The notes beneath the pieces are model-generated. The model saw nothing but the letters and a program-made list of their open reading frames with translations. It had not been told where the DNA came from and made no database searches. A stretch of DNA of 64,000 nt from Rubrobacter aplysinae (lineage in GTDB: Bacteria > Actinomycetota > Rubrobacteria > Rubrobacterales > Rubrobacteraceae): contig NZ_LEKH01000006.1 in NCBI RefSeq assembly GCF_001029505.1, positions 1 through 64,000 on the forward strand, read 5' to 3'. How positions within the stretch are numbered: position 1 is the stretch's first letter; the number at the start of each line of letters is the position of its first letter. Below are positions 1 through 64,000 of the stretch, piece after piece. The translations under genes and the position numbers were made by a program.

Positions 1-361
1 CGATACGGCTCTCCCCCGCCATCCACGAGAGCGTCCCGACGAACAGGCCGAGCATCAGCAGGGTAAACAGCCGGTACGCTTCCAGCTGGCCCAGGAGCGC
101 CAGCGGCGCCGTCAACAGCACCCACAGCGGCGGGGTCAGGTTAGTAAGCCGGGCCCCGGTATCGTAGACGGGCTCACCGGAGAGCAGGGCGTAGGCGGAC
201 TCCCAGAAGGTCTCGAAGTCCGCGTGTACGTCCATCGAGCCGGTCGCGATCCTGGTTAGCGAGTCCTCGCCGTACCGGTAGTTGAGCCAGGCCACCACCA
301 CGAGAACGGCCGCCGCCAGCGCCCACACCGCCACGACACCGGCGCTCCGGTACCCCCTCAA
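1..361 (-). CDS. GT87-like polytopic membrane glycosyltransferase, N-terminal part (runs off left edge)
   Basis: The leftward frame reads from a TTG at 361 through the window edge. About 120 residues are visible: a first membrane helix (VWALAAAVLVVVAWL), then an extracytoplasmic stretch with D-H-A-D-F-x-x-F-W-x-S-A-Y-A-L-L-x-G-x-P-V-Y-D, a TPPL motif and a second hydrophobic segment. An early Asp, the G-x-P-x-Y motif and the T/Y-P-P-L motif are typical of polyprenyl-phosphate-mannose-dependent GT87 (DUF2029) enzymes. These act on the outer face of the membrane in actinobacterial glycan synthesis. The start is uncertain: no strong ribosome site precedes the TTG, and the frame stays open a little further upstream. 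The substrate cannot be inferred. Confidence 0.6.
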   Translation of the reverse strand, partial: MRGYRSAGVVAVWALAAAVLVVVAWLNYRYGEDSLTRIATGSMDVHADFETFWESAYALLSGEPVYDTGARLTNLTPPLWVLLTAPLALLGQLEAYRLFTLLMLGLFVGTLSWMAGESRI

Positions 362-550
362 GCCCAGGCTCCCGTGGAAGCACTCGTAAAGGCTCGCGCT
401 GGAGGGTCATGGGCGTATAGAGTGGGCAATCCGAGCATACCCGGCATCATACAGCCCGACCGATAACGGTTCCGGGACCGGAAACGTGAGAAAAAGAACG
501 TAAGAAAAAGAGACAAGGCCCGGCGCGGGTACCGCAGCCGGGCCGGATAG

Positions 551-642
551 CGGAGAGGGAAGGATTTGAACCTCCGGTGCCGGGAGTACCGGCACGACGA
601 TCCCGAAGGATCGCCGCATTAGGCCACTCTGCCACGCTCTCC
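551..642 (-). tRNA. Serine-type tRNA-like gene with abnormal anticodon loop (no serine anticodon)
   Basis: The leftward 92-nt sequence folds as a class II tRNA. It has a GGAGAG/CTCTCC acceptor helix, a serine-style D arm, a very strong 7-bp variable arm (GTGCCGG/CCGGCAC) and a T arm with TTCAAAT. Against the normal tRNA-Ser next to it there is an extra C in the 5' acceptor strand and one extra nucleotide in the anticodon loop. The loop reads CCTTCGGG (complement of 602-609), so it could close into a C(UUCG)G tetraloop hairpin. No NGA or GCU serine anticodon can be placed. It may be a tRNA pseudogene, an allo-tRNA or a non-translational tRNA-like RNA. Confidence 0.7.
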
Positions 643-724
643 TCGCGGGCCTTACAGAGGCGAGAGTGTAAAGGTTAGCCGGGGCACGTTCAACGGATAA
701 GCGGAAAATCTTCGCGGCGCGGTG

Positions 725-814
725 CGGAGAGGGGGGGATTCGAACCCCCGGTGCCGGGGTTACCGACACAACGGTTTTCGAGACCGCCGCAATAGTCCAC
801 TCTGCCACCTCTCC
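725..814 (-). tRNA. tRNA-Ser(CGA)
   Basis: The leftward 90-nt class II cloverleaf has acceptor GGAGAGG/CCTCTCC, anticodon stem GCGGT/ACCGT and a 7-nt loop CTCGAAA with anticodon CGA (complement of 778-780). It has a long variable arm, a T arm GGGGG-TTCGAAT-CCCCC and discriminator G. No CCA is encoded. It decodes UCG. It lies 82 bp upstream of the abnormal serine-type tRNA in the same orientation and is the natural reference for it. Confidence 0.95.
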
Positions 815-921
815 GCGACGGAGTCTAAACCCTGCCCCGGGGTGGTTCAACTGCCGGTTAGATAGCGAGCCTGCTCCCGGCACAGCGTAAATAGCCCAGC
901 GCATGATATTATTCACACAAT

Positions 922-1455
922 ATGAAAAAAGCGTCGCGACAGGCATTGTGGCTGATCGGGGTACCGCTGGTAGCCTTTGCAGGCGGGATAGTGGGATTTT
1001 TCCCCGTGTTCACCCTGGGACTTATGATTCCTATCTTCCTGGTCTTACCTCTGTCGCTACTGTCGGGGGCGTGGCTCGCTACGCTGTGTACCGGGTGGGT
1101 CGCCAATCTTGCTCGGTGGGGGCACAGCCGAAGCCGCCTGTTGGCCATCCTCGGCGTCTCTTTGATCGGCGGTTTCCTTGCTCTTCTACCCTACTGGGGC
1201 ACGGCCTGGCTCATAAACACCCTCTACTGGCCATCCAACTCCGCTCTAATCGGGACCATCTACTACTCCCCTTACCTGGCCGGGACTATCGTCTTCGTGG
1301 CGATCACCTCTCTGGCGACGTGGAGGCTGCGCCTCCCAATGCAAGGAGGGCTAACCGGTGAACTCCGGTTAACCCTCCTGCTGCTGGTAGCCGTACCGGC
1401 GCTTATAGTCGGTACGATATTTGCTGGCTGCAACCTAACTTACTGTGGAGCTTAG
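922..1455 (+). CDS. Four-helix membrane protein of unknown function
   Basis: This 177-residue protein starts at an ATG (MKKASRQALWLIGVP). It contains about four hydrophobic segments: roughly residues 8-30, 32-60, 70-100 and 115-175, with a break at residues 135-145. The last third has a short loop rich in Arg and Gly. No known family was recognised. It stands alone between the tRNA pair and the lower-GC gene at 1516, convergent with the latter. Codon choice is less GC-biased than in the arginine genes, which suggests either an acquired gene or a fast-evolving membrane protein. Confidence 0.65.
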   Translation: MKKASRQALWLIGVPLVAFAGGIVGFFPVFTLGLMIPIFLVLPLSLLSGAWLATLCTGWVANLARWGHSRSRLLAILGVSLIGGFLALLPYWGTAWLINTLYWPSNSALIGTIYYSPYLAGTIVFVAITSLATWRLRLPMQGGLTGELRLTLLLLVAVPALIVGTIFAGCNLTYCGA

Positions 1456-1515
1456 GCTTTGACCCCGGAGCGGTTCAACTAGACTGGATAACGCGATTTC
1501 CACCACTACTTAGCT

Positions 1516-2223
1516 TTACAGTTCAGGCCAAGCTCTGTTTATCTCTTCGCAGGATGCTTCAATGGCTTTGCGCCGTCGTATGTGTGATCGAGGTGCGGTA
1601 AATATACGCTGTCCGAAAACGTCTACTACATAGCAAAGACGCCGATCACAGGGAAATTGAGAATTCGCTTCAACGAATTGCTGCAGCATAGTAGCTGCAT
1701 AAGAACCGGCATTATCGGACATTGTGTAACTTTTACTCATGTGCAGTTTTACTGCTCCTGCAACAGAATCACCGGAACGTTTGTGCTTAGTAATCAACAG
1801 CTCTGGTTTAATACTTACAGAAACACTCTGTACTAATAACCTGGGGGGAGTCTGTTCGCCTTTGGTTAAGACAAGGCTGCCAAAGTCGAGCTTATCAGCC
1901 ATATCGATAAAAGAAAGCAATGCCTCTGCACAAACTTTGTTTCTGTTCTCTTGCCAGTCTGTACTTGCTGTCGTATTTCGGAACTCGTCTACTTTGTCTA
2001 AAAGGTCTTCATAGTCTAGATTTCCAGAGAGGAAGTCAGCTACAAGATCCTGTGCGTCAGAATATCTGGATACGATAAAGTCTTTAGGCTTTTTCTGGTC
2101 CAGTACGATGCGGCGGCGACGAGTTGCACTGTTAGTGGCCGCGTACTCGCCCAATTTATTTACAGATATTCTAGGCTCAACTCGTTCCTTTAGCACAGTC
2201 TTTCCTCCTCTAGAAGGGTGCAA
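1516..2223 (-). CDS. Orphan 235-residue protein of lower GC
   Basis: An ATG at 2223 opens a soluble 235-residue protein with no signal peptide or membrane segment. The N-terminal part has an R-I-S-V-N-K-L-G-E-Y motif, then a basic R-R-R-R-I-V-L-D-Q-K-K-P patch, then alternating helices and strands. The C-terminus is again basic (SHIRRRKAIEA). I recall similar S-V-N-K-L-G-E-Y proteins as hypotheticals in genomic islands, but no function can be assigned. The A+T-rich codon use is clearly unlike nrdJ next door and supports horizontal acquisition. A GTG at about codon 10 is an alternative start. Confidence 0.7.
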   Translation of the reverse strand: MHPSRGGKTVLKERVEPRISVNKLGEYAATNSATRRRRIVLDQKKPKDFIVSRYSDAQDLVADFLSGNLDYEDLLDKVDEFRNTTASTDWQENRNKVCAEALLSFIDMADKLDFGSLVLTKGEQTPPRLLVQSVSVSIKPELLITKHKRSGDSVAGAVKLHMSKSYTMSDNAGSYAATMLQQFVEANSQFPCDRRLCYVVDVFGQRIFTAPRSHIRRRKAIEASCEEINRAWPEL

Positions 2224-2287
2224 GCCCAGCCTTACTCTTACACCCTTCCGCGACTCGACGATTACAAAGCTACAATCACGCTTCTAA

Positions 2288-4645
2288 CTAACTGCACTTT
2301 GAGTAGCCGCAGGAGAAGCAGGTGACACAGCCCTCCTGGCGGGTCAGGCCGCTGCCGCAGTCCGGGCAGGCCCCTATTACCGGCAGCTCCCGGGCCTCAG
2401 CCCCGCCGCTGCGCTGCTCGTCCTGGGTCATGTAGTGCTCTCCGATGGCCTTCGCCACGCCATCCGGCACGGAGAGGATCGCGCTCGGGCCGACCCCGGC
2501 CGGGTGCCCGTCCTGGATACCCCGGAGCTGGTGGTGGACCTCCTCGGGGCTCGCGCCGTGGGTCATGGCGAGTGAGATCATGCGCCCCAGAGCGTCGGAG
2601 AACGCGGACGCCGTGCCGCCCGGCTTGCCGATCACGACGAAGCACTCTCGGGGGCCGAACTCGTCGTCGTTCATCGTAACGTAGAGCTGGCCGTGGCCGG
2701 TCTGGAGCTTCTTGGTTACGCCGGATAGCGTGCGTGGTCTCCCGTTGCGGGCCTCGGCGAGCGAGATGTAGTTGCCCGTGTTCGCGTCGGCCGGAGCGCC
2801 CGTCGGCGGCTCCTCGGGGGCCTCGGATTTCCCGGTAGAGCCGGTGGATCCCGTCGAGAGCACCTGGGCCTCGCGCGAGCCGTCGCGGTATACGGCGATG
2901 CCCTTGCAGCCCGTACGGTACGCCTGCAGGTAGGCGTCGCCCACGTCGCCGGTGTCAGCCTCGTTCGGGAGGTTGATGGTCTTGGATATACCCATCGAGG
3001 TGTACTTCTGGAACGCGGCCTGCATCCTGACGTGCCAGTCGCTGCCGATGTCGTGGGAGGTCACCCACACGTTCTGCACGTCCTCGGGGACGCCCGGGAT
3101 GTCGCGCACGCTGCCGTGCTCGGCGACCTGCTTCATCAGGTCTTCCGAGTAGAAGCCGCGCTCCTTGGCGAGCGCCACGAACTCGGGGTTCACGTCCGGC
3201 AGCTCCATGTCGGCCTGACGGCGCATGAACGCCACGGCGAAGAGCGGCTCGATGCCGCCGGAACAGCCCGCGATCATGGAGATGGTGCCGGTCGGGGCGA
3301 TGGTCGTGACGGTGGCGTTGCGCACCAGGTCGCCGCGCTGCTCGTGGGTCGTGCCCTCGTAGTTCGGCATGACGCCGCGCTCGTCGGCCAGGTGACGGCT
3401 CGCCTCCCACGCCTCGTCGTCCACGAACTTCATCACCTTCTCCGCGAAGGCCAGGCCCTCCTCGGAGTCGTAGGTGATGCCGAGCTTTATCAGGGCGTCG
3501 GCGAAGCCCATCACGCCGAGCCCGATGCGGCGGTTGCCGCGGCTCATGGCGTCGATCTCGGCCAGCGGGTAGCTGTTCTGCTCGATCACGTTGTCGAGGA
3601 ACCTGACCGAGGTGCGCACGGTCTCCCGCAGGCCGTCCCAGTCTATGGTGGACTCGCCGCTCGCTGCGCCCATGCTCGCGCCCGGGTTCTCGACGAACTT
3701 CACCAGGTTTATGGAGCCCAGGTTGCACGAGTCATACGGCGGCAGGTGCGCCTCGGAGCACGGGTTCGTGGACTCTATCGGGAACTGCGGCGTCGGATTG
3801 TCGTCGTTGATGCGGTCTATGAATACGACGCCGGGCTCGCCGTTGAGCCACGCGCCCTCGACTATCTCCCCGAAGAGGTCCCGGGCGTTCACCATGCTGT
3901 GGACCTCGCCGTCGCGCGGGTTGCGCAGGGCGAACTCGGAGTCTGACTCCACGGCCTCCATGAACTCGTCGGTGATGGCGACCGAGATGTTGAAGTTGTT
4001 GATCTGGTCGTTATCCCGCTTGCAGCTTATGAACTCCTCGATGTCCGGGTGATCCACCCGCAGGATGCCCATGTTCGCGCCTCTACGGGTGCCGCCCTGC
4101 TTGATCTTGTCCGTCGAGGCGTCGTATATAGCCATGAACGACACGGGCCCGCTCGACACGCCCATCGTGGACTTTACGATGTCGTTCTTGGGCCGGAGCT
4201 TGGAGAAGCCGAAGCCGGTGCCGCCGCCGGACTTGTGGATGACCGCCTGGTGCTTGAGCGTGTCGTAGATACCGTCTATTGAGTCCTCGACCGGCAAGAC
4301 GAAGCACGCCGAGAGCTGCTGTAGCTCGCGCCCGGCGTTCATCAGGGTCGGCGAGTTGGGCATGAACTTGCGGCTGGTCATAAGGCGCAGGAACTGCTCC
4401 CGGGACCGCTCGTACAGCTCCTCGGCCTCCTCGCCCCGCTTGAACCTGTACTCGCCCTCGGCGATGTTCGAGGCGACGCGGAGGAACATGTCCATGGGCT
4501 CCTCCGTGGGCTCCCCGGACTCGTCCTTCTTGAGATAGCGCTTCTTGAGCACCGCGACCGCGTTATCCGAGAGCTGCATGATCTCGTCCCTCGCCTCGCT
4601 AGAGACGCCGCTGTTTCTCCCGTTGCGCTCCGTTTCCAAAGCCAT
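2288..4645 (-). CDS. nrdJ: Class II (adenosylcobalamin-dependent) ribonucleoside-diphosphate reductase
   Basis: Converts ribonucleotides to deoxyribonucleotides using a cobalamin-derived thiyl radical, without oxygen. The 785 residues show the RNR barrel: an early active-site Cys in L-S-A-C-F-V-L-P, the N-P-C-S-E motif carrying the radical Cys and Glu, T-I-A-P-T-G-T-I-S-M-I-A, a TSCPD domain (about residues 650-740) and a Cys-rich tail (CPDCGSG...CVTCFSCGYSKC) for the redox/zinc centre. No ATP cone is visible. The ATG at 4645 directly abuts its GGGGAGG. TTG at codon 3 (4639) is better spaced from that site, so either may be used. It lies 115 bp downstream of nrdR in the same direction. Confidence 0.96.
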   Translation of the reverse strand: MALETERNGRNSGVSSEARDEIMQLSDNAVAVLKKRYLKKDESGEPTEEPMDMFLRVASNIAEGEYRFKRGEEAEELYERSREQFLRLMTSRKFMPNSPTLMNAGRELQQLSACFVLPVEDSIDGIYDTLKHQAVIHKSGGGTGFGFSKLRPKNDIVKSTMGVSSGPVSFMAIYDASTDKIKQGGTRRGANMGILRVDHPDIEEFISCKRDNDQINNFNISVAITDEFMEAVESDSEFALRNPRDGEVHSMVNARDLFGEIVEGAWLNGEPGVVFIDRINDDNPTPQFPIESTNPCSEAHLPPYDSCNLGSINLVKFVENPGASMGAASGESTIDWDGLRETVRTSVRFLDNVIEQNSYPLAEIDAMSRGNRRIGLGVMGFADALIKLGITYDSEEGLAFAEKVMKFVDDEAWEASRHLADERGVMPNYEGTTHEQRGDLVRNATVTTIAPTGTISMIAGCSGGIEPLFAVAFMRRQADMELPDVNPEFVALAKERGFYSEDLMKQVAEHGSVRDIPGVPEDVQNVWVTSHDIGSDWHVRMQAAFQKYTSMGISKTINLPNEADTGDVGDAYLQAYRTGCKGIAVYRDGSREAQVLSTGSTGSTGKSEAPEEPPTGAPADANTGNYISLAEARNGRPRTLSGVTKKLQTGHGQLYVTMNDDEFGPRECFVVIGKPGGTASAFSDALGRMISLAMTHGASPEEVHHQLRGIQDGHPAGVGPSAILSVPDGVAKAIGEHYMTQDEQRSGGAEARELPVIGACPDCGSGLTRQEGCVTCFSCGYSKCS

Positions 4646-4760
4646 CCTCCCCTTTGTCTTACGCTTGCCTTACTTACTTTACTTGTCTTACGGCCTTCGG
4701 CTTCTCCGCCGCTACCGCTTCTACTACTCTCGCTTTTACCGCTCTTGCTCCCGGCCCCTG

Positions 4761-5261
4761 CTACTGGCCCCCCTTACCCGCCGCCGGCTTCTCGGGGGCC
4801 GGAGCCCCGACGGCCCCTGAGAGCCGAACCAGCTCGGACTGGAACTGATCCACATCCGTGTACTGCCGGTACACCGAGGCGAACCTGAGATACGCGACCA
4901 TGTCGAGCCTCCGCAGCCGCACCAGGGCCATGTCGCCCAGCCGCCGCGAGGCGACCTCGTGACGCCGGCGCTCCCGAAGCTCGGCCTCGACCTCGTCCAC
5001 GATGTACTCGATCTCCTCCTCGGGCACCTGCCGCTTGGCGCAAGCCTTTACAAGACCGGCCTTGAACTTCTCCCGCTCGAAGGGCTCGCTCTCGCCGGTA
5101 CGCTTCAATACCATCAACCGGAGCGGCTCACGCCGCTCGTAGGTGGTGAAACGCTCCCCGCACGAAAGACACTCCCGGCGGCGGCGCACGGCGTCCTTGT
5201 TCTCCGAAAGCCGCGAGTCTATAACCTTAGTATCCTCGAAATCGCAGTATGGACACTGCAC
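4761..5261 (-). CDS. nrdR: Transcriptional repressor NrdR
   Basis: Zinc-ribbon/ATP-cone repressor of ribonucleotide reductase genes. The 166 residues start at a GTG (5261) preceded by CTGGAGG at 7-nt spacing, giving [17 protein letters not shown] with the second zinc pair in [13 protein letters not shown]. An ATP-cone domain follows (about residues 46-136). A longer in-frame upstream extension exists but carries no family similarity. Same-direction linkage to nrdJ is the usual NrdR arrangement. I did not find a convincing pair of NrdR boxes upstream. Confidence 0.96.
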
Positions 5262-5617
5262 CTTTCGACCTCCAGTGAGCCGAACGCCAGTAAACAGCCA
5301 ACAAAACCAGCAAAAGCCAGCAAACTCCAACATCTGGTGCTCGGGAAAGCTAGCACACCACATGTTTGCAGAGCAACAGAGCTTTTCTCACCCTAAACAT
5401 TAGCCTTACCCACCGTCTTGAGACGTCGAGGTGCATTTTTAAGGCGACTCTGCTGCGTGACCCTGCGGGCAGCGGCCCCAAAAAATCTTGCAAAAACTTT
5501 TCACGAAAGCTGTCGAAAGCGAAATTCGCAGCAAATCGTACACCTTTACCTTCAAGTACAGGCGGCAACACTGTACTACCAGTTTAACTCTAAACTTGTA
5601 TGCTCGTTAGTCTTTTT
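5262..5617. other. 356-bp nrdR upstream region
   Basis: No gene is supported here. The leftward strand would carry the nrdR promoter and leader. It holds an AT-rich block around 5480-5510, an AGTACAG/CTGTACT hairpin near 5555-5580 and a degenerate CCAGCAAA-type tandem near 5290-5335. I looked for a cobalamin riboswitch core because nrdJ needs B12 and saw none. Confidence 0.4.
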
Positions 5618-6151
5618 CTACGGTTGAGGTTTATTAGCCTGGGGGTCCGCGAAGGGTGTTTCGGGGCTTCCGCGCCGCCAGCGGAAGAAGTCGCGGAGCA
5701 GTTTGGAGGACTCGGCTTCCAGGAGCCCGGCGGAGACGGGGAAGGTGTGGTTGAGGCGGCTGTCGGAGGGGAGGTCGTGGAGGGTACCGGCGAACCCGGC
5801 CTTGGGGTCTGGGGCGGCGTAGACCAGGCGCGAGATGCGCGCGGAGTGTGCGGCTCCGGCGCACATCGGGCATGGTTCGAGGGTTGCGTAGAGCGTACAG
5901 CCGGTAAGCCGCCAGGAGCCTACGGTTTCGGCGGCCCGGCGCAGGGCGAGGACCTCGGCGTGGGCGGTGGGATCTTTGGAGGCCTCGCGCTCGTTGCCCG
6001 CCACGGATAGTATCTCCCCCCCTCTGGCGACCACGGCTCCGATCGGGATCTCACCCCGCCCGGCGGCCTCCCGGGCGGCGTCGAGGGCCCGGCCCATGAG
6101 AGCCTGGTCCGTCTCACACGGGAGCCCGGATTCAAGGTCTGGCGACATCAA
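5618..6151 (-). CDS. tadA: tRNA-specific adenosine deaminase
   Basis: Deaminates wobble adenosine-34 to inosine, mainly in tRNA-Arg(ACG). The 177-residue protein has the zinc deaminase signature H64-A-E66 with proton-shuttling Glu and P-C94-P-M-C97. It also has the family motifs I-P-I-G-A-V-V near residue 35 and G-F-A-G-T-L-H-D-L near 120. Two adjacent Met codons (6151 and 6148) are possible starts. It stands alone, transcribed away from the small gene at 6192. Length and motifs fit TadA rather than cytosine or riboflavin deaminases. Confidence 0.95.
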   Translation of the reverse strand: MMSPDLESGLPCETDQALMGRALDAAREAAGRGEIPIGAVVARGGEILSVAGNEREASKDPTAHAEVLALRRAAETVGSWRLTGCTLYATLEPCPMCAGAAHSARISRLVYAAPDPKAGFAGTLHDLPSDSRLNHTFPVSAGLLEAESSKLLRDFFRWRRGSPETPFADPQANKPQP

Positions 6152-6191
6152 CCGATAATAACAACCAGGGGCGCGGGAGACGTCCCTAGTT

Positions 6192-6632
6192 ATGAGTCCG
6201 ACGAGAGCCTGGAGGGGCCTGAGATGGATCGTGTGCGGGGAGAACGCGCTTTGGATGTTCGTGGCCTGCGGGGAGGTGTGCCGGGTGGAGTTTCTGGAGC
6301 CTAGGGGGCTGAGGTTCGAGAGCGCGATACAGAGTTTTCTGGACGGTAAATGCGCTCTCTACCAGGGAGTCAACTTCTGGAAGGCGCCCGACGGCTACCT
6401 CGAGGTACGGGTACACTCGGACCTACGGGTAGACGAGGAGCGAGGCTTGCTGGACGATCTACGCTTCGCCCGGAGCATCGCGGCGGAGATCTCCTCCGGA
6501 AGCGGGCGCTTCGCCTCCGCGGTGGAGGGCTTGCCGTGGCGGCTCATCAAGCTGGACGAGAGCGGCACCCGGGTAATCTTCCTGTACTGCCCGGAAGAGG
6601 GCAAGGTGATCTGGTCTCTAGGTTATCCCTAG
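6192..6632 (+). CDS. Hypothetical 146-residue soluble protein
   Basis: A compact ORF from ATG 6192, divergent from tadA by 40 bp, encodes a mixed alpha/beta protein (MSPTRAWRGLRWIVCGENALWMF...). It has no signal peptide or membrane segment and no family I recognise. Two Cys lie near the N-terminus (C15 and C26). Its GC-rich third codon positions match neighbouring genes, so it is probably genuine. The last codons form part of a strong hairpin (6613-6637). Confidence 0.6.
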   Translation: MSPTRAWRGLRWIVCGENALWMFVACGEVCRVEFLEPRGLRFESAIQSFLDGKCALYQGVNFWKAPDGYLEVRVHSDLRVDEERGLLDDLRFARSIAAEISSGSGRFASAVEGLPWRLIKLDESGTRVIFLYCPEEGKVIWSLGYP

Positions 6633-6637
6633 AGACC
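6613..6637 (+). terminator. Hairpin at the end of the 146-residue ORF
   Basis: GGTCTCTAGG-TTAT-CCCTAGAGACC is a perfect long-stem hairpin spanning the stop codon. It has no clear T-run, so it is either a terminator that is not classical or an mRNA-stabilising structure. Confidence 0.5.
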
Positions 6638-6925
6638 GTTGCACGAAGCGCGACCTTACACTCATCCTACAATCACCGAGACAAGTCCAACCAGCATGGC
6701 TGGCCCGGGCTGGCGGCTCTCTTCCTGCGGTATACGGTCAAGCACGGTGCCTGTAGGGGCAAAAACTATAATCGCCGGCCTCGACGTGCTGAATACCGTA
6801 CCGGCTGCGGCCCATTCAAATCCCGCTCATCTAGAACCCGGCCAGTCCTCCGCTCCCGGACAGACTTTCACCGCCGGGCCCAGAGGCCGTTTACTCGGAA
6901 GACCTCCGGCAAGCTATGCTCTGCT
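6638..6925. other. Intergenic region between convergent genes
   Basis: About 290 bp between the 146-residue gene and the 3' end of argG. Short ORFs here have no coding character. I see no recognisable RNA or repeat. Confidence 0.3.
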
Positions 6926-8146
6926 CTATTCGGCCTTCTGCCGGGCGCTCTCGACGTCCCCGTGTACCCCGGCCCACTGGCGGGCGGGCAGGCCCCAGAG
7001 CGCGATGAACCCGGCGGCTGCGGACTCGTCGAAGGTGCTGTTGGGGTCGTAGGTGGCGAGGTCCTGGCTGTAGAGCGGCTTCTCTGCGGTGCGCCCGGAG
7101 ACGGTTGCGGAGCCCTTGTACAGCTTCAGGCGCACCGTGCCGGTGGCCGTCTTCTGGGTCTCGTCTATGAAGGCGTCGAGCGCGGCCTTTAGCGGGGTGA
7201 ACCACAGCCCGTCGTAGGTGAGCTCGGCGTAGCGCTGCTCGACCTGGGCCTTGAAGCGCAGCACGTCCTTGGTAAGCGTCATGGACTCCAGCTCGCGGTG
7301 GGCCTGTATCAGGGCGAGGGCGGCGGGGGCCTCGTAGATCTCACGGCTCTTTATCCCGACGAGCCGGTCCTCGATCATGTCTATACGCCCGAACCCGTGC
7401 TCGCCGGCAATTACGTTGAGGGCGGGGATGAGATCCACCAGCGCCATCTCCCGGCCGTCCAGGCTCGTCGGCAGCCCTTTCTCGAAGCCGATCTCGACGT
7501 GGCGCGGCTCGTCGGGCGCATCCTCCGGCTCGGCGGTCATCTCGAACACGTCCGGGGTGGGCTCGTGATCGGGGTCCTCCAGCGGACCGGCTTCTATGGA
7601 GCGGCCAAACAGGTTCTCGTCCACGCTGTAGGGAGACTCTTTGGTCGTCGGCACCGGGATACCGTTCTCGCGGGCAAACTCCATCTCCTCCGGGCGGCTC
7701 ATGCCCCACTCGCGCACCGGTGCGACGACCTTGAGGTCCGGCGCGATAGAAGCGGTGGTAACGTCGAAGCGCACCTGATCGTTGCCCTTGCCGGTCGAGC
7801 CGTGGGCGATATTTTCAGCCCCGACTTCCCGCGCCGCCTCCACGAGCTTCTTGGCGATCAGCGGCCGCCCGAGTGCGGTGAATAGCGGATACCTCCCACC
7901 GTACATCGCGTTCGCCTTTATGGCGGGCGCGACGTACTCGTCGGCGAACTCGGCCCTCGCGTCTCGCACGAAGGCGTCGGCCGCCCCTATATTCAGAGCC
8001 TTCTTCTTTACGTCCACCGCGGGCTCGCCCTGGCCGAGATCCAGATACAGCGCATACGGCTCCGCGCCGCGCTGCTCGAACCACTTCAGACACACCGAAG
8101 TGTCCAGCCCGCCCGAGTAGGCGAGCACTACCTTCTCTCCCTGCAA
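6926..8146 (-). CDS. argG: Argininosuccinate synthase
   Basis: Joins citrulline and aspartate with ATP, the penultimate step of arginine synthesis. The 406 residues begin with the PP-loop A-Y-S-G-G-L-D-T-S and include G-S-T-G-K-G-N-D-Q-V-R-F and R-E-W-G-M-S-R-P-E-E-M. The start is TTG at 8146, six bases after CTGGAGGT. It is the last gene of the leftward argC-argR-argG unit, 46 bp from argR. The gap contains an ATACTA-A-TAGTAT palindrome (8164-8176) of unknown role. argH is not in the window. Confidence 0.97.
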   Translation of the reverse strand: MQGEKVVLAYSGGLDTSVCLKWFEQRGAEPYALYLDLGQGEPAVDVKKKALNIGAADAFVRDARAEFADEYVAPAIKANAMYGGRYPLFTALGRPLIAKKLVEAAREVGAENIAHGSTGKGNDQVRFDVTTASIAPDLKVVAPVREWGMSRPEEMEFARENGIPVPTTKESPYSVDENLFGRSIEAGPLEDPDHEPTPDVFEMTAEPEDAPDEPRHVEIGFEKGLPTSLDGREMALVDLIPALNVIAGEHGFGRIDMIEDRLVGIKSREIYEAPAALALIQAHRELESMTLTKDVLRFKAQVEQRYAELTYDGLWFTPLKAALDAFIDETQKTATGTVRLKLYKGSATVSGRTAEKPLYSQDLATYDPNSTFDESAAAGFIALWGLPARQWAGVHGDVESARQKAE

Positions 8147-8192
8147 GTCTCTACCTCCAGATATACTAATAGTATCTAGCTAAGGTTCAGGG

Positions 8193-8651
8193 TTAATCTA
8201 TGTTTCCGGCGGGCCGGGTCTTTGCCCGGCACACGTCGGTGAGGAGGCTGGTGACCTCCTCGGCGGCGGCGCTATCGGGAGCGGCGGCCATAACGGTGTC
8301 GAGGCCGGCTATGGTGCCGACTATCCTGAGGCCCCGGACGCGGTCGAGGACGTTTGCCACTGCTCCGGCGGTGCCGTCGCGGGTGTGGATGACGACCGTG
8401 TGCTGCGCCGGGGTGACGCGCAGGATAAAGCTCGGGAGCACCTCTATGCCGGCCATGCCGGGCTCGTGTGGCAGGGCGAGATAGCGGCTGCCGACCTTGA
8501 GGACGCCGAGCTCGGCCAGGTCGCGGCTTACGGTGGCCTGGGCGACCTCCACCCCGGCCTCCCCGAGAGCCTCGGCGACGTCCTGCTGCGTGCCGAGCTC
8601 TTTCTCCGAGATCAGGCGCAGTATAAGATCCTGGCGGGTGGTCTTGTCCAT
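8193..8651 (-). CDS. argR: Arginine repressor
   Basis: Hexameric arginine-responsive regulator. The N-terminal winged helix (MDKTTRQDLILRLISEKELGTQQDVAEAL...ATVSRDLAELG) carries the family S-R-D recognition motif. The C-terminal domain ends in a V-M-A-A-A-P-D-S region like the arginine-binding part. The ATG at 8651 aligns with the usual ArgR/AhrC N-terminus and has GAGG upstream. A TTG at 8672 also has a good GGGAGG site and would add seven residues. The gene sits between argC and argG, so it is probably autoregulated with its targets. Confidence 0.94.
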   Translation of the reverse strand: MDKTTRQDLILRLISEKELGTQQDVAEALGEAGVEVAQATVSRDLAELGVLKVGSRYLALPHEPGMAGIEVLPSFILRVTPAQHTVVIHTRDGTAGAVANVLDRVRGLRIVGTIAGLDTVMAAAPDSAAAEEVTSLLTDVCRAKTRPAGNID

Positions 8652-8725
8652 GTTGGACCTCGTGGCTCCCAAGCGTTCCTCCCTCTACGATTCTCTTTTA
8701 TATCGTTTTTATACTGCCTCGACCT

Positions 8726-9745
8726 CTACTTCAGGTGCTCTAGCCCGAGCTCCTCGGGGTGACCGAGCGCGAGGTTCATGTTCTGCACGGCGGCCCCGGA
8801 GGCCCCCTTGAGCAGGTTATCTATGGCGGAGAAGAGTATTAGCTTGCCCGCCGTCTCGTCCACCGCCGCGGAAAGCCTCACGCGGTTGGTGCCCGTAACG
8901 TGGGCTATCTGCGGGTACTCCTCGCGGGCCTCGACGAAGGACCAGCCCGAGTAGTCGTCGGCGTACCACCCCAGGGCCTCCTCGGCGGTCGGGAGATCCA
9001 GAGGGTCCTCGGGCTCGACCGTGATCGTCTCCAGTATGCCCCGGCTTACGGGCACCAGGTGCGGCACGAAGGTGACGTCCGGCGTCTCCCCCACCCGGTC
9101 GAGCACGTTCTGTATCTCGGGCGCGTGGCGGTGGCGCGGGAAGCCGTAGGCGGAGACGTTCTCGTTTGCGCTCACGTAGTGGGTCTTTCCGGACGGCCGG
9201 GCCCCGGCCCCGCTCACCCCCGAGAGCGCGTTCACCGTTACCGACCGCACCCGCCCGTCCAGCCTCTTTACGACCGGCGCGAGCGCGAGCGTCGCGGCCG
9301 TCGGGTAGCAGCCGGGGTTTGCTATTAGCCGCGTGTTCTCCGGCGTGCCGAAGAGTTCCGGCAGGCCGTAGTGCGCCTCCTGTATAAGCCCCGGCTCGGG
9401 GTGCTCACCGTACCACTCGGCGTACAATGCGCCCGGCAGCCGGAAGTCGGCGGAGAGGTCCACGACCAGCCCGGCTCCGGCGTCCAGCAGCCGGGCTACG
9501 GTCTCGGCGCTCTCGCCGTGCGAGTACGCGACGAAAGCCACGTCGAGCCCGGCGGCCTCGACCTCCTCCGGCGCGACGAACTCCCCCTCCGCCGAAAGCT
9601 GCGGAAAGACGCCGCTTATCTTCTGCCCCGCGTTACCCCGCGAGGCGACCTCCAGGGAACCCACCTCCGGGTGCACCGAGAGCAGCCGTATAAGCTCGAT
9701 CCCACCGTACCCGCTGCCGCCGTAGATGCCGACCTTCAAACCCAT
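8726..9745 (-). CDS. argC: N-acetyl-gamma-glutamyl-phosphate reductase
   Basis: NADPH-dependent reduction of N-acetylglutamyl phosphate. The 339 residues start at ATG 9745 (MGLKVGIYGGSGYGGIELIRLL) with the Rossmann G-x-S-G-Y-x-G motif, the catalytic Cys in I-A-N-P-G-C-Y-P-T-A and H-R-H-x-P-E-I. A longer frame runs upstream, but that part lies over the ARG-box promoter and has no family similarity. The ribosome site is weak. It is first in the leftward unit, divergent from argJ. Confidence 0.96.
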   Translation of the reverse strand: MGLKVGIYGGSGYGGIELIRLLSVHPEVGSLEVASRGNAGQKISGVFPQLSAEGEFVAPEEVEAAGLDVAFVAYSHGESAETVARLLDAGAGLVVDLSADFRLPGALYAEWYGEHPEPGLIQEAHYGLPELFGTPENTRLIANPGCYPTAATLALAPVVKRLDGRVRSVTVNALSGVSGAGARPSGKTHYVSANENVSAYGFPRHRHAPEIQNVLDRVGETPDVTFVPHLVPVSRGILETITVEPEDPLDLPTAEEALGWYADDYSGWSFVEAREEYPQIAHVTGTNRVRLSAAVDETAGKLILFSAIDNLLKGASGAAVQNMNLALGHPEELGLEHLK

Positions 9746-9767
9746 GCCCGCAATTACAACACCCCCG

Positions 9768-9779
9768 GAATAATTATTC
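9768..9779. promoter_or_regulatory. ARG box 1 (ArgR operator)
   Basis: The perfect palindrome GAATAATTATTC lies 22 bp upstream of the argC start. It matches the core of ArgR/AhrC operators and probably controls argC and the divergent argJ. Confidence 0.75.
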
Positions 9780-9840
9780 AAGTTTTTGCATAAACCCCGT
9801 TGAACTTCCCGGAGCCGGGTGCGACAATCCCGCTGGCTTA

Positions 9841-9854
9841 TGAATAAAGATTCA
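9841..9854. promoter_or_regulatory. ARG box 2 (ArgR operator)
   Basis: TGAATAAAGATTCA is a near-palindromic second ARG box, centred 74 bp from box 1 and 22 bp before the chosen argJ start. Two boxes about seven helical turns apart fit cooperative ArgR binding or looping across the divergent promoter. Confidence 0.7.
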
Positions 9855-9875
9855 ACATTTCGCATAGAGCCGCCG

Positions 9876-11075
9876 ATGGAGGAGGCTCCGGGCGGGGCGA
9901 CGGCGCCGGAGGGGTTCGCGGCGTGCGGCATCGTCTGCGGCGTGCGGGGCGAGGGGGGCCGGGATCTCGGCCTGCTCTACTCGGAGTCGCCGTGCGTGTC
10001 GGTGGGGGTGTATACGCGCAACGCCTTCGAGGGTGCGCCGCTTGCGGTAACGCGGGAGGCGGTAGAGGCCGGTGCGGTGCGGGCCGTCGTCGCGAACAGC
10101 GGCAACGCCAACGCCGCGACCGGAGCGCCGGGCGTGGAGGATGCGCGGGCCATGCAGGAGTCGGCGGCCCGGGCGCTGGGGCTCGGCGCGCGGGAGGTCG
10201 CGGTGGCTTCGACCGGGGTTATCGGGGAGCGGCTGCCGATTGAGCGTATACGGGAGAGCATCCCCGAGGTGGCCGGAGGGTTGAGCCGGGACGGGTCGTC
10301 GTTCGCCGAGGCCATACTTACCACGGACACGCGCACGAAAGAGGCCGCGGTTCGGGTGCCGCTCGGCGGCGGGTACGTTACCGTCGGCGGGACGGCGAAG
10401 GGGAGCGGCATGATCCACCCGAACATGGGCACCATGCTCGCCTTCCTGACCACCGACGCGGCGGTGGACCGCGACTGTCTGCAAGAGACTCTCGCCCGGA
10501 CGGTGGACTTCTCGTTCAACCGCGTCACCGTGGACGGCGACACCTCACCGTCTGACATGGCGCTCCTGCTGGCGAACGGCGCGGCGGGCAACGAGCCGCT
10601 AAACGCCGACTCGTCCGAGTACCCGGCGTTCGTCGAGGCGGTAGAGGCGGTAACGAAACGGCTGGCGCGGGAGATCGCGCGCGACGGCGAGGGTGCCACG
10701 AAGCTGGTAGAGGCGACGGTCGAGGGGGCGCGGGATGAGGAGCAGGCCGCCGCGCTCGCGAAGGCGGTGGTCGGCAGCAGTCTGGTCAAGGCCGCCGTCG
10801 CCGGGGAGGACGCCAACTGGGGCCGGGTGCTGGTCGCCCTGGGGTACTCCGGCGCGGAGTTCGACCCGGCGGGGCTCACGCTGTACTTCGGCGGCGTGAA
10901 GGTCTTCGAGGCCGGTGAGCCCGTCGCCCACGACGAGAAGGCGGCGAACCGGGCGCTCGCCGGGGACGAGGTCGAGATCCGGGCGGTCGTCGGGAGTCGC
11001 GGGGCGTCGGCGACGGCGTGGGGCTGTGATCTCACCTACGAGTACGTCAGGATCAACGGGAGCTACAGGACTTGA
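9876..11075 (+). CDS. argJ: Bifunctional glutamate N-acetyltransferase / amino-acid acetyltransferase
   Basis: Recycles the acetyl group from N-acetylornithine to glutamate. The self-cleaving precursor motif is visible: KGSGMIHPNMGTMLAFLTT, where the Thr before M-L is the N-terminal nucleophile of the beta chain. N-A-N-A-A-T-G and the terminal S-Y-R-T also fit. An ATG at 9840 would overlap ARG box 2 and has no ribosome site, so ATG 9876 (MEEAPGGATAPEGF) is preferred, but it too has only a weak site. It is first gene of argJBDF and overlaps argB by 4 bp. Confidence 0.95.
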   Translation: MEEAPGGATAPEGFAACGIVCGVRGEGGRDLGLLYSESPCVSVGVYTRNAFEGAPLAVTREAVEAGAVRAVVANSGNANAATGAPGVEDARAMQESAARALGLGAREVAVASTGVIGERLPIERIRESIPEVAGGLSRDGSSFAEAILTTDTRTKEAAVRVPLGGGYVTVGGTAKGSGMIHPNMGTMLAFLTTDAAVDRDCLQETLARTVDFSFNRVTVDGDTSPSDMALLLANGAAGNEPLNADSSEYPAFVEAVEAVTKRLAREIARDGEGATKLVEATVEGARDEEQAAALAKAVVGSSLVKAAVAGEDANWGRVLVALGYSGAEFDPAGLTLYFGGVKVFEAGEPVAHDEKAANRALAGDEVEIRAVVGSRGASATAWGCDLTYEYVRINGSYRT

Positions 11076-11842
11076 GCGAGCCGGGAAAAACTCTGGACCC
11101 GGTAGTGGTAAAGGTCGGCGGCGGAGCTCTGGAGGGCGGCGCCCTGGAGGACGTGCGCGATCTGGCCGCCGGCGGGAGGCCCGTGGTGCTGGTCCACGGC
11201 GGCGGCAACCGGCTAACGCAGATGCTCGAAGCCCTGGGCGTCGAGAGCCACTTCGTCGAGGGGCTGCGCGTCACCGACGAGGCCGCGCTGGAGGTCGCGG
11301 AGATGGTCTACGCCGGGCACGTGAACAAGACGCTCGGGCGCGGGCTAAACTCTTTGGGCATCCCGGCGGTCGGCATCTCGGGGACGGACGGCCCGACCTT
11401 GCGCGTCTCCCCTGTTCCGGGGCTAGGACGGGTCGGAAAGGTACAGAAGGTGGAGGGAGCCCTGATCCAGACCCTCCTGAACGGCGGGTTCGTGCCGACC
11501 GTCGCCCCCCTGGGTCTGGGCCCGGAGGGCGCGTACAACGTGAACGCGGACTCGGCCGCCGCCGCCCTGGCGGTCGCGCTCGGAGCGGGGCATCTGTTCC
11601 TCCTGACGGACGTGGACGGGCTGCTGGCGGACGGAGAGCTGGTCTCCTCGCTCACCCCGGAGGAGTGCGAGGGGTACGTCGAGAGCGGGCTGGCCGCCGG
11701 CGGCATGGTGCCGAAGCTGCGCACGGCCTCCGAGGCGGCGCAGGGCGGGGTCGAGGCCCGGATAGTGAACGGAGAGCGACGAGGCGTGCTGCTCGACGCC
11801 CTCTCCGGCGAGAAGGCCGGGACGTTGGTATCCGGGAGGTAG
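11072..11842 (+). CDS. argB: Acetylglutamate kinase
   Basis: ATP-dependent phosphorylation of N-acetylglutamate. The 256 residues contain V-V-V-K-V-G-G-G, V-L-V-H-G-G-G, the G-L-R-V-T-D motif, N-V-N-A-D-S-A-A and L-T-D-V-D-G-L. The TTG start is inside TTGA, overlapping the argJ stop, which implies translational coupling. The protein is short and lacks the extra N-terminal helix that confers arginine feedback inhibition in longer homologues. It may therefore be insensitive to arginine, which is inference. Confidence 0.95.
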   Translation: MSEPGKTLDPVVVKVGGGALEGGALEDVRDLAAGGRPVVLVHGGGNRLTQMLEALGVESHFVEGLRVTDEAALEVAEMVYAGHVNKTLGRGLNSLGIPAVGISGTDGPTLRVSPVPGLGRVGKVQKVEGALIQTLLNGGFVPTVAPLGLGPEGAYNVNADSAAAALAVALGAGHLFLLTDVDGLLADGELVSSLTPEECEGYVESGLAAGGMVPKLRTASEAAQGGVEARIVNGERRGVLLDALSGEKAGTLVSGR

Positions 11843-11900
11843 GGAGTATCGGGACGCGGGAAGCATCGGGAACATGGGAAGCGTCGGAAGGAGCCCTGAA

Positions 11901-13139
11901 GTGGACGGAGTGAGCCAGACGGCCATACTGGAGACCTACAAGCGCATGAACGTCGCCCCGACGAGCGGGCGCGGGAGCTGGCTCTTCGACGACTCCGGCG
12001 GGCGCTACCTGGACTTTATCGGGGGGATCGCGACCAACTCCATAGGCCACGCCCACCCGGCGCTCGTCTCCGCGATAAAGGAGCAGTCCGAGAAGCTCCT
12101 GCACTGCTCGAACCTGTACGAGATGCCGCTACAGAAGGAGGTCGCGGGCCTGCTCGCCGGCCACACGAACTTCGACCGCACCTTCTTCTGCAACTCCGGC
12201 GCCGAGGCGGTCGAGGCCGCCATAAAGCTCGCCCGCAAGCACGCCCACGAGGCTCACGGCCCCGGGAAGCACGAGATCCTGACCTTCACCGGCGGCTTCC
12301 ACGGCCGCACCTACGGCGGACTCTCCGCGACGGCGAAGCAGAGCATCCAGGAGGGGTTCGGTCCGCTGGTGGACGGCTTCGTCTACGCGCCGTTCGGAGA
12401 CCTCGAGACCGCCCGCGAGAAGGTCGGGTCACAGACGGCGGCGATTCTGGTCGAGCCTATCCAGGGCGAGGGCGGCATCAACCCGGCCCCGGAAGGGTTT
12501 TTGGAGGGACTGCGTGAGCTCTGTGACGAGCACGGTGCGATGCTCGTCTTCGACGAGGTCCAGACCGGGGCGGGCCGCATGGGTCACCTGTACGCCTACC
12601 AGGGGATGGGCGTGGTCCCGGACGCCCTCACGAGCGCCAAGGGCCTCGGCGGCGGCGTACCCGTCGGGGCGCTGCTGGCCAGAGAGGATTTCGTCTCCAT
12701 CGGCCCCGGAGATCACGGCTCGACCTTCGGCGGCAACCCGCTCGCGATGGCGGCGGTAAAGGCGGTGCTCGGCGTCGTGGCCGACGCGGACTTCCTCGCG
12801 GAGGTCCGCTTCAAGGGCAGCGTGCTGAAGCACGCCCTGGAGCGGGTCGCGGCAAAGGTGCCGGGGGCCGAGGTTCGCGGCGAGGGCCTCTTGCTTGGCC
12901 TCGATCTCGGCGATGAGTTGGCGCCGGCGGTCTTTGAGCGGTGCCTGGCCGACGGGCTACTCGTGAACCTGCTCGGCGGCGGCACCCTGCGCCTCGCCCC
13001 GCCGCTCACGGTGTCACGGTCGGAGATACGGAGCGCGCTGGATACGCTGCGGCGGGCGGTCGAGGCCGCGGGAGGCCCGTCCCGAGAGTCAACGGAGCCA
13101 GATGAACCCGATGGCTCCGCAGGATCGGCGGTGGCGTGA
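11901..13139 (+). CDS. argD: Acetylornithine aminotransferase
   Basis: PLP enzyme converting N-acetylglutamate semialdehyde to N-acetylornithine. Family motifs are L-D-F-x-G-G-I-A-T-N-S-I-G-H-A-H-P, F-C-N-S-G-A-E-A-V-E-A-A, V-F-D-E-V-Q-T-G and the PLP-lysine motif S-A-K-G-L-G-G-G-V-P-V-G. GTG at 11901 is well placed after AAGGAG; ATG 11874 and GTG 11910 are in-frame alternatives. The gap after argB (11843-11900) is a degenerate GGGAA-CATCGG tandem. It overlaps argF at the 3' end. Confidence 0.95.
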   Translation: MDGVSQTAILETYKRMNVAPTSGRGSWLFDDSGGRYLDFIGGIATNSIGHAHPALVSAIKEQSEKLLHCSNLYEMPLQKEVAGLLAGHTNFDRTFFCNSGAEAVEAAIKLARKHAHEAHGPGKHEILTFTGGFHGRTYGGLSATAKQSIQEGFGPLVDGFVYAPFGDLETAREKVGSQTAAILVEPIQGEGGINPAPEGFLEGLRELCDEHGAMLVFDEVQTGAGRMGHLYAYQGMGVVPDALTSAKGLGGGVPVGALLAREDFVSIGPGDHGSTFGGNPLAMAAVKAVLGVVADADFLAEVRFKGSVLKHALERVAAKVPGAEVRGEGLLLGLDLGDELAPAVFERCLADGLLVNLLGGGTLRLAPPLTVSRSEIRSALDTLRRAVEAAGGPSRESTEPDEPDGSAGSAVA

Positions 13140-14113
13140 TGCAGCGGTCCCAGACAAGCTCCACCGTGACGGCCCAGGGCAAGCCCCGCAACCCCGGCCC
13201 GCTCGCCGGGCGCGACTGTCTCACCCTCGCAGAGTTCTCTCCAGGGGAGATAGACCTGATCCTGACCGAGGCCGCGAAGCTCAAGACGCTGCGCCGCTCC
13301 AGCATCCCGTTCCAGCCCCTGCGCGGCAAGACGCTGGCGATGGTCTTCCAGAAGCCCTCCAACCGCACCCGGGTATCTTTCGAGGTCGGGATGTACAACC
13401 TCGGCGGCCACGCCCTCCACCTCTCGCCGGAGGAGATCCAGATGGGCAAGCGCGAGACCCCCTCGGACACGGGCCGCGTGCTCGCCCGATACATAGACGC
13501 CATCATGGTCCGCACCTTCGACCACTCAGAGCTAGAGGAGCTGGCGGCGGCCGCCGACGTGCCGGTAATAAACGGCCTCTCCGACGACCATCACCCCTGT
13601 CAGGGGCTAGCGGACCTGCTAACGCTGCACGAGGAGTTCGGCACCTTGGAGGGCCTGAAGGTAGCCTACCTCGGCGACGGCAACAACGTCGCCCACTCCC
13701 TGGCGATAGGCTGCGCGCTAACCGGCGCGGAGCTGACCATCGCCCACCCGGAGGGCCACGCCCCCGCGCCGGAGGTATTCGAGCTCGCCCGCAGCCTCGG
13801 AGCAGCGCCCACGCTTACTCAGGACCCCCGCGAGGCGGCCGACGGGGCCCACGCCCTCTACGCCGACGTGTGGGCCAGCATGGGCCAGGAGTCAGAGGCC
13901 GAGGACCGCAGAGAGAGGTTCGCCTCGTACCAGGTAAACGGCGAGCTCATGTCCCTCGCCTGGGAAGAGGCCATCTTCCTCCACTGTCTCCCCGCACACC
14001 GGGGCGAGGAGGTCACGGAAGAGGTGATAGACGGGCCCCGGAGCCGCGTCTTCGACCAGGCCGAGAACCGCCTCCACGCCCAGAAATCGCTGCTTTACCT
14101 TTTGCTCGGTTAG
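13136..14113 (+). CDS. argF: Ornithine carbamoyltransferase
   Basis: Makes citrulline from ornithine and carbamoyl phosphate. Motifs: S-N-R-T-R-V-S-F for carbamoyl phosphate, D-D-H-H-P-C-Q-G-L-A-D, and H-C-L-P-A-H-R-G-E-E-V for ornithine. The start is GTG 13136 or ATG 13139, both overlapping the argD stop. The first 25 residues are a Ser/Gln-rich extension that is probably disordered. It ends the argJBDF unit. Confidence 0.96.
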   Translation: MMQRSQTSSTVTAQGKPRNPGPLAGRDCLTLAEFSPGEIDLILTEAAKLKTLRRSSIPFQPLRGKTLAMVFQKPSNRTRVSFEVGMYNLGGHALHLSPEEIQMGKRETPSDTGRVLARYIDAIMVRTFDHSELEELAAAADVPVINGLSDDHHPCQGLADLLTLHEEFGTLEGLKVAYLGDGNNVAHSLAIGCALTGAELTIAHPEGHAPAPEVFELARSLGAAPTLTQDPREAADGAHALYADVWASMGQESEAEDRRERFASYQVNGELMSLAWEEAIFLHCLPAHRGEEVTEEVIDGPRSRVFDQAENRLHAQKSLLYLLLG

Positions 14114-14130
14114 CCAAGCTAAAAAAGAGG

Positions 14131-14156
14131 AGCCCGGCCCTCACCCTGGACCGGGC
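14131..14156 (+). terminator. Possible argJBDF terminator hairpin
   Basis: GCCCGG ... CCGGGC around 14131-14156, just after the argF stop, can form a G+C-rich stem. It is followed by only a weak A/T stretch. Confidence 0.35.
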
Positions 14157-14196
14157 AATACTCGGTTGGTGCGAAGCGTAGAGTAGTGCAGAGAGC

Positions 14197-14385
14197 TCAG
14201 GCGGCGGAGTAGATCCTGCGGGCGTACACGTCGCAGGACTCGGGCCGCAGCTCCCAGAATCCCATCACCGAGAAGTCACCCTTCTCGTCGAGCGATACGC
14301 TGTCCCCCACCTCGGGCAGCGTCTCCTCGAACCTCTGACCCAGGCGATCCCCGGTGTCCGCATCCAGGTAATGAACCGCGACCAT
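14197..14385 (-). CDS. Small 62-residue protein
   Basis: ATG 14385 sits directly after a purine-rich GGAGTAGAGG. The peptide MVAVHYLDADTGDRLGQRFEE...AARRIYSAA-like sequence is acidic in the middle, soluble and without Cys except one near residue 51. It resembles a small beta-rich stand-alone domain, but no family was recognised. It points left, convergent with argF. Confidence 0.55.
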   Translation of the reverse strand: MVAVHYLDADTGDRLGQRFEETLPEVGDSVSLDEKGDFSVMGFWELRPESCDVYARRIYSAA

Positions 14386-14521
14386 CCTCTACTCCTCCCG
14401 AAAGACCGACTCCCGCACGAAACTACACGCGAACAATCTATCTCCGGCATTGCCATAAAACCAATCTTTTATTTTTATCGCCGGGATAGTCACATCCTAT
14501 ATCCAGCGGAGACTCACAGCA

Positions 14522-14550
14522 GAGGCCCCGGCGTAGAGCCAGGGCCTCGG
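14522..14550 (-). terminator. Hairpin after the sortase gene
   Basis: On the leftward strand GAGGCCCTGGC-TCTAC-GCCGGGGCCTC forms a long stem 27 bp beyond the sortase stop. No long U-tract follows, as is common in high-GC actinobacteria. Confidence 0.55.
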
Positions 14551-14576
14551 GAGGATGCGATACCTGGGCTTGTAGG

Positions 14577-15236
14577 CTACGCTTCGACGAGCTCGGCCTG
14601 GACTATTACGCGGTCCTCGTAGTCGGGGAGGGTACAGGACTGGAGGCTCAGGATGTTACGGCCCTCCTTCGGCTGTATGACCTCGACCTGGGTAGGCTCG
14701 ACGTCGAAGCTCTCGCGGAAGACCTCGTAGGTGTACTGCTTGCCGTTTGCGTCCTCGACGAAGATCTTGTCGCCCTTTTTGAGGTTGTCGAGGTCGCGGA
14801 AGGCGTGCCAGCTCGGCGTATTCTCGTAGCCGAGGGCGTGCCCGGCAAGGTACACGTTTGCCTCTTCCTGCCAGGGGTAGCCGGTGCTATCTACGTGTAT
14901 GGCGGCGTGGTTCTTGAGCCCCTGCTCGGCGACGCCGTTGTTGATCGCCTGCTGAGTATAGGGGACGTTGGGGATCGTGGCGTTGTTAACGTTCTGCATC
15001 TTGGGTACGGAGACCTTGAGGGTCTTGTCCTGCGGCGCGGCCGCCTGCTCCGTGCTCTCTTTCTGCCTGGTGCTTTCCTGCTGCGTTTTCTCGCCCTTGT
15101 TCTCTTCCTCTTTTTGCGTATCTCCGCTCTGGTCCTGCCCCCCGCCGGACCCGGACTCCTCAGAGGAGCCACAGGCGGAGAGCGCGAACACCAGCGTTAC
15201 GCAGGCCAGTATGAGTAGGAGGCTTCTCGGCCGCAT
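14577..15236 (-). CDS. Lipoprotein-type sortase family protein
   Basis: ATG 15236 gives a lipoprotein signal (MRPRSLLLILACVTLVFALSAC) whose lipobox Cys would be lipidated. A Glu/Lys/Gln-rich linker of about 60 residues follows, then a sortase domain. Catalytic residues are visible as His in Y-L-A-G-H-A, Cys in L-S-L-Q-S-C and Arg in D-Y-E-D-R. Sortases are usually held by a transmembrane helix, so a lipid anchor with a long charged spacer is unusual. The substrate is unknown and no LPXTG-type protein is visible nearby. ATG at 15296 would add 20 residues with no signal logic. Confidence 0.85.
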   Translation of the reverse strand: MRPRSLLLILACVTLVFALSACGSSEESGSGGGQDQSGDTQKEEENKGEKTQQESTRQKESTEQAAAPQDKTLKVSVPKMQNVNNATIPNVPYTQQAINNGVAEQGLKNHAAIHVDSTGYPWQEEANVYLAGHALGYENTPSWHAFRDLDNLKKGDKIFVEDANGKQYTYEVFRESFDVEPTQVEVIQPKEGRNILSLQSCTLPDYEDRVIVQAELVEA

Positions 15237-15389
15237 GTGTCTAACCTTCTTTCTCACGGTACTCGTGGGTACAACGTTCTTTGAACTTGGCTTCAACGTC
15301 CGATGCGCTACCGTGCCACGATCGGGACCCGGAGCGCCTCGAACCCGGCCAGAGATTATACTAATCTCGCCCGGCTTTGGTGCCTCGGC

Positions 15390-15722
15390 TCACCTAAGCG
15401 AGGCCATAAAGTCGTCCCGCCGGTACAGATACTCCTGCGAGCCCGGAACCGGGTTCGGGTTGACGACCACGAGATCGAAGTTCTTCAGCACGTCGTCGAG
15501 CTCCTCCTTTTCGAGCCTGACCGCCCGCCAGCCGTCGCCCGGGATCTGGGCCCGCCACCGCTCGTAGAACTCCTCCGCCTCGCCAAGCCCCTCGAAGACG
15601 CACACCACCTCGCCCTCGTCGGCGCTGTAGGAAAGGTATCCGGGCACCTCGCCCTCCAGCCTCTCCAGCACCGCGTAACCGTTACCGTTTCCCGGCGTCT
15701 CGAACACCTTGAACCTCTCCAC
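15390..15722 (-). CDS. Hypothetical 110-residue protein
   Basis: GTG 15722 starts a soluble alpha/beta protein (MERFKVFETPGNGNGYAVLERLEGEVPGYLSYS...) rich in Glu and aromatic residues. No family was recognised and no Cys cluster is present. It is the last chromosomal gene before the inserted element and is transcribed toward the sortase gene, 153 bp away. Confidence 0.6.
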   Translation of the reverse strand: MERFKVFETPGNGNGYAVLERLEGEVPGYLSYSADEGEVVCVFEGLGEAEEFYERWRAQIPGDGWRAVRLEKEELDDVLKNFDLVVVNPNPVPGSQEYLYRRDDFMASLR

Positions 15723-15902
15723 TCTCGAACTTCTTCCGCGTAAACTTCCGTAAGTGCAACCCGTTTATCATAACCTTGCTGGCTGTGACCGGGTTTCAGG
15801 AAGGTGGGTACCAGCCGGGCACGAGCAGAGGAGGCTCGTCGCGACGAGGCTTGCCTCAGCGGGGTCCGAGGTCACGATGTCACGGCAATTATAGTTAGCT
15901 CC
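15723..15902. other. Intergenic region with palindrome next to the element insertion site
   Basis: No ORF is supported. It contains a perfect palindrome CTCGTCGCGACGAG (about 15836-15849) and several G+C-rich inverted segments between 15780 and 15890 that could fold as an RNA. No known riboswitch core was recognised. Confidence 0.3.
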
Positions 15903-15911
15903 TCAGACGGG
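15903..15911 (+). repeat. Target-site duplication, left copy
   Basis: TCAGACGGG directly abuts the left inverted repeat and is identical to 20501-20509. Confidence 0.85.
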
Positions 15912-15931
15912 GGCTTTGCACCAAAAGGCCA
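15912..15931 (+). repeat. Left terminal inverted repeat
   Basis: GGCTTTGCACC is followed by a tract that matches the right end except at two bases. Confidence 0.85.
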
Positions 15932-15944
15932 ATTAAAGGAAGTT

Positions 15945-15993
15945 TTTTGGTTCAAGTTGCGAATCTGAACCAAAAACCCGCTCTGAACCAAAA
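15945..15993. repeat. Left subterminal repeats of the element
   Basis: The 10-mer TGAACCAAAA occurs at 15966-15975 and 15984-15993 and inverted at 15945-15954. Counterparts lie near the right end. They are candidate transposase-binding sites. The 15984 copy also sits 17 bp before TATAAT (16007-16012), so it may double as a -35 region. Confidence 0.7.
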
Positions 15994-16006
15994 GTCAATT
16001 TATGGA

Positions 16007-16012
16007 TATAAT
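16007..16012 (+). promoter_or_regulatory. Putative promoter -10 of the left element genes
   Basis: TATAAT within GGATATAATCC lies 17 bp downstream of TGAACC (15984-15989). An ATG with a GAGGGAAC ribosome site follows at 16037. Confidence 0.5.
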
Positions 16013-16217
16013 CCGTGTATTCTCCGGTGAGGGAACATGGTATCCCCGGTGAGGGTTGAAGATAGCGGGGAGAGCAATATGGCGCGCACCGTCAATAGGG
16101 GGATGGGGACGCCTAGATTTGTCCAATTGGTCGCAACAACTTTTTGCGTCAATTTGCTAGAAAGAGTGATTCGCTGTACTTGCGAGATTCGGAAAATGGC
16201 TGGGATTCAGCGTACTC

Positions 16218-16592
16218 TTGGCACTCTTGCCAATTATCTTCAACCTGCTGTACGCAGCGACGTTCCCTGTGGACTTGACGCGCATGTACCTACTAGGACG
16301 CGGAGAGCTGCTGTTGCCCGCTGTTGGTTTGGCGGCTTCAACACTAGGGGACTTGGTGCTTACAGATCGGCGCTTCAGCCGCTTAAAGATAATCGCATCC
16401 CTAGCGTGCGTTGCCGTTATAGCCTGCGCTTCCTTCTACTTCGCCTCTGTATCAGGCCAGTACGAGATATCCGCAGAACCCAATACAGACGTGGTGGTCT
16501 GGATATCAATAGGCTTTTATGTATTGGCGGTAATCAGCAGTGGAAGCAGCCTGTACATATCGGAACAGGAGCGTAAAGATGACCAGTCTTGA
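16218..16592 (+). CDS. Membrane protein of the element, N-terminus uncertain
   Basis: The frame encodes four hydrophobic helices (LLALLPIIFNLLYAA, LLLPAVGLAASTLG, IIASLACVAVIACAS, VVWISIGFYVLAVIS) and ends SLYISEQERKDDQS. The first usable start, TTG 16218, has no ribosome site and cuts into helix 1. The frame is open and protein-like back to 16170 (FAVLARFGKWLGFSVL). A well-initiated ATG with GAGGGAAC lies at 16037 in a different frame, so a +1 shift between 16170 and about 16220 would join them. Either a frameshift mutation or recoding is possible. The stop overlaps the next gene by 14 bp. Confidence 0.6.
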   Translation: MALLPIIFNLLYAATFPVDLTRMYLLGRGELLLPAVGLAASTLGDLVLTDRRFSRLKIIASLACVAVIACASFYFASVSGQYEISAEPNTDVVVWISIGFYVLAVISSGSSLYISEQERKDDQS

Positions 16593-16980
16593 TCTCACTG
16601 TTTTCCTAATAGCTAGTGTTTGCGCGGGAGTCTCACTCGGGGCTGCTGTAGCTTCAAGGCGTCGCTATGTACGAGCAAAGAGCCAACTAGACGAATATAA
16701 GAGGCTGTCTGCCTTACGGCAATTGGAGTCTTGGCAAAAGCAGGGCATCTTAGTTATTCAAGGTGAAGCCCTGGAAACGGCTATCTATTGGGAGAAAGTT
16801 AATCCTGAGCCGCTAGAGCACCTAGTTCATGCCGTTCAAACTTTTGTAGAAAGAGAAGGTTTAGAACCTGGCACTCCGAACCCTCTAGTTCTCGCAGGAG
16901 CGGAGCAAGGGACAGCTAATAACAAACTAGACAAGGATGAAAAGCCAAGACAGATAGAGCTAAGAGCGGCATTTGGATAA
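16579..16980 (+). CDS. Single-helix membrane-anchored protein of the element
   Basis: ATG 16579 follows AGGAG at 7-nt spacing. The 133 residues begin with a transmembrane helix (LTVFLIASVCAGVSLGAAVA), then a basic RRRYVRAKS stop-transfer and a cytoplasmic domain with charged helices. No family was recognised. Translation is probably coupled to the upstream membrane protein, and the two may form a complex. The TAA stop lies exactly against the inverted repeat of the nested insertion sequence, so the natural C-terminus may have been lost. Confidence 0.65.
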   Translation: MTSLDLTVFLIASVCAGVSLGAAVASRRRYVRAKSQLDEYKRLSALRQLESWQKQGILVIQGEALETAIYWEKVNPEPLEHLVHAVQTFVEREGLEPGTPNPLVLAGAEQGTANNKLDKDEKPRQIELRAAFG

Positions 16981-17981
16981 TCTACTGGCGATTCTAAAGT
17001 TTAGAAAGCTGCCTCTATGCCGAGTTCGTGAGTCGCCAGTATCAGGACGCAGATGTTATGACAGAGGACCTTGGCTAGAACCTCGTTGACCTGAGCCGTA
17101 TCGCTCTTACCTTTTACCGAGGCTCCGAACTTGCGCTTTATCATGCTGAACGTGGATTCGACGTTGCTCCGGCGGTGGTAGTGATCCATGAAGCCTTCTC
17201 TGTTGAACATGAAGTAGTGGTACATCTTCGCCCACGTCGAATCGTCTTCGGGAACCACGGTATTTGACTTGAAGGGGATGAACGGCGTAGCTCCGAAGCC
17301 GTTCACGAGATCCATGTTCTGCTTGCCGAGGTAGGCTTTGTCTGCCGAGACTTCCCGAAGCTGGAAATTTTCGGCGGTCTGCTTTACCAGCGGCTTGAAG
17401 AAGTAGGAGTCGTGGTGTGTCCAGCCCGAAATATCCATCCCGGTAACTATGTTGGTCCGAACGCCGCAGATAAGGTGAGCCTTGAACCACTCCCGACCCT
17501 GATCCTTCTTTCCGTACTTCTTCTCGTGCCAGCGGGCAAAAGTGCTGGTGGAGAATCCCGAAGCGTCTACGGCGAAATCAGTCTCTACAGACTTCAAAGG
17601 CAAGCTACTCAGAGACACTAGTTCTTTCAGCACGTTAGTGAGGGCGGGATCTGCAAGATACCGATTTACAGAGTTGAAGTGGGCGGCTTTGTCAATTAAA
17701 CCGTCAGCGTAAGCCTCTTGCAGATCAGAGGTAAAACGCCTTGCCGAGAAACCGACATAAACCTTGTAGACGCTAGCAAACACCATATCCGCAAGCGGAA
17801 GTCGCGGTCTACCCTTAGTCTGCTCGGGCTGCTCAATGCCACTACAGAGATCGGCAAGTAGCTCTGTGAAACGCACCTTTTCCTCTACTTGAGCGGCGTT
17901 GTAGGCGGTCCAAGAGCGGGATTTGCTTCCCTCTATCATGCAGTAATTATACTTGACCGCTCAAGCATATACACCAGTAGA
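16981..17981. mobile_element. Nested insertion sequence with DDE transposase
   Basis: TCTACTGGCG at 16981 and its inverted counterpart TCTACTGGTG ending at 17981 bracket the transposase with about 20 and 40 bp to spare. Flanking GGAT and ATCC may extend the inverted repeats imperfectly. No target duplication is evident. Alternatively the transposase is the native one of the 4.6-kb element and the short repeat is chance. Confidence 0.5.
17001..17939 (-). CDS. DDE transposase (IS4/IS5-like fold)
   Basis: The 312-residue RNase-H-type transposase starts at ATG 17939. The catalytic triad is placeable as Asp in V-E-T-D-F-A-V-D-A-S-G-F, Asp in V-S-A-D-K-A-Y-L-G and Glu in Y-H-R-R-S-N-V-E-S-T-F-S-M-I-K-R-K-F-G. 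The N-terminal region (about 1-110) is the DNA-binding part. The frame is intact, so it may be active. It is oriented against the element's other left-hand genes. It might mobilise either the nested IS or the whole element; relatives of the IS903 group give 9-bp duplications like the one outside. Confidence 0.9.
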   Translation of the reverse strand: MIEGSKSRSWTAYNAAQVEEKVRFTELLADLCSGIEQPEQTKGRPRLPLADMVFASVYKVYVGFSARRFTSDLQEAYADGLIDKAAHFNSVNRYLADPALTNVLKELVSLSSLPLKSVETDFAVDASGFSTSTFARWHEKKYGKKDQGREWFKAHLICGVRTNIVTGMDISGWTHHDSYFFKPLVKQTAENFQLREVSADKAYLGKQNMDLVNGFGATPFIPFKSNTVVPEDDSTWAKMYHYFMFNREGFMDHYHRRSNVESTFSMIKRKFGASVKGKSDTAQVNEVLAKVLCHNICVLILATHELGIEAAF

Positions 17982-18043
17982 ATCCGGCTTTTGCAGGATA
18001 AATTCTGCTACAGAACTAGGGTATAATCCAGCTAGAGTAATAG

Positions 18044-18116
18044 TGGGGGCGACGGGAATCGAACCCGCATCACGCGAATTGGAGAGTCCGGCGTTTTGCC
18101 GTTAAACTACGCCCCC
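18044..18116 (-). tRNA. Glycine-tRNA-like gene with 8-nt anticodon loop
   Basis: The leftward 73-nt sequence folds into acceptor GGGGGCG/CGCCCCC with A73, D stem GTTT/AAAC, T arm GCGGG-TTCGATT-CCCGT and a 5-nt variable loop. This scaffold is that of tRNA-Gly. The anticodon stem is only four pairs (CGGA/TTCG) plus a C-C mismatch. The loop is CTCTCCAA (complement of 18079-18086), which equals a Gly(UCC) loop with one extra C. Eight-nucleotide loops are the hallmark of +1 frameshift-suppressor tRNAs. It lies inside the mobile element. Trp(CCA) or Glu(CTC) readings leave the stem unpaired. Confidence 0.7.
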
Positions 18117-18274
18117 ATTGTTACTCTCATCTCAAAAGGGGCTGTGTTGGCGACCTACATCTTGTTTCGGGTATCTGAAATTGGTATACTCGCACGTAAG
18201 CTCCTGGTTTTTGGGCAAATTTCCGGGGCTTTTATCAGGGGTCAGGGGTGTTAGAGCACTCCTGACCTCAGTTT

Positions 18275-18943
18275 TTAGAAATTCAGCGCATTGTTCTCCC
18301 CAACGTTCGGTCTTTCGTTGCTCGTTTTAATCGAAGTTTCTCCACCTGCCAGCTTAGGCAAAAATTCTGTATGCCCCGCCTCTGTTCTGCGGAACTTGTT
18401 CGGCTCGCCACCTCTGGCTTCCTCTACCAGTTCTAGCTTGCCTTGTTTGTGGAGTTCAGTTAGACGATTGGCAATAGCGGATCGGATGCTAGGCAACTTA
18501 GCTTCGGGATAGTCTCGCACGACTCGCTCTCTGACTACCGTCTGACTGATGATCTCCACGCTAGGGTCGGCAAGCGTGCTATCAACGTAACCCCATACAA
18601 CCTTCTGAGGCACGGTTTGCCCCTTCTTGGTTTCAGTGCGCTTTGCAGAGCCATTAGCTGCGGCCCTTGAGTCCTCTTGTGATATGCCGGATATTGCGTG
18701 TTCACTTGGAGAAACCGCGTTGATTTCTTCCGAGTCGCCAAACTTCTCTATCCACCACGCGCGGAATTTTTCAATCTTCTCGTCACGCCGTGCTGCCGCT
18801 TGCCTTACCTCCTCATCATATTCGGAGTGGATACCGCTTACGGCATACCTGAAGAACTCGGAATTTGGTTTGGCGTCCACAGTAGGGCCAATATACCCTC
18901 TACACGGGTTGGCGTCAATGTCGCTTTGTCGTTTTGGCGTCAA
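18275..18943 (-). CDS. Orphan element protein with a possible C-terminal winged helix
   Basis: The open frame encodes up to 222 residues. The N-terminal half is charged (YDEEVRQAAARRDEKIEKFRAWWIEKFGD). The C-terminal half contains L-P-S-I-R-S-A-I-A-N-R-L-T-E-L-H-K-Q-G-K-L-E-L followed by a beta-hairpin-like segment, which resembles a winged helix. No family was recognised. The start is uncertain: TTG 18943 lies inside a 14-bp direct repeat that may be an operator, and a later GTG (about codon 23) is possible. It may be a regulator of the element. Confidence 0.55.
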   Translation of the reverse strand: MTPKRQSDIDANPCRGYIGPTVDAKPNSEFFRYAVSGIHSEYDEEVRQAAARRDEKIEKFRAWWIEKFGDSEEINAVSPSEHAISGISQEDSRAAANGSAKRTETKKGQTVPQKVVWGYVDSTLADPSVEIISQTVVRERVVRDYPEAKLPSIRSAIANRLTELHKQGKLELVEEARGGEPNKFRRTEAGHTEFLPKLAGGETSIKTSNERPNVGENNALNF

Positions 18944-18947
18944 TGTC
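18909..18947. repeat. 14-bp direct repeat at the start of the orphan element gene
   Basis: TTGGCGTCAATGTC occurs at 18909-18922 and 18934-18947, 25 bp apart. It may be an operator for the adjacent gene or a short duplication. Confidence 0.6.
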
Positions 18948-19134
18948 AGCTTGTGATTTGGTGAGAGCGCACATGAAAAACAACCTAGATGCGCTTAATA
19001 AGCCGCGCTAAACCTCGTAGTCAAGCTAAATTGTCGTGCTTGCGCCGTACACTTTACGCCTTCTCCTATCGGCGCTAAAAGTGTGTCAAAGATATTGTCT
19101 TGCCGTGCTTAATCGCTCAGGCTAGAATTGTCGT
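18948..19134. other. Divergent upstream region inside the element
   Basis: The region holds no supported gene. It is AT-rich with repeated GCGCTAA- and CGTGCTTAATC-like words and would hold the divergent promoters of the orphan protein and the KGG peptide. Confidence 0.3.
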
Positions 19135-19296
19135 ATGACCGAAAAGAATAAAGCCGCTCAAGAACTCGGTAGACTCGGCGGCAAGAAGGGCGGCAAGGCC
19201 CGCGCCGAGAAGCTATCTCCTGAACGCCGAAAAGAGATCGCCCGTGAAGCTGCTAAGAAGAGATGGGCTAAAAAGCGAGAGGAAGAAGCTCCTTAA
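19135..19296 (+). CDS. KGG-motif small basic protein
   Basis: The 53-residue ORF (ATG 19135) reads MTEKNKAAQELGRLGGKKGGKARAEK... and ends in AAKKRWAKKREEEAP. The G-R-L-G-G-K-K-G-G-K-A-R-A block followed by L-S-P-E-R-R-K-E-I-A-R-x-A-A-x-x-R-W is a recurrent small-protein motif in bacteria (KGG, stress-induced acidophilic repeat-like), common on plasmids and islands. It is strongly basic and may bind nucleic acid. It is followed nine bases later by the membrane/GAF gene. Confidence 0.75.
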   Translation: MTEKNKAAQELGRLGGKKGGKARAEKLSPERRKEIAREAAKKRWAKKREEEAP

Positions 19297-19305
19297 CGGT
19301 CAGTA

Positions 19306-20019
19306 ATGCTAAAGTTCCTCTCTAAGTACAAGCTAGTATTCGCTATTGGAGCACTTACAGGGCTATCTCAATTAACGGGGCTGCTTCCCAATGTGCTGGG
19401 CTGACTAACGTATGCACTGTTGGTTTGCTCCGTGCTTCTAGCGGCGTACATAAAGTATACGGAGGTCGAGCCGGACCTCCGCTTTGAGGAGAAGAGGACG
19501 TTCTTTTTGGATAGCGTTTGCCTAAACGCTATGGAGCGACTCAGAGAGTTCGATGAGACTGCTCGCCTCAATATAATGGAAGTTGAAGGAATTGGCACTG
19601 AAATCTCTAAATCTTTGAACATCATCTATGATCTATTCGTTGAGCCGAGTCACCCGGACAAGATGATGCCCATGGGCTATACGCAGGGTGTTTGCGGTGA
19701 TGCTGTCCGGAAAGGAGACCTATGTTACGCAGAAATCTCGGACCCTGAGCGACCGACCTTTGGATTGGACGCCGAGCAGCTAAAGAAGACCGAACATGTC
19801 ACTTTCGTGATCAGTGTGCCGATAAGAAGAGCGGTGAAAGGCCCTGGTGGGAAGACGAATCTGACGGATGAAATAATCGGTGTGGTAAACATCGACAGCG
19901 GTAAGCCTAATCCTGAGAGCTTCTACAAGGACACGATCATTGAAGGCGAATCCCTGCTCCAAAGACAGTTTACAGCCCTGCGGGAGATTAGCGAGTATTG
20001 TTCTCGACTCTTGTGTTAA
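19306..20019 (+). CDS. Two-helix membrane protein with GAF-like domain, interrupted by in-frame TGA
   Basis: From ATG 19306 one frame runs to 20019 except for a TGA at 19402-19404. Before it is a helix (LVFAIGALTGLSQLTGLLP); after it, in the same frame, a second helix (TYALLVCSVLLAAYIKY) and a soluble domain with F-F-L-D-x-V, a long amphipathic helix, M-G-Y-T-Q-G-V-C-G-D-A-V and V-T-F-V-I-S-V-P-I-R...I-I-G-V-V-N-I-D-S, which has the strand pattern of a GAF sensor. The stop falls between the helices, where Trp would be natural. If translation starts at TTG 19420 instead, helix 2 is cut. Read it as a readthrough gene, a fresh pseudogene or a truncated active protein. Confidence 0.65.
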
Positions 20020-20157
20020 GGAGGCACTTGATGGAGGTGAGCCGCAGAGTATAATCATAATTTATAGTGGCGCGAGTAGCTCTGTACCTGTAGACTCCAA
20101 GACTACCTAGCGTGAGAGGAGTCAAGCGTGGGTTCGGGCAGGAGGTCGGTAGGTACG

Positions 20158-20304
20158 GTGAAAGAAAACCAGAACATCGTGGTAGTCAAGGGGGCCGCTC
20201 CAAAGAGTGGAACCGAACTTACCAGGGAAAGGATGTCGGAGAACCTACGTTCTCTAAACTCTAGCTGGACGAAAGAGAGCGATAAGGAGCGCACAGACTC
20301 GTAG
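20158..20304 (+). CDS. Small 48-residue protein at the right end of the element
   Basis: GTG 20158 follows GGAGGT (20141-20146). The peptide begins VKENQNIVVVKGAAPKSG and has a hydrophilic, Ser/Glu/Arg-rich tail ending SDKERTDS. An in-frame GTG at 20128 would add ten residues. No family was recognised. It is immediately followed by a strong terminator, which supports expression. Confidence 0.5.
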   Translation: MKENQNIVVVKGAAPKSGTELTRERMSENLRSLNSSWTKESDKERTDS

Positions 20305-20337
20305 ACAGCAACAAACTCGCAGACAGCAATTCATAGT

Positions 20338-20371
20338 GAAAAAAGGCTCTCGGTTAACCGAGAGCCTTTTT
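20338..20371. terminator. Bidirectional intrinsic terminator
   Basis: AAAAGGCTCTCGG-TTAA-CCGAGAGCCTTTTT is a perfect stem with A-tract and T-tract on either side, ending rightward transcription of the element cargo. Confidence 0.9.
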
Positions 20372-20447
20372 GTCGATTGCGTTTACTTTTGCAAGTGGCC
20401 TTTTAATCTACAAGGCCAGACCGATCATCACTCTACAAGCATCAGAC

Positions 20448-20477
20448 TTTTAGTTCAACTTTCCACTTTTTGGTTCA
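20448..20477. repeat. Right subterminal repeats of the element
   Basis: TTTTGGTTCA at 20468-20477 and TTTTAGTTCA at 20448-20457 are inverted copies of the left subterminal 10-mer. Confidence 0.7.
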
Positions 20478-20480
20478 GAA

Positions 20481-20500
20481 TGGCTTTTAGGTGCAAAGCC
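20481..20500 (-). repeat. Right terminal inverted repeat
   Basis: Read inward it begins GGCTTTGCACC and matches the left end at 18 of 20 positions. Confidence 0.85.
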
Positions 20501-20509
20501 TCAGACGGG
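20501..20509 (+). repeat. Target-site duplication, right copy
   Basis: TCAGACGGG is identical to the left copy and directly abuts the right inverted repeat. Confidence 0.85.
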
Positions 20510-20644
20510 CTTGAAGAGTCCCAATATATGTGTAAACTGCACATAGTCCTGTTTTCGTGATCCTTTCACGGCATCCGGGGCTCTCCCTCGGGCTCCGTGG
20601 GGAGTATAAATAAGAGGTTTTTCTGGAGGGGGAGCCTCTTGCGA

Positions 20645-20676
20645 GCCGGGCGCGCGGGGCGTGTCCGGCTCTTTTC
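20645..20676. terminator. Hairpin between the element and the methyltransferase gene
   Basis: GAGCCGG ... CCGGCTCTTTT forms a stem with a short T-tract on the + strand. An adjacent AAGAGG/CCTCTT stem lies just before it. Together they could insulate the leftward operon. Confidence 0.45.
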
Positions 20677-20691
20677 GTTCGTGCCGGGAGA

Positions 20692-21582
20692 CTAGACCGG
20701 TTTCGTGGCCGAGATGCCGTACATCAGCGGCACGCGCGGCGCATTCTCGGGTGGGACCATGCGGCGCCCGGGCAGCTCGCGCATGCCATGGAACTGGCGC
20801 TCGCCGTTTGCGTACGGGTACTCCTGGAGGGTTTGCAGGATCATGCCGGAGCCGGCCAGGGCGGTGACGACATCGCCGAGGCCCCAGCGGAAGAGATGGC
20901 ACGGCTCCGGGTTCTCGAAGTGCCGCACGCCCGGCTCGTGTCCTGCCGGGGTCAGGCCGCCGTCCGAGTCTCCGACGTAGTCTCCGACCCCTTCATCGGC
21001 TTCGAGAGGCTCGCCGCCGGAGTAGTAGTCGTTGGCCAGCCGCCAGTCGGCGTCGAGCATCATCGCCGCCGGGTGGAAGTCCACCAGCGCGAAGCGTCCA
21101 CCGGGGGCGAGCCTGCGGTGGAGGCCCGCAGCCCAGCGATCGAGGCCGGAGAGCCAGCATATGACGCCGTATGAGGCGTAGACGAGGTCGAAGTCCGGCT
21201 CTCCCGTTCGTTCGAGCCAGTCGTAGAGGTCCGAGCGCACGAAGTCGGCCAGTATGCCGGTCTCCTCGGAGAGGCGTCTCGCACTCTGCACGGCCTGTTC
21301 GCTGATGTCCACCCCGGTTGTCTCAGCCCCGAGCCGGGCCAGGCTCAGGGTGTCGCCGCCGGTGTTGCACATGAGGTGGGCCAGGCGCTTTCCGGCCACG
21401 CTTTCGGCCCCGCCGAGCAGGCTCAGGTCCTCCGGGAACAGGGTGGATCCTCCCCGCCGCAGGAATCCCGCGAGGTCTCCGCGATGGCTCTCGTGCGCCG
21501 GGACCACCGCCTCCCAGGAGCGGCGGTTCTGCTCCCGAAGCTCCCGGAGCTCCCGGAGCCTCCGGCCGTCGTCCGCGCTCAA
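20692..21582 (-). CDS. Class I SAM-dependent methyltransferase (last gene of a pterin-type operon)
   Basis: The 296-residue protein has SAM motif I in L-M-C-N-T-G-G-D-T-L-S-L-A-R-L-G, motif II V-D-I-S-E, the post-I acidic region Y-D-W-L-E-R and a downstream D-L-V-Y-A-S-Y-G-V-I-C-W strand. The N-terminus (LRELRELREQNRRSWEAVVPAHE) resembles small-molecule methyltransferases. It overlaps the glycosyltransferase by 4 bp and closes the six-gene operon. The substrate is unknown; context suggests methylation of a pterin or its sugar. Confidence 0.85.
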   Translation of the reverse strand: MSADDGRRLRELRELREQNRRSWEAVVPAHESHRGDLAGFLRRGGSTLFPEDLSLLGGAESVAGKRLAHLMCNTGGDTLSLARLGAETTGVDISEQAVQSARRLSEETGILADFVRSDLYDWLERTGEPDFDLVYASYGVICWLSGLDRWAAGLHRRLAPGGRFALVDFHPAAMMLDADWRLANDYYSGGEPLEADEGVGDYVGDSDGGLTPAGHEPGVRHFENPEPCHLFRWGLGDVVTALAGSGMILQTLQEYPYANGERQFHGMRELPGRRMVPPENAPRVPLMYGISATKPV

Positions 21583-22646
21583 CTCCGCGGCCTCTCCGCC
21601 ACGGCGGCCTCCAGGGCGGCCAGGAAGCCGTCTACCGTATCATCCCATGCGGGTAGCTCCGCGGACCGGCGATGGGCATTCTCCGAGAGTCTCCGGCGCA
21701 GGGATGGGGTCGTGATCAGGTCCAGAAGCCTTTCCGCGAGCCCGGCCTCGTCTCCGGGCTCGACGAGCAGGGCGGCGTCGCCGACCACCTCGGGCACGGG
21801 CCCGGCGGCCGGGGCGATCACGGGCAGGCCGTACGAGAGCGCCTCCGCGTAGACCATGCCGTAGCCCTCGTAGAGCGAGGGCAGCGCAAAGACCGAGGCC
21901 CCGGAGTAGGCACGGCGCAGCTCATCCTCCCCGACCGGACCGCGCACGACTATGTCCTCCGAGCCGGATACGGCCTCGCGCACCCGGGCGGCGTACGCTG
22001 GGTCGGCGGCGGTCTCGCCTACGAGCTCGAGGATCGCCCCGTGACCGGGGGGCAGCGAGCGCCAGGCCCGCACGAGGCCGAGTACGTTCTTGCGTGGGAT
22101 CCACTGCGCCACACATAGGACGCGCAGCACCCGCAGCGGAGACTCTCCGGGTCCATCGGCCCCATCCGGCGCGGCATCGCCGGTGGGCCGCTCAAGGCCG
22201 GGCGGGACGACGTGGATGCGCTCCGGGGAAACGTGACGCTCCCGGAGTATCGAGAGGCCGTGGCGGCTGACGCAGACCACGCGGTCGGCGCGCAACAGCG
22301 GCTCCTCCAGGGGACGCTCCGCCTCCCCGGAGCCCGCGACGCCAGCGGAGCTCGGTAGCTCGTGTACCATAGCCACCACGGGCGTTGTCTCGCGCCAGCG
22401 ATCCAGGTGGGCGGCGCACACGACGCGGGCGAGGGCGTCGACCGAGATCACGTCGAACTCTTGCGGCGCGAGCCGTTCTCCGAGGGAGTGAGAGGCGGCA
22501 CGCTGCTCCCCCACCCCCTCGGCGGAGGCCACGATCTCCTCCACCTCGACGCCGCGCCCGCGCAGCCCGGATAGCAGCCGGGCGTTGTAGCGGTGGCCGC
22601 CGGCCTTGCGGGTGGTGTCGCCGACGGTAACGAAGGCGAGGCGCAT
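21579..22646 (-). CDS. GT4-family glycosyltransferase
   Basis: The 355-residue GT-B enzyme has the N-terminal G-D-T-T-R-K-A-G-G-H-R-Y-N motif, V-V-P-P-G-L-E, the nucleotide-sugar strand V-L-C-V-A-Q-W-I-P-R-K-N and the E-x7-E motif (P-S-L-Y-E-G-Y-G-M-V-Y-A-E-A-L). No membrane segment, so it acts in the cytosol. It sits 5 bp after the PTPS-like gene. Pterin glycosyltransferases occur in cyanobacteria and green sulfur bacteria, so a glycosylated pterin is the context-based guess. Confidence 0.88.
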   Translation of the reverse strand: MRLAFVTVGDTTRKAGGHRYNARLLSGLRGRGVEVEEIVASAEGVGEQRAASHSLGERLAPQEFDVISVDALARVVCAAHLDRWRETTPVVAMVHELPSSAGVAGSGEAERPLEEPLLRADRVVCVSRHGLSILRERHVSPERIHVVPPGLERPTGDAAPDGADGPGESPLRVLRVLCVAQWIPRKNVLGLVRAWRSLPPGHGAILELVGETAADPAYAARVREAVSGSEDIVVRGPVGEDELRRAYSGASVFALPSLYEGYGMVYAEALSYGLPVIAPAAGPVPEVVGDAALLVEPGDEAGLAERLLDLITTPSLRRRLSENAHRRSAELPAWDDTVDGFLAALEAAVAERPRS

Positions 22647-22651
22647 GTGAG

Positions 22652-23026
22652 CTAGATCTCATCCTCGCGGGCGGCGTACACCTGCCCGGACTCCCAGACG
22701 CGGACGATAAGCGACGAGAGGCCGTTCCCGGAAAGGTCCGGCGTGAGCCGCTCCCAGCAGTAGTCCGCGACCCTCTCGGCGGTGGTGTTCCCCTCCGAGA
22801 GACCTTCGACCTCGTCCAGGTCGCGCATGTGCAGCCCGGAGGCCAGCCCTTCCACCGCCTCGCGCAACAGGCCGACGTCGTAGAGGGTGCCGTCGGCGGC
22901 GAGACGTTCGCCCTGCACGAGGGCCTCCAGCCGGTAGGTGTGACCGTGCAGCCGCGAGGCCGGGCCGAAGTCTCCCCGCAGCCGGTGCGCCGCCTCGAAC
23001 TGCGAGGCCACGTAGATCTCGTACAT
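22652..23026 (-). CDS. 6-pyruvoyltetrahydropterin synthase / QueD-like protein lacking the usual Cys
   Basis: The 124 residues match the T-fold PTPS/QueD family. Zinc ligands are His14 (F-E-A-A-H-R), His27 and His29 (R-L-H-G-H-T-Y), with a C-terminal catalytic-type E near V-R-V-W-E. In QueD the motif is C-x3-H-G-H; here the Cys position is Ala23, so the ordinary queuosine-precursor or PTPS reaction is doubtful. Length is normal. It lies between the MazG-like and glycosyltransferase genes with tiny gaps. Confidence 0.85.
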   Translation of the reverse strand: MYEIYVASQFEAAHRLRGDFGPASRLHGHTYRLEALVQGERLAADGTLYDVGLLREAVEGLASGLHMRDLDEVEGLSEGNTTAERVADYCWERLTPDLSGNGLSSLIVRVWESGQVYAAREDEI

Positions 23027-23041
23027 ACTCCTCCTCTGAGG

Positions 23042-23488
23042 CTAGTCTTCCGTCGCGCTGGTTTTGCCGCTCCTCTGGCGGGAGATCTCGGCCCGCATAT
23101 CCGCGGGCTTCCAGCCGGGCGGCTTCATCTGCTTGCCGTCCTCCCGGCGCGGCCCCTGTACCTTGTGCATGTTGGCGCGGTGCAACTCGCGGAACACGCC
23201 GTCCGGGTCCACCCCACAGGCCAGTAGCGTACCGTAGGTGACGTAGAGCAGGTCGGCCAGCTCGTGTACCAGGTGCGCCAGCGCCCGCTCCCCGGACTCC
23301 CCGCTCTCCTCCGGCTCCGGCTGGCCGGATTGCAGCCGGGAGAGAGCCTCCAGGACCTCTTCGTACTCCTCCGAGATCAGACGTTCCCGCAACCTCAATA
23401 CCTCATCCCGGGGTACGGACGGCGCGGCGGGGTCCACCGTGCCCGAGGCCCGGTGAAACTCGCTCACGAGCCCCGCGTTGCTAGGCAA
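23042..23488 (-). CDS. MazG-like / PRA-PH-type nucleotide pyrophosphohydrolase
   Basis: The 148-residue all-alpha protein has the paired acidic motifs L-I-S-E-E-Y-E-E-V-L-E-A-L and H-E-L-A-D-L-L-Y-V-T-Y-G-T that bind Mg and pyrophosphate. The tail (QMKPPGWKPADM) is typical of single-domain MazG-like proteins. In this operon a plausible task is removing pyrophosphate from a pterin triphosphate, but nucleotide house-cleaning is equally possible. It starts 22 bp after the dehydrogenase stop. Confidence 0.85.
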   Translation of the reverse strand: MPSNAGLVSEFHRASGTVDPAAPSVPRDEVLRLRERLISEEYEEVLEALSRLQSGQPEPEESGESGERALAHLVHELADLLYVTYGTLLACGVDPDGVFRELHRANMHKVQGPRREDGKQMKPPGWKPADMRAEISRQRSGKTSATED

Positions 23489-23509
23489 GACTGCTCCTTA
23501 TCATTCCCC

Positions 23510-24553
23510 TCACTGCTCCCCCTCGTAGGTCAACAGGACCTGGGCAAGACCGGCAGGGCGGTCCTCTATGAGACGGTACGCGTCCGGGGCACGCTCGAAC
23601 GGCACCCGGTGCGAGACGAGCGCCCCCAGTCGCAAGCGCGGGTCTTCGAGAAACTCGACCACGGTTCTGGTACGCCGGGCGTGGTCCCAGCGGGGAGAGA
23701 GCGCGGGGTTCAGCATCCCCACCTGCGACGAGCGCAGCGTGACCCGGCCCCGGTGGAAGTTCTGCCCGAGGGAGAGGTCTACCGGCTTCGTACCGTACCA
23801 GGAGGCGACGACCACGGTACCCTCCACCGCGACCGCCTCGACGGCATCCTGCAGCGCCTCCCCCGCCCCGCTGGCCTCGACGGCCACGTCCGCCCCGCGT
23901 CCGCCGGTGGCCGCCAGCACCTCCTCGACCAGCCCCTCACCCGGCGTGAGCGCCCCGTCCGCGCCGAGGGCGAGCGCCAGCCTGCGCCGGCTCTCAAGCG
24001 GGTCCACCGTAAGCACCGCCCCCGCGCCGGCGAGCCTCAGTAGCTGGGCCACGAGCAGCCCGACCACGCCCTGCCCGAACACCAGCGCCGTCTCGCCGAG
24101 CTTTAGCGGCGAGTCGTGGACGATGTTCACCGCCGTCTCCAGGTTAGCGGCGAAAACCCCGATCGAAGGGTCTATGCCGGTCGGCAGCGGCACCACGTAC
24201 GAGGCGGGCACGGTAAGCCGGCTCTGGTGCGGATGATGGACGAAGACCGGGTCCCCGACAGCCATGCCCTCAACCTTCTCGCCAAGCTCCTCGATACGCC
24301 CGGAGAGGGCATAGCCGTACTTTATCGGGAAGCCGAAGCTACCCTCCAGGGTCGGGAGATCCAAAGCCGCATCCGCGGGAGCCTCGCCCCGGTATACGAG
24401 CATCTCCGTGCCGCCGCTCGGCGCGGAGGCCGCCGCCCGCACCCGGACCTCCGCCTCCCCGGGCGCGGGCACCGTCTCGTTACGCAACTCCGCCCTCCGG
24501 GGTGCCGTAAACCACAATGACCGGGCCTCCACCGCCTCTACCGCCTCAGACAC
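23510..24553 (-). CDS. Zinc-type alcohol dehydrogenase-like oxidoreductase
   Basis: MDR-family protein. GTG 24553 is preferred over the 33-residue Arg-rich upstream extension; it overlaps the RibD-like gene by 8 bp. The N-terminal GroES-like domain includes G-Y-A-L-S-G-R-I-E-E-L-G and V-G-D-P-V-F-V-H-H-P-H. The Rossmann motif G-Q-G-V-V-G-L-L-V-A-Q and an acid-ended strand (V-D-P) follow. Structural-zinc Cys residues are absent. It may reduce or oxidise a side-chain carbonyl of the pathway intermediate. Confidence 0.85.
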   Translation of the reverse strand: MSEAVEAVEARSLWFTAPRRAELRNETVPAPGEAEVRVRAAASAPSGGTEMLVYRGEAPADAALDLPTLEGSFGFPIKYGYALSGRIEELGEKVEGMAVGDPVFVHHPHQSRLTVPASYVVPLPTGIDPSIGVFAANLETAVNIVHDSPLKLGETALVFGQGVVGLLVAQLLRLAGAGAVLTVDPLESRRRLALALGADGALTPGEGLVEEVLAATGGRGADVAVEASGAGEALQDAVEAVAVEGTVVVASWYGTKPVDLSLGQNFHRGRVTLRSSQVGMLNPALSPRWDHARRTRTVVEFLEDPRLRLGALVSHRVPFERAPDAYRLIEDRPAGLAQVLLTYEGEQ

Positions 24554-25361
24554 CCCGGGCGTCCTCCCGGCTCGCGTCGCGGGGACCGTTCTCGTGGCCG
24601 CCGGGCCCCGTCTCCGGGTACACGAGACGGCCGTCCAGGAGGAGATCCACACCGCACCGCGTGACCGCGACGTCGGCGAGCTCCAGAGAATGGTCGAGGC
24701 TGCGGACGCCCAGCTCCCCGACGGCCTCGATGCCGGAGCCCAGGATCTTTGGCGCCACGCACACCACCAGCCGGTCGGCCAGCCGCTCGGCGAGGAGGCA
24801 GGTGATGATCTCGGCCCCGCCCTCGACCATCACCGAGCCCACGCCCCGGCGGCCGAGCTCCGCCAGAAGCGCCGACAGCTCGATGCGCCCGGAGCGATCC
24901 TCCGCGACCTCGACGACCTCCGCCCCGAGATCCCGCACCCGCCTCCGGCGCTCCTCCGGGGCCTTTCCGGTAACGGCGAGCAGCGTGCCGGGGGCAGCCT
25001 CCCCGGAGAGCACGGCGGCGTCTGGCGGGATGCGGAGGCCGCTATCCACCACCACCCGCAGGGGGTCGGCGCCGGCGGCGTGCCGCACGGTAAGCTTCGG
25101 GTCGTCGCGGCAGGCCGTCCCGGCCCCGACGAGTATGGCGTCGTGGGCCGCCCGCAGCTCGTGGGTAAAACGGAGCGACTCACCGGCGCTGATCCACTGC
25201 GAGCTCCCCCCGGCGGTCGCGAGCCGTCCGTCGAGCGTCTGCGCGTAGCTCACCGTAACCCGCGGCCGGAATGGCCAGGGCTTATGGGACTGCGGGCTCA
25301 GCTCCTCCCGCACGCCCCCGGGATCCTCTTCTCTAAATCCTCTAAACTCTTCCCAACTCAA
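24546..25361 (-). CDS. RibD C-terminal-domain (DHFR-like) reductase
   Basis: The 271 residues carry V-T-V-S-Y-A-Q-T-L-D-G-R-L-A-T, R-A-A-H-D-A-I-L-V-G-A-G-T-A-C-R-D-D-P-K-L-T-V-R and V-M-V-E-G-G-A-E-I, the NADPH-dependent reductase signature of RibD/RIB7. No deaminase domain is attached, so it is a stand-alone reductase of a pyrimidine or pterin. The start is TTG 25361 or, after a GAGGAT site, GTG 25313. It is the first gene of the leftward six-gene operon; folB diverges from the same 150-bp promoter region. Confidence 0.88.
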   Translation of the reverse strand: MSWEEFRGFREEDPGGVREELSPQSHKPWPFRPRVTVSYAQTLDGRLATAGGSSQWISAGESLRFTHELRAAHDAILVGAGTACRDDPKLTVRHAAGADPLRVVVDSGLRIPPDAAVLSGEAAPGTLLAVTGKAPEERRRRVRDLGAEVVEVAEDRSGRIELSALLAELGRRGVGSVMVEGGAEIITCLLAERLADRLVVCVAPKILGSGIEAVGELGVRSLDHSLELADVAVTRCGVDLLLDGRLVYPETGPGGHENGPRDASREDARGV

Positions 25362-25514
25362 GACCCGAGAATCCTAGCACGGGCGTCTCTGCGGGATCAC
25401 CGTTAGAGATCACATAGAATTACGGAGCGTTACACGGACCTTCGTGTGGCCTTCACCTGGATTCCTCGCGGGCCCGCGTGGCGCCCGGGCTTCCGGGGAT
25501 GTCATACTCCGGGC

Positions 25515-25883
25515 ATGGACGACGATCGGATTCTTCTCGAAGGCATGGTGTTCCACGGCTACCACGGCACCCTGGACGCCGAGCGCGAGCTGGGCCAGCG
25601 CTTCGTGGTGGACCTCGCGCTATACCTGGACCTCGGCCCCGCGGGCCGGTCGGACGACCTCGCGCTCACGGTCGACTACGGCGAGGCCCACCGCCGTGCG
25701 CGGGAGATAGTCGAAGGCGAGCCCGTGGACCTTACCGAGACCGTGGCAGAGCGTATAGCGGCGGCGCTGCTCGCGGACCACCCGACGGTCGGGGCGGTCC
25801 GGGTCAAGGTCGCGAAGCCCCAGGTCAGGCTGAGAGGCACGGTGCTCGCGGGCTCGGCGGTCGAGATACTGCGCCGCCGGTAG
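25515..25883 (+). CDS. folB: Dihydroneopterin aldolase
   Basis: The 122-residue T-fold enzyme of folate synthesis cleaves dihydroneopterin to 6-hydroxymethyl-dihydropterin. It has L-E-G-M-V-F-H-G-Y-H-G, V-D-Y-G-E-A, the substrate-binding E in L-T-E-T-V-A-E-R-I and V-K-V-A-K-P with the catalytic Lys. ATG 25515 gives the normal family length. A longer upstream frame lacks similarity. It is divergent from the pterin-type operon, which strengthens the pterin link. Confidence 0.93.
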   Translation: MDDDRILLEGMVFHGYHGTLDAERELGQRFVVDLALYLDLGPAGRSDDLALTVDYGEAHRRAREIVEGEPVDLTETVAERIAAALLADHPTVGAVRVKVAKPQVRLRGTVLAGSAVEILRRR

Positions 25884-26280
25884 TAGAACCCAAAGAGCAC
25901 AGGCAAAGGGAATACAGGAACGCGGTGTACGGGCCCCAGCTCCTGCGGGCGTGCCGGTCTCGCCTCTAACGCTTAGCAGGACGTAAGCGAAGCCACGGGC
26001 GCAGCCCCGGGAATGTTCTATAGCTACCTGGCCACCGTGTCAGAGGATTACAGAAGTTCACAAGACGCCGGAGCCGAAACTGGACAGAGCCCCGAAGACC
26101 ACCACAGAACAGCCGCCCGTCCCCAGCGGGGAGCCGGGGCAGATCGAGACGCTCACCCGGGTCTGCGCCGACGATCTTACTGAGGCCCTCGGCCTGTACC
26201 GGAGATGGACCGGCGCCTCCGGCAGAGAGAATGGCCCACGCCGGGCTTACCGGAGTCTCCTCACCCGAGCCGTCGGGCTC

Positions 26281-27054
26281 TTGTTGCGGTTTCCGGCCGC
26301 GCGTCTGGCCCGGCAGGTAGCATTCTACGACGGCGTCGTGGGCGAAAGTGGTCTCGGGGCTGGCGGCGGGTGGGCCACGGAGCGCCTCTGCCGCGGCCTG
26401 TCCATCCGGGGAGCGGAGGGCATCCCGGAAGAGGGTCCGGTCCTGGTGGTATCCAATCATCCCGGACTCGCGGACTCGCTCTCACTGTTCGTGGCCCTGG
26501 CCCGGAGCGGGCGCGGGGAGGACCTGCGAGTGGTGGTCGAGGAGCGGGAGTTTTTGCGGGCGCTCCCGAACACTTCGCAGTACCTGATCCCGGCAAGCGA
26601 CCCCGGCGGCCGTCCGGCCGGTGTCGGGAGCCTCAGGGCGGCCTCCCGGCACCTGGGCTCCGGCGGCGCGTTGCTGGTCTTCCCCAAGGGCCGCATAGAG
26701 CCGGACCCGGCGAGCATGCCGGGGGCGGAGGACTCACTCGGAGACTGGGGCCCGAGCCTGGACCTGTTTGCCAGGCTGGCGCCGGAGGCGCCGGTGATCC
26801 CCGCCATCGTGAGCGGTGTGATCTCACCGGCGGCGCTGGCGAGCCCCGTAACCCGGCTCCGCCGCCGCCCGGAAGATAGCCGCTGGCTCGCCGCCTCGCT
26901 GCAGATGCTCGTGCCGGCCCTCCGTGACGTACACACCGAAGTCAGCTTCGGTCGCCCCGTATACAGGGGTAACGACAAGAGCGTGGCCGGGGTACGCGAG
27001 GAAATCCTGAGCCAGGCGCGGCGGATGATCCGGTCGGCCAGAGCGTCCTGCTAA
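26281..27054 (+). CDS. PlsC-like phospholipid/glycerolipid acyltransferase
   Basis: The acyltransferase motifs N-H-P-G-L-A-D (NHx4D) and F-P-K-G-R (FPEG equivalent) are clear, with P-V-I-P-A-I-V later. The first canonical start is TTG 26281 with no ribosome site. The same frame is open and protein-like far upstream (from about 26050; it includes E-T-L-T-R-V-C-A-D-D-L-T-E-A-L-G-L-Y) without ATG, GTG or TTG. The gene may therefore start at a rare codon such as ATT, or its 5' end may be lost. It probably acylates a lipid at the inner membrane face. Confidence 0.8.
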   Translation: MLRFPAARLARQVAFYDGVVGESGLGAGGGWATERLCRGLSIRGAEGIPEEGPVLVVSNHPGLADSLSLFVALARSGRGEDLRVVVEEREFLRALPNTSQYLIPASDPGGRPAGVGSLRAASRHLGSGGALLVFPKGRIEPDPASMPGAEDSLGDWGPSLDLFARLAPEAPVIPAIVSGVISPAALASPVTRLRRRPEDSRWLAASLQMLVPALRDVHTEVSFGRPVYRGNDKSVAGVREEILSQARRMIRSARASC

Positions 27055-27323
27055 AGACAGAGTGATATTGAGTATCGTCGCGGGTGAGGACGGATAACCC
27101 CCCGCCTGATACGCGCCCGACGCACAGATTCCGAGGATTTTTTCCAGCTTTCCTCTACCGTTTCTCTAACGTTCTCCGTCGCTCAACGGACTACCGGCGC
27201 ATCTTTTAGCCTTTTTTCACGTTTTTCCGGGACTTTGGTATCTCTGTGCGGTAAAGTTTTGCTGTGCGGCACCGAGGATAAGCTGTATTCGCAGGCATAT
27301 TACGTCCAGGGAGGTGATCCGGC
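27055..27323. other. Intergenic region upstream of the HTH gene
   Basis: The region has a T/C-rich run of TTTCTCT-like words at 27130-27190 and a very strong ribosome site GGGAGGTGATCC just before 27324. No gene is seen. Confidence 0.35.
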
Positions 27324-27773
27324 ATGTCCGGCAAGAGGGTATCGTTGAAGAAGAGCGTGGACGAGATACGTCGGTGGGCCGCCGAGGGCAAGGACGACGA
27401 GTGGATCGCCCGCGCCGTGGGCAGCACCGCCTCGTCCGTGCAGTCGTTCCGTTCCCGCAACGGCATCCCCCACTACAAGCGCTCGACCGAGGCCACCTTC
27501 GCCTCGCTGGGCCTGAGCACCGGCTCCGAGACCTACGAAGGCGTGCTGGAGGAGCGCGACGGGCGCTACGCCGTCTGGTTCGACCCGAGCGTCTCCGAGA
27601 GCGCCCCGTATCTCGCGGGCTGGGAGGGCCTGGAGGGCGTCGAGGTCCGTGTGAGCCCCGACAGGATCGTGCTGCTCCGCCGCGAGGAGCGCGGCCCGGA
27701 GCCCGGCGAGGAGGGCCAGAGGCTGCATGAGTCAGAGGCCGCCGCCGAAACCGGGACGATGGCGCTCAGTTAG
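27324..27773 (+). CDS. Small DNA-binding HTH protein
   Basis: ATG 27324 follows a nearly full anti-Shine-Dalgarno match, which suggests high translation. The N-terminal 50 residues (SVDEIRRWAAEGKDDEWIARAVGSTASSVQSFRSRNGI) look like a homeodomain/resolvase-type helix-turn-helix. A beta-rich middle and an acidic Glu/Gly-rich tail follow. The pattern recalls nucleoid-associated or replication-linked actinobacterial proteins, but no family was identified. It stands alone, closed by a 12-bp hairpin. Confidence 0.75.
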   Translation: MSGKRVSLKKSVDEIRRWAAEGKDDEWIARAVGSTASSVQSFRSRNGIPHYKRSTEATFASLGLSTGSETYEGVLEERDGRYAVWFDPSVSESAPYLAGWEGLEGVEVRVSPDRIVLLRREERGPEPGEEGQRLHESEAAAETGTMALS

Positions 27774-27825
27774 GCTCGGGTAGACAGCGCTCCCGTTAAC
27801 CCCGCTCCGGCTTCCGGGGACAATG

Positions 27826-27860
27826 CCCCGGCGGCGTCTGACCTGACTACGCCGCCGGGG
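27826..27860. terminator. 12-bp hairpin after the HTH gene
   Basis: CCCCGGCGGCGT and ACGCCGCCGGGG pair perfectly around an 11-nt loop. There is no long T-tract. Confidence 0.7.
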
Positions 27861-28001
27861 TCTCCCAGCACGGAGTCTTCGTAAGGTTTTCGCTTGTTTT
27901 TGTGCGCTTTGTTCACGGTGATCTCCAGGGCGCATCCGGCATAATATCCGGGTCAGCGTACGAGAGGAGATCCCATCACTACCGCCAGAGCCGGATATGG
28001 A

Positions 28002-28343
28002 ATGCCGTTGACCGTCGCCGTGATCCTGCTCGCCCTGGGCACGGCCATAACCCACCTGTATCTGGGTCTGCAGCTAACCGGCTTCGGCGGCTACGGGCTC
28101 GGAGTCCTCTTCATCCTCAACGGCCTGGGCTACATCGGGCTCACGGCGCTACTCTACCTGCCGGTGCGGTCGTTGGACCCCTATCGCGGCGCTATCCGCT
28201 ATGCCCTGATCCTCTTCGCCGCACTAACGATAGCCCTCTGGATACTATTTGGCACCAAGGACAGCCTCGGCTACCTGAACAAGCTGAACGAGCTTCTCCT
28301 AATAGCCGCGCTGGTGGTCGAAGGCCGCCTGAGGCGTAACTAG
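28002..28343 (+). CDS. Four-helix membrane protein
   Basis: The 113-residue protein is almost wholly hydrophobic: helices near residues 3-24, 30-53, 66-84 and 94-108, with short polar turns. It resembles the small unannotated four-helix membrane proteins common in actinobacteria and haloarchaea. The start is TTG or ATG near 28002 (ATGCCGTTG). It is convergent with the GluQ-RS gene, 6 bp apart. Function unknown. Confidence 0.7.
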   Translation: MPLTVAVILLALGTAITHLYLGLQLTGFGGYGLGVLFILNGLGYIGLTALLYLPVRSLDPYRGAIRYALILFAALTIALWILFGTKDSLGYLNKLNELLLIAALVVEGRLRRN

Positions 28344-28349
28344 GCGGAG

Positions 28350-29321
28350 CTAGCCCTCCGGCCTCCAGACGGCCGGCTCTCTCGGGAGCCGGTCCGGGTC
28401 GAAACGCGGGATGAGATCCTCCGCCGTCAGGCTCTCGCCGGGCTCCGCGAGCCCCAGAGAGAGCGCCATCCAGCCGAGCACGCCCTCCGGCCTCTCGCCG
28501 GCTCTCAGGCGGTCGGAGAGCGTAATGCCGCCGTGACGTTCGCCGTGGCGCTTGGCCAGACGCTCCCCGTCCGGGCCGAGCACGAGCGGGACGTGGGCGT
28601 AGCCCGGCTCGGACAGGCCGAGCATCCGGTGCAGTATTAGCTGGCGCGGCGTGGAGTCGGCGAGGTCGTCGCCGCGCACCACCTCGCGTATGCCCTGCTC
28701 GGCGTCGTCCACGACCACGGTTAGCTGGTAGGCCGGCGAGCCGTCGTTCCGCCGCACCACGAAGTCGTCCGAGCCGCCTTCCCGATACCCGAGAATCCGG
28801 TCCTCGAAGGAGGCCGTAAGTCCCTCGGCCCGCACCCGCAGGGAAGGCTTGCGTCCGGCGGCTTCGAGACCGGCCCGCTCGCGGGAGGTGAGGCGGCGGC
28901 AGGTGCCGGGATAGCTCATGGAGATAGGGCCGTGGGGCGCGGAGACGGCCTTCCGGATCTCCCGCCGCGTGCAGTAGCAGGGGTAGAGCATACCGGCCTC
29001 GTCCAGGTGCGAGATGGCCTCCTCGTAGAGATCCAGCCGCTCGGTCTGGCGCACCACGGGGCCGTCCCAGTCGAGGCCGAGGCAGCGCAAATCCGCCAGC
29101 TGCTCCTCCTCGATGCCCTCCCGGAAGCGGTCCCGGTCCATGTCCTCCATCCTGACCACGAATCGCGCCCCGGAAGTTCCGACAGGCTCCGCCGAGCGGG
29201 CGAAGAGCCAGGCCAGGAGGGCCGTTCTCAGGTTGCCCAGGTGTAGAGAGCCGGTCGGACTCGGGGCGAAGCGTCCGTCTCGCACTCTGTCTCGTGCTGT
29301 ATCGGGCACGGCGGCGCTCAA
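28350..29321 (-). CDS. gluQ: Glutamyl-Q tRNA(Asp) synthetase
   Basis: Truncated GluRS paralogue that glutamylates queuosine-34 of tRNA-Asp. Visible are R-F-A-P-S-P-T-G-S-L-H-L-G-N-L-R-T-A (HIGH region), the zinc-type Cys residues in Y-P-C-Y-C-T-R-R-E-I, V-V-D-D-A-E-Q-G-I and R-L-A-K-R-H-G in place of KMSKS. There is no anticodon-binding domain. The start is TTG 29321 or GTG 29309; the upstream extension overlaps prfC and is not family-like. It follows prfC by 13 bp. With the PTPS/QueD-like gene it could hint at queuosine, but the operon context differs. Confidence 0.9.
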   Translation of the reverse strand: MSAAVPDTARDRVRDGRFAPSPTGSLHLGNLRTALLAWLFARSAEPVGTSGARFVVRMEDMDRDRFREGIEEEQLADLRCLGLDWDGPVVRQTERLDLYEEAISHLDEAGMLYPCYCTRREIRKAVSAPHGPISMSYPGTCRRLTSRERAGLEAAGRKPSLRVRAEGLTASFEDRILGYREGGSDDFVVRRNDGSPAYQLTVVVDDAEQGIREVVRGDDLADSTPRQLILHRMLGLSEPGYAHVPLVLGPDGERLAKRHGERHGGITLSDRLRAGERPEGVLGWMALSLGLAEPGESLTAEDLIPRFDPDRLPREPAVWRPEG

Positions 29322-29334
29322 AACTTCAGGAGCT

Positions 29335-30948
29335 TCAGGAGCGGTAGACGCCGATACCGTGTCCCAGGGCCTCCTCGGCCTGACCGAGCCAGTACCGGCT
29401 CTCGAACAGGGCGAACGGCGTGCCGCGCAGGTCGCGGGCCACCTCCACACCCCGGCGGCCGTCGAGGGCTTCGGCCTGCTCCTCGTCTATGAGGCGGCAG
29501 GCGGCGAAGGGCGAGGAGCGGGTGGAGAGCGGCGCGCCGAACTCGTGCTCCATGCGGTGCTCGGCTACCTGGAATTGTAGCGGCCCGACGGCGGCGAGCA
29601 CCGGCTCCTGGCCGCCGTCGTGGGTGCGGGAGAGGATCTTGATCGCCCCCTCCTCGGCGAGCTGTTTGAGGCCGTTTCGGAACTGCTTGTACTTTGCCGA
29701 GTCCTTGTTGCGCGCTATGAGGAAGTGCTCTGGCTCGAACTCCGGAATGGCCGGAAAGCTCACGGGGGGGCCGGCGTACACGGTATCCCCGACTCCGAGA
29801 CCGGCGGCGTTCACGAGACCCACGATGTCGCCGGGCACGGCCTCCTCGACCGTGGAGCGTTCCTCGGCGAAGAGCTGCTGGGCGTGGCGGGTCGAGACCG
29901 GCTTGCCGGTCGGGGCGTGGGTCAGGGACTCGCCGCGCTGGAAGCGTCCCGAATGGACCCGCACGAAGGCGACCCGGTCGCGGTGCCGGGGATCCATGTT
30001 CGCCTGCACCTTGAACACCTGGCCCGAGAACGGGTCTCCCAGCTCCCTCGGCTGTCCCTCCGCGTCGCCCCGGGGGCCGGGGGCCGGAGCGAGGGTCGTG
30101 ATCTCCTCCAGTAGCAGCCTCACGCCGAAGTTCGAGAGCGCGCTGCCGAAGAAGACCGGGGTAAGCTCACCGGCGAGGAACCGCTCGCGCGCGCTCCCGC
30201 CGTCGTCCACCTCGCGGGGCGCGCCCACCTCGTCGAGCAGCGACAGCTCCTCGAGGGCGGCTTCGTAAAACTCACCGCCGCCCAGCTGCTCCCGGGCCTC
30301 TTGCGATGATAGCTCCTCCTCACCGGCCTCCGTGGAGCCCTGCCCGGCGCGGTCGTAGCGGTGGAGGCTGCCGGAGCGGCGGTCTATGACGCCGGTAAAG
30401 TCCTGTCCGTTGCCCACGGGCCAGGTAACGGGCGCGGTTGCCAGGCCGAGAGTCTGCTCGATCTGGTCCGTAAGCTCCAGAGGCTCCATCGAGGGCCGGT
30501 CCAGCTTGTTCACGAAGGTGATGATCGGGAGCCCCCGCATCCGGCACACCTCGAAGAGCTTGAGGGTCTGCGGCTCAAGGCCCTTTGCCGCGTCCAGCAC
30601 CATCAGCGCGCAGTCGGCGGCGTACAGAGTACGGTAGGTGTCCTCGCTGAAGTCCTTGTGGCCCGGAGTGTCGAGCAGGTTCATCCGGTACCCGTCGTAG
30701 GAGAGACCGAGCACGGTGGAGGTTATGGAGATGCCGCGCTGCTTCTCCAGCTCCATCCAGTCCGAGCGGGCGGCGGCCTGCTTGCGGCTCTTTACGGCCC
30801 CGGCCATGTTTATGGCGCCGGAGTACAGGAGGAACTTCTCGGTCAGCGTGGTCTTGCCCGCGTCCGGGTGCGAGATAATGGCGAACGTCCGCCGAGAGCC
30901 CGCGTGTGTCCCGGCTCCACTACTTGCAGCCGCATTCGTCTGTTCCAC
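29335..30948 (-). CDS. prfC: Peptide chain release factor 3
   Basis: GTPase that recycles RF1/RF2 after termination. G motifs: S-H-P-D-A-G-K-T-T, D-T-P-G-H-K-D-F-S-E-D-T, N-K-L-D-R. The late Q-F-Q-V-A-E-H-R-M-E-H-E-F region identifies RF3 rather than EF-G. GTG 30948 follows GAGGTAC; TTG 30951 and ATG 31014 are alternatives, the latter adding 22 residues. It probably forms a transcription unit with gluQ. Confidence 0.94.
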   Translation of the reverse strand: MEQTNAAASSGAGTHAGSRRTFAIISHPDAGKTTLTEKFLLYSGAINMAGAVKSRKQAAARSDWMELEKQRGISITSTVLGLSYDGYRMNLLDTPGHKDFSEDTYRTLYAADCALMVLDAAKGLEPQTLKLFEVCRMRGLPIITFVNKLDRPSMEPLELTDQIEQTLGLATAPVTWPVGNGQDFTGVIDRRSGSLHRYDRAGQGSTEAGEEELSSQEAREQLGGGEFYEAALEELSLLDEVGAPREVDDGGSARERFLAGELTPVFFGSALSNFGVRLLLEEITTLAPAPGPRGDAEGQPRELGDPFSGQVFKVQANMDPRHRDRVAFVRVHSGRFQRGESLTHAPTGKPVSTRHAQQLFAEERSTVEEAVPGDIVGLVNAAGLGVGDTVYAGPPVSFPAIPEFEPEHFLIARNKDSAKYKQFRNGLKQLAEEGAIKILSRTHDGGQEPVLAAVGPLQFQVAEHRMEHEFGAPLSTRSSPFAACRLIDEEQAEALDGRRGVEVARDLRGTPFALFESRYWLGQAEEALGHGIGVYRS

Positions 30949-31160
30949 CAACGTACCTCGCCAGCCTCTCGTAGCTTTGTGTGATGTTCCGTATTTCTCG
31001 TGCGCGTGATCCACCGGAGCCGGTGACCTTTATTCGGCGGAGAGACGTGGCCTCCCGAGCCGCTACGTGAGTGTAACGCCACCTGACGCACATTTGTAGC
31101 GGCTTTGTACCGGAGCCCACGGGATAATACGGCCTACCGGCAAGTCGTTAGTCGCGGGGG

Positions 31161-31637
31161 TCAGCCCAGGCTCTTGCAGAGCAGTATGCGGTCCTCTCCC
31201 GGCCCATGGTAATGGCGGAGCACGGGCACCCCGCCCGGCTCGCCGTCCCCTTCCGCCTCGAATCCCAGGCTGTGGTGGAAGGAGATCGAGCCCGCGTTGC
31301 CCGGGGTAGTGGCGCAGCGGACCACGGTGCAGCCACGTCCGCGAGCCTCCTCGAAGAACGCCTCGTACAGCCAGCGGGCGAGCCCCCGCTGGCGACGTCC
31401 GGGATGAACCCCGACGAGGTGTATGTGCCCTTCTCCGGGGTTTGCCGGCGAGACGAAGCCGACCAGGAACCCCGCCACCTCTCCCCCGTCCTCCAGCACG
31501 AAGCTGGTGTCGCGGAAGTGCCGGAAAAACAGCGGTAGCGCCAGGTGCGAGAGGTCGCAGCCTCCCCACCAGCGGCCGAGCGCGGCCTTTACCGGCTCGA
31601 CGTCCGGCTCCCCGAGGTTGCGTAGCCGCGGGGGCAT
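31161..31637 (-). CDS. GNAT-family N-acetyltransferase
   Basis: The 158 residues show the acetyl-CoA loop V-G-V-H-P-G-R-R-Q-R-G-L-A-R-W-L-Y (Q/RxxGxG/A) and the preceding V-A-G-F-L-V-G-F strand. N-A-G-S-I-S-F-H-H-S-L-G-F is the alpha4-beta7 region. Acceptor substrate unknown. It stands alone, leftward. Confidence 0.85.
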   Translation of the reverse strand: MPPRLRNLGEPDVEPVKAALGRWWGGCDLSHLALPLFFRHFRDTSFVLEDGGEVAGFLVGFVSPANPGEGHIHLVGVHPGRRQRGLARWLYEAFFEEARGRGCTVVRCATTPGNAGSISFHHSLGFEAEGDGEPGGVPVLRHYHGPGEDRILLCKSLG

Positions 31638-31772
31638 TAGCTACCCGGTCTCTCCGCACCGCCATCTCCACGGTTACGCATGCTCCGTCCGGTGCCCCAC
31701 TCTCCCGCTCGCCTCACCTCCATCAATCGTACCGTGTGCCGGGCTCGGGAGCATACCCGGTCTCCGGGACGC

Positions 31773-32834
31773 CTATGACGTCTTTCGTCGCGCGGCCCGG
31801 CCGCGCAGGGCGCGCACGAAGGGCACGAGCAGGGCCACGAGCGTGAGCGGGATGACCAGGGCCATCATCACGGCGCTGAAGGCGGGGAGGGCATCGTGGT
31901 TCGTGGCGGCCAGTATCAGGTACAGGGTGTAGGCGACGTAGTAACCGAGAAAGAGAAAGCCTTCCCAGCGGGAGATCTCGAGCCCGGTAAAGAAGATCGG
32001 CAGACAGGCCACCGCCGTGGCGATCATGACCGGGAGGTCGAACCCGAGCACCGCCGAAGAGACCCCGATACCGTCCGGCGCCACGAGACCGGCCAAGCCC
32101 AGCACGAAGAGCACGTTGAAGATGCAGCTCCCTACTATGTTACCCACGGCCATCTCCCGCTCGCCGCGGAAGGCGGCGGCCACCGAGGTGGCGATCTCCG
32201 GCAAAGACGTGCCCACGGCGACGACCGTGAGCCCGATAACGAGCTGGCTCAGCCCGGCCGCCTCCGCCACGGCTACCGCGCCGTCCACCAGCCAGCGCGC
32301 CCCGAGCACCAGCAGGAAGAGCCCGGCAGCGGCATAAAGCGCCTGCAACAGCATGCCCGCCGTCTCCGCGCGACCATTCCGCCGCGGCTCCTCTCCACCC
32401 TCCCGGCGGCCACGGCGTATGGCGTGGAAGGTGTAAACGGCTATCCCCGTGAACAGGATCAGCCCGTCGGGGCGTCCGAGCTCGCCGTTCAGGCAGAGCA
32501 CCAGCAACAAAAACGAGACGCCGATCATGATCGGCACGTCGAGCCGCACCAGCCGCGAGGAGACCACCAGCGGCGTGATGGCCGCCGAAAGCCCCAGCAC
32601 GAGCAGCACGTTCAGGACGTTGCTGCCGATGGCGTTGCCGAGCGCGACGTCGGCGCTACCCGTAAGGACGGACTGAACGCCGACCGCCGCCTCCGGGGCG
32701 CTGGTACCGAAGGCCACCACGGTCAGCCCGACCACCAGCGGCGAGACGCCGAAAACCCCCGCGAGCCGCGAAGCACCCCGCACCAGAAGCTCCGCCCCGC
32801 AAGGCAGCGCCACCAACCCGACGACGGCCAACAC
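31773..32834 (-). CDS. Calcium/sodium antiporter (CaCA family, YrbG-like)
   Basis: The two signature alpha repeats are present: G-T-S-A-P-E-A-A-V...G-N-A-I-G-S-N-V-L-N-V-L and G-T-S-L-P-E-I-A-T...G-N-I-V-G-S-C-I-F-N-V-L, each in a five-helix half. Exchanges cytosolic Ca2+ for external Na+ or H+. GTG 32834 lies inside the first helix. The frame is open upstream, and CTG about eight codons earlier has a GGGAGG site, so the N-terminus is uncertain. Confidence 0.92.
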   Translation of the reverse strand: MLAVVGLVALPCGAELLVRGASRLAGVFGVSPLVVGLTVVAFGTSAPEAAVGVQSVLTGSADVALGNAIGSNVLNVLLVLGLSAAITPLVVSSRLVRLDVPIMIGVSFLLLVLCLNGELGRPDGLILFTGIAVYTFHAIRRGRREGGEEPRRNGRAETAGMLLQALYAAAGLFLLVLGARWLVDGAVAVAEAAGLSQLVIGLTVVAVGTSLPEIATSVAAAFRGEREMAVGNIVGSCIFNVLFVLGLAGLVAPDGIGVSSAVLGFDLPVMIATAVACLPIFFTGLEISRWEGFLFLGYYVAYTLYLILAATNHDALPAFSAVMMALVIPLTLVALLVPFVRALRGRAARRKTS

Positions 32835-32988
32835 GATCGTAGTGAAACTCAGCCACGCCTCCCTCGGCTCCTTCGGCTCGACCCCGTAGAGCTTACCCTT
32901 TGAGCGAGGCGCGCGCCCGACTATCGCCTAGCTATCAGATTTTGACGGCCGGCCTCCGGTCAGAGGCCCCTCACGCCACTCACGCCAT

Positions 32989-33453
32989 TTACACCACGGC
33001 GAGAACGGCCACGGCCGTGCTCAACACGAGGTTCAGCGCCGACACTCGCACCGAGAGGTCCTGCAGCTTGCGGCGCTGCCGGCCGAGGGAGCCCGCCTCC
33101 TCATCCGGGGCGCCGCGCTCGGCCTCCGCGAGACGCCGCAGCCGCTGCCCGAAGTACGCCCCGTGCGACGCCGAGAGCGCGAAGACCACCACGACGAGAG
33201 CAAGCTCCGCATACAGCGCGCCACCGAAGCCGCCGAGCACCCCGGCGAGCACCGCGAAAAGCAGGAGCAACGAGAGGTTCGGCGTGGCCAGCCGAGAGTA
33301 GTAGCGCCCGATGACGGAGCGCACCATCACCCGCTCCGCCTCCGACCACTTCATCGCCTTCAGCGCCGGGGAGACGACGAAGGTGGTGAACACCAACCCG
33401 CCGAGCCACACCCCCGCCAACACCGCGTGTACGACCTGGACAACCTCGTACAA
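32989..33453 (-). CDS. DUF4149/TMEM205-like or CopD-like membrane protein
   Basis: The 154 residues form four helices. The first contains V-V-H-A-V-L-A-G-V-W-L-G-G-L-V-F-T-T-F-V-V-S-P-A-L, the characteristic opening of the DUF4149/TMEM205 and CopD-like families, followed by R-S-V-I-G-R-Y-Y-S-R-L. A charged cytosolic loop (residues 108-130) precedes the last helix. Function in the family is poorly defined. Confidence 0.75.
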   Translation of the reverse strand: MYEVVQVVHAVLAGVWLGGLVFTTFVVSPALKAMKWSEAERVMVRSVIGRYYSRLATPNLSLLLLFAVLAGVLGGFGGALYAELALVVVVFALSASHGAYFGQRLRRLAEAERGAPDEEAGSLGRQRRKLQDLSVRVSALNLVLSTAVAVLAVV

Positions 33454-33550
33454 GCTCCGTTACCTCCATAACTCTCGCCATGTCCTCAAATATTACGTTT
33501 ATTGTAAGTTATTTGGTTCCATCTGGGGCCGTTTGAAGCCACGACGGACG

Positions 33551-34331
33551 CCGCCCGCGAAGCTCCGGGCCGGTCTGTAACGCGTCCCGGCACGAGCCCG
33601 CCGGAGAAGACCTCACCCGCGAAAACGGTTCCCGAGACCACCTCGGCGTACACGCGTAGAAAGACGATGAGTACTACGTCGGGCTCTGCGTCCCCACCGG
33701 CAGGCTCACCCTGGAACAGGCCGACGACCTGGCCCGCCTCGCCGAGGAGTACGGAAGCTCCGAGCTACGCCTCACCACCGCGCAGAACGTGATCATCCCG
33801 AACGTGCCGGAGGAGAGGCTGGAGGAGCTGCTCGCCGAGCCGTTGCTGGCGGATCTTAGCCCGTCCCCGGCTCCCTTTACACGCGGGCTCATCACCTGCA
33901 CCGGCAAGGACTTCTGCCCGTTCGCCCTGGCGGAGACCAAAGACCCCGGACGCGAGCTGGCCCGCTACCTGAACGAGCAACTCGGCGAGGAGGTGGCCCG
34001 GATCACCGACCCCTTCCGCATCCACTTTTCCGGCTGCCAGAACTCCTGCGCCAGACCCCACACCGGCGAGATCGGGCTGCACGGCAAGGGCCTCCGCCAG
34101 GACGGCGAGGTAGTGGAGGCCGCCAGCGTCATGCTCGGCGGCGAACAGGGCCTCGGGGCCCGCTTCGGACAGCCCTGGGAGAAGAAGGTGCCCGTGGCGG
34201 AGCTGGCGCCGAAGGTGGAGGCCCTGATCCGGCGCTACCTCGACGAGCGTGGGCCGGAGGAGAGCTTCGCCGACTGGTTCCGCAACACCGGTCTCGTGGA
34301 AGCCGCCGGCAAGGATAAAGCTGAAGGCTAA
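33551..34331 (+). pseudogene. C-terminal half of a siroheme nitrite/sulfite reductase with in-frame amber
   Basis: Reading upstream of ATG 33789 in frame, family sequence continues: R-D-H-L-G-V-H-A-stop-K-D-D-E-Y-Y-V-G-L-C-V-P-T-G-R-L. The TAG stands where relatives have Gln (L-G-V-H-P-Q-K). Downstream are the siroheme-Fe4S ligands C-T-G-K-D-F-C (Cx5C) and C-Q-N-S-C (Cx3C). About the first half of the enzyme, including the first sulfite/nitrite-reductase repeat, is absent. This is a decayed nirA/sir-type gene; a shorter product from 33789 would lack a complete active site. Confidence 0.85.
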
Positions 34332-34735
34332 CTGTAACGCAGACGCAACGCGGTCAGAGCCAGGGCGGCGACCATCAGCACGGCGCTCGCCACGCACCAC
34401 TGGCAGATGGCCTCGATCACGAACAGCTCCAGCCAGGTCAGGTACCCGCTGAACAGCGTCCCCAGCAGCGCGAGGAACAGGCCGGAGAGCGCCACGATAA
34501 ACCCGCGGAAGGCGGCAGAGACCAGGAGCCCGGCGTAGCCCAGGAGCCCGAGAGCCGTTATGGGCACGCCAAGGAGGCTTGAGTAAGGGCTGCTCTGGAC
34601 CGTTTCGCAGCCCTGCCCGTCACCGGCGCACACCGGGGCGGCGCCCGCGGCGTAGACCCAGGTTAGATACAGGCTAACCGCGAGCCCCGCCACCGAGACG
34701 GCGGCCAGCAGGCCCCGGAGTCCACCTTCGCCCAA
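34328..34735 (-). CDS. VKOR-family disulfide oxidoreductase
   Basis: The 135-residue, four-helix membrane protein regenerates DsbA-like oxidants. The active-site C-Q-W-C lies in E-A-I-C-Q-W-C-V-A-S-A, and the loop Cys pair in V-C-A-G-D-G-Q-G-C-E-T-V-Q-S-S-P-Y-S with the family S-P-Y-S. TTG 34735 starts 2 bp after the DsbA-like stop, with GGAG upstream. A longer frame exists but is Arg-rich noise. It is coupled to its likely partner upstream. Confidence 0.92.
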   Translation of the reverse strand: MGEGGLRGLLAAVSVAGLAVSLYLTWVYAAGAAPVCAGDGQGCETVQSSPYSSLLGVPITALGLLGYAGLLVSAAFRGFIVALSGLFLALLGTLFSGYLTWLELFVIEAICQWCVASAVLMVAALALTALRLRYS

Positions 34736-34737
34736 GG

Positions 34738-35418
34738 CTACTCCACTTCTTCTATAGCCTGGGTCACGTCCTCGGCCGGGACCGCGCCGACCAGCTCGCG
34801 CTCCCCGCCGGGACCGCTCACGACGATGGTCGGCGTGCTCTCCACCCCGTTGTCGGAGGCCGTATCCTGTACCTCCTGGAGCCTGGACTCGAGCTCGTCG
34901 TCTTCGCGGCTCTCGTTCCACTGCTCGACCTTCAGCCCCCGCGTCTGCTCTGCGATGTTGGTCATGAACTCGTCGGTCACGTAGCCGCCGTTCTCCTCGC
35001 CCTGGTTCAAGAAGAACAGGGTGGCGTACTGCCAGTGGCGGTTCTGCTCCCCGGCGGCCAGCGCCGCCTTCGCGGCCGGCACCGAGTCCGGCCCGATAAA
35101 CGCCAGGGTCTCGGAGACCAGCTTGGCCTCGCCGGGCTCAACGTGCTCCTCGATGATCTGGGAGAGGGAGTCGCGGGTAAACTGGGCGCAGGCCGGGCAC
35201 TGGAGATCCTCGTAGACCCGGATCTCGACCGGCGCGTCTTCCTGCCCGAGCCTCTCCCCGTCCTGCGGGATGCCGGACATGAGGCTCTGCACCTCCTCCC
35301 CTTCGTCTTCCGCGCTCGTCCCGCCGAGCTGGCTGAGGCCGACGAGCACCCCGGCGACCACGAAGGCCGCCAGGATCACGGCCGCTATCATCCAGGGGGC
35401 GAATCGCTTCTCATTCAT
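34738..35418 (-). CDS. DsbA-like thioredoxin-fold protein, membrane-anchored
   Basis: The 226 residues comprise an N-terminal signal anchor (WMIAAVILAAFVVAGVLVGLSQL), an acidic linker and a DsbA-type domain. The active site is E-D-L-Q-C-P-A-C-A-Q-F and the cis-Pro loop is E-S-T-P-T-I-V-V. It is the extracytoplasmic oxidant of secreted thiols and is reoxidised by the adjacent VKOR protein. Confidence 0.92.
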   Translation of the reverse strand: MNEKRFAPWMIAAVILAAFVVAGVLVGLSQLGGTSAEDEGEEVQSLMSGIPQDGERLGQEDAPVEIRVYEDLQCPACAQFTRDSLSQIIEEHVEPGEAKLVSETLAFIGPDSVPAAKAALAAGEQNRHWQYATLFFLNQGEENGGYVTDEFMTNIAEQTRGLKVEQWNESREDDELESRLQEVQDTASDNGVESTPTIVVSGPGGERELVGAVPAEDVTQAIEEVE

Positions 35419-35492
35419 CCTGTATCCACCTTTCCGAGGCTAATCCATACCCTACGCGTCTCCGTATCGGGCGGCGGGGCCGCACCGGGGAG

Positions 35493-35795
35493 CTAGGTAC
35501 GGGGAGGCGGAGGCTCGGGAGAGAGGAGGATCTCATCCGGCGGCCGCTCCTGTAGAGCGGGGAGAAGGCCGAGGGAGAGTGCGGTCCCGGAGACCGGCGC
35601 GACGGCGGCCGCGAGCACCCCCGTCGCCGGCAGATCCGGCGAGGAGGAGGCGCTGATCTGGATCACATCCGGACAGCCGCCCTGATCGCAGTGTCCCGCG
35701 AGGTCCAGGGCCGGATACAAGGCGACGAACACGGCCACGAGTACCGCGGCCACCAGGTAACGCCTATCTGAACGAGCAATCTCCGTACTTTCCAC
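35493..35795 (-). CDS. Hypothetical 100-residue single-helix protein
   Basis: A short N-terminal cytosolic part precedes one membrane helix (YLVAAVLVAVFVALYPALDLA). Then comes an external segment with one Cys pair (H-C-D-Q-G-G-C) and a Pro-rich tail. The Cys pair and position in the oxidative-folding cluster suggest a thiol-linked role, but nothing more can be said. Confidence 0.5.
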   Translation of the reverse strand: MESTEIARSDRRYLVAAVLVAVFVALYPALDLAGHCDQGGCPDVIQISASSSPDLPATGVLAAAVAPVSGTALSLGLLPALQERPPDEILLSPEPPPPRT

Positions 35796-35837
35796 AGTCC
35801 GATTCTAATAGAGATCCCCCTCCGCTCCCAGCCGGGG

Positions 35838-36164
35838 CTACTCTCCAGCGGCCGCCCGGATCGCCGAGCGGAACATCCCGACCGTAGGAGACCCCCGCAG
35901 GCCTTCCGGCGTAACATACGTCCGGCACCCGAGCGCCCACCGCTCCCGCTCCTCCGATACGGGAAAGGCATCCTCGCCCCCGAGCCGGACCGTCGGGCTA
36001 CCGGGAAAACGGAGCCTCTCCGCCGCATCGTCGGTCTCCACCCGCACGGGCACCACCTCCGCCCTTACACCTTCCAGCCCCAGAGCCTCCCGCAGATTAT
36101 GCTCGGCGGCCCCGGCGCTCGGACAACCCTCGAAGTACAGTAGCTCGACCCTCATAGCCTGCAT
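35838..36164 (-). CDS. Small thioredoxin-like protein of the GSPT(I/V) type
   Basis: ATG 36164 (after GGGAGAGG) opens a 108-residue protein: L-L-Y-F-E-G-C-P-S-A-G near the start, F-P-G-S-P-T-V-R-L-G-G-E-D-A-F in the middle and G-C-R-T-Y-V-T-P-E-G-L-R-G-S-P later. This is the layout of small thioredoxin-fold proteins in which the first Cys can be selenocysteine in relatives; here it is encoded as Cys. The upstream extension is not family-like. It is probably redox-active. Confidence 0.75.
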   Translation of the reverse strand: MQAMRVELLYFEGCPSAGAAEHNLREALGLEGVRAEVVPVRVETDDAAERLRFPGSPTVRLGGEDAFPVSEERERWALGCRTYVTPEGLRGSPTVGMFRSAIRAAAGE

Positions 36165-36434
36165 AGAAGCCTCTCCCGGAATATGTATCTTGAACATCGT
36201 ATATATTTTCGACACCTTACGCCCGGTCGCGGCCCGGAGCAACCCGGGACGACTCGGCACCACTCGGTACAACCTGTTACGGCTCGGTACGGCTCGTGTG
36301 GACGCGTCACACGCCGGGAGGCCGCGCGGGGGGCTTCGAATCCCGGTGGACGTATGTGTAGAGCAGGCCGCCCGGCGGATATAGTAGAGTGTTGGAGACG
36401 ATGTAGTTAGTGTAGTCAGGAAAGGAGAGCCGCA

Positions 36435-37055
36435 ATGGCCTACGATCTACCATCGCTGCCCTACGATTACAACGCGCTGGAGCCGGTCATCGACGAGGAG
36501 ACGATGCACCTGCACCACGAGAAGCATCACAACACCTACGTGACCAACCTCAACTCGGCGCTGGAGAACCATCCCGACTCCGACAAGGGCTCCATCGAGG
36601 AGCTGCTCGCCGACCTAGACAGCCTCCCGGAGGAGATCCGCACGGCGGTCCGCAACAACGGCGGCGGTCACTCAAACCATTCGATGTTCTGGCAGATCAT
36701 GTCCCCCGAGGGCGGCGGGTCTCCGGCAGGAGAGCTCGGGAGCGCGATAGACGACAGCTTCGGCTCGTTCGACCAGTTCAAGGAGCAGTGGGCAGCGGCG
36801 GCCGCGCCGGGCGCACTCTTCGGGTCGGGCTGGGCATGGCTCATCGCCGCGCCGGACGGTAGCTTGCGCATCGAGCGGACGGCGAACCAGGACTCCCCGC
36901 TCATGGAGGGCAAGCTGCCCGTCATAGGGCTCGACTGCTGGGAGCACGCCTACTACCTCAAGTACCAGAACCGTCGTCCCGACTACATAAACGCCTGGTG
37001 GGACGTGGTCGACTGGCAGGAGGCCGAGCGCCGCTTCCAGGCCGCCAAGAGCTAG
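36435..37055 (+). CDS. sodA: Superoxide dismutase (Fe/Mn)
   Basis: The 206 residues include the metal ligands H26/H27-type [18 protein letters not shown], and [11 protein letters not shown], which supplies Asp and His. The ATG follows AGGAAAGGAGAGCC. Fe or Mn preference cannot be decided by eye, though Mn is usual in this lineage. It stands alone with a terminator at 37159-37195. Confidence 0.97.
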
Positions 37056-37158
37056 AAGGCTCACGAAGCAGCACGGCACAATACGAGGCAATACGACAAG
37101 GCAATACGACAAGGCAAGACGAAGCACGATGAAGCTCTAGCCGGGTAGCACGCCCGGT
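37056..37158. repeat. Degenerate tandem repeat after sodA
   Basis: GGCAATACGACAA is repeated at about 13-bp period from 37080 to 37135 with drifting copies. No gene is present. Confidence 0.6.
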
Positions 37159-37195
37159 CCCGGAGGCCTCCGCGACGGTTGCGGGGGCCTCTTTT
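37159..37195 (+). terminator. sodA terminator
   Basis: GAGGCCTCCGC-GACGGTT-GCGGGGGCCTC followed by TTTT is a strong intrinsic terminator. Confidence 0.85.
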
Positions 37196-37307
37196 CGCGT
37201 CTATTCGCGGGCCGGCCGTGTCAGGAGCCACCGTCCGGCGGGAGATCCGGTGGTTAAACTCGGGCGTATACCATTCACCAGACAGACCAGACAGAACGGA
37301 GTCTCGT

Positions 37308-38669
37308 ATGCGGCTAGCGGTAGTAGGCGGGGTTGCGGCGGGGACCAAGGCGGCCTCCAGGGCCCGCCGGGTCGACCCGGAGCTTGATATCGTGCTCTAC
37401 CAGGAGGAGCCGGACACTTCCATCAGCGAGTGCGGTCTGCCCTACCGGCTTTCGGGGACGGTCGGGAGCCGGGATAGCTTGATCGCCCGCACCCCGGAGG
37501 AGTTCGGGGAGAAGGGTATCGAGGCCCGGGTGCTCCACAGGGTCGAGCGCGTGGACCACGAGCGGCGGGTCCTTACCGGACGTAACCTGAAGACCGGCGA
37601 GCCTTTCGAGGAGGGCTACGACCGGCTCCTGATCTCAACCGGAGCCCGGGCGAAGATGCCGCCTTTCGAGGGCTCGGAACTCGCGGGTGTCTTCCCGCTA
37701 CGCTTTCTGACGGACTCCGACGCCATCCTGGAGCACATCCGCGAGCACTCCCCCGGGCGGGCTGCGGTCGTGGGCGGTGGATATATCGGCCTCGAGGTGG
37801 CGGAGAACCTCGTCAGCCTCGGCCTGGAGGTCACCCTGGTCGAGAGCGCGGGGCACGTCGCCGCCGCCTACGGCTCGGAGGTCGCCGGCAAGATACAAGA
37901 CCACCTGGCCGAGAAGGGCGTCTCCGTCCACACCGGACAGAGGGTGGACGGCTTCTCCGACGGCGGGCACGGGGACGGCCAGGTGCGGTCCATAAGCTTC
38001 GAGGGCCGCGAGGCGCCGGCCGAGCTGGTGATAGTCGGGGCCGGTATCGAGCCGGTGGTGGAGCTCGCAGAGGAGGCCGGGGCAGAGATCGGCGTTACGG
38101 GTGCGATCCGGGTGAACGAGCGCATGGAGACCAGCCTGCCGGGCGTCTGGGCCGCGGGTGACAACGTGGAGAGCTCCCATCTCGTCGGCGGTGCTCCTAC
38201 CTGGGCGCCGCTGGGCGACACCGCGAACCAGATGGGCCGTGTGGCAGGCACGAACGCCGCCCTGGCCGACGGCGATACGCCGCTAGAGTTCCCCGGCGTG
38301 CTGGGGACCGGGATCTTCAAGGTATTCGACCTCGGCGTGGCGAAGACGGGCCTCCTGGAGAGCGATGCGGCGGAGGCCGGCTTCTCCCCGGTAAGCGCCA
38401 CCGTGGAGGCCGGGAGCAGCGCGGGCTACTACCCGGGCGGCCAGGAGGTGTTCCTGAAGCTCGTCGCCGACAAGGACTCCGGCAGGGTCCTCGGGGCCGA
38501 GACCTGCGGCGCACAGGCCGACAAGATGGTGGACATCTGCGCCACCGCCCTCTGGGGCCGGCTAACCGTCGCGGACCTGATCAACCTGGACCTCGCCTAC
38601 GCCCCGCCTTTCGGGCCCGCACTCAGCCCGGTAATACAGGCCGCGACGATCATCTCCGGGAAGCTGTAA
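37308..38669 (+). CDS. CoA-disulfide-reductase-like FAD/NAD(P)H oxidoreductase
   Basis: ATG 37308 begins at the FAD-binding strand V-V-G-G-V-A-A-G-T-K-A-A. Cys42 in I-S-E-C-G-L-P-Y is the single-cysteine centre of the CoADR/Nox group. The NAD motif V-V-G-G-G-Y-I-G-L-E-V-A-E and the second FAD motif G-V-W-A-A-G-D-N follow, with a C-terminal dimer domain. It reduces CoA disulfide, persulfide or oxygen; which cannot be told. Upstream in-frame sequence overlaps the sodA terminator and is not coding. Confidence 0.9.
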   Translation: MRLAVVGGVAAGTKAASRARRVDPELDIVLYQEEPDTSISECGLPYRLSGTVGSRDSLIARTPEEFGEKGIEARVLHRVERVDHERRVLTGRNLKTGEPFEEGYDRLLISTGARAKMPPFEGSELAGVFPLRFLTDSDAILEHIREHSPGRAAVVGGGYIGLEVAENLVSLGLEVTLVESAGHVAAAYGSEVAGKIQDHLAEKGVSVHTGQRVDGFSDGGHGDGQVRSISFEGREAPAELVIVGAGIEPVVELAEEAGAEIGVTGAIRVNERMETSLPGVWAAGDNVESSHLVGGAPTWAPLGDTANQMGRVAGTNAALADGDTPLEFPGVLGTGIFKVFDLGVAKTGLLESDAAEAGFSPVSATVEAGSSAGYYPGGQEVFLKLVADKDSGRVLGAETCGAQADKMVDICATALWGRLTVADLINLDLAYAPPFGPALSPVIQAATIISGKL

Positions 38670-38971
38670 GCTCCCGGACCCGCCGGCTCGGCCCCGGCCT
38701 CCGGGCCGGGCGCAGCCCCTCCGCATCCGGCCGACCTTGCTCGGCCCTTACGTGCGGCGAACCCTCTTCCCCCCCGCCCCGGACGCCTCCACAACACCCA
38801 CGAGCCGGATATTCCCACCATCTTTCTCTCCCCTCGCATTGACATCCACGCTCCTCATGTTAGTTTACTGAATCGTTGCAGTTAAAAGTTCTTAGGGTTC
38901 CCCGCAGAGCTTTTCGGTAAGGCTTTTCAGTAAGAGGGTTCAAGAAGGGTATTCAGGAAGAGAGGTGGTTT
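38670..38971. other. Intergenic region
   Basis: GGCCCCGGCC-TCC-GGGCCGGGC near 38690-38715 is a probable terminator stem for the flavoprotein gene. The remainder is C-rich, then has AGTAAG-GGCTTTTC-like degenerate repeats before 38972. No gene is seen. Confidence 0.4.
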
Positions 38972-40174
38972 ATGACTCGGCCGAGGGTAGGCCTGATCCG
39001 GCTGGCGATCACGGCTTTGTTCTTTGTAAACGGGATGGTAATGGCGAGCTGGTTCGTCAGGATACCGGCGGTGAAGTCGGGGCTCGGGCTCTCGGCCGGT
39101 CAGCTAGGCTTTGCGCTCTTATGCGTGGCGGCCGGTTCCATACTGATGATGTCTCTCGCGAGCGGTCTGGTGGAGCGCTTCGGGGCGAGCCGGGTGCTCG
39201 TGGCCGGCGCCCCGCTCCTGTGCCTCGGGCTGTCCCTGCCGGCGCTGGCGCCGAGCCTGCCCACGCTCTCGGCGGCCGGGCTCGTGCTCGGCGCGGGCAA
39301 CGGCCTGATGAACGTGGCCCTCAACTCCCGGGCCTCGCAGCTAGAGCAGGAGTATGGGCGGCCGATCATGTCTTCCTTCCACGCCCTGTTCAGTCTCGGC
39401 GGGTTCGGGGCCTCCGTCGCGGGCGGGCTCGTCGCCTCCGCCGGGGTCGAAGCCTCCGTGCACCTGCCGCTCACCGCGCTCGCGCTCGTGGCGGCCGCGG
39501 GGGTGTTCTTCCCGCTCTTGTTCAGAGACGGTAAGGGTGGTGTAGAGGCGGAGCCCACTACCGGGGAGGCCGTCGAGACCCGGGCCGGAAAGCGGCCGTC
39601 GATGCCCGCCCCGGTGGTCCTGCTGCTCGGGGTGATCGGCTTCAGCGTGCTCTTCGGGGAGGGCGCGATGGCGGACTGGAGCGCCGTGTATCTGCGGGGG
39701 CTGGGAACAACCGAGGGTGTTGCCGCCGCCGGGTACGCCCTATTCTCACTGGCGATGGCGACCGGCCGGCTGACGGGCGACAGGCTCACGGAGCTGCTCG
39801 GGGCGGCGAGCCTCGTGCGGTTCGGGGGGCTCCTGGGCGCGATGGGGCTCGCCGTGGTGCTGCTCACGGGCTGGCCGCCGCTGGCCCTGCTCGGCTTCGG
39901 CGTAATCGGTCTCGGTTTCTCCACGATATTCCCGCTAACCCTGAGCACCGCGGGCAAGACCGGCAAGGTCCCCTCGGCGACCATCGCGTTCGTCTCGGCC
40001 TGCGGCTACGGCGGATTCCTGTTCGGCCCCGCTGTAATAGGATTCGTCGCCCAGCTTACCGCGTTGAGCTTCTCTCTGGTTACCGTGATCCTGCTCAGCA
40101 TCCTCGTGGCGGTAGCCGCCCGCGCACTGGGCCCCGGCAGAACGGGTAGGACGGTGGCGCACGAACCAGCGTAA
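38972..40174 (+). CDS. MFS transporter
   Basis: The 400-residue, 12-helix major-facilitator protein starts at ATG after AAGAGAGGTGG. It has F-V-N-G-M-V-M-A-S-W at helix 1, a truncated A-motif region (S-G-L-V-E-R-F-G-A-S-R-V-L) and L-G-A-G-N-G-L-M-N-V-A-L-N-S, as in the FucP/YbjJ-type subgroup. The substrate is unknown. There are no co-directional partners. Confidence 0.88.
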   Translation: MTRPRVGLIRLAITALFFVNGMVMASWFVRIPAVKSGLGLSAGQLGFALLCVAAGSILMMSLASGLVERFGASRVLVAGAPLLCLGLSLPALAPSLPTLSAAGLVLGAGNGLMNVALNSRASQLEQEYGRPIMSSFHALFSLGGFGASVAGGLVASAGVEASVHLPLTALALVAAAGVFFPLLFRDGKGGVEAEPTTGEAVETRAGKRPSMPAPVVLLLGVIGFSVLFGEGAMADWSAVYLRGLGTTEGVAAAGYALFSLAMATGRLTGDRLTELLGAASLVRFGGLLGAMGLAVVLLTGWPPLALLGFGVIGLGFSTIFPLTLSTAGKTGKVPSATIAFVSACGYGGFLFGPAVIGFVAQLTALSFSLVTVILLSILVAVAARALGPGRTGRTVAHEPA

Positions 40175-40319
40175 GCCTCCGCAGCAACCGGTCGCAGGCG
40201 GCGAAAGATAACCCACATCCGGCCTCTCGCCCGGCGGAGAAAGCCAGAGCGGTACGCGGACGAAACAAGGGGAACAGAGGAAAAGCAGAAGAGAAACAGA
40301 GAGAAACAGAGGAGAGAGC

Positions 40320-40868
40320 ATGCCGACAGCAGATGGGACCACGCCGGGGAGCGGACTTCCGGTGCCCGGAGGAGGATCAGCGCCGCCGGTCGAGCCGGCG
40401 GGCAACGGTGGCCGGGACCCGGGCAACGACCGTGGACGGTTGCTGTTGCTGATCTACAGAACCAGGGACGAGGCCGCCAGCCTCGGGTATCTGCGGGGCC
40501 GCACCGGGTTCTCCAGATCCAGGCTGTGGCGTGGCGCGGAGGACCTCGAAGACCTGGGCTACGTCGAGCTTTCTCGCAAAGATCCCCGCGGTCCGGTCTC
40601 CCGGTGGCTGAATAACCGCGGGGACGCCAATGGCCGGATCTTCGCCTCGACCTTTCTGGCCCTCACCGGGGCTGGACGTCACAGCCCGGAGCTCCGCGAG
40701 GCGGTCTCGGCCGCCGAAAAAGTGGGCCGTGACCGGTCGCGGCGCGCCGGGAGGAGCGCACCCGTCAGCGGGGTGCTGCCCCGACTGCTCCGCAGGCTCC
40801 CCGGCACACTGGTTTCCAGGCTACGCGGCCTGCCCGCGAAGGCCGCCAGGACCATATCCAGAGGTTAG
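40320..40868 (+). CDS. Hypothetical protein with winged-helix-like core
   Basis: The 182 residues have a Gly/Pro-rich disordered N-terminus. The core R-G-R-L-L-L-L-I-Y-R-T...G-Y-L-R-G-R-T-G-F-S-R-S-R-L-W-R-G-A-E-D-L-E-D-L-G-Y-V-E-L has the shape of a winged helix. A basic, Arg-rich C-terminus follows. It may be a DNA-binding regulator. A purine-only stretch (40255-40319) precedes it and includes its ribosome site. Confidence 0.6.
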   Translation: MPTADGTTPGSGLPVPGGGSAPPVEPAGNGGRDPGNDRGRLLLLIYRTRDEAASLGYLRGRTGFSRSRLWRGAEDLEDLGYVELSRKDPRGPVSRWLNNRGDANGRIFASTFLALTGAGRHSPELREAVSAAEKVGRDRSRRAGRSAPVSGVLPRLLRRLPGTLVSRLRGLPAKAARTISRG

Positions 40869-41004
40869 CGAAGCGCGCGGCCTCCCGGCCTCCACGGCGG
40901 TATCTGGTCGGTAGGCACGGCGCCGGGTGTGCCAAGGGTGTCGGGAAGCACGCTTCCGAGATAGTACGTCGGCTCCGCCGGGACCGGCGCACTACCCGCG
41001 GCCT

Positions 41005-41982
41005 CTAGCGCCATCCCAGGGTGGCGAGATCGAGGCGCTCGCGCTCCCCGGGGGTCATGTCCCAGCCGAGCGCCCCGGCGTTTTGGCGGGCCTGGCGCTC
41101 GTTCTTGGCCCCCGGTATCGGGAGGACGCCCTGACGGCCGACGAGCCAGTTTAGCGCGACCTGCGAGGGCTCACGCTCGTGGGCGGCGCCGATCTCCCGC
41201 AGGATCTCCACCACCGGCTGTATCTTCTGGAGGTTCTTCTCCGAGAAGCTCTTTCCGAAGCGCCGGACCATGCCGGCGGGCCTGTTTTCCCCGTCCCCCG
41301 GGGCGTACTTGCCGGTAAGGAGGCCCTGGGCGAGCGGGCTGTAGGCGATCAGGGTCACGCCGAGGTCGCGGCAGGCTTCGAGCACGCCGTTGGTCTCCGG
41401 GTCGCGGTTGAGGAGGCTGTAGTGGACCTGGTTGGAGGCGAGCCTCACGCCGTGCCGGGCCAGCCGGTCGTGGGCGCGATTCATGGCGCTGGCGCCGTAG
41501 TTGGAGACGCCGACCTGCCGCGCCTTGCCCTCCTTTACCGCCTCGGCGAGCGCGTCCATCAGGGGCTCGACGCGCATCACGGGCGAGGGGAAGTGGATCT
41601 GATACAGGTCCACGCCCTCCACCCCGAGCCGCGCGAGGCTACCGTCCAGCGCCTTGAGCAGCGACCGCGCCTGCACACGGTATGGCAGCGGGGCGAACTT
41701 CGTCGCCAGGACGGGCCCCGCAGGCCCTGCATTACCGGAGCCGGAGCGTCTCTCGCGCAGCAGCTCACCGATAATCCTCTCCGAAGCGCCGTTGCCGTAG
41801 ACCTCGGCGGTGTCCACCACCGTGACGCCGTCCTCCAGGCTGGCCCCGAAGGCCGCTGCCACGTCTTCGCGGCCATACTCCCTGCCGTAGCCCCAGGAGT
41901 TCTTCGTGCCCCAGGCCCAGGCCCCGACCCCGAGAGCCGGCACCTCCATCCCGCCCAGGCTTACCGTCTGCCCGGTCTGCAT
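41005..41982 (-). CDS. Aldo/keto reductase
   Basis: ATG 41982 follows GGAGGTGCT. The 325-residue (beta/alpha)8 NADPH oxidoreductase has catalytic Asp/Tyr in V-V-D-T-A-E-V-Y-G-N-G, Lys in L-A-T-K-F and His in Y-Q-I-H-F-P. G-A-K-N-E-R-Q-A-R-Q-N binds the cofactor 2'-phosphate. Substrate unknown. Confidence 0.92.
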   Translation of the reverse strand: MQTGQTVSLGGMEVPALGVGAWAWGTKNSWGYGREYGREDVAAAFGASLEDGVTVVDTAEVYGNGASERIIGELLRERRSGSGNAGPAGPVLATKFAPLPYRVQARSLLKALDGSLARLGVEGVDLYQIHFPSPVMRVEPLMDALAEAVKEGKARQVGVSNYGASAMNRAHDRLARHGVRLASNQVHYSLLNRDPETNGVLEACRDLGVTLIAYSPLAQGLLTGKYAPGDGENRPAGMVRRFGKSFSEKNLQKIQPVVEILREIGAAHEREPSQVALNWLVGRQGVLPIPGAKNERQARQNAGALGWDMTPGERERLDLATLGWR

Positions 41983-42055
41983 AGCACCTCCAGCGTTTTC
42001 GCGCATCGTATTAGCGGTTTTCCCGCATTAGCGGCTCTCCGACGCGCTACTTATA

Positions 42056-43438
42056 TCACGCTGGCTGGCCGGGTATCCGGGCGACCGCTTTCTGTATCTC
42101 CTCGTCGGGATGTTCGAGGTCCGGCAGCTCTCCGGCCATGTACCGCTCATAGGCGGCGAGGTCGAAGTGGCCGTGGCCACAGAGGTTGAACAGGATCACC
42201 TTCTCCTCCCCGCTCTGGCGGGCCTCTACGGCGAGGTCCATCGTCGCCTTTATGGCGTGCGTGACCTCCGGTGCGGGGACTATGCCCTCGGCGCGGGCAA
42301 AGAGGACCCCGGCCTCGAAGGTCGGGTTCTGCGGGTAGGAGCGGGCCTCGACGAGACCGTGGTGCACCAGCGCGCTGAGTATGGGCGACTCGCCGTGGTA
42401 ACGAAGCCCTCCGGCGTGTATGCCGGAGGGAACGAAGGAGTGCCCGAGGGTGTGCATCTTCATCATCGGGGTCAGGCCCGCGGTGTCGCCGAAGTCGTAG
42501 GTGAAGCGCCCCCGGGTGAGGGTGGGACAGGAGGCCGGCTCGACTGCGAGCAGGCGGGTATCGCGGCCGTTTTTCAGGTTTTCGCCGAGAAACGGGAACG
42601 CGACGCCGCCAAAGTTCGAGCCCCCGCCGGCGCAGCCGACGACCACGTCAGGGTACTCTCCGGCGAGATCCATCTGCTCGATTGCTTCTTGTCCTATGAC
42701 CGTCTGGTGTAACAAGACGTGGTTCAGGACGCTGCCGAGGGAGTACTTGGTGTCATCCTCGCCGACCGCATCCTCGACGGCCTCGCTTATCGCTATGCCC
42801 AAAGAGCCGGGCGAGTCCGGGTCGGCGGCCAGAATATCCCGGCCAGCCTGCGTGAGATCCGAGGGGCTCGGGTGGACGGTCGCGCCGTAGGTCTGCATCA
42901 TGGCCCGGCGGTAGGGCTTCTGATCGTAGCTGACGCGCACCATGTACACGGTGCAGTCCAGGTCCATCGCCTGGCAGGCAAACGCCAGAGAGGAGCCCCA
43001 CTGGCCGGCCCCGGTCTCGGTGGCGAGCCGTCTCACGCCCTCCTCGCGGTTGTAGTAGGCCTGGGGAACGGCGGTGTTCGGCTTGTGGCTGCCGGAGGGG
43101 CTCACGCCCTCGTACTTGTAGTAGATGCGAGCCGGGGTATCCAGGAGCTTCTCCAGCCTGCGGGCCCGGAACAGCGGGGTCGGACGCCACAGGGCGTAGG
43201 TCTCGCGCACCTCCTCGGGGATGGGAACGTCAGAAGCAGAGACCTCCTGGCGGATGATCTCCTCCGGGAAAATCGGGGCGAACGCCTCGGGGCCGACCGG
43301 CTCTCTGGTCGCCGGATCGAGCGGCGGGTCCAGCTCAAACGGGAGATCCCCCACGACGTTGTACCAGCTCTGTGGCAGCCTCTCCTCGCCCAGCAGAAAC
43401 TTCGTGCGCTCTAGCTTCTCCAACTCCGACCTTTCCAT
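42056..43438 (-). CDS. trpB: TrpB2-type tryptophan synthase beta chain
   Basis: The 460-residue PLP enzyme has the lysine in G-S-H-K-P-N-T-A, the phosphate cradle [10 protein letters not shown] and a long N-terminal L-P-x-x-W-Y-N-V segment typical of TrpB2 rather than TrpB1. TrpB2 condenses indole and serine and is often found without a TrpA partner, as here. The start is an ATG ([14 protein letters not shown]). Confidence 0.94.
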
Positions 43439-43753
43439 CCTGGTGACTTGACCGGAGCTTAAGCTGCCGGTGAAAAGGTTGTCAACAGAGCGGAGAGAAG
43501 CGGGCGCGCCTGTACGAGCCGATATACGTGCCCGCTCCCCGCATCACTGACCGCCGGGGCTGGAAGCCACTACGCTATAGCGCGCCGTCATCCCACGGGC
43601 CCCGGATGGCGGGGGACCGGCCCGGAGTCTGGACGGTGACGAACAGGGGGCTCGTCACCGGGACCGGAGTTGGCTCCAGGCAAACCGCGAAGTCTGCAAT
43701 CCGGGGCGCCGCGATGGGTCTGTATATGAGGCTGTATATAAGGCTGTTCCGGA
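43439..43753. other. Intergenic region upstream of trpB
   Basis: A 315-bp gap. It has a short direct repeat, TGTATATGAGGC and TGTATATAAGGC, at 43721-43745. No credible gene or T-box-like leader was seen. Confidence 0.35.
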
Positions 43754-44362
43754 TCAGGCTACACGGCGGCCGGTGGTAGGCTCGGCTCCAGAGGCTCTCA
43801 GGGCTGGCCCGAGAGCGAGCCAGGATACGCCGAAGGAGAACCAGCCAAACGCGTTGCCGAGGCTCCACAGTGCGGCGAGCCCGAGGATGAGTACCGGGCC
43901 GCACCAGATTGGTAACGTCCTGGCTCTCACGGTGGCTATCCCCAGCAACAGGACTCCAACGCTCAGTAACAGCGTTCCGAGAATGTAGATCGCGCCCCAC
44001 ACCAGCGGCACGCCCTGGGAGAGCCCGATCAGCACGTACACTATCCCGCCGGTGTTCAGGAACACGAAGAACGGCAGCCCGATAAGATGCCCGGCCCCAG
44101 CCATGACGAGCCCGGCGGAAGAGAGCAAGAATCCGGCCCCGCCCAGCTTCCCGGACTCGCTCCTCTGGGCCAGATGCAGCCCCACTATCCCGCCGAGGAC
44201 GGCGAGCAGGGCCGCGCCCTCGGCGACCGCGACGAGGTAGTCCGAGGGAGAGTCGAAGAGGTAGTAGCCTGGGGCTAGCAACACGAGCAGCCCGACGACC
44301 ACCGATAGTGCCCCGCCAAGCAGCGCGGAGAGAGCGCACCACCTTGAGAGACGGGGGCTCAT
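43754..44362 (-). CDS. Six-helix membrane protein
   Basis: The 202 residues have hydrophobic segments near 10-32, 45-65, 75-98, 103-120, 124-146 and 153-190. Short Arg loops obey the positive-inside rule. No family was recognised. It starts 68 bp after the S9 peptidase gene in the same direction. Confidence 0.7.
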   Translation of the reverse strand: MSPRLSRWCALSALLGGALSVVVGLLVLLAPGYYLFDSPSDYLVAVAEGAALLAVLGGIVGLHLAQRSESGKLGGAGFLLSSAGLVMAGAGHLIGLPFFVFLNTGGIVYVLIGLSQGVPLVWGAIYILGTLLLSVGVLLLGIATVRARTLPIWCGPVLILGLAALWSLGNAFGWFSFGVSWLALGPALRASGAEPTTGRRVA

Positions 44363-44430
44363 CTTTCACCGCCTCCACGGACGGTACGCTTCACGGCGGC
44401 GTCCTGCGTCGTCTCGGGCTCGGACAAGGA

Positions 44431-46218
44431 CTAACCGGAGAGGTGGACGTCGAGGAAGTCGGCTATCTTCGGGTAGGCCTCCAGGCGGTTCTCCAGCTTG
44501 GCGAGGCCGTGTCCCTCGTCCTCGTACAGGAGATACTCCACCTCTCCTCCGCTCTCCCGCACCCGCTCCACGATCTGCTCGGCCTCCCCGACCGGCACTC
44601 GGGGGTCGTTCTTGCCGTGGATCACCATCAGGGGCGCGGCTATCTCTTCCGCCTTGTGTATGGGGCTTATGGACTGGAGGAAATCCCGGTCCCGCTCCAG
44701 CGAGCCGTACTCGGGCTCGCGCAGGGCGCGGCGGTAGCTGCCGGTGTTCTCCAGAAAGCTCACGAAGTTGGCGATGCCGACGATGTCCACCCCGGCGCTC
44801 CAAAGCTCCGGGTACTCCGTCATCGCCGCGAGCACCATAAAGCCACCGTAGGAGCCGCCCATGACCGCGACTCTCTCGTGGCCGCGCCCCCGTAGCCACC
44901 CGGCGGCGTCGGCGAGATCCCGGACGGAGTCCATCCTGAGGCGCACGTCGTCGAGGTGGGTGTAGTGTTTACCGTAGCCGGTCGAGCCACGCACGTTGGG
45001 CAAGTAGACCGCGTAGCCGCGCTGTAGCAGATACTGGGTCACAGCCCCGAATCCGGGCCGGGCCTGACCTTCGGGACCTCCGTGGACGTTTATCACCACC
45101 GGCGCGTTTTCCCGGTCCGGCTCATACAGGAGGCCGGGTATCTCCAGACCGTCGGACGCCTCGTGGCGGACCACCTCGGGCCGGCGGAAGGTCGCGGGCG
45201 GTATACCGGCGGTCGCAGAGCGGGTGACGCGCCGCAGCCCGCCTTCGGATGCTCCGAGGTCGAGCACCCACACGTCGGGGTTGCGATCGGGGGCGGTTAG
45301 CGTGAAAGCGAGGCTTCTGGAATCCGGCGAGAAAGCGAAGCCCTCGACGATACCGGAGGGGATCTCCGGGTCCGGCATCCGGCGGCCCCGGCCCGAGAAG
45401 AGCATCACCTGGGAGTAGCCGTCCACGTTGCGGCTGACGGCAAGATACCTCCCGTCCGGTGAGAGCTCCACCTCCTCCACGTCCCGGTCGTCGGGGGTCA
45501 GGTACTCCAGTTCCAGAGTCGAGACATCCAGGCGCGCCAGCCGCACGAAGTCGCCGTCGCGGTCGGTCGCCACGAAAAGCCGCGTGCCATCCGGCGCGAC
45601 CTGAACACCCTGGAACCGCGCCTCCCCCTCGTGCGGCGTCAGCAGCCGGGCCTCCCCGCTTCCGAGATCGAGGCTATACAGGTCGTTGTCCAGGTTGGAT
45701 GAATGACGCGACACTATGAGATAAGTGCCGTCGTGGCCCCAGTCGGCGACGGTGTGGTAGCCGGAAACCTCCCACACCATCTCGGGCTCACCGTCCGGTG
45801 CGTCCAGGGGCTGCACGTAGACGTCGAAGTCGGTGCCGTTGCGGCGGGTCGCGGTGTAGGCGATGCGGGAGCCGTCGGGGGAGAAACCGCCGGGGTAGTG
45901 GATGGCGTCGGGGTCACGGGTGACGTCGTACTCGTCGCTGCCTTCGATTAGGTGGATCTGAGCCTTCTCATCGCCGCCGGAGTCCATGCTGAACATCAGG
46001 CTGTCACCTCTGTCACCGACCGGGGAGTACTCGACGCCGGAGACCCGCTCCTCGTGGAAGGTGAGCTGGTCCGGCCAGCCACCGCCAGCGGGGACCTCCC
46101 ACACCTGCGGGACGCCGGTAATGTCCGTGAGGAAGGCTATCCTGCGCCCGTCGGGAGACCAGGTCGGGGCGTAGGCGCTGCGGATCTTGAGATAGCGGTC
46201 GAAGCTGTAGGGCAGCAT
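44431..46218 (-). CDS. S9-family prolyl-oligopeptidase-like serine peptidase
   Basis: The N-terminal 330 residues form a beta-propeller of WD40-like/TolB repeats (S-P-D-G-R-R-I-A-F, S-P-D-G-S-R-I-A-Y and others). The alpha/beta-hydrolase domain has Ser in G-G-S-Y-G-G-F, Asp in D-P-R-V-P-V and His in D-E-G-H-G-L. There is no signal peptide, so it is cytosolic. It acts as an acylaminoacyl- or oligopeptidase. Confidence 0.92.
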   Translation of the reverse strand: MLPYSFDRYLKIRSAYAPTWSPDGRRIAFLTDITGVPQVWEVPAGGGWPDQLTFHEERVSGVEYSPVGDRGDSLMFSMDSGGDEKAQIHLIEGSDEYDVTRDPDAIHYPGGFSPDGSRIAYTATRRNGTDFDVYVQPLDAPDGEPEMVWEVSGYHTVADWGHDGTYLIVSRHSSNLDNDLYSLDLGSGEARLLTPHEGEARFQGVQVAPDGTRLFVATDRDGDFVRLARLDVSTLELEYLTPDDRDVEEVELSPDGRYLAVSRNVDGYSQVMLFSGRGRRMPDPEIPSGIVEGFAFSPDSRSLAFTLTAPDRNPDVWVLDLGASEGGLRRVTRSATAGIPPATFRRPEVVRHEASDGLEIPGLLYEPDRENAPVVINVHGGPEGQARPGFGAVTQYLLQRGYAVYLPNVRGSTGYGKHYTHLDDVRLRMDSVRDLADAAGWLRGRGHERVAVMGGSYGGFMVLAAMTEYPELWSAGVDIVGIANFVSFLENTGSYRRALREPEYGSLERDRDFLQSISPIHKAEEIAAPLMVIHGKNDPRVPVGEAEQIVERVRESGGEVEYLLYEDEGHGLAKLENRLEAYPKIADFLDVHLSG

Positions 46219-46458
46219 TTGTCTTTTTTATCTCCTCTCCCGGTAACACTGGTCGAGCTCGCGGATTTCGGGAGATTATAGAGGAAGCGGCGGGGCTTTC
46301 TGATCACGCCTCCCGGCCGTCCTCCACATCAACCGGCTGGTGGATGCCGCCCATCCACCGGTTACGCCGCGAAGTCTGGCCGGGTGTCCGATCCAGGGCC
46401 GCGAGCACCAGGGGAGAATGCTTGTACAGGCCAGAGGTTCGAGCAGAGGAGGCGGAGG

Positions 46459-47370
46459 GTGGAGACCGTGATCCGGGTAGATAGTCTGGGCAAGACCTAC
46501 GGTGAGACGGTCGCCGTGGAGGAGGTGTCGTTCGAGGTCGGGCGGGGTGAGATCTTCGGCGTCGTCGGCCCGAACGGCGCGGGCAAGACCACGATCATCG
46601 AATGTCTGACCGGGATGAGAAGCCCGGACTCCGGGACGGTCGAGGTGCTTGGCCTGAATCCACTGAAAAACGGCGACGATCTCCGCCGGCGCATCGGGGT
46701 GCAGCTCCAGCAGGCCGCCCTCCCAGACCGGCTAAAGGTCCGCGAGGCTCTTGAGCTGTACTCCACGTTCTACGACTCCCCGGCCGACTGGCGAGGACTA
46801 ATGGACCGCTGGGGCCTCACGGAGAAACGGGACACCGTCTTCTCCACGCTCTCCGGCGGCCAGCAACAGCGGCTATTCGTCGCGCTCGCGTTGCTGAACG
46901 ACCCGGAGGTCGTGTTTCTGGACGAGCTTACGAGCGGCCTCGACCCGCAGGCCCGGCGGGCGAGCTGGGATCTCGTACGAGATATCCGGGAGACTGGAAA
47001 GACCGTCGTGCTGGTCACACACTTCATGGACGAGGCCGAGACGCTCTGCGACCGCGTCGCCGTCGTGGACCGGGGGAACCTGGTCGCCCTCGATACCCCG
47101 GCGGCGCTTATCAACGGCCTTCACGCGGAGAGCAGCCTGAGCTTCAGCACTTCCAATGGCTTCGACCCGGCTCGTCTGCGGCATCTCCCGGGAGTGTCCG
47201 AGGCCTCCAGGGAGCGGGACAGGATCGTGGTTCGCGGAGAAAGCTCGCTGCTCGCCCCCGTCGCCGCCGAGCTGGACCGCCGCGGCGTCGCGCCCCGAAA
47301 TCTGAAAATGGAACAGGCAACCCTGGAAGACGTCTTTCTCACGCTCACCGGGCGTGAAATGCGGGACTAG
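46459..47370 (+). CDS. ABC transporter ATP-binding protein
   Basis: GTG 46459 after GAGGAGG is preferred to the 25-residue upstream extension. Walker A G-P-N-G-A-G-K-T-T, signature L-S-G-G-Q-Q-Q-R, Walker B V-V-F-L-D-E-L and the H-loop H-F-M-D-E-A-E are intact. The C-terminal 70 residues resemble DrrA/CcmA-type exporters. It is first in a four-gene operon with its permease and a two-component system. Confidence 0.94.
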   Translation: METVIRVDSLGKTYGETVAVEEVSFEVGRGEIFGVVGPNGAGKTTIIECLTGMRSPDSGTVEVLGLNPLKNGDDLRRRIGVQLQQAALPDRLKVREALELYSTFYDSPADWRGLMDRWGLTEKRDTVFSTLSGGQQQRLFVALALLNDPEVVFLDELTSGLDPQARRASWDLVRDIRETGKTVVLVTHFMDEAETLCDRVAVVDRGNLVALDTPAALINGLHAESSLSFSTSNGFDPARLRHLPGVSEASRERDRIVVRGESSLLAPVAAELDRRGVAPRNLKMEQATLEDVFLTLTGREMRD

Positions 47371-47403
47371 CAGTCACTACTACGAGAACTACGGGAGGCG
47401 AAC

Positions 47404-48138
47404 ATGCAGGCTCTACTCAGGCTCACCTACACGGAGTTCAAGCTGCTCCTGCGGGAACCGGCAGCGGTGTTCTTTACGCTCGCCTTCCCGGTGCTAGTAG
47501 TGTTGCTCTTTGGCAGCATCTTCGGCGGGTATCCGGTGCGCGGAACGCCGTTGACCACTATAGACCTCTACACCCCGGCCTACACCGGGCTCGTGATCGG
47601 GACGGTGGCGCTGATCGGGCTCCCCACCACGCTCGCCTCCTACCGCGAACGCGGCGTCCTGCGCCGGCTGCGGGCGACCCCTCTCGGTCCGACGCGGATA
47701 CTCGCCGCCCACGTGCTGGTGAACTTCGTGATGACTCTCGCCGGTATAGGGCTTCTGATCACGGCCGCCGCCCTGTTCCTCGGCCTGCAGATGCCCCACG
47801 CTCCGGGCATGGTCTTCATCGCAATAACCCTCTCCAGCCTGAGCTTCTTCGCCGTCGGATTTCTTGTGGCTAGCCTGTTTCCCTCGGTGCGGGTGGCGCA
47901 GGCCGTTGGGCAGGCGGTCTTCTTCCCCATGTTTTTCCTCTCGGGGTCGGCTTTGCCGCTGGATCAGATGCCGGGCTGGCTGCGGTCCGTCTCGGACTAC
48001 ATCCCGCTCACCTACGTCGTCCGGCTCGTGCAGGAGGTCTGGATCGGCGACGGCTGGAACTGGATGGCCGCCGCCATACTCCTGGCAATACTCGCCCTGG
48101 CGACGCTGCTCACCGCCCGCGTCTTCCGCTGGGAGTAG
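47404..48138 (+). CDS. ABC-2 type permease
   Basis: The 244 residues span six helices, with the ABC-2 coupling region E-R-G-V-L-R-R-L-R-A-T-P-L and F-L-S-G-S-A-L-P-L-D-Q-M-P near the end. It pairs with the preceding ATPase as a lipid- or drug-exporter. The ATG follows GGGAGGCGAAC. Confidence 0.92.
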   Translation: MQALLRLTYTEFKLLLREPAAVFFTLAFPVLVVLLFGSIFGGYPVRGTPLTTIDLYTPAYTGLVIGTVALIGLPTTLASYRERGVLRRLRATPLGPTRILAAHVLVNFVMTLAGIGLLITAAALFLGLQMPHAPGMVFIAITLSSLSFFAVGFLVASLFPSVRVAQAVGQAVFFPMFFLSGSALPLDQMPGWLRSVSDYIPLTYVVRLVQEVWIGDGWNWMAAAILLAILALATLLTARVFRWE

Positions 48139-48150
48139 AGAGGATAGAGC

Positions 48151-49452
48151 GTGCGCAAAGTAGCGGGTAAAATTCGGTACATGAGTTCCACGAATGCGAG
48201 AGTCTCGAAAGCCGAGTCCCTAAACGCACCGAGACCGAACGTGTGGGAGAGATGGTACTGGATAGCCTACTACGCTCTGTACGGCTTTCTGGCTCTGACC
48301 ACCCTGCTGGCGCTCTTCTTCGGCGACCCGGCGTGGAGGGTCCGGGCGCTAGAGGCGACTATCGCCGGGCTCTTCGGGGCCTGGCATTACTACTTCCAGG
48401 GACGCTCGCCGGATTGGTTCTACTCGCATCTCGGCATCCGGGTTTCGTACGTGGTCGGGATCATGGCCTTCTTCGTGGTGCTCGTGAACCTCTCCGACCA
48501 GTACTGGCTGCTCGCGTTCATGGTCTACTGGCAGGCGTGGACCATAGCCTCCGTCGCGTCGTCCGCTGTACTCGTAGTGACTTTTACCCTCGTCTTGCTC
48601 GGTAGTCAGGGCATGGGCTTTACCGGCTCGGAGGGCTTCTTGAACCTCGGCCTGGTCGGGGTGGCTTCAGCGGTCAGCATTACGATGGGCCTGTTCATAA
48701 GCTCGATCATAGGCCAGAGCGAGGAACGCCAGCGACTCATAAGTGAGCTTGAGTCTACCCGCGCCGAGTTGGCGGACGAGGAGCGCCGGGCCGGTATCCT
48801 GGAGGAACGCGGTAGGCTGGCGCGGGAGATCCACGACACCCTGGCCCAGGGTTTCATCAGCATCGTCACCCACCTCGAAGCCGCCGAGGAGAGCGGAGTA
48901 AATACTGGCGAAGCCCGCCGGCACGTCGAGCAGGCCAAGCAGACCTCGCGGGAAAACCTGGCCGAGGCCCGGCGGCTGGTGGCTGCGCTGCGGCCCGAGA
49001 TCCTGGAGAGCTACTCACTCCCGGAGGCCTTGCGCCGCCTCGCCACCCGCACCTCGGAGGACGCCGGCATCCCCGTGGACCTGAACGTGACCGGAGACCC
49101 GGACGAGACCCCGCAGGAGCTACAGGTCACGCTGCTGCGGGCGGCCCAGGAGGCTCTCGCCAACGCCCGGCGGCACGCCCGGGCCAGCCGTGTAGACCTG
49201 ACGCTCTCCTACACCACCGACCTGCTGCTGCTGGACGTACAGGATGACGGAGTGGGCTTCGATCCCACTTTCTCGGAGCGCAACGGGGACGGCGGCTCTG
49301 ACGGATTCGGGCTGCGCTCCATGCGGGAGCGCGTCGAGACGCTCGGTGGCGAGCTACTGGTCGAGAGTGATCCCGGTTCCGGCACGACGCTCGCCGTCTG
49401 GCTCCCGCTGCGGGCATCCAGGGGAGCCGAGACGGGCTCGGTAGGCACATGA
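48151..49452 (+). CDS. NarL/LiaS-type sensor histidine kinase
   Basis: Up to six N-terminal helices (about 30-190) sense the membrane. Then come a dimerisation region with R-L-A-R-E-I-H-D-T-L-A-Q-G-F (phospho-acceptor His) and an HATPase domain with N-A-R-R-H, D-D-G-V-G-F and G-F-G-L-R-S-M. GTG 48151 or ATG 48181 is the start. It overlaps the response regulator by 4 bp, so they are coupled. Confidence 0.93.
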   Translation: MRKVAGKIRYMSSTNARVSKAESLNAPRPNVWERWYWIAYYALYGFLALTTLLALFFGDPAWRVRALEATIAGLFGAWHYYFQGRSPDWFYSHLGIRVSYVVGIMAFFVVLVNLSDQYWLLAFMVYWQAWTIASVASSAVLVVTFTLVLLGSQGMGFTGSEGFLNLGLVGVASAVSITMGLFISSIIGQSEERQRLISELESTRAELADEERRAGILEERGRLAREIHDTLAQGFISIVTHLEAAEESGVNTGEARRHVEQAKQTSRENLAEARRLVAALRPEILESYSLPEALRRLATRTSEDAGIPVDLNVTGDPDETPQELQVTLLRAAQEALANARRHARASRVDLTLSYTTDLLLLDVQDDGVGFDPTFSERNGDGGSDGFGLRSMRERVETLGGELLVESDPGSGTTLAVWLPLRASRGAETGSVGT

Positions 49453-50075
49453 TAAAGATACTCATCGCCGACGATCACCCGGTGGTCAGAAGCGGACTGG
49501 AGAGCATCCTCTCCAGCCAGCCGGACTTTACCGTGGTAGGCGAGGCGGAGGACGGGGCGGAGGCCGTCCGGCTCGCCCGGCGTCTCGGGCCGGATCTCGT
49601 CCTCATGGACCTCAGAATGCCCGGCACCGACGGCGTGGCCGCCATAGAAGAACTTTCCAGTACCGGCTCCGGCGCCAACGTCCTGGTCCTCACCACCTAC
49701 GACTCCGACAGGGATATCCTGCGTGCCGTCGAGGCTGGCGCGACCGGCTACCTTCTAAAGGACGCCCGGCGCGAAGAGCTATACGCCGCCGTCCGTTCCG
49801 CCGCCTCTGGAAAGTCCACGCTCGCCCCGGCAGCGGCGGACAGCCTGATGCGGAACGTCCGCGGCCCAGAGCGCCAGAGCCTGAGCAGGCGCGAGGTAGA
49901 GGTACTGGAGCTAGTGCGCCGGGGCCAGAGCAACAAGCAGGCCGCCAGGAGCCTCCACGTCAGCGAGGCGACGGTCAAGACGCATTTGATCCACGCCTTC
50001 GGCAAGCTCGGCGTAACCGACCGCACCGCCGCCGTCTCCGTCGCCCTGGAGCGGGGCATACTACGCCTGGAGTAA
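49449..50075 (+). CDS. NarL-family response regulator
   Basis: The receiver domain has D-D-H, the phospho-Asp in V-L-M-D-L-R-M-P-G and Lys in L-L-K-D-A. The LuxR-type HTH has L-S-R-R-E-V-E-V-L-E-L-V-R-R-G-Q-S-N-K and H-V-S-E-A-T-V-K-T-H. It probably controls the exporter operon in which it lies. Confidence 0.95.
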   Translation: MIKILIADDHPVVRSGLESILSSQPDFTVVGEAEDGAEAVRLARRLGPDLVLMDLRMPGTDGVAAIEELSSTGSGANVLVLTTYDSDRDILRAVEAGATGYLLKDARREELYAAVRSAASGKSTLAPAAADSLMRNVRGPERQSLSRREVEVLELVRRGQSNKQAARSLHVSEATVKTHLIHAFGKLGVTDRTAAVSVALERGILRLE

Positions 50076-50101
50076 GCGTCGGGCCGGAGATCCCGGCGTC
50101 G

Positions 50102-50632
50102 CTATGCCTCCTCGCCGGAGCCTTCCGCCGTCTCCTCTTCGCCACCAGAGGCGTCCGGCTCGGCGGTGAGGGCAGAGTAGGCCGCGAGAGCGCCGAGAGC
50201 GAGAGCCAGAACCACTATCCAGCGCGGCAGCTTTATGCCGAACATCTGGTCCAGCGAGTACCGGCCCGGCCCGGAGAGCGCGATGGCGGCGGCGATGGCG
50301 CTGTTGGTCACGGGCAGCTCGGGTCCGCCTTCCGTAGCCCAGATCGGGTCCGTCCCGTGCACCCGGTGCGTGGCGATGTTCATCGCGCCAATAATGCCGA
50401 GCGGGCCGAGCGGGTTCAGAAAACCGAGCGCGGTGAGCGCGCCGCCGCCAAACTCCGAGGCCCCGGCCAGCACGGCCCACGGCTTGCCGGGCTTCAGGCC
50501 CAGCGACTCCATCATGCCCGCCGTGCCCTCGACGCCCGGCCCGCCTCCGTAGCCGAACAGCTTCTGCGCCCCGTGCCCTGCCATCAGCGTGCCGGTCAGG
50601 CCTCTGACCAGCAACAACGAGAGATCCTTCAT
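50102..50632 (-). CDS. DoxX-family membrane protein
   Basis: The 176 residues have four helices, with the family opening L-L-V-R-G-L-T-G-T-L-M-A-G-H-G-A-Q-K-L-F-G and G-A-S-E-F-G-G-G-A-L-T-A-L-G-F. An acidic Glu/Ser tail follows. Related proteins join thiol/oxidative-stress complexes, but the role here is not determined. It is convergent with the response regulator. Confidence 0.85.
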   Translation of the reverse strand: MKDLSLLLVRGLTGTLMAGHGAQKLFGYGGGPGVEGTAGMMESLGLKPGKPWAVLAGASEFGGGALTALGFLNPLGPLGIIGAMNIATHRVHGTDPIWATEGGPELPVTNSAIAAAIALSGPGRYSLDQMFGIKLPRWIVVLALALGALAAYSALTAEPDASGGEEETAEGSGEEA

Positions 50633-50962
50633 ACCTTTCCTCCTCTTATCGCATCTCTAATTTCGTACGTTTGTAGATAGTGTCGCCGGACCGACCCCCC
50701 GCACAGCTCCAGGGACAACTGCGGTCTACAGGGAGCCATACGTAACGGTAGCCTACCTGCTCCCCTCGGCCTCCAGAGCCTCCGGAAAGGCCTGCGTGAC
50801 ACCGGGACCAGCGGTCCATCACGGAGGTTCGGAGGGTACCATAAGATTGCGCCATTACGCGCCACTATACGGTGCCCGCCGGACCCGGCGGCGTTGTCCC
50901 GCTCGTCGCGGAGGTTCGGGGAGTCCGGCACGCGCTGCGGGTGCCGGGAAGATGGGGAACTT
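50633..50962. other. 330-bp region with no supported gene
   Basis: It separates the DoxX and mannosyltransferase genes, both leftward. Short frames here are Arg/Gly-rich and overlap both strands. No RNA or repeat was recognised. Confidence 0.35.
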
Positions 50963-52195
50963 CTAGGCCACGAACCTCCAGCTCACGAACAGGGCGCACA
51001 GCGCGAGCGAGAAGACGGCGCTTACTCCCAGCCAGACCGCGAGCAGCACCCGGTTCTTTAGCAGGGTGCCGAGCACTATAAACAGGGGAAACACGGCGAG
51101 CACATATCTAGGGAATCCCATCAATGGGCTCTGTACAGTCCCGAAGAAAGCCGGCACGAGGACCGTCAGGGCGGCGTAGCCCGTGAGGCCCCAGGGCAGC
51201 CTCATAACACCCACGGCGAGCAACGCCGCCGCTAACAGCAAGAAGATCAAGTTCAAGCTATCGGAGAACGAGAGCAAGTAGTCCGCCATCTCTCCCGGCC
51301 TAGCTCCGGGTACATTTCCGGGCCGGGTCAGCCGGCCCATCTCCTCGAACGCCTGCGTAAAAGCGCCCCCGATGCTCGCCAAGGGTCCCGTCGCCTCCCG
51401 GCCCCACCGCGACTGGTCCGTGTAGAAGAGCAGGGGCTCGCCGAAACGCCACCAGAGGTATCCCATGTAGGCAAACAGACCAGCCGGAGCCAGGGCCAGA
51501 TAAGCCCCGCGCCACCTGTATCCGCCGGGGTCCCGGAGCCACTCGTGCGCCAGCGGCAGGATCAGGAACACCCCCACGTTGCGCGTAGCCGCGGCGAGCG
51601 CCGCGAGCAGCGCCGCCAGCAGGAGATCCCGGCGCACCCGGGCCGCCCACACCGCCCCGGCGGAGAACGCCAGAAACAGGCTCTCCGTGTACACCGAGTT
51701 CAAGAAAAACGCCGTCGGAAAGAAGGCCAGCGCCAGCACCGCCCTGCGCGCCGCCGCCTCCCCCCAACCATCGGCCGCTATCGCGTACACGAAGTACAGC
51801 GCAAAGAGCAGCGCCGCCAGCGACACCACCACCCCGAGCACCGAGAGCGCCGCCGGTGTTAGCGGCCCTCCGAGCAGCTCCGCCAAAGACCGCAGAACGA
51901 GCGAGTACCCGGGAAAGAACGCCGGCGAGACCTGCCCCACCCCGTCCAGATACCCGTCCAGCGCCAGCCCGATGTAGTGCTCCCCGTCCCAGTGCGACCA
52001 CAGGCTGAGGCTCCGGTACGGCACGTCCCGCGTCCCCTCCTGAAAAGAATGGACCGGCACCACCTCCGCCAGAACCGCACCCGCCGCCAGATAAAACACC
52101 CGGCTCGCCCCGAACACGAGCGCCACGAACCATAACCCGCGCCACCCTCCGACCTTCTCTCCCGTCCCGTACATGGCCGGAGATTTTACCCCCAC
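50963..52195 (-). CDS. PIG-V/GT76-like polyprenyl-linked mannosyltransferase
   Basis: The 410 residues have about ten helices. The first external loop contains W-S-H-W-D-G-E-H-Y-I-G-L-A, with the D-G/E pair of lipid-linked-sugar transferases, then F-F-P-G-Y and P-T-A-F-F-L-N-S-V-Y-T-E-S-L-F-L, as in the PIG-V group. The start is GTG 52195 or ATG 52174. It probably mannosylates extracytoplasmic protein or lipid. It is divergent from the RlpA-LysM gene. Confidence 0.85.
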   Translation of the reverse strand: MGVKSPAMYGTGEKVGGWRGLWFVALVFGASRVFYLAAGAVLAEVVPVHSFQEGTRDVPYRSLSLWSHWDGEHYIGLALDGYLDGVGQVSPAFFPGYSLVLRSLAELLGGPLTPAALSVLGVVVSLAALLFALYFVYAIAADGWGEAAARRAVLALAFFPTAFFLNSVYTESLFLAFSAGAVWAARVRRDLLLAALLAALAAATRNVGVFLILPLAHEWLRDPGGYRWRGAYLALAPAGLFAYMGYLWWRFGEPLLFYTDQSRWGREATGPLASIGGAFTQAFEEMGRLTRPGNVPGARPGEMADYLLSFSDSLNLIFLLLAAALLAVGVMRLPWGLTGYAALTVLVPAFFGTVQSPLMGFPRYVLAVFPLFIVLGTLLKNRVLLAVWLGVSAVFSLALCALFVSWRFVA

Positions 52196-52351
52196 GGGCG
52201 CTCATCACCTTCCGGGGAGAGTTTACACTGGTATGCTTGTGCAGTTATCTGGATCACATCGCTCGCTAGAAACATTCTTGCTACAGCTTGCCACAGTTAT
52301 TAACCCGTGTTAATTTCCCGGGTTGCGATAACAACTGGAGGGGGACTCCAC

Positions 52352-52933
52352 ATGAAGCACGCTCTCAAAGGCGCCGTAGTAGCGGGCGCCCTGGCACTAT
52401 CCGTCACCGCTTTCGCGGACGACGCTCAAGCGGCTCCGGCCACCGCTAGCTGGTACGGTCCCGGTTTCGCGGGCAACCTCACGGCCAGCGGCGAGGTCTT
52501 CAACCCGTCGGCCATGACCGCGGCACACAAGACGCTGCCATTCGGCACCCAGGTCGAGGTCTGCTACAGCGGTTGCACGACCGTCACCATCAACGACCGC
52601 GGCCCGTACGTCGCCGGGCGCGAGTTCGATCTCTCCGCCGGCGCCGCGCAGGCCATCGGCCTCGGCAGCGTGGGCACCGTAGACGCGACCGTTCTCGGCC
52701 AGGGCGGCCAGGGCAGCTCCGCCGACTCCGGCCAGCCGCAGGTCCAGCCCGCCTCCACGGGCGGCGAGTCCTACGGTGACGGCGTAACCGTGCAGAGCGG
52801 TGACACGCTCTCCGGCATCGCCGGTGAGCAGGGCGTCTCCGTGGGCGAGCTCGCCGCCGCCAACGACATCGCGGATCCGAGCCTGATCTTCCCGGGCCGG
52901 GAGCTCGAGGTCCCGGGCGGCGTCACCGCCTAG
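52352..52933 (+). CDS. Secreted RlpA-like (double-psi beta-barrel) protein with LysM
   Basis: ATG 52352 after GGAGGGGG gives a Sec signal peptide (ALKGAVVAGALALSVTAFADDAQA). The RlpA domain (T-A-S-W-Y-G-P-G-F, H-K-T-L-P-F-G-T-Q-V, I-N-D-R-G-P-Y, F-D-L-S) contains the Asp of the lytic-transglycosylase-like fold. After a Gln/Ser/Gly linker a LysM (V-Q-S-G-D-T-L-S-G-I-A...P-G-R-E-L-E-V-P) closes it. It acts on or binds peptidoglycan. The 145-bp leader is AT-richer than average; no riboswitch core was recognised. Confidence 0.93.
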   Translation: MKHALKGAVVAGALALSVTAFADDAQAAPATASWYGPGFAGNLTASGEVFNPSAMTAAHKTLPFGTQVEVCYSGCTTVTINDRGPYVAGREFDLSAGAAQAIGLGSVGTVDATVLGQGGQGSSADSGQPQVQPASTGGESYGDGVTVQSGDTLSGIAGEQGVSVGELAAANDIADPSLIFPGRELEVPGGVTA

Positions 52934-52978
52934 CCGGAACGCTTTAGATAGCGCGGGACTCGTTAGAGACCCGAACAT

Positions 52979-53018
52979 AAGAGAGCCTCTGGCGGAGATC
53001 CGCCGGAGGCTCTCTTTC
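52979..53018. terminator. Shared terminator of RlpA-LysM and P5C dehydrogenase genes
   Basis: GAGAGCCTC-TGGCGGA-GA-TCCGCC-GGAGGCTCTC followed by TTTCG is a long stem between convergent genes. Confidence 0.85.
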
Positions 53019-53044
53019 GTGCTGCCGTAACCTTTAGAAACTCT

Positions 53045-54592
53045 TTAGAATCGCTCGACCACGGTGCGGGGCAGCATGTGCTGGGGCAGGTAGTCGGGGC
53101 CTCCGGCCTTGGAGTCCGTGCCGCTCATGCCGAAGCCGCCAAAGGGCTGTACTCCTACAAGAGAGCCGGTGATGGTGCGGTTGAAGTACACGTTTCCGGC
53201 CTGGTACTCGTGGCGGGCGATCTCCAGGTGCTCCCGATTGCGGGAGTAGACGCCGCCCGTGAGGCCGTAGGGCGTGTCATTGGCTATCTCCAGGGCGTTC
53301 TCGAAGCTGTTCGCCTTTATCACCGAGAGCACGGGGCCGAAGATCTCCTCCTGCGCGACCGTTGCCCGCGGGTTTACGCCGAGTATCGTCGGGGAGACGA
53401 AGTATCCGCTTTCGGGGTCGGTGGTGTCGCCGCCGGTGATTAACTCGCCTTCGCCCTTGCCCGTCTCCAGGTACCCCGAGACCTTCTCGAACTGGTCGTG
53501 GTTTATGACCGGTCCGAGGTCTATACCGGGCTCGGTGGGCTGGCCCTGATTGAGATTGTTCGTCTGCTCGACGACCTTCTCGAGTACCGTGTCGTAGACC
53601 TTCTCGTGCAGGATGGCGCGGCTGGCGGCGGAGCACTTCTGGCCGCCGTAGCCGTAGGCGCTGAGCACGATGTCGCGGGCGGCGGAGTCGAGGTCCGCGT
53701 CGTCGTCAACGACCATCGCGTCCTTGCCGCCCATCTCGGCTAGGACCTTCTTGATCCAGGGCTGGCCGTTTGGCTTGGCGGCGAGCTCGTTTATCCTCAG
53801 CCCGGTGTTCATCGAGCCGGTGAACGAGACAAAGCGCGTGCGGGGGTCGGAAACCAGGTAGTCGCCCATCTCCGAGCCGTAGCCCGGCAGGTAGCTCATC
53901 ACGCCCTCGGGCAGCCCGGCCTCGGCCATGATGTCGGCGTAGATCGCGGCTATCACCGAGGTAGATTCGGAAGGCTTGAGGACGACCGTGTTTCCGGTGA
54001 CCATCGCGGCGCTCGACATTCCGGTGAGTATGGCGAGCGGGAAGTTCCAGGGCGCGATCACGACCCCGACGCCCATCGGCTGGTAGAAGTAGCGGCTCTC
54101 CTCGCCGGGCAGCGAGTATACCGGCACGCCGTCCTTGAGCCGGAGCATCTCGCGCGAGTAGTACTCCAGGAAGTCTATGGCCTCGGCGACGTGGGCCACG
54201 GCTTCGGAGGGGACCTTGCCGGACTCGTACACCTCCCATCCTATGAGCTCCAGCTTGCGGCGGCGCATGATGCCGGCGGCGCGGAGCATGATCCTGGCCC
54301 GGTACTCGGCGGTGGTGCGGCTCCAGCCCTCGAAGGTCTTCGTCGCCGTCGAGAGCGCCATGTCGGCCTCGCGCTCGGTCGCGCTCGCGGTGCGCCCGAT
54401 GACCTGAGACGGCTTCGACGGGTTGACGGAGACGATCTCACCGTCCGTGTCTATGCGGCTCTCGCCGATGCGCAGCGGATAGCTCTTGCCCAGATCACCC
54501 TCGACTTGCTTGAAGGCATCGTCCAGCCCCCGGCGGACCTCCTCGTCGGTGAAGTCCAGGTATGGCTCGTTCTTGTATGGCAGCAGCCCCAT
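53045..54592 (-). CDS. pruA: 1-pyrroline-5-carboxylate dehydrogenase
   Basis: NAD-dependent oxidation of P5C to glutamate, the second step of proline catabolism. The 515-residue ALDH has the catalytic Cys in G-Q-K-C-S-A-A-S-R-A, Glu in L-A-E-M-G-G-K, and P-W-N-F-P-L-A-I. The N-terminal P-Y-K-N-E-P is typical of the P5CDH clade. ATG 54592 follows AGGAGAGCTA. It lies downstream of the proline dehydrogenase gene. Confidence 0.96.
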   Translation of the reverse strand: MGLLPYKNEPYLDFTDEEVRRGLDDAFKQVEGDLGKSYPLRIGESRIDTDGEIVSVNPSKPSQVIGRTASATEREADMALSTATKTFEGWSRTTAEYRARIMLRAAGIMRRRKLELIGWEVYESGKVPSEAVAHVAEAIDFLEYYSREMLRLKDGVPVYSLPGEESRYFYQPMGVGVVIAPWNFPLAILTGMSSAAMVTGNTVVLKPSESTSVIAAIYADIMAEAGLPEGVMSYLPGYGSEMGDYLVSDPRTRFVSFTGSMNTGLRINELAAKPNGQPWIKKVLAEMGGKDAMVVDDDADLDSAARDIVLSAYGYGGQKCSAASRAILHEKVYDTVLEKVVEQTNNLNQGQPTEPGIDLGPVINHDQFEKVSGYLETGKGEGELITGGDTTDPESGYFVSPTILGVNPRATVAQEEIFGPVLSVIKANSFENALEIANDTPYGLTGGVYSRNREHLEIARHEYQAGNVYFNRTITGSLVGVQPFGGFGMSGTDSKAGGPDYLPQHMLPRTVVERF

Positions 54593-54673
54593 TAGCTCTC
54601 CTATCTCTCGCGTTTTCTACATTCCTTGCGTTCGCCGAGGCTCTCGTCGAACCCCGCGTGACGTTGCGTGACG

Positions 54674-55591
54674 TTACCTTTTCGCGTACCCGGCTATTGC
54701 TCCCAGCACGTCTTTCGCCACGTAACCGGCTATCTTCGGGTTCTCCTTGAGGCGGCGGGTCGAGTACTCGTACCACTCACCACCGAAGGGCACGTAGACG
54801 CGCACCTTGTAGCCGGACTCCACGAGTATGCGCCTGAGCTCCTCGTCCACGCCGAGGAGCATCTGGAACTCGTAGCGGTCGTCGGGGACGTCGAAGTGGT
54901 GGATCAGGCGCAGCGCGTGCCAGACGAGATACTCATCATGGGTGGCTATCCCGACGTACACACCGCTCTTCAGATACTCCTCCATCAGGAGGATGTAGTT
55001 CTCGCGCACCACGTCGTAGTCCTTGTAGGCGACCTCGCGGGGCTCGTCGTAGATACCCTTGCACAGCCGGGCGGTGACCCCGGCCTCCGTCAGGCGCATC
55101 ACGTCCTTGAGGCTGCGGCGCAGGCAGGCCTGGATCACGGTCCCCGTATTATCGTGGCGCTGGTGCATGTCCAGCGCGAGCTCCACGGTGCTCCCGGTCT
55201 GCAGAGAGCTCTCCATGTCTATGCGCACGAAGCGGTCCCGCTCTGCGGCGTACCCGATGATCTCCTCCAGGTTCGCCCGGCACAGGTCCTCATCAACCCA
55301 TAGCCCGAGCCCGGTCAGCTTTACCGACAGCCCGGATCCCAAGCCATGCTCTTGTATCGCGTCTATGACCTGCTTGTAGCCCGCGAGCTTCTGTGCGGCC
55401 TGATCCTCGTCCTGCGTGGACTCGCCCATCAGGTCCACCGTCGCCAAGCAGCCCTGGCGGTTTAGCTCCTTGATGGTCTCGACGGCTTCTGGAATCTCCT
55501 CGCCGGCGATGTAACGGCCCGAGATCACCCGCACCAGAGGCCGCGGGATGACGGGCACGGAGTTCGCTATAACCTTGTCTACTACCCCCAC
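54674..55591 (-). CDS. Proline dehydrogenase
   Basis: The 305-residue FAD (beta/alpha)8 barrel performs step one of proline catabolism. Motifs: V-D-L-M-G-E-S, S-V-K-L-T-G-L-G, R-L-C-K-G-I-Y-D-E-P, A-T-H-D-E and the late Y-S-T-R-R-L-K-E-N-P substrate-binding helix. GTG 55591 follows AGGAGG. It is monofunctional, unlike PutA. It is the middle gene of the putP-PRODH-pruA group. Confidence 0.95.
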   Translation of the reverse strand: MGVVDKVIANSVPVIPRPLVRVISGRYIAGEEIPEAVETIKELNRQGCLATVDLMGESTQDEDQAAQKLAGYKQVIDAIQEHGLGSGLSVKLTGLGLWVDEDLCRANLEEIIGYAAERDRFVRIDMESSLQTGSTVELALDMHQRHDNTGTVIQACLRRSLKDVMRLTEAGVTARLCKGIYDEPREVAYKDYDVVRENYILLMEEYLKSGVYVGIATHDEYLVWHALRLIHHFDVPDDRYEFQMLLGVDEELRRILVESGYKVRVYVPFGGEWYEYSTRRLKENPKIAGYVAKDVLGAIAGYAKR

Positions 55592-55781
55592 GTGGCTGAC
55601 CTCCTATCTTCCGATCCTGTTCCGGGTGCCAAAAGTTCCAGAAGCACCGGGATGGCGGACCGTCCGGCCGTCCGGATAATCCCGGTGACCGGACGATCCA
55701 TGCGACTATTTTCTACACCCATACCCTTACACCCGCTGCTCGAACCTCCTTGTGGAGACTCTTACGGATGGGTCCGGGTAC

Positions 55782-57323
55782 CTAGCTACCGGACTCGCTC
55801 ACACCGTTCAGCTCGCTCTGCACGGCCTCGAAGTCGTCTTCCATGCTCTGTGACGGCGCGGCGCCGAGCGGGTTGAAGAGGAAGATGCACGCGAGGCCTA
55901 TGGCGAATCCTGGTAGTAGCTCGTACCATTCGGTGCTGCTCAGGAACGGGATAAAGTTCCAGATCAGCACGGTCAAGCCGCCGGCGAGCATACCCGCGAT
56001 CGCGCCGACCCGGTTCATCTTACGCCAGAACAGCGACATGATGATAATAGGCCCGAAGGTCGCGCCGAACCCGGCCCAGGCATAGGAGACGAGCCCGAGG
56101 ACGCTGCCGCCCTGAAGCGCCAGTATGTAGGCGACTATGGCGAGCCCGATCACGGTAAAGCGCCCGATCCAGAGCAGGAGTATGTCCGAGGCATCCCGGT
56201 TCAGGAACGTGCGGTAGAAGTCCTCCGAAAGCGCCGACGAGGCGACGAGGAGCTGCGAGTCCGCGGTGCTCATCACGGCGGCCAGGACCCCGGCGAGGAG
56301 TATCCCGCCGATCCAGGGGTTCACCGTCTCCTGCACCAGGTTTATGAACACGGTCTCCGGGTTCGAGAGCGGCTGGCTGAAGTAGGTGATGCCGACGATC
56401 CCGACGATTATCGCGGCGGAGAGCCCGGTAACGACCCAGATCGTCGCGATCTTGCGCGCCTTCGGGACCTCGTTGTGGGAGCGGATGCCCATGAAACGGG
56501 CCAGGATGTGAGGCTGCCCGAAGTACCCGAGTCCCCACGTGAGCCCGGCGATTATGCCTACCCCGCTCAGGGAGGAACCGCTAGTCCAACTGCCACCCGA
56601 CAGCTCGACGTTGCCGGTTACGGAGAGCAGCGCCGAGTTGGCGGACTCTATCCCGCTTACCACGGCGCCCACTCCTCCAACCGCGATAACGGCGAAGAGC
56701 GGCACCAGTATTATTGCCACCCACATCAGGCTTCCCTGGAAGAAGTCGGTCAGGCTTACGGCCGCGAAGCCTCCGAGGAAGGTGTAGGAGATTATCACGA
56801 CGATCGCTACGGTGATGGCAACGGCGTTACTCAGCCCGAAGACCTCGTTGAAAAGTATCCCGCCGGCGACCAGCCCGGAGGACACGTAAACCGTGTAGAA
56901 GATTATGATGGTGAGGCCCGAGATCACCCGCAGCAGATGACTCCGGTCCTCGAAACGGTTCTCGAAGTACTCGGAGAGCGTTATGGAACCGGCCGCGCTC
57001 TCCTCGTGCCCGGCCCGCTCGGTGTAGACCCGCAGGCGGGACGCGATTAGCCGCCAGTTGAAGTACGTCCCGATCATGAGCCCGACGGCTATCCAGCCCG
57101 CGCCTAGCCCGCCTATATACGCCGCACTGGGCAACCCGACGAGCAAGAACGCGCTCATGTCGCTCGCCTGGGCGCTCAACGCCGAAACCCAGCTACCCAG
57201 GCTCCTCCCGCCGAGCACGAAGTCCGAAAGACTCTTATTCCTCTGGTAGACCCAGACCCCGATCCCCATCATCCCCGCTAGATATACGAAGAACGTAGCG
57301 ATCGCCGGTAACGCTGCAGGCAT
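55782..57323 (-). CDS. putP: Sodium/proline symporter (SSS family)
   Basis: The 513 residues form about 13 helices. S-L-S-D-F-V-L-G-G-R-S-L-G, A-Q-A-S-D-M-S-A-F-L and S-T-A-D-S-Q-L-L-V-A-S-S-A-L-S-E-D are the Na+/substrate signatures of PutP. An acidic tail of about 25 residues is cytosolic. The gene leads the proline-catabolic genes, and a GntR operator sits about 245 bp upstream of the start. Confidence 0.93.
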   Translation of the reverse strand: MPAALPAIATFFVYLAGMMGIGVWVYQRNKSLSDFVLGGRSLGSWVSALSAQASDMSAFLLVGLPSAAYIGGLGAGWIAVGLMIGTYFNWRLIASRLRVYTERAGHEESAAGSITLSEYFENRFEDRSHLLRVISGLTIIIFYTVYVSSGLVAGGILFNEVFGLSNAVAITVAIVVIISYTFLGGFAAVSLTDFFQGSLMWVAIILVPLFAVIAVGGVGAVVSGIESANSALLSVTGNVELSGGSWTSGSSLSGVGIIAGLTWGLGYFGQPHILARFMGIRSHNEVPKARKIATIWVVTGLSAAIIVGIVGITYFSQPLSNPETVFINLVQETVNPWIGGILLAGVLAAVMSTADSQLLVASSALSEDFYRTFLNRDASDILLLWIGRFTVIGLAIVAYILALQGGSVLGLVSYAWAGFGATFGPIIIMSLFWRKMNRVGAIAGMLAGGLTVLIWNFIPFLSSTEWYELLPGFAIGLACIFLFNPLGAAPSQSMEDDFEAVQSELNGVSESGS

Positions 57324-57642
57324 CTCACCCCTCTCCTTTCCAGGACCCTTGGGCCCTCCCGGTCTCCAAAGACAACGGGGCCATTCGCCACTCTAGAACG
57401 CATGCTCCATAAACCGCGAGCGCGCTGCCCACCCCGTAAGCCTCGTATACCCCGCTCACCCCGGTCGTGGGATGCATCCGTCTCGCGAAGCGAACTTCGG
57501 AAGCCCCACGCAACCTTGCTTCCACCTCCCACAAAGTGCCTTGCCACTTGTGCTGCAGGCACTATATTGGATATTGTATCCAAAGTCAAGTACAAGGATC
57601 GGCGGTCGCCCCGGGTGGGCGGGGAGGTGAGGCTCAGGCTTG
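57324..57642. other. putP promoter region
   Basis: No gene is supported. It holds the putP leader and, at its right end, an operator palindrome. The GntR regulator gene ends just beyond. Confidence 0.45.
57567..57583. promoter_or_regulatory. Palindromic operator upstream of putP
   Basis: TTGGATA-TTG-TATCCAA is a perfect 7-bp inverted repeat. It contains TTGTATCC (57574-57581), the same word that occurs twice, inverted, at the start of the gntR gene. Confidence 0.75.
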
Positions 57643-58371
57643 TTACGCCGGCCGGGTGGCTTTTTTCGGGTGACCCTGGTTTGCCTCATTGACGGGTAGC
57701 CGGTCCAGGTGCTCCTGTAGCAGCCCGCTGATGTCCTGTATGTGGCGGGCCAGGAGGGCCTCGGCGGCCCCGGACTCGCCCCGGCGGCACAGCTCCAGCA
57801 GCTCGCGGTGCTCGTGCTGAGGCTTGTCGTAGTCGGCGAGGGCGAGGTGGAAGCGAATGTAACGCTCGAAGGCGGTGTGCTGGGACTTTATGAGTGAGAT
57901 CAGGCGCGGCCTCTCGGCGGGGGCGAAGAGCGCCTCGTGGAAGCGCCAGTTGAGCTCGCCCCAGCTTTTGCGCAGGTCCTCCTCCGCGTCTATGAGATTC
58001 AGCACCTCCCCCGCCCGGTCCAGGCTCTCCCGGCTCATCATGGGGAGCGCCCGGCGCAGGGCGAGCGTCTCCAGGCTGACCCGAATCTCCGAGATCTCCT
58101 CGACCTCCAGGTAAGACAGGCTCGTGACGACCGCGCTCCTGTGGGGGTGGAACTCCACGAGCCCCTCGCCCTCCAGCTGCCGGAGCGCCTCGCGGACGGG
58201 GATGCGGCTGACGCCGAACCGCTCGCCGAGCTCCTCCTGGCGCAAAGCCTCCCCGCCGGCGAGCGTCCCGCCGAGGATGGCCTCTCTAAGACCCTCCGAG
58301 ACCATGTCCTGCGTCGTGCGGTACCGGCCCGTGACTTCAAAAGCTATCTCTTGTATCCCCATGCGAGGCAT
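57643..58371 (-). CDS. GntR/FadR-family transcriptional regulator of proline genes
   Basis: The 242 residues include an N-terminal winged HTH (L-R-E-A-I-L-G-G-T-L...E-E-L-G-E-R-F-G-V-S-R-I-P-V-R-E-A-L-R-Q-L-E-G-E-G-L-V) and a C-terminal FCD domain with metal-binding His/Asp positions (W-R-F-H-E-A-L, H-R-E-L-L, H-I-Q-D). The start is ATG 58371 or 58362. Its operator words surround its own start and recur before putP, so autoregulation and control of proline uptake/catabolism are likely; the effector may be proline or P5C. Confidence 0.92.
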   Translation of the reverse strand: MPRMGIQEIAFEVTGRYRTTQDMVSEGLREAILGGTLAGGEALRQEELGERFGVSRIPVREALRQLEGEGLVEFHPHRSAVVTSLSYLEVEEISEIRVSLETLALRRALPMMSRESLDRAGEVLNLIDAEEDLRKSWGELNWRFHEALFAPAERPRLISLIKSQHTAFERYIRFHLALADYDKPQHEHRELLELCRRGESGAAEALLARHIQDISGLLQEHLDRLPVNEANQGHPKKATRPA

Positions 58372-58385
58372 TATATTGGATACAA
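58351..58385. promoter_or_regulatory. Autoregulatory inverted repeat at the gntR start
   Basis: TTGTATCC (58351-58358) and GGATACAA (58378-58385) form 8-bp arms around the start codon. They share the putP operator word. Confidence 0.7.
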
Positions 58386-58573
58386 AAACAGAATACGCGA
58401 GGGCCCGGCTCCAACCTTTCTCCGCCCGAGCCGGGCCCCGTGACCGCGTAAGCGTACGCGAGTCCGAGTTGCGTCCGTACCCGAATAACGGTTAAATCGT
58501 ATATCGAGTGTTGCTGAAACGATTTACGAGATGAGTTCACGAGCGTACGTTGGAGCATGGATCGGGAGGTTGT

Positions 58574-59557
58574 ATGGAGTATCGTAGGCTTGGCCGCACC
58601 GGGCTCATGGTCTCGGAGTTGTGCCTGGGCACGATGACCTTTGGCAACGAGGCGGACGAGGAGACCTCGAAGGGGATCACGGACCGGTTCGTGGAGGCCG
58701 GCGGCAACTTCGTTGACACGGCGAACGTGTACTCGCGGGGCGTCTCCGAGGAGATCACGGGCCGCGCGATAGAGAATCACGACCGCGAGGACATAGTGCT
58801 GGCAACGAAGTTCCGGTTCCCGATGGGGGACGGCCCGAACGACTCCGGGGCCTCGCGCAAGCACGTGATCGCGGCCTGCGAGGCGAGCTTGAAGCGGCTC
58901 GGCACGGACTACATAGATCTGTACCAGATCCACTGCTGGGACGCCCACACGCCCATAGAGGAGACGCTTTCTGCGCTGGACGACCTGGTGCAGAGCGGCA
59001 AGGTCCGCTACATCGGGGCGTCGAACTTCACCGGCTGGCAGCTGGAGAAGTCCATCCGCGTCAGCGAGCGCGAGGGGCTGGCGCACTTCGACTGCCTGCA
59101 GCCACAGTACTCCCTGATCGTGCGTGACATCGAGCGCGAGGTTCTGCCCGTGTGCCGGGAAGAGGGCCTTGGCGTGATCCCGTGGAGCCCGCTGGCCGGA
59201 GGCTTTCTGACGGGCAAGTACTCCCGCGAGGACGCCCCGCCCGAAGACACCCGCATGGCTAGCTGGACCGATACCTGGGAGCGCCACGCCACCCCGGAGA
59301 AGTTCGACGTCGTGGACCGGGTAAGGGAGATAGCGGAGGATCGCGGCAAGGAGCCCGCGCAGGTCGCGCTGAACTGGGTCAAGGACAGGCCCGGCGTCAC
59401 CGCGCCGATCATCGGGGCGCGCAGCCTGGATCAGCTGGAGAAGAACCTCGCGGCGACCGGCTGGTCTCTGTCGGAGGGCGAGCTCGACTCCCTCGAAGAG
59501 ACCGCAACTCTGCCCTATGCGTACCCGTACAACATGATCGCCCGGGCAAACGCTTGA
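58574..59557 (+). CDS. Aldo/keto reductase
   Basis: ATG 58574 lies four bases after GGGAGG. The 327-residue AKR has Y-R-R-L-G-R-T-G-L-M-V-S-E-L-C-L-G-T-M, F-V-D-T-A-N-V-Y, L-A-T-K-F and Q-I-H-C-W-D. It belongs to the YajO/voltage-channel-beta-like subgroup. Substrate unknown. It is divergent from the GntR gene. Confidence 0.92.
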   Translation: MEYRRLGRTGLMVSELCLGTMTFGNEADEETSKGITDRFVEAGGNFVDTANVYSRGVSEEITGRAIENHDREDIVLATKFRFPMGDGPNDSGASRKHVIAACEASLKRLGTDYIDLYQIHCWDAHTPIEETLSALDDLVQSGKVRYIGASNFTGWQLEKSIRVSEREGLAHFDCLQPQYSLIVRDIEREVLPVCREEGLGVIPWSPLAGGFLTGKYSREDAPPEDTRMASWTDTWERHATPEKFDVVDRVREIAEDRGKEPAQVALNWVKDRPGVTAPIIGARSLDQLEKNLAATGWSLSEGELDSLEETATLPYAYPYNMIARANA

Positions 59558-59670
59558 AGCGTCCCGGGGAGGCGGAGCGGCGGGGATCACGGGAGCAGGG
59601 AGACTGTACGGCCGCCGAGGCGGAGACTATAGTACCGGCCTGAATGTGCCCGAGGGCACACAAAGCGCAC

Positions 59671-59710
59671 TCGGTAAACGCGATGAACGCGGTAAACGCG
59701 GTGAATGAAG
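59671..59710 (+). repeat. Degenerate 9-bp tandem repeat
   Basis: GGTAAACGC-GATGAACGC-GGTAAACGC-GGTGAATG shows copies of a 9-bp unit just upstream of the ArsR gene. Confidence 0.6.
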
Positions 59711-59737
59711 TAGAGAACGAGGGAAGCGAGGAACGGA

Positions 59738-60133
59738 ATGCAGGAAATGCAGGAGAGCTTTAAAGAACAGCCGGAGACGTTGGAGGGCGTGGAAGTCGGG
59801 CGGGACGACGAGATCATGTGCCTGCTATCCAAGTTCTTCAACGGCTTCTCGAACCCCACCCGGCTCTCGATCCTGCTGCTCCTGGCCCGGCGGGGCGAGA
59901 CCCGGGTCGGTGAGCTGGTCGAAGAGCTGGAGGCGCCACAGCCCAGGATCTCGGATCACCTGCGGTGCCTCTCCTGGTGCGGGTACGTCGGGGTGCGCCG
60001 GGAGGGCCGCAACGCCTTCTACTCCATAGCCGACAGCCGCGTGATGCAGATGATCTGCCTGGGTGAGTCGCTGCTGCGCGACAACCTGGAGCGCGTCGAG
60101 GCCTGCGGCGTGACCGCCGAGCCGGCCTGCTAA
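59738..60133 (+). CDS. ArsR-family transcriptional regulator
   Basis: The 131-residue winged helix contains F-F-N-G-F-S-N-P-T-R-L-S-I-L-L-L-L and V-G-E-L-V-E-E-L-E-A-P-Q-P-R-I-S-D-H-L-R-C-L. Cys residues at C-x3-C (C-L-S-W-C) in the recognition region, near the N-terminus and at the extreme C-terminus could bind metal or sense thiols. The target is unknown; the neighbouring GST gene is a candidate. Confidence 0.9.
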   Translation: MQEMQESFKEQPETLEGVEVGRDDEIMCLLSKFFNGFSNPTRLSILLLLARRGETRVGELVEELEAPQPRISDHLRCLSWCGYVGVRREGRNAFYSIADSRVMQMICLGESLLRDNLERVEACGVTAEPAC

Positions 60134-60201
60134 CAAAGACAAAGAGTCAGCAGACCCCGCGCTCCAGGACTAGAAAACCCCTGTAAAGCTCCTATAACCC
60201 C

Positions 60202-60801
60202 CTATAGCGAGGCCTGGTAGCTCTCACGTTCCTCCACGCGGCTCATCCAGGCGGAGACGTTCGGGTAGTTACCCAGGGATACGTCTCCCCCGTCATCCAG
60301 CCCGCGCAGGCGCTTGAAGGCCCCGGCGTGGGCGATGTCCGCGAGCGAGAACCCGCCGGACAGGTACTCCCGGCCCTCTAGTCTGCTCTCCACGGCCGAG
60401 AGCGCAGTGCCCAGGTTCTCCAGCGGCTCGGAGAGCTCGCTTTCAGGCTCGCCACGCTCGCGGCGGAAGCTGACCTTGAACACGGCCGGGTAGAAGCTCT
60501 CGTCGGCAGAGACCATCCACACACGGGCGAAGGCTCGCTCTTTTGCCTCCTCCGGCAACAGCGGCCGTTCCTCGTACACCTCGTCCAGGTACTGGTTTAC
60601 CGCGTTCGACTCGTAGAGCGCGTCGCCCTCGTCCACGGCCAGCACGGGCACCTTGCCTGTCGGGCTGACGCTCAAAAACTCCTCGCTCTTGTTCTGCAGG
60701 TCTACCTCGCGGTTCTCGAAGTCCGCATCCTTCTCTTGCAGGACCATCCTGGTCCGCATCGCGAACGGTCAACCCTGGGTATTGTAGAGTACCGGCTTCA
60801 T
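60202..60801 (-). CDS. Glutathione-S-transferase-family protein with UGA at the active-site Cys (candidate selenoprotein)
   Basis: ATG 60801 has an ideal AGGAGG six bases upstream and reads MKPVLYNTQG-UGA-PFAMRTRMVLQEK. In omega/beta-type GSTs this is exactly the C-P-F-A-x-R-T-R active-site motif, so the UGA (60769-60771) replaces the catalytic Cys. The rest (S-P-T-G-K-V-P-V-L; Y-E-S-N-A-V-N-Q-Y-L-D; the all-alpha C-terminal domain) is intact, giving 199 residues. A hairpin suited to a bacterial SECIS follows the UGA. If UGA is read as stop, only an N-truncated protein from an internal ATG (60759) without a ribosome site is possible. The Sec machinery is not in the window. Confidence 0.8.
60741..60755 (-). 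promoter_or_regulatory. SECIS-like hairpin downstream of the UGA
   Basis: On the mRNA strand GGACC-AGGAT-GGTCC forms a 5-bp stem, extendable by GC pairs across one bulge. The loop begins A-G-G and starts 18 nt after the UGA. This is within the usual spacing and has the apical G of bacterial SECIS elements. Confidence 0.6.
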
Positions 60802-61034
60802 CCAAACCTCCTGAGAGATGCGTAAAATACATCCGGTTTAACGTTTGCGAGGCAGATCTTAGCATGAGACTCGTGCGTTACCGTGAGCGTAATCTCCAAC
60901 GGTACCCCGATACATGGTAGGCTGGCATGTCTCCGTTTTCCGTTTACGAAGGTGCCCTCCGCGGGAACACGAGGTAGGTTGAGGAACAAAAGAGAGACAC
61001 GACGAAGATAGATCGGGCAGAAGGAGCTTTGATA

Positions 61035-62144
61035 GTGGCACAGGCGCAGGACATAAGACAGGCGATAGGTGAGATCTCGGCGCTCGAAGGCCCGATACTC
61101 TCGGCGTACATCCACGTGGACCCGGGGGTCTCCCAGAATCAGGAGCAGGCCTACGAGGTGCGCGCCCGAAACGCGATGGACGAGGCGGGCGTGCCAGAAG
61201 AGGTTGCCGACAGGGTGCGTCACACCCTGGGTCAGGAGAAGCCCGAGGCCCGGAGCATGGCGATCTTCGCCGACGAGAGCGGGATGCTGGAGCTGTACCG
61301 GCTACAGGTGGCCCTGCCCGAGACCGTCCGCTGGGGCGAGCCGAACGTCTCGCCGATGCTACTAGCGTTGGACGAGCAGGAGCCCTACGGCGTGGCGCTC
61401 GTGGACGCCGAGAACTTCCGGTACTTCGTCATCTCGCGCGTGCAGGCCCCGGCCGGAGAGGCGCTGGAGCACAAGGGCAGCGGGTACCTGGAGGTGGATA
61501 CCTCGCCCTCGACCCCCGGCCCGCGCGGCGGCATGGACCGCGACGCCCAGAGCCGACGCACCGAGCACAACATCGCCGAGTTCTACAACGAGCTCGGCGG
61601 CCAGATCCGGGACATCACCTTCCGCGAGGGCGTGCAGCGCCTGATCCTGGCCGGCCCCAAGGAGCGGACCTCTGACCTGCGCTCCCGGCTGCCGCAGGAC
61701 GTCGCCAGTCGCGTCGTGGCCGAGGAGAACGTGCCGCTCGACGCCCCCGACGGCGACATCATAGACCGTCTCGAGGAGGTACGCGAGAACTCCGAGCACG
61801 AGCGTGCCGGGGAGCTACTGGCCGAGATCCGGGAGTCCGGCGTCTCCGGTCTGGACCGTACCGTCGAGGCGCTCCAGATCGAGAACCGGGTGCATCACCT
61901 CGTGGTCTTATGGGACATCGAAGGTGAGATCCGGTGGTCCGACGAGGAGCAGATGGCCGTACAGGACATCACCCAGACCGAGACCCTCTCCGGCGCCGAG
62001 ACCCGCGTGCGCCCCCTGATGGACGTGCTGCTGGACCTCGCCGCCACCCGTGGAGCCCGCGTGGACTTCATGCGCGGCGAGGACGAGAACGCCGTGACCC
62101 TGCGCGACGAGTTCGGCGGCGTCGCGGGACGCACCAGGTTCTAA
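61035..62144 (+). CDS. VLRF1/baeRF-type (eRF1-like) protein
   Basis: GTG 61035 follows AAGGAG at 8-nt spacing. The protein of about 369 residues begins as the bacterial-archaeal release-factor-like family (I-L-S-A-Y-I-H-V-D-P...). It has the central V-A-L-V-D-A-E-N-F-R-Y-F-V-I-S, R-L-I-L-A-G-P-K-E-R-T and a C-terminal V-D-F-M-R-G-E-D-E-N region like eRF1 domain 3. The GGQ motif is replaced by a G-P-R-G-G-M-D loop. Proposed family roles are ribosome rescue or hibernation; none is proven here. It is divergent from the candidate selenoprotein gene. Confidence 0.82.
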   Translation: MAQAQDIRQAIGEISALEGPILSAYIHVDPGVSQNQEQAYEVRARNAMDEAGVPEEVADRVRHTLGQEKPEARSMAIFADESGMLELYRLQVALPETVRWGEPNVSPMLLALDEQEPYGVALVDAENFRYFVISRVQAPAGEALEHKGSGYLEVDTSPSTPGPRGGMDRDAQSRRTEHNIAEFYNELGGQIRDITFREGVQRLILAGPKERTSDLRSRLPQDVASRVVAEENVPLDAPDGDIIDRLEEVRENSEHERAGELLAEIRESGVSGLDRTVEALQIENRVHHLVVLWDIEGEIRWSDEEQMAVQDITQTETLSGAETRVRPLMDVLLDLAATRGARVDFMRGEDENAVTLRDEFGGVAGRTRF

Positions 62145-62270
62145 CGGTAGGCGGATAGAGGCCGAGGGGCGCGAGTCCGGCTCCGCGCCTCTCGAACGCT
62201 CCCTTTCCCGGATCGTCTCGGTGGCTATCCGGGTATAAACTCTCCAACCGGGCCGCGCTGGCTGTCCGCG

Positions 62271-62589
62271 CTATATCATGGCAGGTACGCCTTCCACGGC
62301 CGGCTTCAGCTTACGATCTGGACTGTGCCCAGGACAGCTATGATCATGATCGTGCGCGGAGCACACCGGGAGGCCGCCGCGTCCCACCCGGACCCAGATC
62401 TGGCCCTCGAAGAGCGGCACGCCGGCGCGGCTCACGATGTAGTTCGGTCCGGCGTCGCCGGCGGTTGTGCCTCCTAACTCCATCCCCTCGATCAACTCTT
62501 GCAGCGCGGCCCTGTGCGTGCCCGGTGACGTCGCCGCCTGCGAGGCTTGCCCGCACGCTTTTGAGGTAATCGCCGGACAACGGCTCCAC
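62271..62589 (-). pseudogene. Frameshifted small gene
   Basis: From GTG 62589 (after GAGGG) one frame gives VEPLSGDYLKSVRASLAGGDVTGH. A protein-like continuation lies in another frame: A-A-L-Q-E-L-I-E-G-M-E-L-G-G-T-T...P-N-Y-I-V-S-R-A-G-V-P-L-F-E-G-Q-I-W-V-R-V, ending with a His/Asp-rich tail. Joining them needs a single frameshift near 62500-62530. It is either a recent mutation, a sequencing error or recoding. No family was recognised. Confidence 0.5.
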
Positions 62590-62682
62590 CCCTCATCCGT
62601 GGCCTACTGCGCTCCAGGATATTCGAGCCCAGATTCTACGCCAGAGGCCGCGCGAGCCCACGGCGGCTGTTACAGTAGCGTC

Positions 62683-63378
62683 ATGCAAGGCGTAAAGGGC
62701 TATGAGGAGATCTGGGAGAGCTTCGTCTCCGAGCGGACGCTGGAGTTCGGCGGACACCGGGACCCGGAGTGGCAGTCTGGCCACGAGCTCTCGGCGTCGT
62801 TCGTGATCCCGGTAGACGTCTCCCGGTTCGCGGACAGGCTGCAACCGATGCGGGACGCGCTGGAGAACGAGCCCTACGTGTCGCTGCACCCGGATCACTT
62901 CATGCACATAACGCTCCTGCTTTTGGGCTTTCTAACGCCGGAGCCAGAGGAGACCAACGAGGTCTCCAGCCGGCGGTTGACGGAGCTCGGGGAGCACGCA
63001 AAGGAGGCGCTGGCGGACTTTCCGCCGTTCTCGGTGGAGCTCGCGAACCTCAACGCCTTCCCCGGCGCGGCGTTCGTCGAGGTCCACGACGGCGGTGGGA
63101 TCTCCCGCCTCCAGGACACGCTATGCTCGGGCTGCGGGCTCAAACGTCCCCCCGGCCCTCCCCACCTCACCCTCGCCTACCTCCAGGCCCCGGACGGCAC
63201 CCCGGCACCGGACAGCCTCGTCTCGGCGGTCTCCGAGTACCGGGACTGGCCGGTCGGCACCCTGGAGGTCGAGCGCGCCGAGCTCACTCTCCTGAACGTC
63301 CGCGACGAGTACCCGGAGCCCAGGACCCTCTGCGAGTTACCGCTTTCCGGCCGCCGGGAGGCTACCGGAAAGGCTTGA
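62683..63378 (+). CDS. 2H-phosphoesterase (2'-5' RNA ligase-like) protein
   Basis: The 231 residues from ATG 62683 carry the two H-x-T motifs, H-I-T-L-L-L-L-G-F and H-L-T-L-A-Y-L, about 80 residues apart, within the bilobal fold (S-A-S-F-V-I-P-V...). Family members act on 2'-5' linkages or cyclic phosphates of RNA and nucleotides. The upstream extension of the frame lies over the frameshifted gene and is not coding. Confidence 0.85.
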   Translation: MQGVKGYEEIWESFVSERTLEFGGHRDPEWQSGHELSASFVIPVDVSRFADRLQPMRDALENEPYVSLHPDHFMHITLLLLGFLTPEPEETNEVSSRRLTELGEHAKEALADFPPFSVELANLNAFPGAAFVEVHDGGGISRLQDTLCSGCGLKRPPGPPHLTLAYLQAPDGTPAPDSLVSAVSEYRDWPVGTLEVERAELTLLNVRDEYPEPRTLCELPLSGRREATGKA

Positions 63379-63564
63379 AGTAGGGATGTCGGGAGCCGGA
63401 AAGCAGGAGAGTCTGCGCTACGGTGCGAGTCCGGCGGGACCCTGGAGGGGCGTGACCTTATCGGGAGGCAGCGGGAAGCGTTACGCACGCGATGCGAGTC
63501 GGGAGATCTTCCGGACGGCCTACCGCAGCCTCGTCGCTCCCCCTCCCGACTCGGCCTGACCGGC

Positions 63565-64000
63565 TCAGGCGCCCGGGTGTGGCGACCCCGGAGAGACGAG
63601 CCGGCGCAGGACGCCCGCCCCGGGCCGGAGCGCCTCTCCGGAGCCCCCGAAACGCACCACGACCACCCCGCCCTTTTTTATCTTGACCTCCAAGCCGCGC
63701 GGGTCGCCGGAGACCATGTACGCGGCCAGCTCGTGCAGGCTCGGCCGGTGCCCGACGAGCGCCACGGCTCCTGTACGGGGGAGTTCGCCTCTGGCTATCG
63801 CCGCCGTCAGGGCGGAGAACATGTCGGCCGCGGGCGTCTCGGGCGCCAGCTCGGGTAGCTCGCGTGGGGCGGGCCACAGGCCCTCGGATTCCAGTATCCC
63901 GGCGGTCTGCCAGGCTCTCGTGAGCGGGCTGCTAAAGACCGCGCCGACCCCGCTCTCCAGCCCTCCGAGGGTCCGGGCGGCGGTCCGGAAAGCCTCCTCA
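63565..64000 (-). CDS. SixA-type histidine phosphatase, C-terminal part (runs off right edge)
   Basis: The leftward frame is open to the window edge. V-F-S-S-P-L-T-R-A-W-Q-T-A is the phosphoglycerate-mutase-superfamily helix after the (unseen) R-H-G motif. V-A-L-V-G-H-R-P-S-L-H-E-L-A-A carries the second catalytic His. The remaining A-Y-M-V-S-G-D-P-R-G-L-E-V-K-I-K-K-G-G-V-V-V-V matches SixA phosphohistidine phosphatases. An Ala/Gly/Pro-rich tail ends it. Confidence 0.85.
   Translation of the reverse strand, partial: EEAFRTAARTLGGLESGVGAVFSSPLTRAWQTAGILESEGLWPAPRELPELAPETPAADMFSALTAAIARGELPRTGAVALVGHRPSLHELAAYMVSGDPRGLEVKIKKGGVVVVRFGGSGEALRPGAGVLRRLVSPGSPHPGA

What the first reader, a model, noticed from the sequence alone, without database searches (positions are those of the whole stretch)
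551..642. Serine-type tRNA-like gene whose anticodon arm can close into a UUCG tetraloop
Seen: beside an ordinary tRNA-Ser(CGA) lies a close relative with an extra C in the acceptor strand and an 8-nt loop CCTTCGGG. Its outer bases can pair to give C(UUCG)G, one of the most stable RNA hairpins. No serine anticodon can be placed. The class II variable arm is stronger than in the normal copy, so the structure is maintained rather than eroded. Possibilities are a non-decoding tRNA mimic, an allo-tRNA with altered decoding, or an early pseudogene.
Basis: partly seen in the sequence, partly recalled or inferred. Interest (0 to 1): 0.72.

Follow-up and report, generated by a model that had tools for sequence, protein, structure and literature searches.

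The report
Serine tRNA copy lacking an anticodon
Next to its normal serine tRNA gene this Rubrobacter-family bacterium carries a diverged copy that should still fold as a tRNA but whose decoding loop has closed into a stable hairpin; no relative has it, so it is most likely a non-decoding pseudo-tRNA, although its intact stems and promoter leave room for a role outside translation.

Summary
Window 642-551 (minus strand) is a fifth serine-type tRNA gene, with an extra C in the acceptor strand and an 8-nt loop, CCUUCGGG, that closes into a 7-bp C(UUCG)G hairpin (-9.0 kcal/mol closed, -2.6 open). A Ser-tRNA covariance model built without it scores it 79.9 bits, above the genome's own UGA and GGA tRNAs.

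The genome has one normal tRNA for each serine anticodon (CGA, UGA, GCU, GGA), so this gene is dispensable for decoding. It is a lineage-specific paralogue of the neighbouring tRNA-Ser(CGA). It has changed about ten times faster than that copy, yet none of its six stem substitutions breaks a pair (P about 0.004). It keeps a tRNA-type promoter, and a GC-rich hairpin with a T-rich tail lies downstream.

No orthologue was found in 38 other Rubrobacteraceae genomes (one from the same genus, with the flanking genes in order), 396 genomes of the phylum, genome contigs or viral contigs. One other family member (G051) has an unrelated Ser-type tRNA with a remodelled anticodon arm, so such copies recur.

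Best reading: a transcribable, probably chargeable, non-decoding pseudo-tRNA. A selected seryl-donor role is possible but unproven.

The parts
551..642 (-). Serine-type tRNA-like gene without a usable anticodon: 92 nt, no encoded CCA, extra C between acceptor positions 6 and 7, UUCG-capped 7-bp anticodon arm
   Evidence: ARAGORN, Ser covariance model 79.9 bits, folding
599..612 (-). GATCCTTCGGGATC, the perfect palindromic part of the anticodon hairpin; replaces the CUCGAAA loop and alters the top of the stem
   Evidence: only match in the window; closed -9.0 vs open -2.6 kcal/mol
665..693 (-). Putative promoter TTGAAC-N17-TACACT of the variant gene
   Evidence: Motif TTGAAC-N16..18-TANACT occurs only twice in 64 kb on both strands, once before each of the two Ser tRNAs; the same -10 type precedes other tRNA genes of this genome; under the threshold of the consensus scan
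505..545 (-). Terminator-like hairpin GGCCCGGC..GCCGGGCC followed by a T-rich tail
   Evidence: fold -26.1 kcal/mol; interrupted stem, not called by the strict scan
725..814 (-). Normal tRNA-Ser(CGA), source of the duplication
   Evidence: closest relative of the variant
822..850 (-). Putative promoter TTGAAC-N17-TAGACT of tRNA-Ser(CGA)

Best explanation
It is a lineage-specific duplicate of the adjacent tRNA-Ser(CGA) gene that has lost decoding and become a pseudo-tRNA. Shown: it is closest to the CGA gene, keeps all arms base-paired, keeps a promoter motif of the tRNA type, has no usable anticodon, and is absent from relatives. Inferred: it is transcribed, trimmed and given CCA. SerRS reads the acceptor end and the long variable arm and not the anticodon, so it may also be serylated. 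With the loop locked as C(UUCG)G it should not pair with a codon. Most likely it was an extra functional Ser tRNA for some time, which explains the compensated stems, then lost its anticodon in one local event (for example hairpin-templated copying, or imprecise recombination in the anticodon arm) and persists as a relic without a conserved role.
For: All four serine anticodons exist elsewhere in the genome. Variant absent from 38 other Rubrobacteraceae, including a same-genus genome that keeps the flanking genes in order, from 396 genomes of the phylum, from genome contigs and viral contigs at the pattern used, and from plasmids and phages. Accelerated change: outside the loop about 10 substitutions on the variant branch against 1 on the CGA branch (p 0.012). 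The acceptor insertion and the loss of a 7-nt loop are typical loss-of-decoding changes. A second, unrelated aberrant Ser-type tRNA in G051 is likewise a singleton, as expected if duplicates are sporadically lost.
Against: Six stem substitutions with no broken pair have P about 0.004 under random change, or 0.02 outside the anticodon stem, and the promoter hexamers are kept. A free-running pseudogene would not look this tidy, so constraint acted for at least part of its history. The loop is an unusually stable tetraloop rather than random decay.
Confidence: 0.58

Rival explanations
1. A selected non-decoding seryl-tRNA: charged by SerRS but barred from the ribosome by the UUCG cap, so its serine goes to tRNA-dependent transferases such as FemABX-type cell-wall enzymes, or it acts as a regulatory or decoy tRNA. 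This would work like the non-proteogenic tRNA-Gly of staphylococci or B. cereus tRNAOther.
For: Stem pairing kept despite fast change; promoter motif and terminator-like hairpin; acceptor pairs 1-6, discriminator G73, long variable arm and T/D-loop contacts kept; the genome holds three FemAB-type ORFs against one or two in most relatives; a single ordinary SerRS.
Against: No orthologue anywhere searched; FemAB genes occur in relatives without the variant; the acceptor bulge may hinder processing or charging; no expression data.
Confidence: 0.24
2. Allo-tRNA or frameshift-type tRNA that inserts serine at a non-serine codon, or at a four-base codon, using UUC, UCG or UUCG in the 8-nt loop.
For: Ser-type body with a non-Ser loop, as in allo-tRNAs (PMC7609411); 8-nt loops can decode in rare cases such as yeast mitochondrial tRNA-Thr.
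Against: Loop closure favoured by 6.4 kcal/mol; C instead of U at position 33; the 7/5 body with a bulge is not the 8/4 or 9/3 that defines allo-tRNAs.
Confidence: 0.05
3. Recombination scar: the palindromic anticodon arm is the residue of a mobile element that integrated in and left the tRNA gene.
For: Two ORFs absent from relatives (922-1455 +, 1516-2223 -) lie on the other side of the CGA tRNA; anticodon arms are common integrase targets (general knowledge); local GC is low.
Against: Neither ORF matches an integrase or phage family; no att repeat was identified; no similar sequence in plasmids or phages. It explains the origin only, not any present role.
Confidence: 0.08
4. Assembly or sequencing artefact near a contig end (the gene lies 551 bases from the end of contig C6).
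For: Singleton; contig end close by; read depth not available.
Against: About 10 dispersed, pair-compatible differences plus a distinct promoter and flank cannot come from mis-assembly of the CGA copy.
Confidence: 0.03

Closest known systems
Bacillus cereus tRNAOther (pseudo-tRNA, PMC3399842)
   Same: tRNA-shaped gene not used in translation, with limited distribution
   Different: tRNAOther keeps a Trp anticodon, is part of a longer Fur-regulated RNA and occurs in several strains of the B. cereus group; this one has no usable anticodon, a Ser body and its own promoter motif
Allo-tRNAs (Mukai et al. 2017, reviewed in PMC7609411)
   Same: Serine-type body with long variable arm and a non-serine loop
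   Different: Allo-tRNAs have a 12-bp 8/4 or 9/3 acceptor domain and a readable anticodon; here the body is 7/5 with one bulged base and the loop is closed
Non-proteogenic staphylococcal tRNA-Gly for peptidoglycan (cited in PMC3399842)
   Same: Extra isoacceptor-like copies available outside translation
   Different: By general knowledge those keep a Gly anticodon and escape through EF-Tu contacts; here the anticodon arm is changed, and no link to the cell wall is shown
Ordinary tRNA pseudogenes
   Same: Lineage-specific duplicate with insertion and altered loop
   Different: Stems all paired and promoter motif kept

Membership tests
tRNA-Ser (class II) | Cloverleaf with long variable arm, G73, U8, A14, G18-G19, T-loop UUCRA | tested here: met
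   79.9 bits to the Ser model, all pairs standard
tRNA-Ser (class II) | 7-nt anticodon loop with U33 and a serine anticodon | tested here: not met
   8-nt CCUUCGGG, closed as UUCG tetraloop
Allo-tRNA | 12-bp acceptor domain as 8/4 or 9/3 | tested here: not met
   7 pairs with one bulged C plus a 5-pair T stem; 8/4 is possible only with a C-C mismatch
Allo-tRNA | Readable anticodon used in translation | tested here: not met
   no U33, closed loop; decoding itself not assayed
Non-decoding pseudo-tRNA | tRNA fold kept, decoding lost | tested here: met
   (prediction from sequence, not an assay)
Non-decoding pseudo-tRNA | Transcribed, and absent from polysomes | not testable with these tools
   promoter motif and terminator-like hairpin only
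Functional non-coding RNA | Conservation with compensatory change across genomes | tested here: not met
   no orthologue in 38 other family genomes or 396 phylum genomes

The most novel reading that the evidence does not exclude
A serine-accepting tRNA whose decoding end has been replaced by a UUCG cap, kept by selection as a dedicated non-translational amino-acid donor or regulator, in a family (Rubrobacteraceae) where Ser tRNA copies with remodelled anticodon arms arise repeatedly (own genome and G051).
Probability: 0.2. Interest if true: 0.7.

Novelty: new member of a known kind. Interest (0 to 1): 0.36.

Why it matters
If functional, it would be a natural experiment separating tRNA charging from decoding: SerRS ignores the anticodon, so a capped Ser tRNA could feed serine to non-ribosomal chemistry. 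Even as a relic it shows how a tRNA copy can keep its body and promoter motif after losing its anticodon. The generic Rfam tRNA model does not report it, so such genes may be under-counted.

Tried and rejected
Orthologue in relatives: blastn over 39 family genomes and the Ser model over the same genomes gave none. The fifth Ser tRNA of G053 is a normal GGA copy. Pattern for class II tRNAs with a CTTCGG loop: own genome only among 396 of the phylum; three unrelated hits in genome contigs, one of them a Ser-type tRNA with a CGG anticodon. Phage and plasmid origin: no match. Flanking homology between the two tRNA units beyond the genes: not significant. Second or unusual SerRS: none. Searches for cell-wall serine in Rubrobacter and for UUCG-capped tRNAs in papers gave nothing specific.

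Full report
What is there. On the minus strand, window 642-551 reads GGAGAGCGTGGCAGAGTGGCCTAATGCGGCGATCCTTCGGGATCGTCGTGCCGGTACTCCCGGCACCGGAGGTTCAAATCCTTCCCTCTCCG. ARAGORN reports a tRNA of unknown type with a two-base 'anticodon'. The generic Rfam tRNA model does not list it. A covariance model built from eight Ser tRNAs without this sequence scores it 79.9 bits, more than the genome's own tRNA-Ser(UGA), 76.3, and tRNA-Ser(GGA), 75.5.

The anticodon arm. The closed form, seven pairs capped by C(UUCG)G, has -9.0 kcal/mol; the five-pair form with an open 8-nt loop has -2.6. The RNA should therefore be closed practically always. U33 is a C, and no serine anticodon can be read.

The host. The window lies in a 3.19-Mb, 33-contig genome. 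G008 in the same family has the exact length (3,022,875 bp) of Rubrobacter xylanophilus AA3-22, and G019 that of R. xylanophilus DSM 9941, so the family is Rubrobacteraceae. The genome has normal tRNA-Ser genes for CGA, UGA, GCU and GGA and one full-length SerRS. The variant is not needed for decoding serine codons.

Origin and rate. The gene is closest to the neighbouring CGA tRNA; its D-loop and variable-arm features are shared in combination only with that copy. Against the family's CGA tRNAs, about ten substitutions outside the loop fall on the variant branch and one on the CGA branch (p = 0.012). Six of the substitutions lie in stems and none breaks a pair. Two pairs changed on both sides (30-40 in the anticodon stem, 51-63 in the T stem), one G-C became G-U, and one U-G became C-G. 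Random substitution would leave no broken pair with P about 0.004, or 0.02 if the anticodon stem is left out because it could have been rewritten in a single event. Constraint on the fold therefore acted during at least part of the time since duplication. It cannot be said whether this was before or after the loop changed.

Expression signals. The motif TTGAAC-N16..18-TANACT occurs exactly twice in 64 kb, at 850 and at 693 on the minus strand, once before each Ser tRNA. Similar -10 boxes precede many other tRNA genes of the genome. A GC-rich hairpin of -26.1 kcal/mol with a T-rich tail lies downstream of the variant. The strict consensus scan calls neither element, so these are inferences. Outside the tRNA the two units show no significant similarity.

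Distribution. The family keeps the order membrane-protein gene, tRNA-Ser(CGA), ribonucleotide reductase in many genomes. The same-genus genome G001 has it without the variant. Nothing orthologous was found in 38 other family genomes by blastn or by the Ser model. A class II pattern with a CTTCGG loop finds only this gene in 396 genomes of the phylum, and gives no relative in genome contigs or viral contigs; the host's own records may be left out of those two collections. Plasmids and phages have no match.

A second case. The Ser model also picked out G051:C65:2461-2362 (64.4 bits): a Ser-type body with perfect acceptor, T and variable arms, but with an anticodon arm of seven pairs and a long remodelled loop. 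ARAGORN finds no tRNA there. It too is a singleton, shares no neighbouring gene with our locus, and comes from a MAG of 83% completeness. Two independent cases in 39 genomes suggest that Ser tRNA copies in this family repeatedly lose the anticodon while the body stays intact. That fits either sporadic pseudogenes or recurrent recruitment.

Interpretation. The reading best supported is a non-decoding pseudo-tRNA of recent, lineage-specific origin (0.58). The main rival, a selected seryl-tRNA used outside translation, is supported by the tidy stems and promoter motif, and weakly by three FemAB-type ORFs in this genome. It lacks conservation and expression evidence. Altered decoding is unlikely. 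Compared with known kinds, it works most like B. cereus tRNAOther (PMC3399842) but differs in having no usable anticodon. It fails the 8/4 or 9/3 criterion of allo-tRNAs (PMC7609411).

Noticed in passing
window 18116-18043 (-): A complete tRNA-like gene with an 8-nt anticodon loop (CUCUCCAA, ARAGORN 'ctcc') in a 50% GC island beside a DDE transposase (17001-17939). The same-genus genome G001:C111 has an 85% identical tRNA-like gene followed by a shorter one, next to related DNA. Its 3' part also resembles tmRNA 3' ends of relatives. Possibly non-canonical tRNAs travelling with a transposon.
   Followed up: partly
L175 / G051:C65:2461-2362 (-): Another Ser-type tRNA body with intact arms but a remodelled, apparently non-decoding anticodon arm in a different Rubrobacteraceae genus; singleton.
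   Followed up: partly
L127 1186-1279 (JAPOSC010000028.1, Thiotrichales MAG): Class II, serine-like tRNA carrying a CGG (proline) anticodon; a possible Ser-for-Pro chimeric tRNA.
   Followed up: no
window 922-1455 (+) and 1516-2223 (-): Two ORFs without Pfam, PHROG or PADLOC match, inserted between tRNA-Ser(CGA) and the ribonucleotide reductase gene only in this genome.
   Followed up: partly
G000:C1:96421-104485: Three FemAB-type ORFs within 8 kb in this genome, against one or two in most relatives.
   Followed up: no

What the first reader, a model, noticed from the sequence alone, without database searches (positions are those of the whole stretch)
18044..18116. Element-borne glycine tRNA with an 8-nt anticodon loop (possible four-base decoder)
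Seen: a tRNA-Gly-like cloverleaf with perfect acceptor, D and T stems but an anticodon loop CTCTCCAA, one base longer than a UCC loop, on a weakened four-pair stem. Known: 8-nt loops characterise +1 frameshift-suppressor tRNAs such as sufD-type Gly tRNAs. Inference: the element may supply a recoding tRNA, or this is a decaying tRNA acquired during transposition.
Basis: partly seen in the sequence, partly recalled or inferred. Interest (0 to 1): 0.72.

Follow-up and report, generated by a model that had tools for sequence, protein, structure and literature searches.

The report
Transposon-borne tRNA with loosened anticodon arm
A jumping gene in a Rubrobacter genome carries an odd tRNA that is probably not a four-letter-codon reader; it belongs to a widespread family of transposons that repeatedly carry irregular tRNAs, including the known 'allo-tRNAs', in one fixed place beside the transposase.

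Summary
A tRNA gene lies at 18044-18116 on the minus strand, with perfect acceptor, D and T stems, an 8-nt anticodon loop (CUCUCCAA) and a C·C mismatch in the anticodon stem. It sits inside a complete 4,589-bp transposon (15912-20500, 20-bp GGCTTTGCACC inverted ends, 9-bp target duplication TCAGACGGG), between a cargo gene and an IS5/IS903-like transposase. The four-base-decoder reading is not supported. The nearest relative element has 7-nt loops in both of its tRNAs. Between the two elements the acceptor, D and T stems are 32/32 identical, while the anticodon arm is 10/18 against 78% in the downstream flank. Bacterial glycine identity elements are absent. The larger finding is that relatives of this transposon in many phyla share the GGCTTTGC ends and 9-bp duplications and recurrently carry a same-strand tRNA directly upstream of the transposase (15 of 87 loci; 0.4 expected). 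tRNA type varies even between sister elements. Acidobacterial members carry 9/3 allo-tRNAs, so this family is a concrete home for allo-tRNAs, whose link to transposable elements had only been suggested. Best mechanism, inferred: a tRNA-shaped RNA-processing tag between cargo and transposase transcripts; missense tRNA cargo and decay remain rivals.

The parts
15903..15911 (.). left 9-bp target-site duplication TCAGACGGG
   Evidence: sequence identity with 20501-20509
15912..15931 (+). left terminal inverted repeat GGCTTTGCACCAAAAGGCCA
   Evidence: 90% complementary to the right end; same GGCTTTGC ends in about 45 relatives
15964..15993 (+). subterminal repeats TCTGAACCAAAA, also found inverted near the right end
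   Evidence: D11, I1, I3
16037..16576 (+). cargo ORF, 179 aa, membrane-like by eye, no Pfam match
16579..16980 (+). cargo ORF, no family match
   Evidence: ATG and Shine-Dalgarno GGAG read by eye
17001..17939 (-). transposase, DDE_Tnp_1, IS5/IS903-like, 312 aa, intact
   Evidence: Pfam 73 bits; NCBIfam IS5_2 120 bits, below its cut-off of 140
17948..17969 (.). palindrome TATACTTGACCGCTCAAGCATA upstream of the transposase, likely operator
   Evidence: read; conserved in L029
18044..18116 (-). irregular tRNA: 7-bp acceptor, 4-bp D, 5-bp T stems perfect; anticodon stem with C-C mismatch; 8-nt loop CUCUCCAA; A73; no encoded CCA
18238..18269 (-). hairpin after the cargo stop codon, 122 nt before the tRNA; terminator-like only when read on the + strand
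18275..18943 (-). cargo ORF on the tRNA's strand, 222 aa, winged-helix-like C-terminus by eye; ends 158 nt before the tRNA
   Evidence: counterpart in L029 797-1387
19135..19296 (+). small basic protein, 53 aa, also present in L029
19420..20019 (+). cargo ORF, 199 aa, weak GAF-like match
   Evidence: E 0.08
20481..20500 (-). right terminal inverted repeat GGCTTTGCACCTAAAAGCCA (read inward)
20501..20509 (.). right 9-bp target-site duplication TCAGACGGG

Best explanation
What it is (shown): an irregular tRNA carried inside a complete IS5/IS903-like transposon, in the slot between the last cargo gene and the transposase, on the same strand as both. This slot is occupied by a tRNA in many members of the family. 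How it works (inferred): it is not kept as a decoder. It is kept for its tRNA shape. It is transcribed with the cargo gene, recognised by the host's tRNA-maturing enzymes through its acceptor and T stems, and cut out. RNase P at its 5' end and the 3' tRNA-processing enzymes then separate the cargo message from RNA that runs on towards the transposase. In most relatives the RNase P cut would leave a strong hairpin as the new 3' end of the cargo message. The anticodon arm is free to drift, and the extra base in the loop is one result of that drift.
For: (a) Position and strand: 15 of 87 related transposases have a default ARAGORN tRNA within 700 nt upstream on the same strand, 0 on the other strand, 2 in the 700 nt downstream, 9 in the other 700 kb; expectation 0.39, P about 4e-19. 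In Rubrobacteraceae seven element loci carry one: window, L029, L051, L052, L053, L054, L057. (b) The tRNA is inside the element in all 9 cases where both ends could be found (window; L086, L100, L107, L115, L116, L119, L123, L145). (c) In the window's own lineage the acceptor, D and T stems are 32/32 identical to L029 while the downstream flank is 78% identical (P 0.0004) and the anticodon arm 10/18; stems against anticodon arm P 8e-5. (d) Across 15 element class-I tRNAs anticodon-stem mismatches are 8/75, acceptor plus T 1/180 (P 3e-4), host anticodon stems 1/175. (e) tRNA type differs between sister elements (L079 Val GAC against L087 Gln CTG; L080, L081, L083), and presence needs about 13 changes on the transposase tree, as if any tRNA will do. 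(f) A same-strand cargo ORF usually stops 28-160 nt before the tRNA (13 of 20), and a GC-rich hairpin, mostly without a U run by eye, ends a few nt before it in most relatives; upstream folding z-scores are lower than for host tRNAs (mean -1.8 against 0.0, P 0.0009). (g) No sigma-70-like promoter lies between cargo and tRNA in the window.
Against: The window and L029 lack the close hairpin: 70-nt upstream z-scores are +0.1 and +0.9, and a conserved block 60-90 nt upstream could be a promoter for the tRNA. In many relatives a small gene on the opposite strand (zinc ribbon or ribbon-helix-helix by eye) lies between tRNA and transposase, so the tRNA need not be part of the transposase message. 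In other lineages the anticodon loop is conserved (L116 against L140, TTCGCAG; L086 against L095, GCA), which fits real decoding there. Most related transposases (about 80%) have no detectable tRNA. The hairpin excess is not strong element by element (z < -2 in 7 of 20). Nothing here shows transcription or cleavage.
Confidence: 0.4

Rival explanations
1. Missense or orthogonal tRNA cargo: the element supplies a tRNA charged by identity elements unrelated to its anticodon, changing decoding in the host, as proposed for allo-tRNAs.
For: Acidobacterial relatives L086, L095 and L109 carry 9/3 tRNAs (9-bp acceptor, 3-bp T stem, G73) with GCA or UAA anticodons; published 9/3 and 8/4 allo-tRNAs insert Ser or Ala in E. 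coli (PMC7609411). L100 and L029a carry G3:U70, the alanine signal. L116 against L140 keep the anticodon loop TTCGCAG while acceptor and T stems change in a compensatory way (sequences). Several relatives encode CCA.
Against: The window tRNA has neither a long variable arm, nor G73, nor G3:U70, and its anticodon arm is mismatched and poorly conserved.
Confidence: 0.25
2. Captured tRNA in decay: a host or earlier element tRNA on its way to a pseudogene, with no function in this copy.
For: Mismatch and extra base in the anticodon arm; L029a has lost its D arm; tRNA presence is patchy on the tree.
Against: All 16 pairs of the acceptor, D and T stems are intact and identical in the relative while the flank diverged; same place and strand in element after element.
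Confidence: 0.2
3. Four-base (GGAG) decoder of the +1 frameshift-suppressor type.
For: 8-nt loop with a U before CUCC; 8-nt loop also in L145.
Against: 7-nt loops in the nearest relative; mismatched anticodon stem; A73 and G2-C71 instead of the bacterial glycine signals; transposase in one intact frame.
Confidence: 0.05
4. Decoy or spare tRNA against tRNA-cutting toxins or defence systems, as proposed for phage tRNAs.
For: Some elements carry defence-like cargo next to the tRNA: SoFic in L104, a Fic protein in L140, PDC-M34A-like in L057.
Against: No anticodon nuclease identified here; tRNA type varies without any pattern tied to cargo.
Confidence: 0.07

Closest known systems
Allo-tRNAs (Mukai et al. 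2017, read through the review PMC7609411)
   Same: Irregular tRNAs with anticodons that do not match their bodies; a link to transposable elements was hypothesised and one allo-tRNA pseudogene overlapped a transposon ORF. Acidobacterial members of the present transposon family carry 9/3 allo-tRNAs.
   Different: The window's tRNA has the normal 7/5 arms and no Ser or Ala identity elements. Here the transposon itself is defined: ends, duplications, transposase, fixed slot, many phyla.
IS903-type members of the IS5 family
   Same: DDE_Tnp_1 transposase; ends GGCTTTG (ISEcl3 ends read GGCTTTGTTGAATAAAT); 9-bp duplications (for IS903, from general knowledge).
   Different: 25% identity; often an N-terminal SWIM zinc finger; cargo genes and a tRNA slot; score below the NCBIfam IS5 cut-offs.
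sufD-type +1 frameshift-suppressor glycine tRNAs
   Same: 8-nt anticodon loop with an extra C.
   Different: No intact anticodon stem, no glycine identity elements, loop length not kept in relatives.
tRNA punctuation of transcripts, and the MALAT1-mascRNA 3' end (general knowledge)
   Same: A stable RNA structure followed by a tRNA-like fold that RNase P can cut.
   Different: Bacterial transposon; cutting not shown; hairpin distant in the window copy.

Membership tests
four-base decoding (+1 frameshift suppressor) tRNA | 8-nt anticodon loop | tested here: met
   CUCUCCAA
four-base decoding (+1 frameshift suppressor) tRNA | intact anticodon stem supporting the loop | tested here: not met
   C27xC43 mismatch plus a G-U wobble
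four-base decoding (+1 frameshift suppressor) tRNA | 8-nt loop kept among homologous copies | tested here: not met
   L029b CUUGCCA, L029a CUUCCAA read by eye, both 7 nt
four-base decoding (+1 frameshift suppressor) tRNA | glycine identity (U73, C2-G71) | tested here: not met
   A73, G2-C71 in the sequence
four-base decoding (+1 frameshift suppressor) tRNA | suppression of a +1 frameshift | not testable with these tools
   needs a reporter
allo-tRNA | 12-bp acceptor branch as 8/4 or 9/3 | tested here: not met
   window 7/5; met in relatives L086, L095, L109
allo-tRNA | Ser or Ala identity (G73 with long variable arm, or G3:U70) | tested here: not met
   A73, short variable loop, G3-C70 in the window
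allo-tRNA | anticodon not matching the body | tested here: inconclusive
   UCC/CUCC on a body nearest Asp(GTC) 73%, but Gly(TCC) 71%
IS5/IS903-like transposon | DDE_Tnp_1 transposase | tested here: met
   73.4 bits, cut-off 23
IS5/IS903-like transposon | GGCTTTG terminal inverted repeats with 9-bp duplications | tested here: met
IS5/IS903-like transposon | NCBIfam IS5 cut-off | tested here: not met
   120 bits against 140
element integrated into a host tRNA gene | tRNA at the element's edge, serving as attachment site | tested here: not met
   tRNA is 2.1 kb from the left and 2.4 kb from the right end

The most novel reading that the evidence does not exclude
A transposon family spread over many phyla keeps a tRNA-shaped RNA as a portable processing tag at the junction of cargo and transposase: RNase P cuts it out and leaves a hairpin-protected 3' end on whatever cargo message is present, a bacterial counterpart of the MALAT1-mascRNA design. 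Allo-tRNAs would be members of this slot that also acquired, or kept, the ability to enter translation.
Probability: 0.28. Interest if true: 0.82.

Novelty: new variant of a known kind. Interest (0 to 1): 0.6.

Why it matters
Allo-tRNAs and other irregular bacterial tRNAs have had no clear genetic home or purpose. Tying them to one transposon family with defined ends, and to one fixed slot beside the transposase, turns a loose suggestion into something that can be tested in culture. It also shows how an 8-nt loop, often read as a recoding tRNA, can arise where the anticodon arm is simply no longer under selection.

Tried and rejected
Phage and plasmid DNA searches with the tRNA and its flanks: no match. 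Plasmid and phage tblastn with the transposase gave only distant IS5 relatives of about 25% identity. Empty-site search with the joined flanks in 39 family genomes: no genome holds both flanks side by side. Conserved element protein as partner of the tRNA: the cargo ORFs next to the tRNA are not one alignable family. Insertion into a host tRNA gene: rejected, the tRNA is internal. A lower ARAGORN threshold to reveal hidden tRNAs in the tRNA-less relatives: at -ps80 the excess over the opposite strand did not grow (44 against 29). Mukai et al. 2017 itself is not held. PDB sequence search and structure prediction were not used, because the question is about an RNA.

Full report
Check of the observation. 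ARAGORN reports a tRNA at 18043-18116 on the minus strand with a four-base anticodon CTCC. Rfam's tRNA family scores 18044-18116 at 53.8 bits. A covariance model made from 35 tRNAs of the same genome scores it 56.2 bits, with all pairs of the acceptor, D and T stems standard, one mismatch in the anticodon stem and an 8-nt loop CUCUCCAA. 'Glycine' is doubtful. The host already has the three usual glycine tRNAs. The element tRNA is nearest to the host's Asp(GTC) tRNA, 73%, with an identical 5' acceptor strand GGGGGCG, then Gly(TCC), 71%. It has A73 and G2-C71, whereas the host's glycine tRNAs have U73 and C2-G71.

The element. The tRNA lies in a low-GC island. Its ends are 15912 and 20500: 20-nt inverted repeats GGCTTTGCACC(A/T)AAAAG.CCA flanked by an exact 9-bp duplication TCAGACGGG. 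The inverted-repeat pattern TTTGCACCNAAAAG has no other match in the genome. The transposase at 17001-17939 is DDE_Tnp_1, nearest to IS5 models but below their cut-off, single-copy and uninterrupted. Its closest named relatives in the genome collection are Rubrobacter MAGs. On the tRNA's own strand the order is: 222-aa ORF (18943-18275), hairpin, tRNA, operator-like palindrome, transposase.

The family. A search with five transposases found 80 relatives in bacterial and archaeal genomes and 7 in viral contigs. A scan for ends found the GGCTTTGC repeat at both ends in 45 of these loci, about 25 of them with a perfect 9-bp duplication. An ISEcl3 copy from an Enterobacter plasmid shows the same GGCTTTG ends, so the family sits beside IS903-type elements. 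Many members carry an N-terminal SWIM zinc finger.

The tRNA slot. With ARAGORN's default settings 15 of the 87 loci have a tRNA on the transposase's strand within 700 nt upstream, none on the opposite strand there, 2 downstream and 9 in the remaining 700 kb. The expectation is 0.39. Wherever both ends were found the tRNA lies inside. The tRNAs are of many kinds: Val(GAC), Gln(CTG), Thr(CGT), Gly(CCC), Ala-like CGC on a long-variable-arm body, 'Leu(GAG)' with G3:U70, and 8-nt or 6-nt loops in L145 and L081. On the transposase tree the label needs 13 changes, 9 of them forced by well-supported branches, and sister elements differ in tRNA. In Acidobacteria, L086, L095 and L109 carry 9/3 tRNAs with a 9-bp acceptor stem, 3-bp T stem, G73 and non-serine anticodons, which is the published definition of an allo-tRNA (PMC7609411). 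That review records only a hypothesis that irregular allo-tRNAs go with transposable elements. The present data give the element.

What selection sees. The only close relative of the window element, in a genome of the same genus (G001, locus L029), has two tRNA-like genes in the slot. Against L029b the window tRNA is 15/15 in the acceptor strands with discriminator, 8/8 in the D stem and 10/10 in the T stem, but 10/18 in the anticodon arm. The downstream flank is 82/105. The stems are thus more conserved than the flank (P 0.0004) and the anticodon arm less so (P 0.03). The loops of L029 are 7 nt; L029a's CTTCCAA, read by eye, differs from the window's CTCTCCAA by one extra base. Over 15 class-I element tRNAs the anticodon stems hold 8 mismatches in 75 pairs, against 1 in 180 for acceptor and T stems together and 1 in 175 for host anticodon stems. 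ARAGORN and the covariance model weigh arms differently, so part of this contrast may come from detection; the window-L029 comparison is free of that. The picture is not uniform. In L116 against L140 the anticodon loop TTCGCAG is unchanged while stem pairs change on both sides, and L086 and L095 keep GCA, so in some lineages the anticodon seems to matter.

Mechanism. A same-strand cargo ORF ends 28-160 nt before the tRNA in 13 of 20 cases, and in most relatives a strong hairpin, mostly without a U run, ends a few nt before the tRNA. Folding z-scores of the 70 nt upstream are lower than for host tRNAs (mean -1.8 against 0.0, P 0.0009), but not in the window or in L029. Little room is left for a separate tRNA promoter in those relatives, and none was detected in the window, although a block conserved with L029 could be one. 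Cargo differs from element to element (DUF6941, Fic including SoFic, DUF5343, small unnamed proteins), so the tRNA belongs to the slot and not to a given cargo. I infer a processing tag: co-transcription, RNase P cleavage at the tRNA's 5' end, and separation of the cargo message from downstream RNA. Shown: place, strand, conservation of the parts RNase P and 3' processing need, relaxed anticodon arm, hairpins in relatives. Not shown: transcription, cleavage, benefit.

Verdict. The feature is real and element-borne. The four-base decoder reading fails its own test. The tRNA is one member of a recurrent, positionally fixed tRNA slot in an IS5/IS903-like transposon family that also carries allo-tRNAs.

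Noticed in passing
window 550-642 (-): Next to a normal tRNA-Ser(CGA) at 725-814 lies a second serine-type tRNA-like sequence (long variable arm, G73) whose anticodon loop is replaced by an 8-bp stem capped by a UUCG tetraloop: an anticodon-less Ser tRNA-like gene. It was not found beside the Ser(CGA) gene in the 11 relatives examined.
   Followed up: partly
L080, L081, L083, L087, L079 and L086, L095, L107, just upstream of the tRNA: The hairpins share loop motifs (AAGTTTGCGG in Actinobacteria, AAACGTTTG in Acidobacteria), as if a structured RNA of its own precedes the tRNA.
   Followed up: no
L079-L086, L095, L100, L109, L119, L122, between tRNA and transposase: A small gene on the opposite strand (zinc ribbon or ribbon-helix-helix by eye) faces the transposase across palindromic sequences, probably its regulator.
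   Followed up: no
L104 1482-2615, L140 4597-5721, L057 309-1268: Cargo genes next to the tRNA include Fic proteins (L104 matches the defence model SoFic, 331 bits) and a DUF5343 protein with a weak match to a candidate defence model.
   Followed up: partly
L100 3347-3418; L081 1252-1322; L083 3459-3524: Weak further tRNA-like matches on the same strand farther upstream, inside the element in L100, suggesting tRNA clusters in some copies.
   Followed up: no

Follow-up and report, generated by a model that had tools for sequence, protein, structure and literature searches.

PTPS-IV proteins carry the signature FGPAQ, and their genes were reported in 2017 to have GTP cyclohydrolase II (GCHII) and RibD_C genes as neighbors (cluster-node 62; PMC5445326). 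A link between PTPS-IV and F420 synthesis was mentioned as unpublished data in 2016 (PMC5041015). Beyond these two reports, the literature searched contained neither a characterized product nor a named cluster. Related known systems also include the archaeal riboflavin route ArfA-ArfB-ArfC (GTP cyclohydrolase III [GCHIII], formamidase, and DARPP reductase), the pterin glycoside systems of cyanobacteria and Chlorobi (BGluT, PDB 5ZER), and SCO6650 (PDB 3D7J) and SCO6655. The last of these, a GCHII homolog of Streptomyces coelicolor, was reportedly found by Spoonamore et al. in 2006 to make a formylated pyrimidine (FAPy), an output said to be due to a Met at a switch position. We know of no metabolite, assay, or mutant for any member of the PTPS-IV cluster.

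The window, a stretch of 64,000 nucleotides from Rubrobacter aplysinae (genome size, 3.19 Mb), contains six contiguous, codirectional open reading frames (ORFs) on the minus strand, running from 25361 to 20692. In order, these encode a RibD C-terminal-type reductase that lacks a deaminase domain and is ArfC/DARPP-reductase-like (24546 to 25361; Pfam RibD_C, 2.1e-50), a distantly BchC-like medium-chain dehydrogenase without catalytic zinc ligands or a structural zinc lobe (23510 to 24553; ADH_zinc_N, 4e-22), a DR2231-type, MazG-like NTP pyrophosphohydrolase (23042 to 23488; PRA-PH, 1.4e-17), a PTPS-IV-type T-fold protein (22652 to 23026; PTPS, 2e-27), a GT4 glycosyltransferase (21579 to 22646; Glycos_transf_1, 2.7e-24), and a class I S-adenosylmethionine (SAM)-dependent methyltransferase (20692 to 21582; Methyltransf_12, 2.4e-13). 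On the plus strand lie a divergent FolB dihydroneopterin aldolase (about 25515 to 25883; FolB, 1.3e-33) and a PlsC-like acyltransferase (26281 to 27054; Acyltransferase, 2.7e-6). The junctions between the six ORFs measure -8, +21, +15, +5, and -4 bp, respectively. Thus, the six-gene operon claimed in an earlier note on this DNA, with overlaps or gaps of at most 22 bp and a divergent folB, is borne out: all ORFs exist, and Pfam backs every family name. The dehydrogenase most likely starts at the GTG at 24553, giving an 8-bp overlap with the end of the RibD gene, and the program-called start at 24652 makes the ORF too long. The methyltransferase starts with TTG and shares 4 bp with GT4. By eye, a minus-strand ORF at 17001 to 17939, some 2.8 kb past the operon on its downstream side, looks transposase-like.

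Judged by its motifs and nearest relatives, the window PTPS is of the PTPS-IV type. It reads FGPASRLHGH, the Q of the published signature being S or T here, and FGPA followed by R-[LMTVP]-HG is present in every row of both alignments. The motifs of QueD and PTPS-I (CxxxHGH with an Asp/His pair), PTPS-II (CxxxxxHGH), and PTPS-III (ExxHGH) are absent from the window protein, and its score against the NCBIfam QueD model (55) falls below the cutoff of 89. A role in queuosine synthesis was rejected on these grounds. A tree of PTPS proteins separates QueD from a group made up of Rubrobacter-type and classic PTPS-IV proteins (support, 96/81); the placement of the very long Haloarcula row is unsure. 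The nearest solved fold to the AlphaFold (AF2) model of the window PTPS (pLDDT, 96.6) is SCO6650 (3D7J; TM, 0.93), which also came first in a single-sequence search with the window protein.

The alignment of 97 PTPS proteins was read using the residues that we take to be catalytic or binding in QueD. The catalytic Cys is Ala in 96/97 proteins and Glu in the Haloarcula protein; it is Ala in 29/29 Rubrobacter-type proteins, in which the catalytic His is Tyr, Phe, or Met. The Asp/His pair is gone in nearly all 97, with a minority keeping the Asp. The pterin-anchoring Glu, in contrast, is kept in 97/97. Rubrobacter/Chloroflexota-type proteins keep all three zinc histidines (HGH), whereas in the classic type the third is Ala (HGA), and the chemistry of the classic proteins may differ. 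The name that such proteins receive in automatic annotation, 6-carboxytetrahydropterin synthase, is contradicted by the active site.

A search with the PTPS protein retrieved orthologs of 62 to 74% identity in 22/35 family relatives, a patchy presence that suggests that the operon is accessory, and regions were fetched around 20 orthologs of family relatives. When 84,980 species genomes were scanned using the PTPS alignment, relatives of the PTPS-like protein numbered at least 571, of which 80 loci were kept; seven repeats of the same genomes were removed. Because loci were picked on the PTPS protein alone, the neighboring genes provide an unbiased test. In Rubrobacteraceae-type loci (n = 23), RibD, dehydrogenase, PTPS, and GT4 genes were each found in 23/23, FolB in 22/23, and PlsC in 21/23. 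The methyltransferase was found in 19/23 by BLAST and HMM (the L049 methyltransferase is among these 19), with a twentieth found by DNA match; three of the four loci missing it are short or cut contigs. In well-flanked classic PTPS-IV loci (n = 47), the dehydrogenase (n = 46), GT4 (n = 46), methyltransferase (n = 41), and RibD (n = 37) were also found. The commonest order, dehydrogenase-PTPS-GT-methyltransferase, is kept across phyla, Methylosinus (L144) included. As a control, ten further PTPS-family loci were inspected. Eight, of the QueD type, had no operon neighbor; the other two did have such neighbors, and their PTPS best matched Streptomyces PTPS-IV. The recurrence of the five families and the empty QueD-type controls show clustering far beyond chance.

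Taken together, the RibD reductase, dehydrogenase, PTPS, GT4, and methyltransferase form a conserved five-gene unit that recurs in order in Rubrobacteraceae, is also found in Chloroflexota, and is rearranged in other phyla. The cluster is common to hundreds of bacteria and some archaea, with annotated examples in Streptomyces, Thiodictyon, Methylosinus, and Haloarcula; Streptomyces sp. NBC_00019 has a solitary PTPS-IV gene with no cluster around it. The earlier note had proposed that absence of co-occurrence in other genomes would count against its pathway; the families do co-occur. It had also known of no described pathway with this gene combination. No characterized pathway was found in the literature searched, but PTPS-IV beside GCHII and RibD_C has been published (PMC5445326). 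The cluster has thus been partly described before, and the operon is a variant branch of a described, uncharacterized cluster. It shares with cluster-node 62 and SCO6650 the FGPA-type PTPS without the catalytic Cys and the RibD_C adjacency, to which many lineages add GCHII. It differs in keeping HGH, in placing GCHII outside the operon, and in having FolB and PlsC in place of the CDP-alcohol transferase, flippase-like, and creatininase genes of the classic cluster.

The MazG-like gene lies outside the conserved unit; the claim of a six-gene unit therefore holds for five families. MazG is absent from 36/36 other genomes searched (present in 1/37 overall) and was found in 0/22 other Rubrobacteraceae-type loci (1/23 in all), an absence most likely explained by recent insertion. 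At 23042 to 23488 it sits between two operon genes and leaves the operon unbroken. Its best solved relative is DR2231 of Deinococcus radiodurans (1.5e-37), which is exclusively active on dUTP according to a passage of PMC10014863 that cites Mota et al. (2016). Unlike DR2231, the window protein is encoded within an operon, and a dUTP activity for it is putative. The likeliest explanation is that MazG has an unrelated house-cleaning role and was inserted into this genome, and it is probably outside the pathway; it was accordingly dropped as a pathway enzyme, and with it the earlier proposal that it trims a pterin triphosphate.

In the scheme of the earlier note, PTPS acts on dihydroneopterin triphosphate made by FolE, MazG trims, RibD reduces the pterin, and GT4 and the methyltransferase decorate it. 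FolE is present in the genome, the adjacent FolB is conserved, and the weak GT matches include a tetrahydrobiopterin glucosyltransferase, all in keeping with that scheme. The restriction of MazG to this genome among the 37 searched, its resemblance to a dUTP hydrolase, the loss of the known PTPS catalytic Cys, Asp, and His, and the cyclohydrolases of clusters elsewhere argue against it, and we consider it unlikely. Clusters in other lineages carry GCHII (16/47 well-flanked classic loci) or GCHIII, and a search seeded with a single FolE sequence found no FolE within PTPS-IV loci. A riboflavin-type pyrimidine is thus the natural starting point, and the evidence points to this precursor rather than dihydroneopterin triphosphate. 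In Haloarcula (L031, 4172 to 4954), the cluster contains an archaeal GTP cyclohydrolase III (PF05165), an apparent nonhomologous replacement of GCHII. GCHII is not part of the window operon and was found near the operon only in L037, L056, and L062; the window genome has one RibBA.

The Streptomyces clusters hold a GCHII with the SCO6655-type Met, which fits a single cluster containing both SCO6650 and SCO6655. Among the loci examined, however, this Met was found only in three from Streptomyces, while the GCHII of other clusters and the window RibBA have Tyr. Most lineages therefore probably make the deformylated product directly. FAPy was rejected as the general first intermediate for this reason, and creatininase (16/47 classic loci) as a FAPy deformylase likewise offers no general explanation.

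The operon reductase appears to be of the DARPP reductase (ArfC/RibD_C) type, given its fold without a deaminase and its similarity to solved DARPP reductases, which are its best matches (6P8C, the top one, 1.2e-33; 2AZN, 1.2e-30). Against NCBIfam, it scores above the cutoff for TIGR00227 and below that for TIGR01508. Elsewhere in the genome are one full-length RibD and, as a third copy of the domain, another RibD_C protein (G000:C10:24005-24628, outside the window). The likeness to the archaeal riboflavin route extends to the GCHIII of the Haloarcula cluster; in contrast to that route, the PTPS-IV cluster lacks lumazine and riboflavin synthases, with PTPS-IV, dehydrogenase, GT4, and methyltransferase following instead. 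The dehydrogenase, termed zinc type in the earlier note, has lost the ligands that the term implies: the catalytic zinc Cys is Ser and the His is Tyr in 89/89 proteins, and the structural zinc lobe is gapped in the same 89/89. Its score against the BchC model TIGR01202 (73 bits) is below the cutoff of 291 bits.

We interpret the operon, with a probability of about 0.5, as the Rubrobacteraceae/Chloroflexota branch of the PTPS-IV cluster, making a modified pteridine via riboflavin-type opening of GTP. Behind this reading stand the observed gene content and its conservation, the lost catalytic residues, the pterin-anchoring Glu that is retained, and the riboflavin-type cyclohydrolases of sister clusters. 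The substrates, order of steps, ring closure, and product that we infer would be as follows. RibBA here, or GCHII/GCHIII in other clusters, would open GTP to 2,5-diamino-6-ribosylaminopyrimidinone phosphate, and RibD_C would convert the ribosyl group into a ribityl chain by reduction. A hydroxyl of that chain, most simply at C2', would then be oxidized by the zinc-free dehydrogenase, and within the PTPS-IV pocket the ketone could react with the 5-amino group and close the ring to a dihydropterin, a step proposed on chemical reasoning only. GT4 would glycosylate this dihydropterin before methylation by the methyltransferase. The N-C1'-C2' atoms of the ribitylaminopyrimidine would correspond to N8-C7-C6 of the pterin, such that oxidation at C2' and attack of the 5-amino nitrogen would lead to 7,8-dihydroneopterin phosphate. 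GTP cyclohydrolase I builds the same skeleton by an Amadori rearrangement. PTPS-IV, as a T-fold protein that has the pterin pocket but no residues for a retro-aldol reaction, fits a role in binding or in closing the ring.

It is conceivable, if rather doubtful, that the RibD_C, dehydrogenase, and catalytically rewired T-fold proteins divide among themselves (C1' reduction, C2' oxidation, and ring closure, respectively) a conversion that GTP cyclohydrolase I carries out in a single step, constituting a second GTP-to-dihydropterin route that feeds a glycosylated, methylated, perhaps lipid-linked pterin across phyla. If true, this would represent a second way from GTP to the pterin ring as well as a widespread natural product or cofactor. 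FolE is present in 12/12 PTPS-IV genomes tested from other clades and in 34/37 genomes in and around the family (one copy in the window genome), so an ordinary dihydroneopterin supply is possible and a second route would not be needed. By the same counts, replacement of FolE or folate synthesis by the pathway was rejected. The compact set of five core genes and the complete zinc sites make the Rubrobacter/Chloroflexota branch well suited to in vitro work.

A sugar-bearing, methylated pteridine is probably the product of the cluster. The glycosylated, methylated pterin of the earlier note is still the most economical product, while its MazG trimming and its use of PTPS on dihydroneopterin triphosphate are not retained. 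By similarity, GT4 and the methyltransferase appear generic. The solved structure nearest to GT4 is an inositol-phosphate glycosyltransferase (1.7e-19), with a weak match to the tetrahydrobiopterin (BH4) glucosyltransferase (1.3e-6); no pterin glycosyltransferase was its closest relative among solved structures, and the methyltransferase matched only generic methyltransferases in the same comparison. Like the pterin glycoside systems, the operon has a GT4-type enzyme beside pterin-type genes. Compared with BGluT (5ZER), however, its glycosyltransferase is nearer to the inositol-phosphate enzyme, and its PTPS lacks the biopterin-type catalytic residues.

Several points count against our preferred reading. 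GT4 and the methyltransferase are generic, the ordinary FolE route could supply dihydroneopterin, and classic PTPS-IV, short of one zinc histidine, may differ in chemistry from the Rubrobacter type. The scheme also gives no role to three gene families found in classic clusters: creatininase, CDP-alcohol transferase, and the flippase-like protein. The latter two would be accounted for by a membrane-anchored or exported conjugate, in which a CDP-alcohol phosphatidyltransferase joins the pterin or pyrimidine head to a lipid and a flippase-like protein moves the product, with PlsC perhaps a parallel in Rubrobacteraceae. Genes for CDP-OH_P_transf (35/47), LPG_synthase_TM (23/47), and sulfatase-type membrane proteins (11/47) in well-flanked classic loci are consistent with such a conjugate, as is PlsC near 21/23 Rubrobacteraceae loci and the Oscillochloris operon. 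No such membrane gene is present inside the Rubrobacter operon, though, PlsC is divergent and could have its own function, and CDP-alcohol enzymes can also yield soluble phosphodiesters; we therefore regard the conjugate as a tentative and rather unlikely proposal, and the involvement of PlsC as uncertain. In L028 (11578 to 12792), an LPG_synthase_TM flippase-like protein is encoded right after the methyltransferase, with a similar arrangement in 21 other loci, a hint that the product of classic clusters may be a lipid or be exported.

PTPS-IV in F420 synthesis agrees with the published remark (PMC5041015) and with CofH in Rubrobacteraceae, the window genome included, and in most Actinomycetes tested. 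Yet 8/15 PTPS-IV genomes lack CofH above the family cutoff, which led us to reject F420 as a general product, and Variovorax, Oscillochloris, and Sorangium have no CofH match at all. GT4 and the methyltransferase, to our knowledge, have no place in F420 synthesis, and we consider this role highly improbable.

FolB acts on dihydroneopterin. Because it is single copy in the window genome, it could have a plain folate role. Indeed, RibD_C, FolB, and GCHII are all vitamin-pathway families, as expected if this were an accessory folate/riboflavin housekeeping cluster without a special product, with GT4 and the methyltransferase as bystanders. That is very unlikely, as RibBA, full-length RibD, and FolE are present elsewhere in the genome, dehydrogenase-PTPS-GT-methyltransferase is the best-conserved part, and the distribution within the family is patchy, unlike that of housekeeping genes. 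In the operon-less relatives examined, FolB adjoins neither PlsC nor operon genes, and operon-less genus g3 has a distant FolB version. In keeping with our preferred pteridine reading, a FolB relative (7914 to 8309) lies inside the operon in Oscillochloris (L062), which is ordered methyltransferase-FolB-RibD-dehydrogenase-PTPS-GT (7056 to 11601). PlsC, an MFS-type transporter, and GCHII are encoded a few kilobases away, mirroring the surroundings in Rubrobacteraceae.

Follow-up and report, generated by a model that had tools for sequence, protein, structure and literature searches.

A probable selenocysteine-containing GST-fold protein encoded in Rubrobacter aplysinae and its relatives

The minus strand of the 64-kb window (the whole stretch of Rubrobacter aplysinae DNA analysed here) carries what is almost certainly a functional selenoprotein gene, in which selenocysteine (Sec) would be inserted at codon 11 of a GST-fold redox enzyme, hereafter named Sec-GST. 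We computed the gene structure, the pairing of the in-frame UGA with Cys in homologues, a covarying hairpin, the complete Sec machinery of the genome and the protein fold. The machinery, the UGA/Cys column, the hairpin and the fold strongly support the preliminary description of this DNA, which had proposed that Sec insertion gives a Sec-GST. The features of the locus are as follows.

60202-60801, minus strand: Sec-GST gene, ATG start, 199 codons, UGA (predicted Sec) at codon 11, TAG stop (Pfam and AlphaFold2)
60807-60812, minus strand: Shine-Dalgarno sequence AGGAGG, 5 nt upstream of the ATG (from the sequence)
60769-60771, minus strand: UGA codon 11, probably read as selenocysteine, aligned with the catalytic Cys of GST/SspA homologues
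60738-60757, minus strand: putative bSECIS hairpin, stem GGACC(A)/(U)GGUCC, apical GGA, GC/GC extension below a bulged U
59738-60133, plus strand: ArsR/SmtB-family regulator, convergent with Sec-GST and linked to it in 14/17 Rubrobacteraceae loci

Reading frame and conservation of the UGA codon

The start region reads AGGAGG-TTTGG-ATG(60801) on the minus strand. Codons 1-10 (MKPVLYNTQG) are followed by TGA at 60771-60769, then by PFAMRTRMVLQEK... in the same frame, with 188 open codons down to the TAG at 60204-60202, exactly, to the base, as first described. In Pfam, the read-through protein matches GST_N_3 (8.5e-20) and GST_C (2.1e-10), both well above the curated cut-offs, and the match to the N-terminal GST domain spans the UGA codon. 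Translation would begin at ATG 60801 and continue through codon 11.

A search of the class (39 genomes) identified 17 Rubrobacteraceae orthologues, including the present one. Not every member of the class has the gene: at the search threshold, 22 of the 39 genomes, including several incomplete assemblies, gave no match. In a phylum sample of 396 genomes, Sec-GST was not found outside Rubrobacteraceae at E<=1e-25. Codon 11 is TGA, never Cys, in all 15 orthologues with a visible N-terminus, the remaining two being cut by contig ends; TGA 60769-60771 is therefore no sequencing error, an objection that had been anticipated. In every Rubrobacteraceae orthologue checked, a start codon (ATG, GTG or TTG) lies exactly ten codons 5' of the UGA, and GGAGG/AGGAG-type sites precede it in most of them. 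The L-Y-N/S-T-Q stretch before the UGA is kept as protein, with synonymous change, and the region around the UGA is conserved as LYNTQ-U-PYA. The part upstream of codon 15, whose lack of conservation would have spoken against the gene, is thus conserved. In addition, one Rubrobacteraceae genome contains a diverged paralogue (L036, 39% identity), again with TGA. A copy from a metagenome-assembled genome (L033, G018:C411) keeps the start, the UGA and a compensated hairpin (GCACC/GGTGC), and has a one-base frameshift just past the hairpin, which reflects either an assembly error or a decaying copy.

Among more distant homologues, 62 from Pseudomonadota have TGC or TGT in the codon-11 column, and TGA recurs in five distant genes, which belong to Myxococcota, Binatota and Syntrophobacter. 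In cyanobacterial relatives, a Ser-type motif (ASTF) occupies the Sec site. SelB is present in all five distant TGA genomes, as compared to 3 of the 14 Cys- or Ser-form genomes tested. On the tree, the UGA form needs two changes, which are weakly supported. Overall, the claim that the UGA sits on the redox Cys is borne out by the Cys found at this position in the 62 homologues and by the CPF motif of SspA, which aligns with U11-PF.

A conventional gene caller had been expected to begin at the internal ATG 60759 and to lose the active site. Mechanical ORF calling does precisely this, yielding 185 aa from ATG 60759, and a later ATG in relatives. Translation from ATG 60759, or from the ATG in AGGATGGTC, with the upstream frame left untranslated and no active site in the product, is nevertheless very improbable. 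The other Rubrobacteraceae orthologues have an Arg or Leu codon in place of ATG 60759, and one of them (L027) has ATA in place of the later ATG in AGGATGGTC. The ten codons upstream of the UGA are conserved as protein together with their start codon. Moreover, a product from ATG 60759 would be devoid of strand 1 and of the active-site residue of the fold. Ordinary gene callers thus mis-annotate Sec-GST, dropping its active site.

The hairpin downstream of the UGA

The hairpin that had been described, GGACC/GGTCC with AGG in its loop, 18 nt after the UGA, is present, with GGACC at 60755-60751, AGGAT at 60750-60746 and GGTCC at 60745-60741. Its loop begins 18 nt past the UGA; counting the closing A-U pair as part of the stem moves this to 19 nt and reduces the loop to a GGA triloop. 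The published bSECIS model has a loop of 3-9 nt with G in the first two positions and a stem of 4-16 bp, the loop lying 16-37 nt after the UGA, with a minimum free energy <= -7.5 kcal/mol (PMC13188914). With a GGA (or AGGAT) loop, an upper stem of 5-6 bp, a distance of 18-19 nt and -11.8 kcal/mol, the window hairpin falls within every one of these ranges, in line with the bacterial SECIS geometry proposed for it.

The element is kept across the family. In 20/20 distinct TGA sequences, a stem of 6 bp encloses a GGA or GGC triloop that starts 19 nt past the UGA (18 nt with the closing A-U pair taken as loop), and each of these aligned sequences folds at <= -7.6 kcal/mol. In these 20 sequences, 99.2% of the hairpin cells are paired, one pair being lost in one sequence. 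Pair 15-27 varies between G-C, C-G, A-U and G-U, and pair 18-24 between C-G and A-U, such that two pairs show changes on both sides. The covariation score is 0.229, as compared to 0.056 for shuffled and <=0.043 for slid alignments, and lies above all 500 shuffles. In Rubrobacteraceae, the changes at 15-27 are compensating and synonymous and affect the third bases of the Arg16 and Val20 codons (CGG/GTC, CGC/GTG, CGA/GTT); in orthologue L027, the variant is ATA/GTT and the stem is weaker. The Arg18 codon, from which the GG of the loop derives, is AGG in 20/20 TGA genes and in 0/62 Cys genes, and hairpins are weaker in most Cys homologues of nearly identical peptide.

Taken alone, the window hairpin is only modestly unusual for its peptide, since about 4% of its synonymous shuffles fold as well; for most sequences, about 4-7% are as stable. 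Because these single-sequence statistics are weak, the case for the hairpin rests on family-level covariation and on the AGG codon. Judged from the alignment, covariation at synonymous sites is strong family-level evidence for a Sec-GST SECIS and indicates that the hairpin after the UGA is real.

Both strands of the 64-kb window were also scanned without bias for a TGA combined with a start carrying a Shine-Dalgarno sequence, at least 60 open codons and a bSECIS-like hairpin. Just four places passed, Sec-GST among them, which argues that its arrangement is more than chance. The other three were rejected as Sec genes: on inspection, their peptides were taken to come from frames that overlap other genes or a gene boundary. 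For the place at 15392, the ORFs were checked additionally.

Selenocysteine machinery and decoding

The surveyed genome (3.19 Mb, 33 contigs, 98.9% complete) contains the complete set of selA, selB, selC and selD, the absence of which had been put forward as a possible refutation. SelB scores over its curated cut-off, a tRNA-Sec with anticodon TCA directly adjoins selB, and SelA comes next, so that selA, selB and selC lie side by side. selD is found elsewhere in the genome and contains one in-frame TGA (KAG-U-ASKF), at the usual Sec position of SelD. Within the class, SelB occurs in 29/39 genomes and in 21/22 good genomes. The selA-selB-tRNA-Sec cluster (L017, G000:C5:177000-195000, 679-11665) directly adjoins a predicted haem/sirohaem biosynthesis run, whose members, as predicted from sequence, are hemA, hemC, a uroporphyrinogen methyltransferase/synthase, hemB and hemL, as well as a putative moaC-like ORF outside this run. 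In the window itself, a tRNA-Sec candidate at 724-816 reaches the gathering cut-off of the model and was rejected, being tRNA-Ser (CGA); a tRNA-like call at 550-642 adjoins it.

Decoding of the UGA codon would fall to tRNA-Sec together with SelB, which the hairpin (60757-60738) within the coding sequence would recruit. Reading of the UGA as Trp, or its suppression by a near-cognate tRNA, would also account for the open frame, and nothing further was found in its favour; with Cys and never Trp aligned to the UGA, and with tRNA-Sec (anticodon TCA), selA, selB, selD and a bSECIS hairpin after the UGA at hand, we regard it as highly unlikely. Least probable of all is that the gene is a pseudogene with a nonsense mutation, or that codon 11 was mis-sequenced: homologues do carry a sense codon where this frame has TGA, but the comparative data refute such a reading, since 15 orthologues and six more distant genes share the TGA across independent assemblies, with protein sequence conserved on both sides and a covarying hairpin downstream.

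Fold, family and possible function

The AlphaFold2 model of Sec-GST (pLDDT 95, pTM 0.90) has strand 1 at residues 4-7 and helix 1 at residues 12-23. In this model, residue 11 caps the N-terminus of helix 1, the place taken by Cys in omega/SspA-type GSTs. The predicted product, 199 residues long, would have a GST fold with Sec at the N-terminal end of helix 1 and PFA immediately after it. The G-site residues V51-P52 (cis-Pro position) and E64-S65 are invariant in 27 sequences. There is no UxxC motif, that is, no resolving Cys in the UxxC position, and Sec-GST is therefore monothiol-like.

The fold matches those of tau, phi and omega GSTs and of SspA. SspA and related bacterial Cys-GSTs are the best sequence relatives with a solved structure (6v91, 4qq7; E about 1e-22), with the Cys of CPF aligned to U11-PF; they differ by having Cys where the Rubrobacter protein would have Sec. 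Identity as SspA itself was rejected, the equivalog score of 74 bits being far below the cut-off of 314. Omega- and tau-class GSTs have the same fold (TM-score 0.84-0.89; 26-34% identity). In the alignment with omega-class GSTO1 (1eem, 5-195 to 26-212), Sec-GST residue 11 aligns near chain position 32; Cys32 is the known catalytic residue of omega GSTs. In contrast to these enzymes, Sec-GST is bacterial, and Sec would replace Cys (omega) or Ser (tau).

The Sec selenolate would most likely perform the chemistry of Cys-type (omega/beta/SspA-like) GSTs. Candidate reactions are thiol transfer of the deglutathionylation type, peroxide reduction, reduction of dehydroascorbate-like substrates, or soft-metal or metalloid binding and reduction; a small thiol would supply the electrons. 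In the 98.9% complete genome, glutamate-cysteine ligase scores over its cut-off, whereas the GshB ATP-grasp/glutathione synthetase domain PF02955 was not found. MshC was not found either, the sole strong MshC-like gene of the genome being cysteine-tRNA ligase. With neither GshB domain nor MshC in the genome, both glutathione and mycothiol are doubtful as thiol substrate; gamma-glutamylcysteine or imported glutathione is possible.

Sec-containing GST-like proteins have been listed since 2005, when the Sargasso Sea survey found 4 sequences, followed by 12 in the GOS survey (PMC1088965, PMC2398784, PMC9312934, PMC13188914), and the family appears in reviews of 2022 and 2026 (PMC9312934, PMC13188914). 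The latter describes almost all such proteins as largely uncharacterised in function (PMC13188914). The marine family (PF13409, COG0625) shares with Sec-GST the GST fold, an in-frame UGA, no listed UxxC and widespread Cys homologues; the likeness of marine members (e.g. PPR62222.1, MEK9676863.1) to the Rubrobacter gene is one of description. The surveys in which this family was described drew on marine metagenomes, and the passages found in them mention neither members from Rubrobacterales or Binatota/Myxococcota nor an ArsR neighbour. In Rubrobacter xylanophilus, a tRNA-Sec has been described (PMC5330540), and five selenoproteins were reported in 2006 in a survey of sequenced bacteria that leaves glutathione S-transferase unmentioned (PMC1794560). 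Our literature search returned no paper reporting a Sec-GST in Rubrobacter. Hence, of the "new selenoprotein" proposed in the preliminary description, the selenoprotein stands while the novelty of the family does not: the Rubrobacter gene is, on good support, a further member of the Sec-GST-like family. What is new is the Rubrobacteraceae clade and the adjacent ArsR/SmtB gene with invariant Cys in 14/17 loci. A family so far listed bioinformatically is thereby extended to a defined actinobacterial clade and to Myxococcota/Binatota.

The ArsR/SmtB orthologues are 63-76% identical and lie inside the 1.5 kb flanks in these 14 loci (present locus counted), convergent in some and otherwise placed within the flank in others. 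The aldo-keto reductase located beyond ArsR occurs in none of the relatives' Sec-GST flanks. Three Cys of the regulator, in EMC and HLRCLxxCGY, are invariant among 14 aligned orthologues. The Cys-x3-Cys pair of CmtR (2jsc, HLSCLRGCGLV), a Cd/Pb sensor, aligns with the same pair in HLRCLSWCGYV of the neighbour. Filing of the regulator as TsoR/CmtR was rejected, its score of 43 bits falling below the CmtR cut-off, which is 150. The linkage to an ArsR with invariant Cys aligned to the CmtR pair suggests that Sec-GST, which this regulator may control, belongs to a soft-metal or thiol-stress response, and provides a functional clue for a selenoprotein family that had none. More tentatively, the Rubrobacteraceae Sec-GST and the CmtR-like ArsR might form a conserved metal/metalloid or electrophile-response pair, with a selenolate GST using a non-glutathione thiol such as gamma-glutamylcysteine.

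On the other side of Sec-GST, the divergent neighbour (61029-62144) is a bacterial archaeo-eukaryotic release-factor-like protein (baeRF family 10), which is also near Sec-GST in three relatives.
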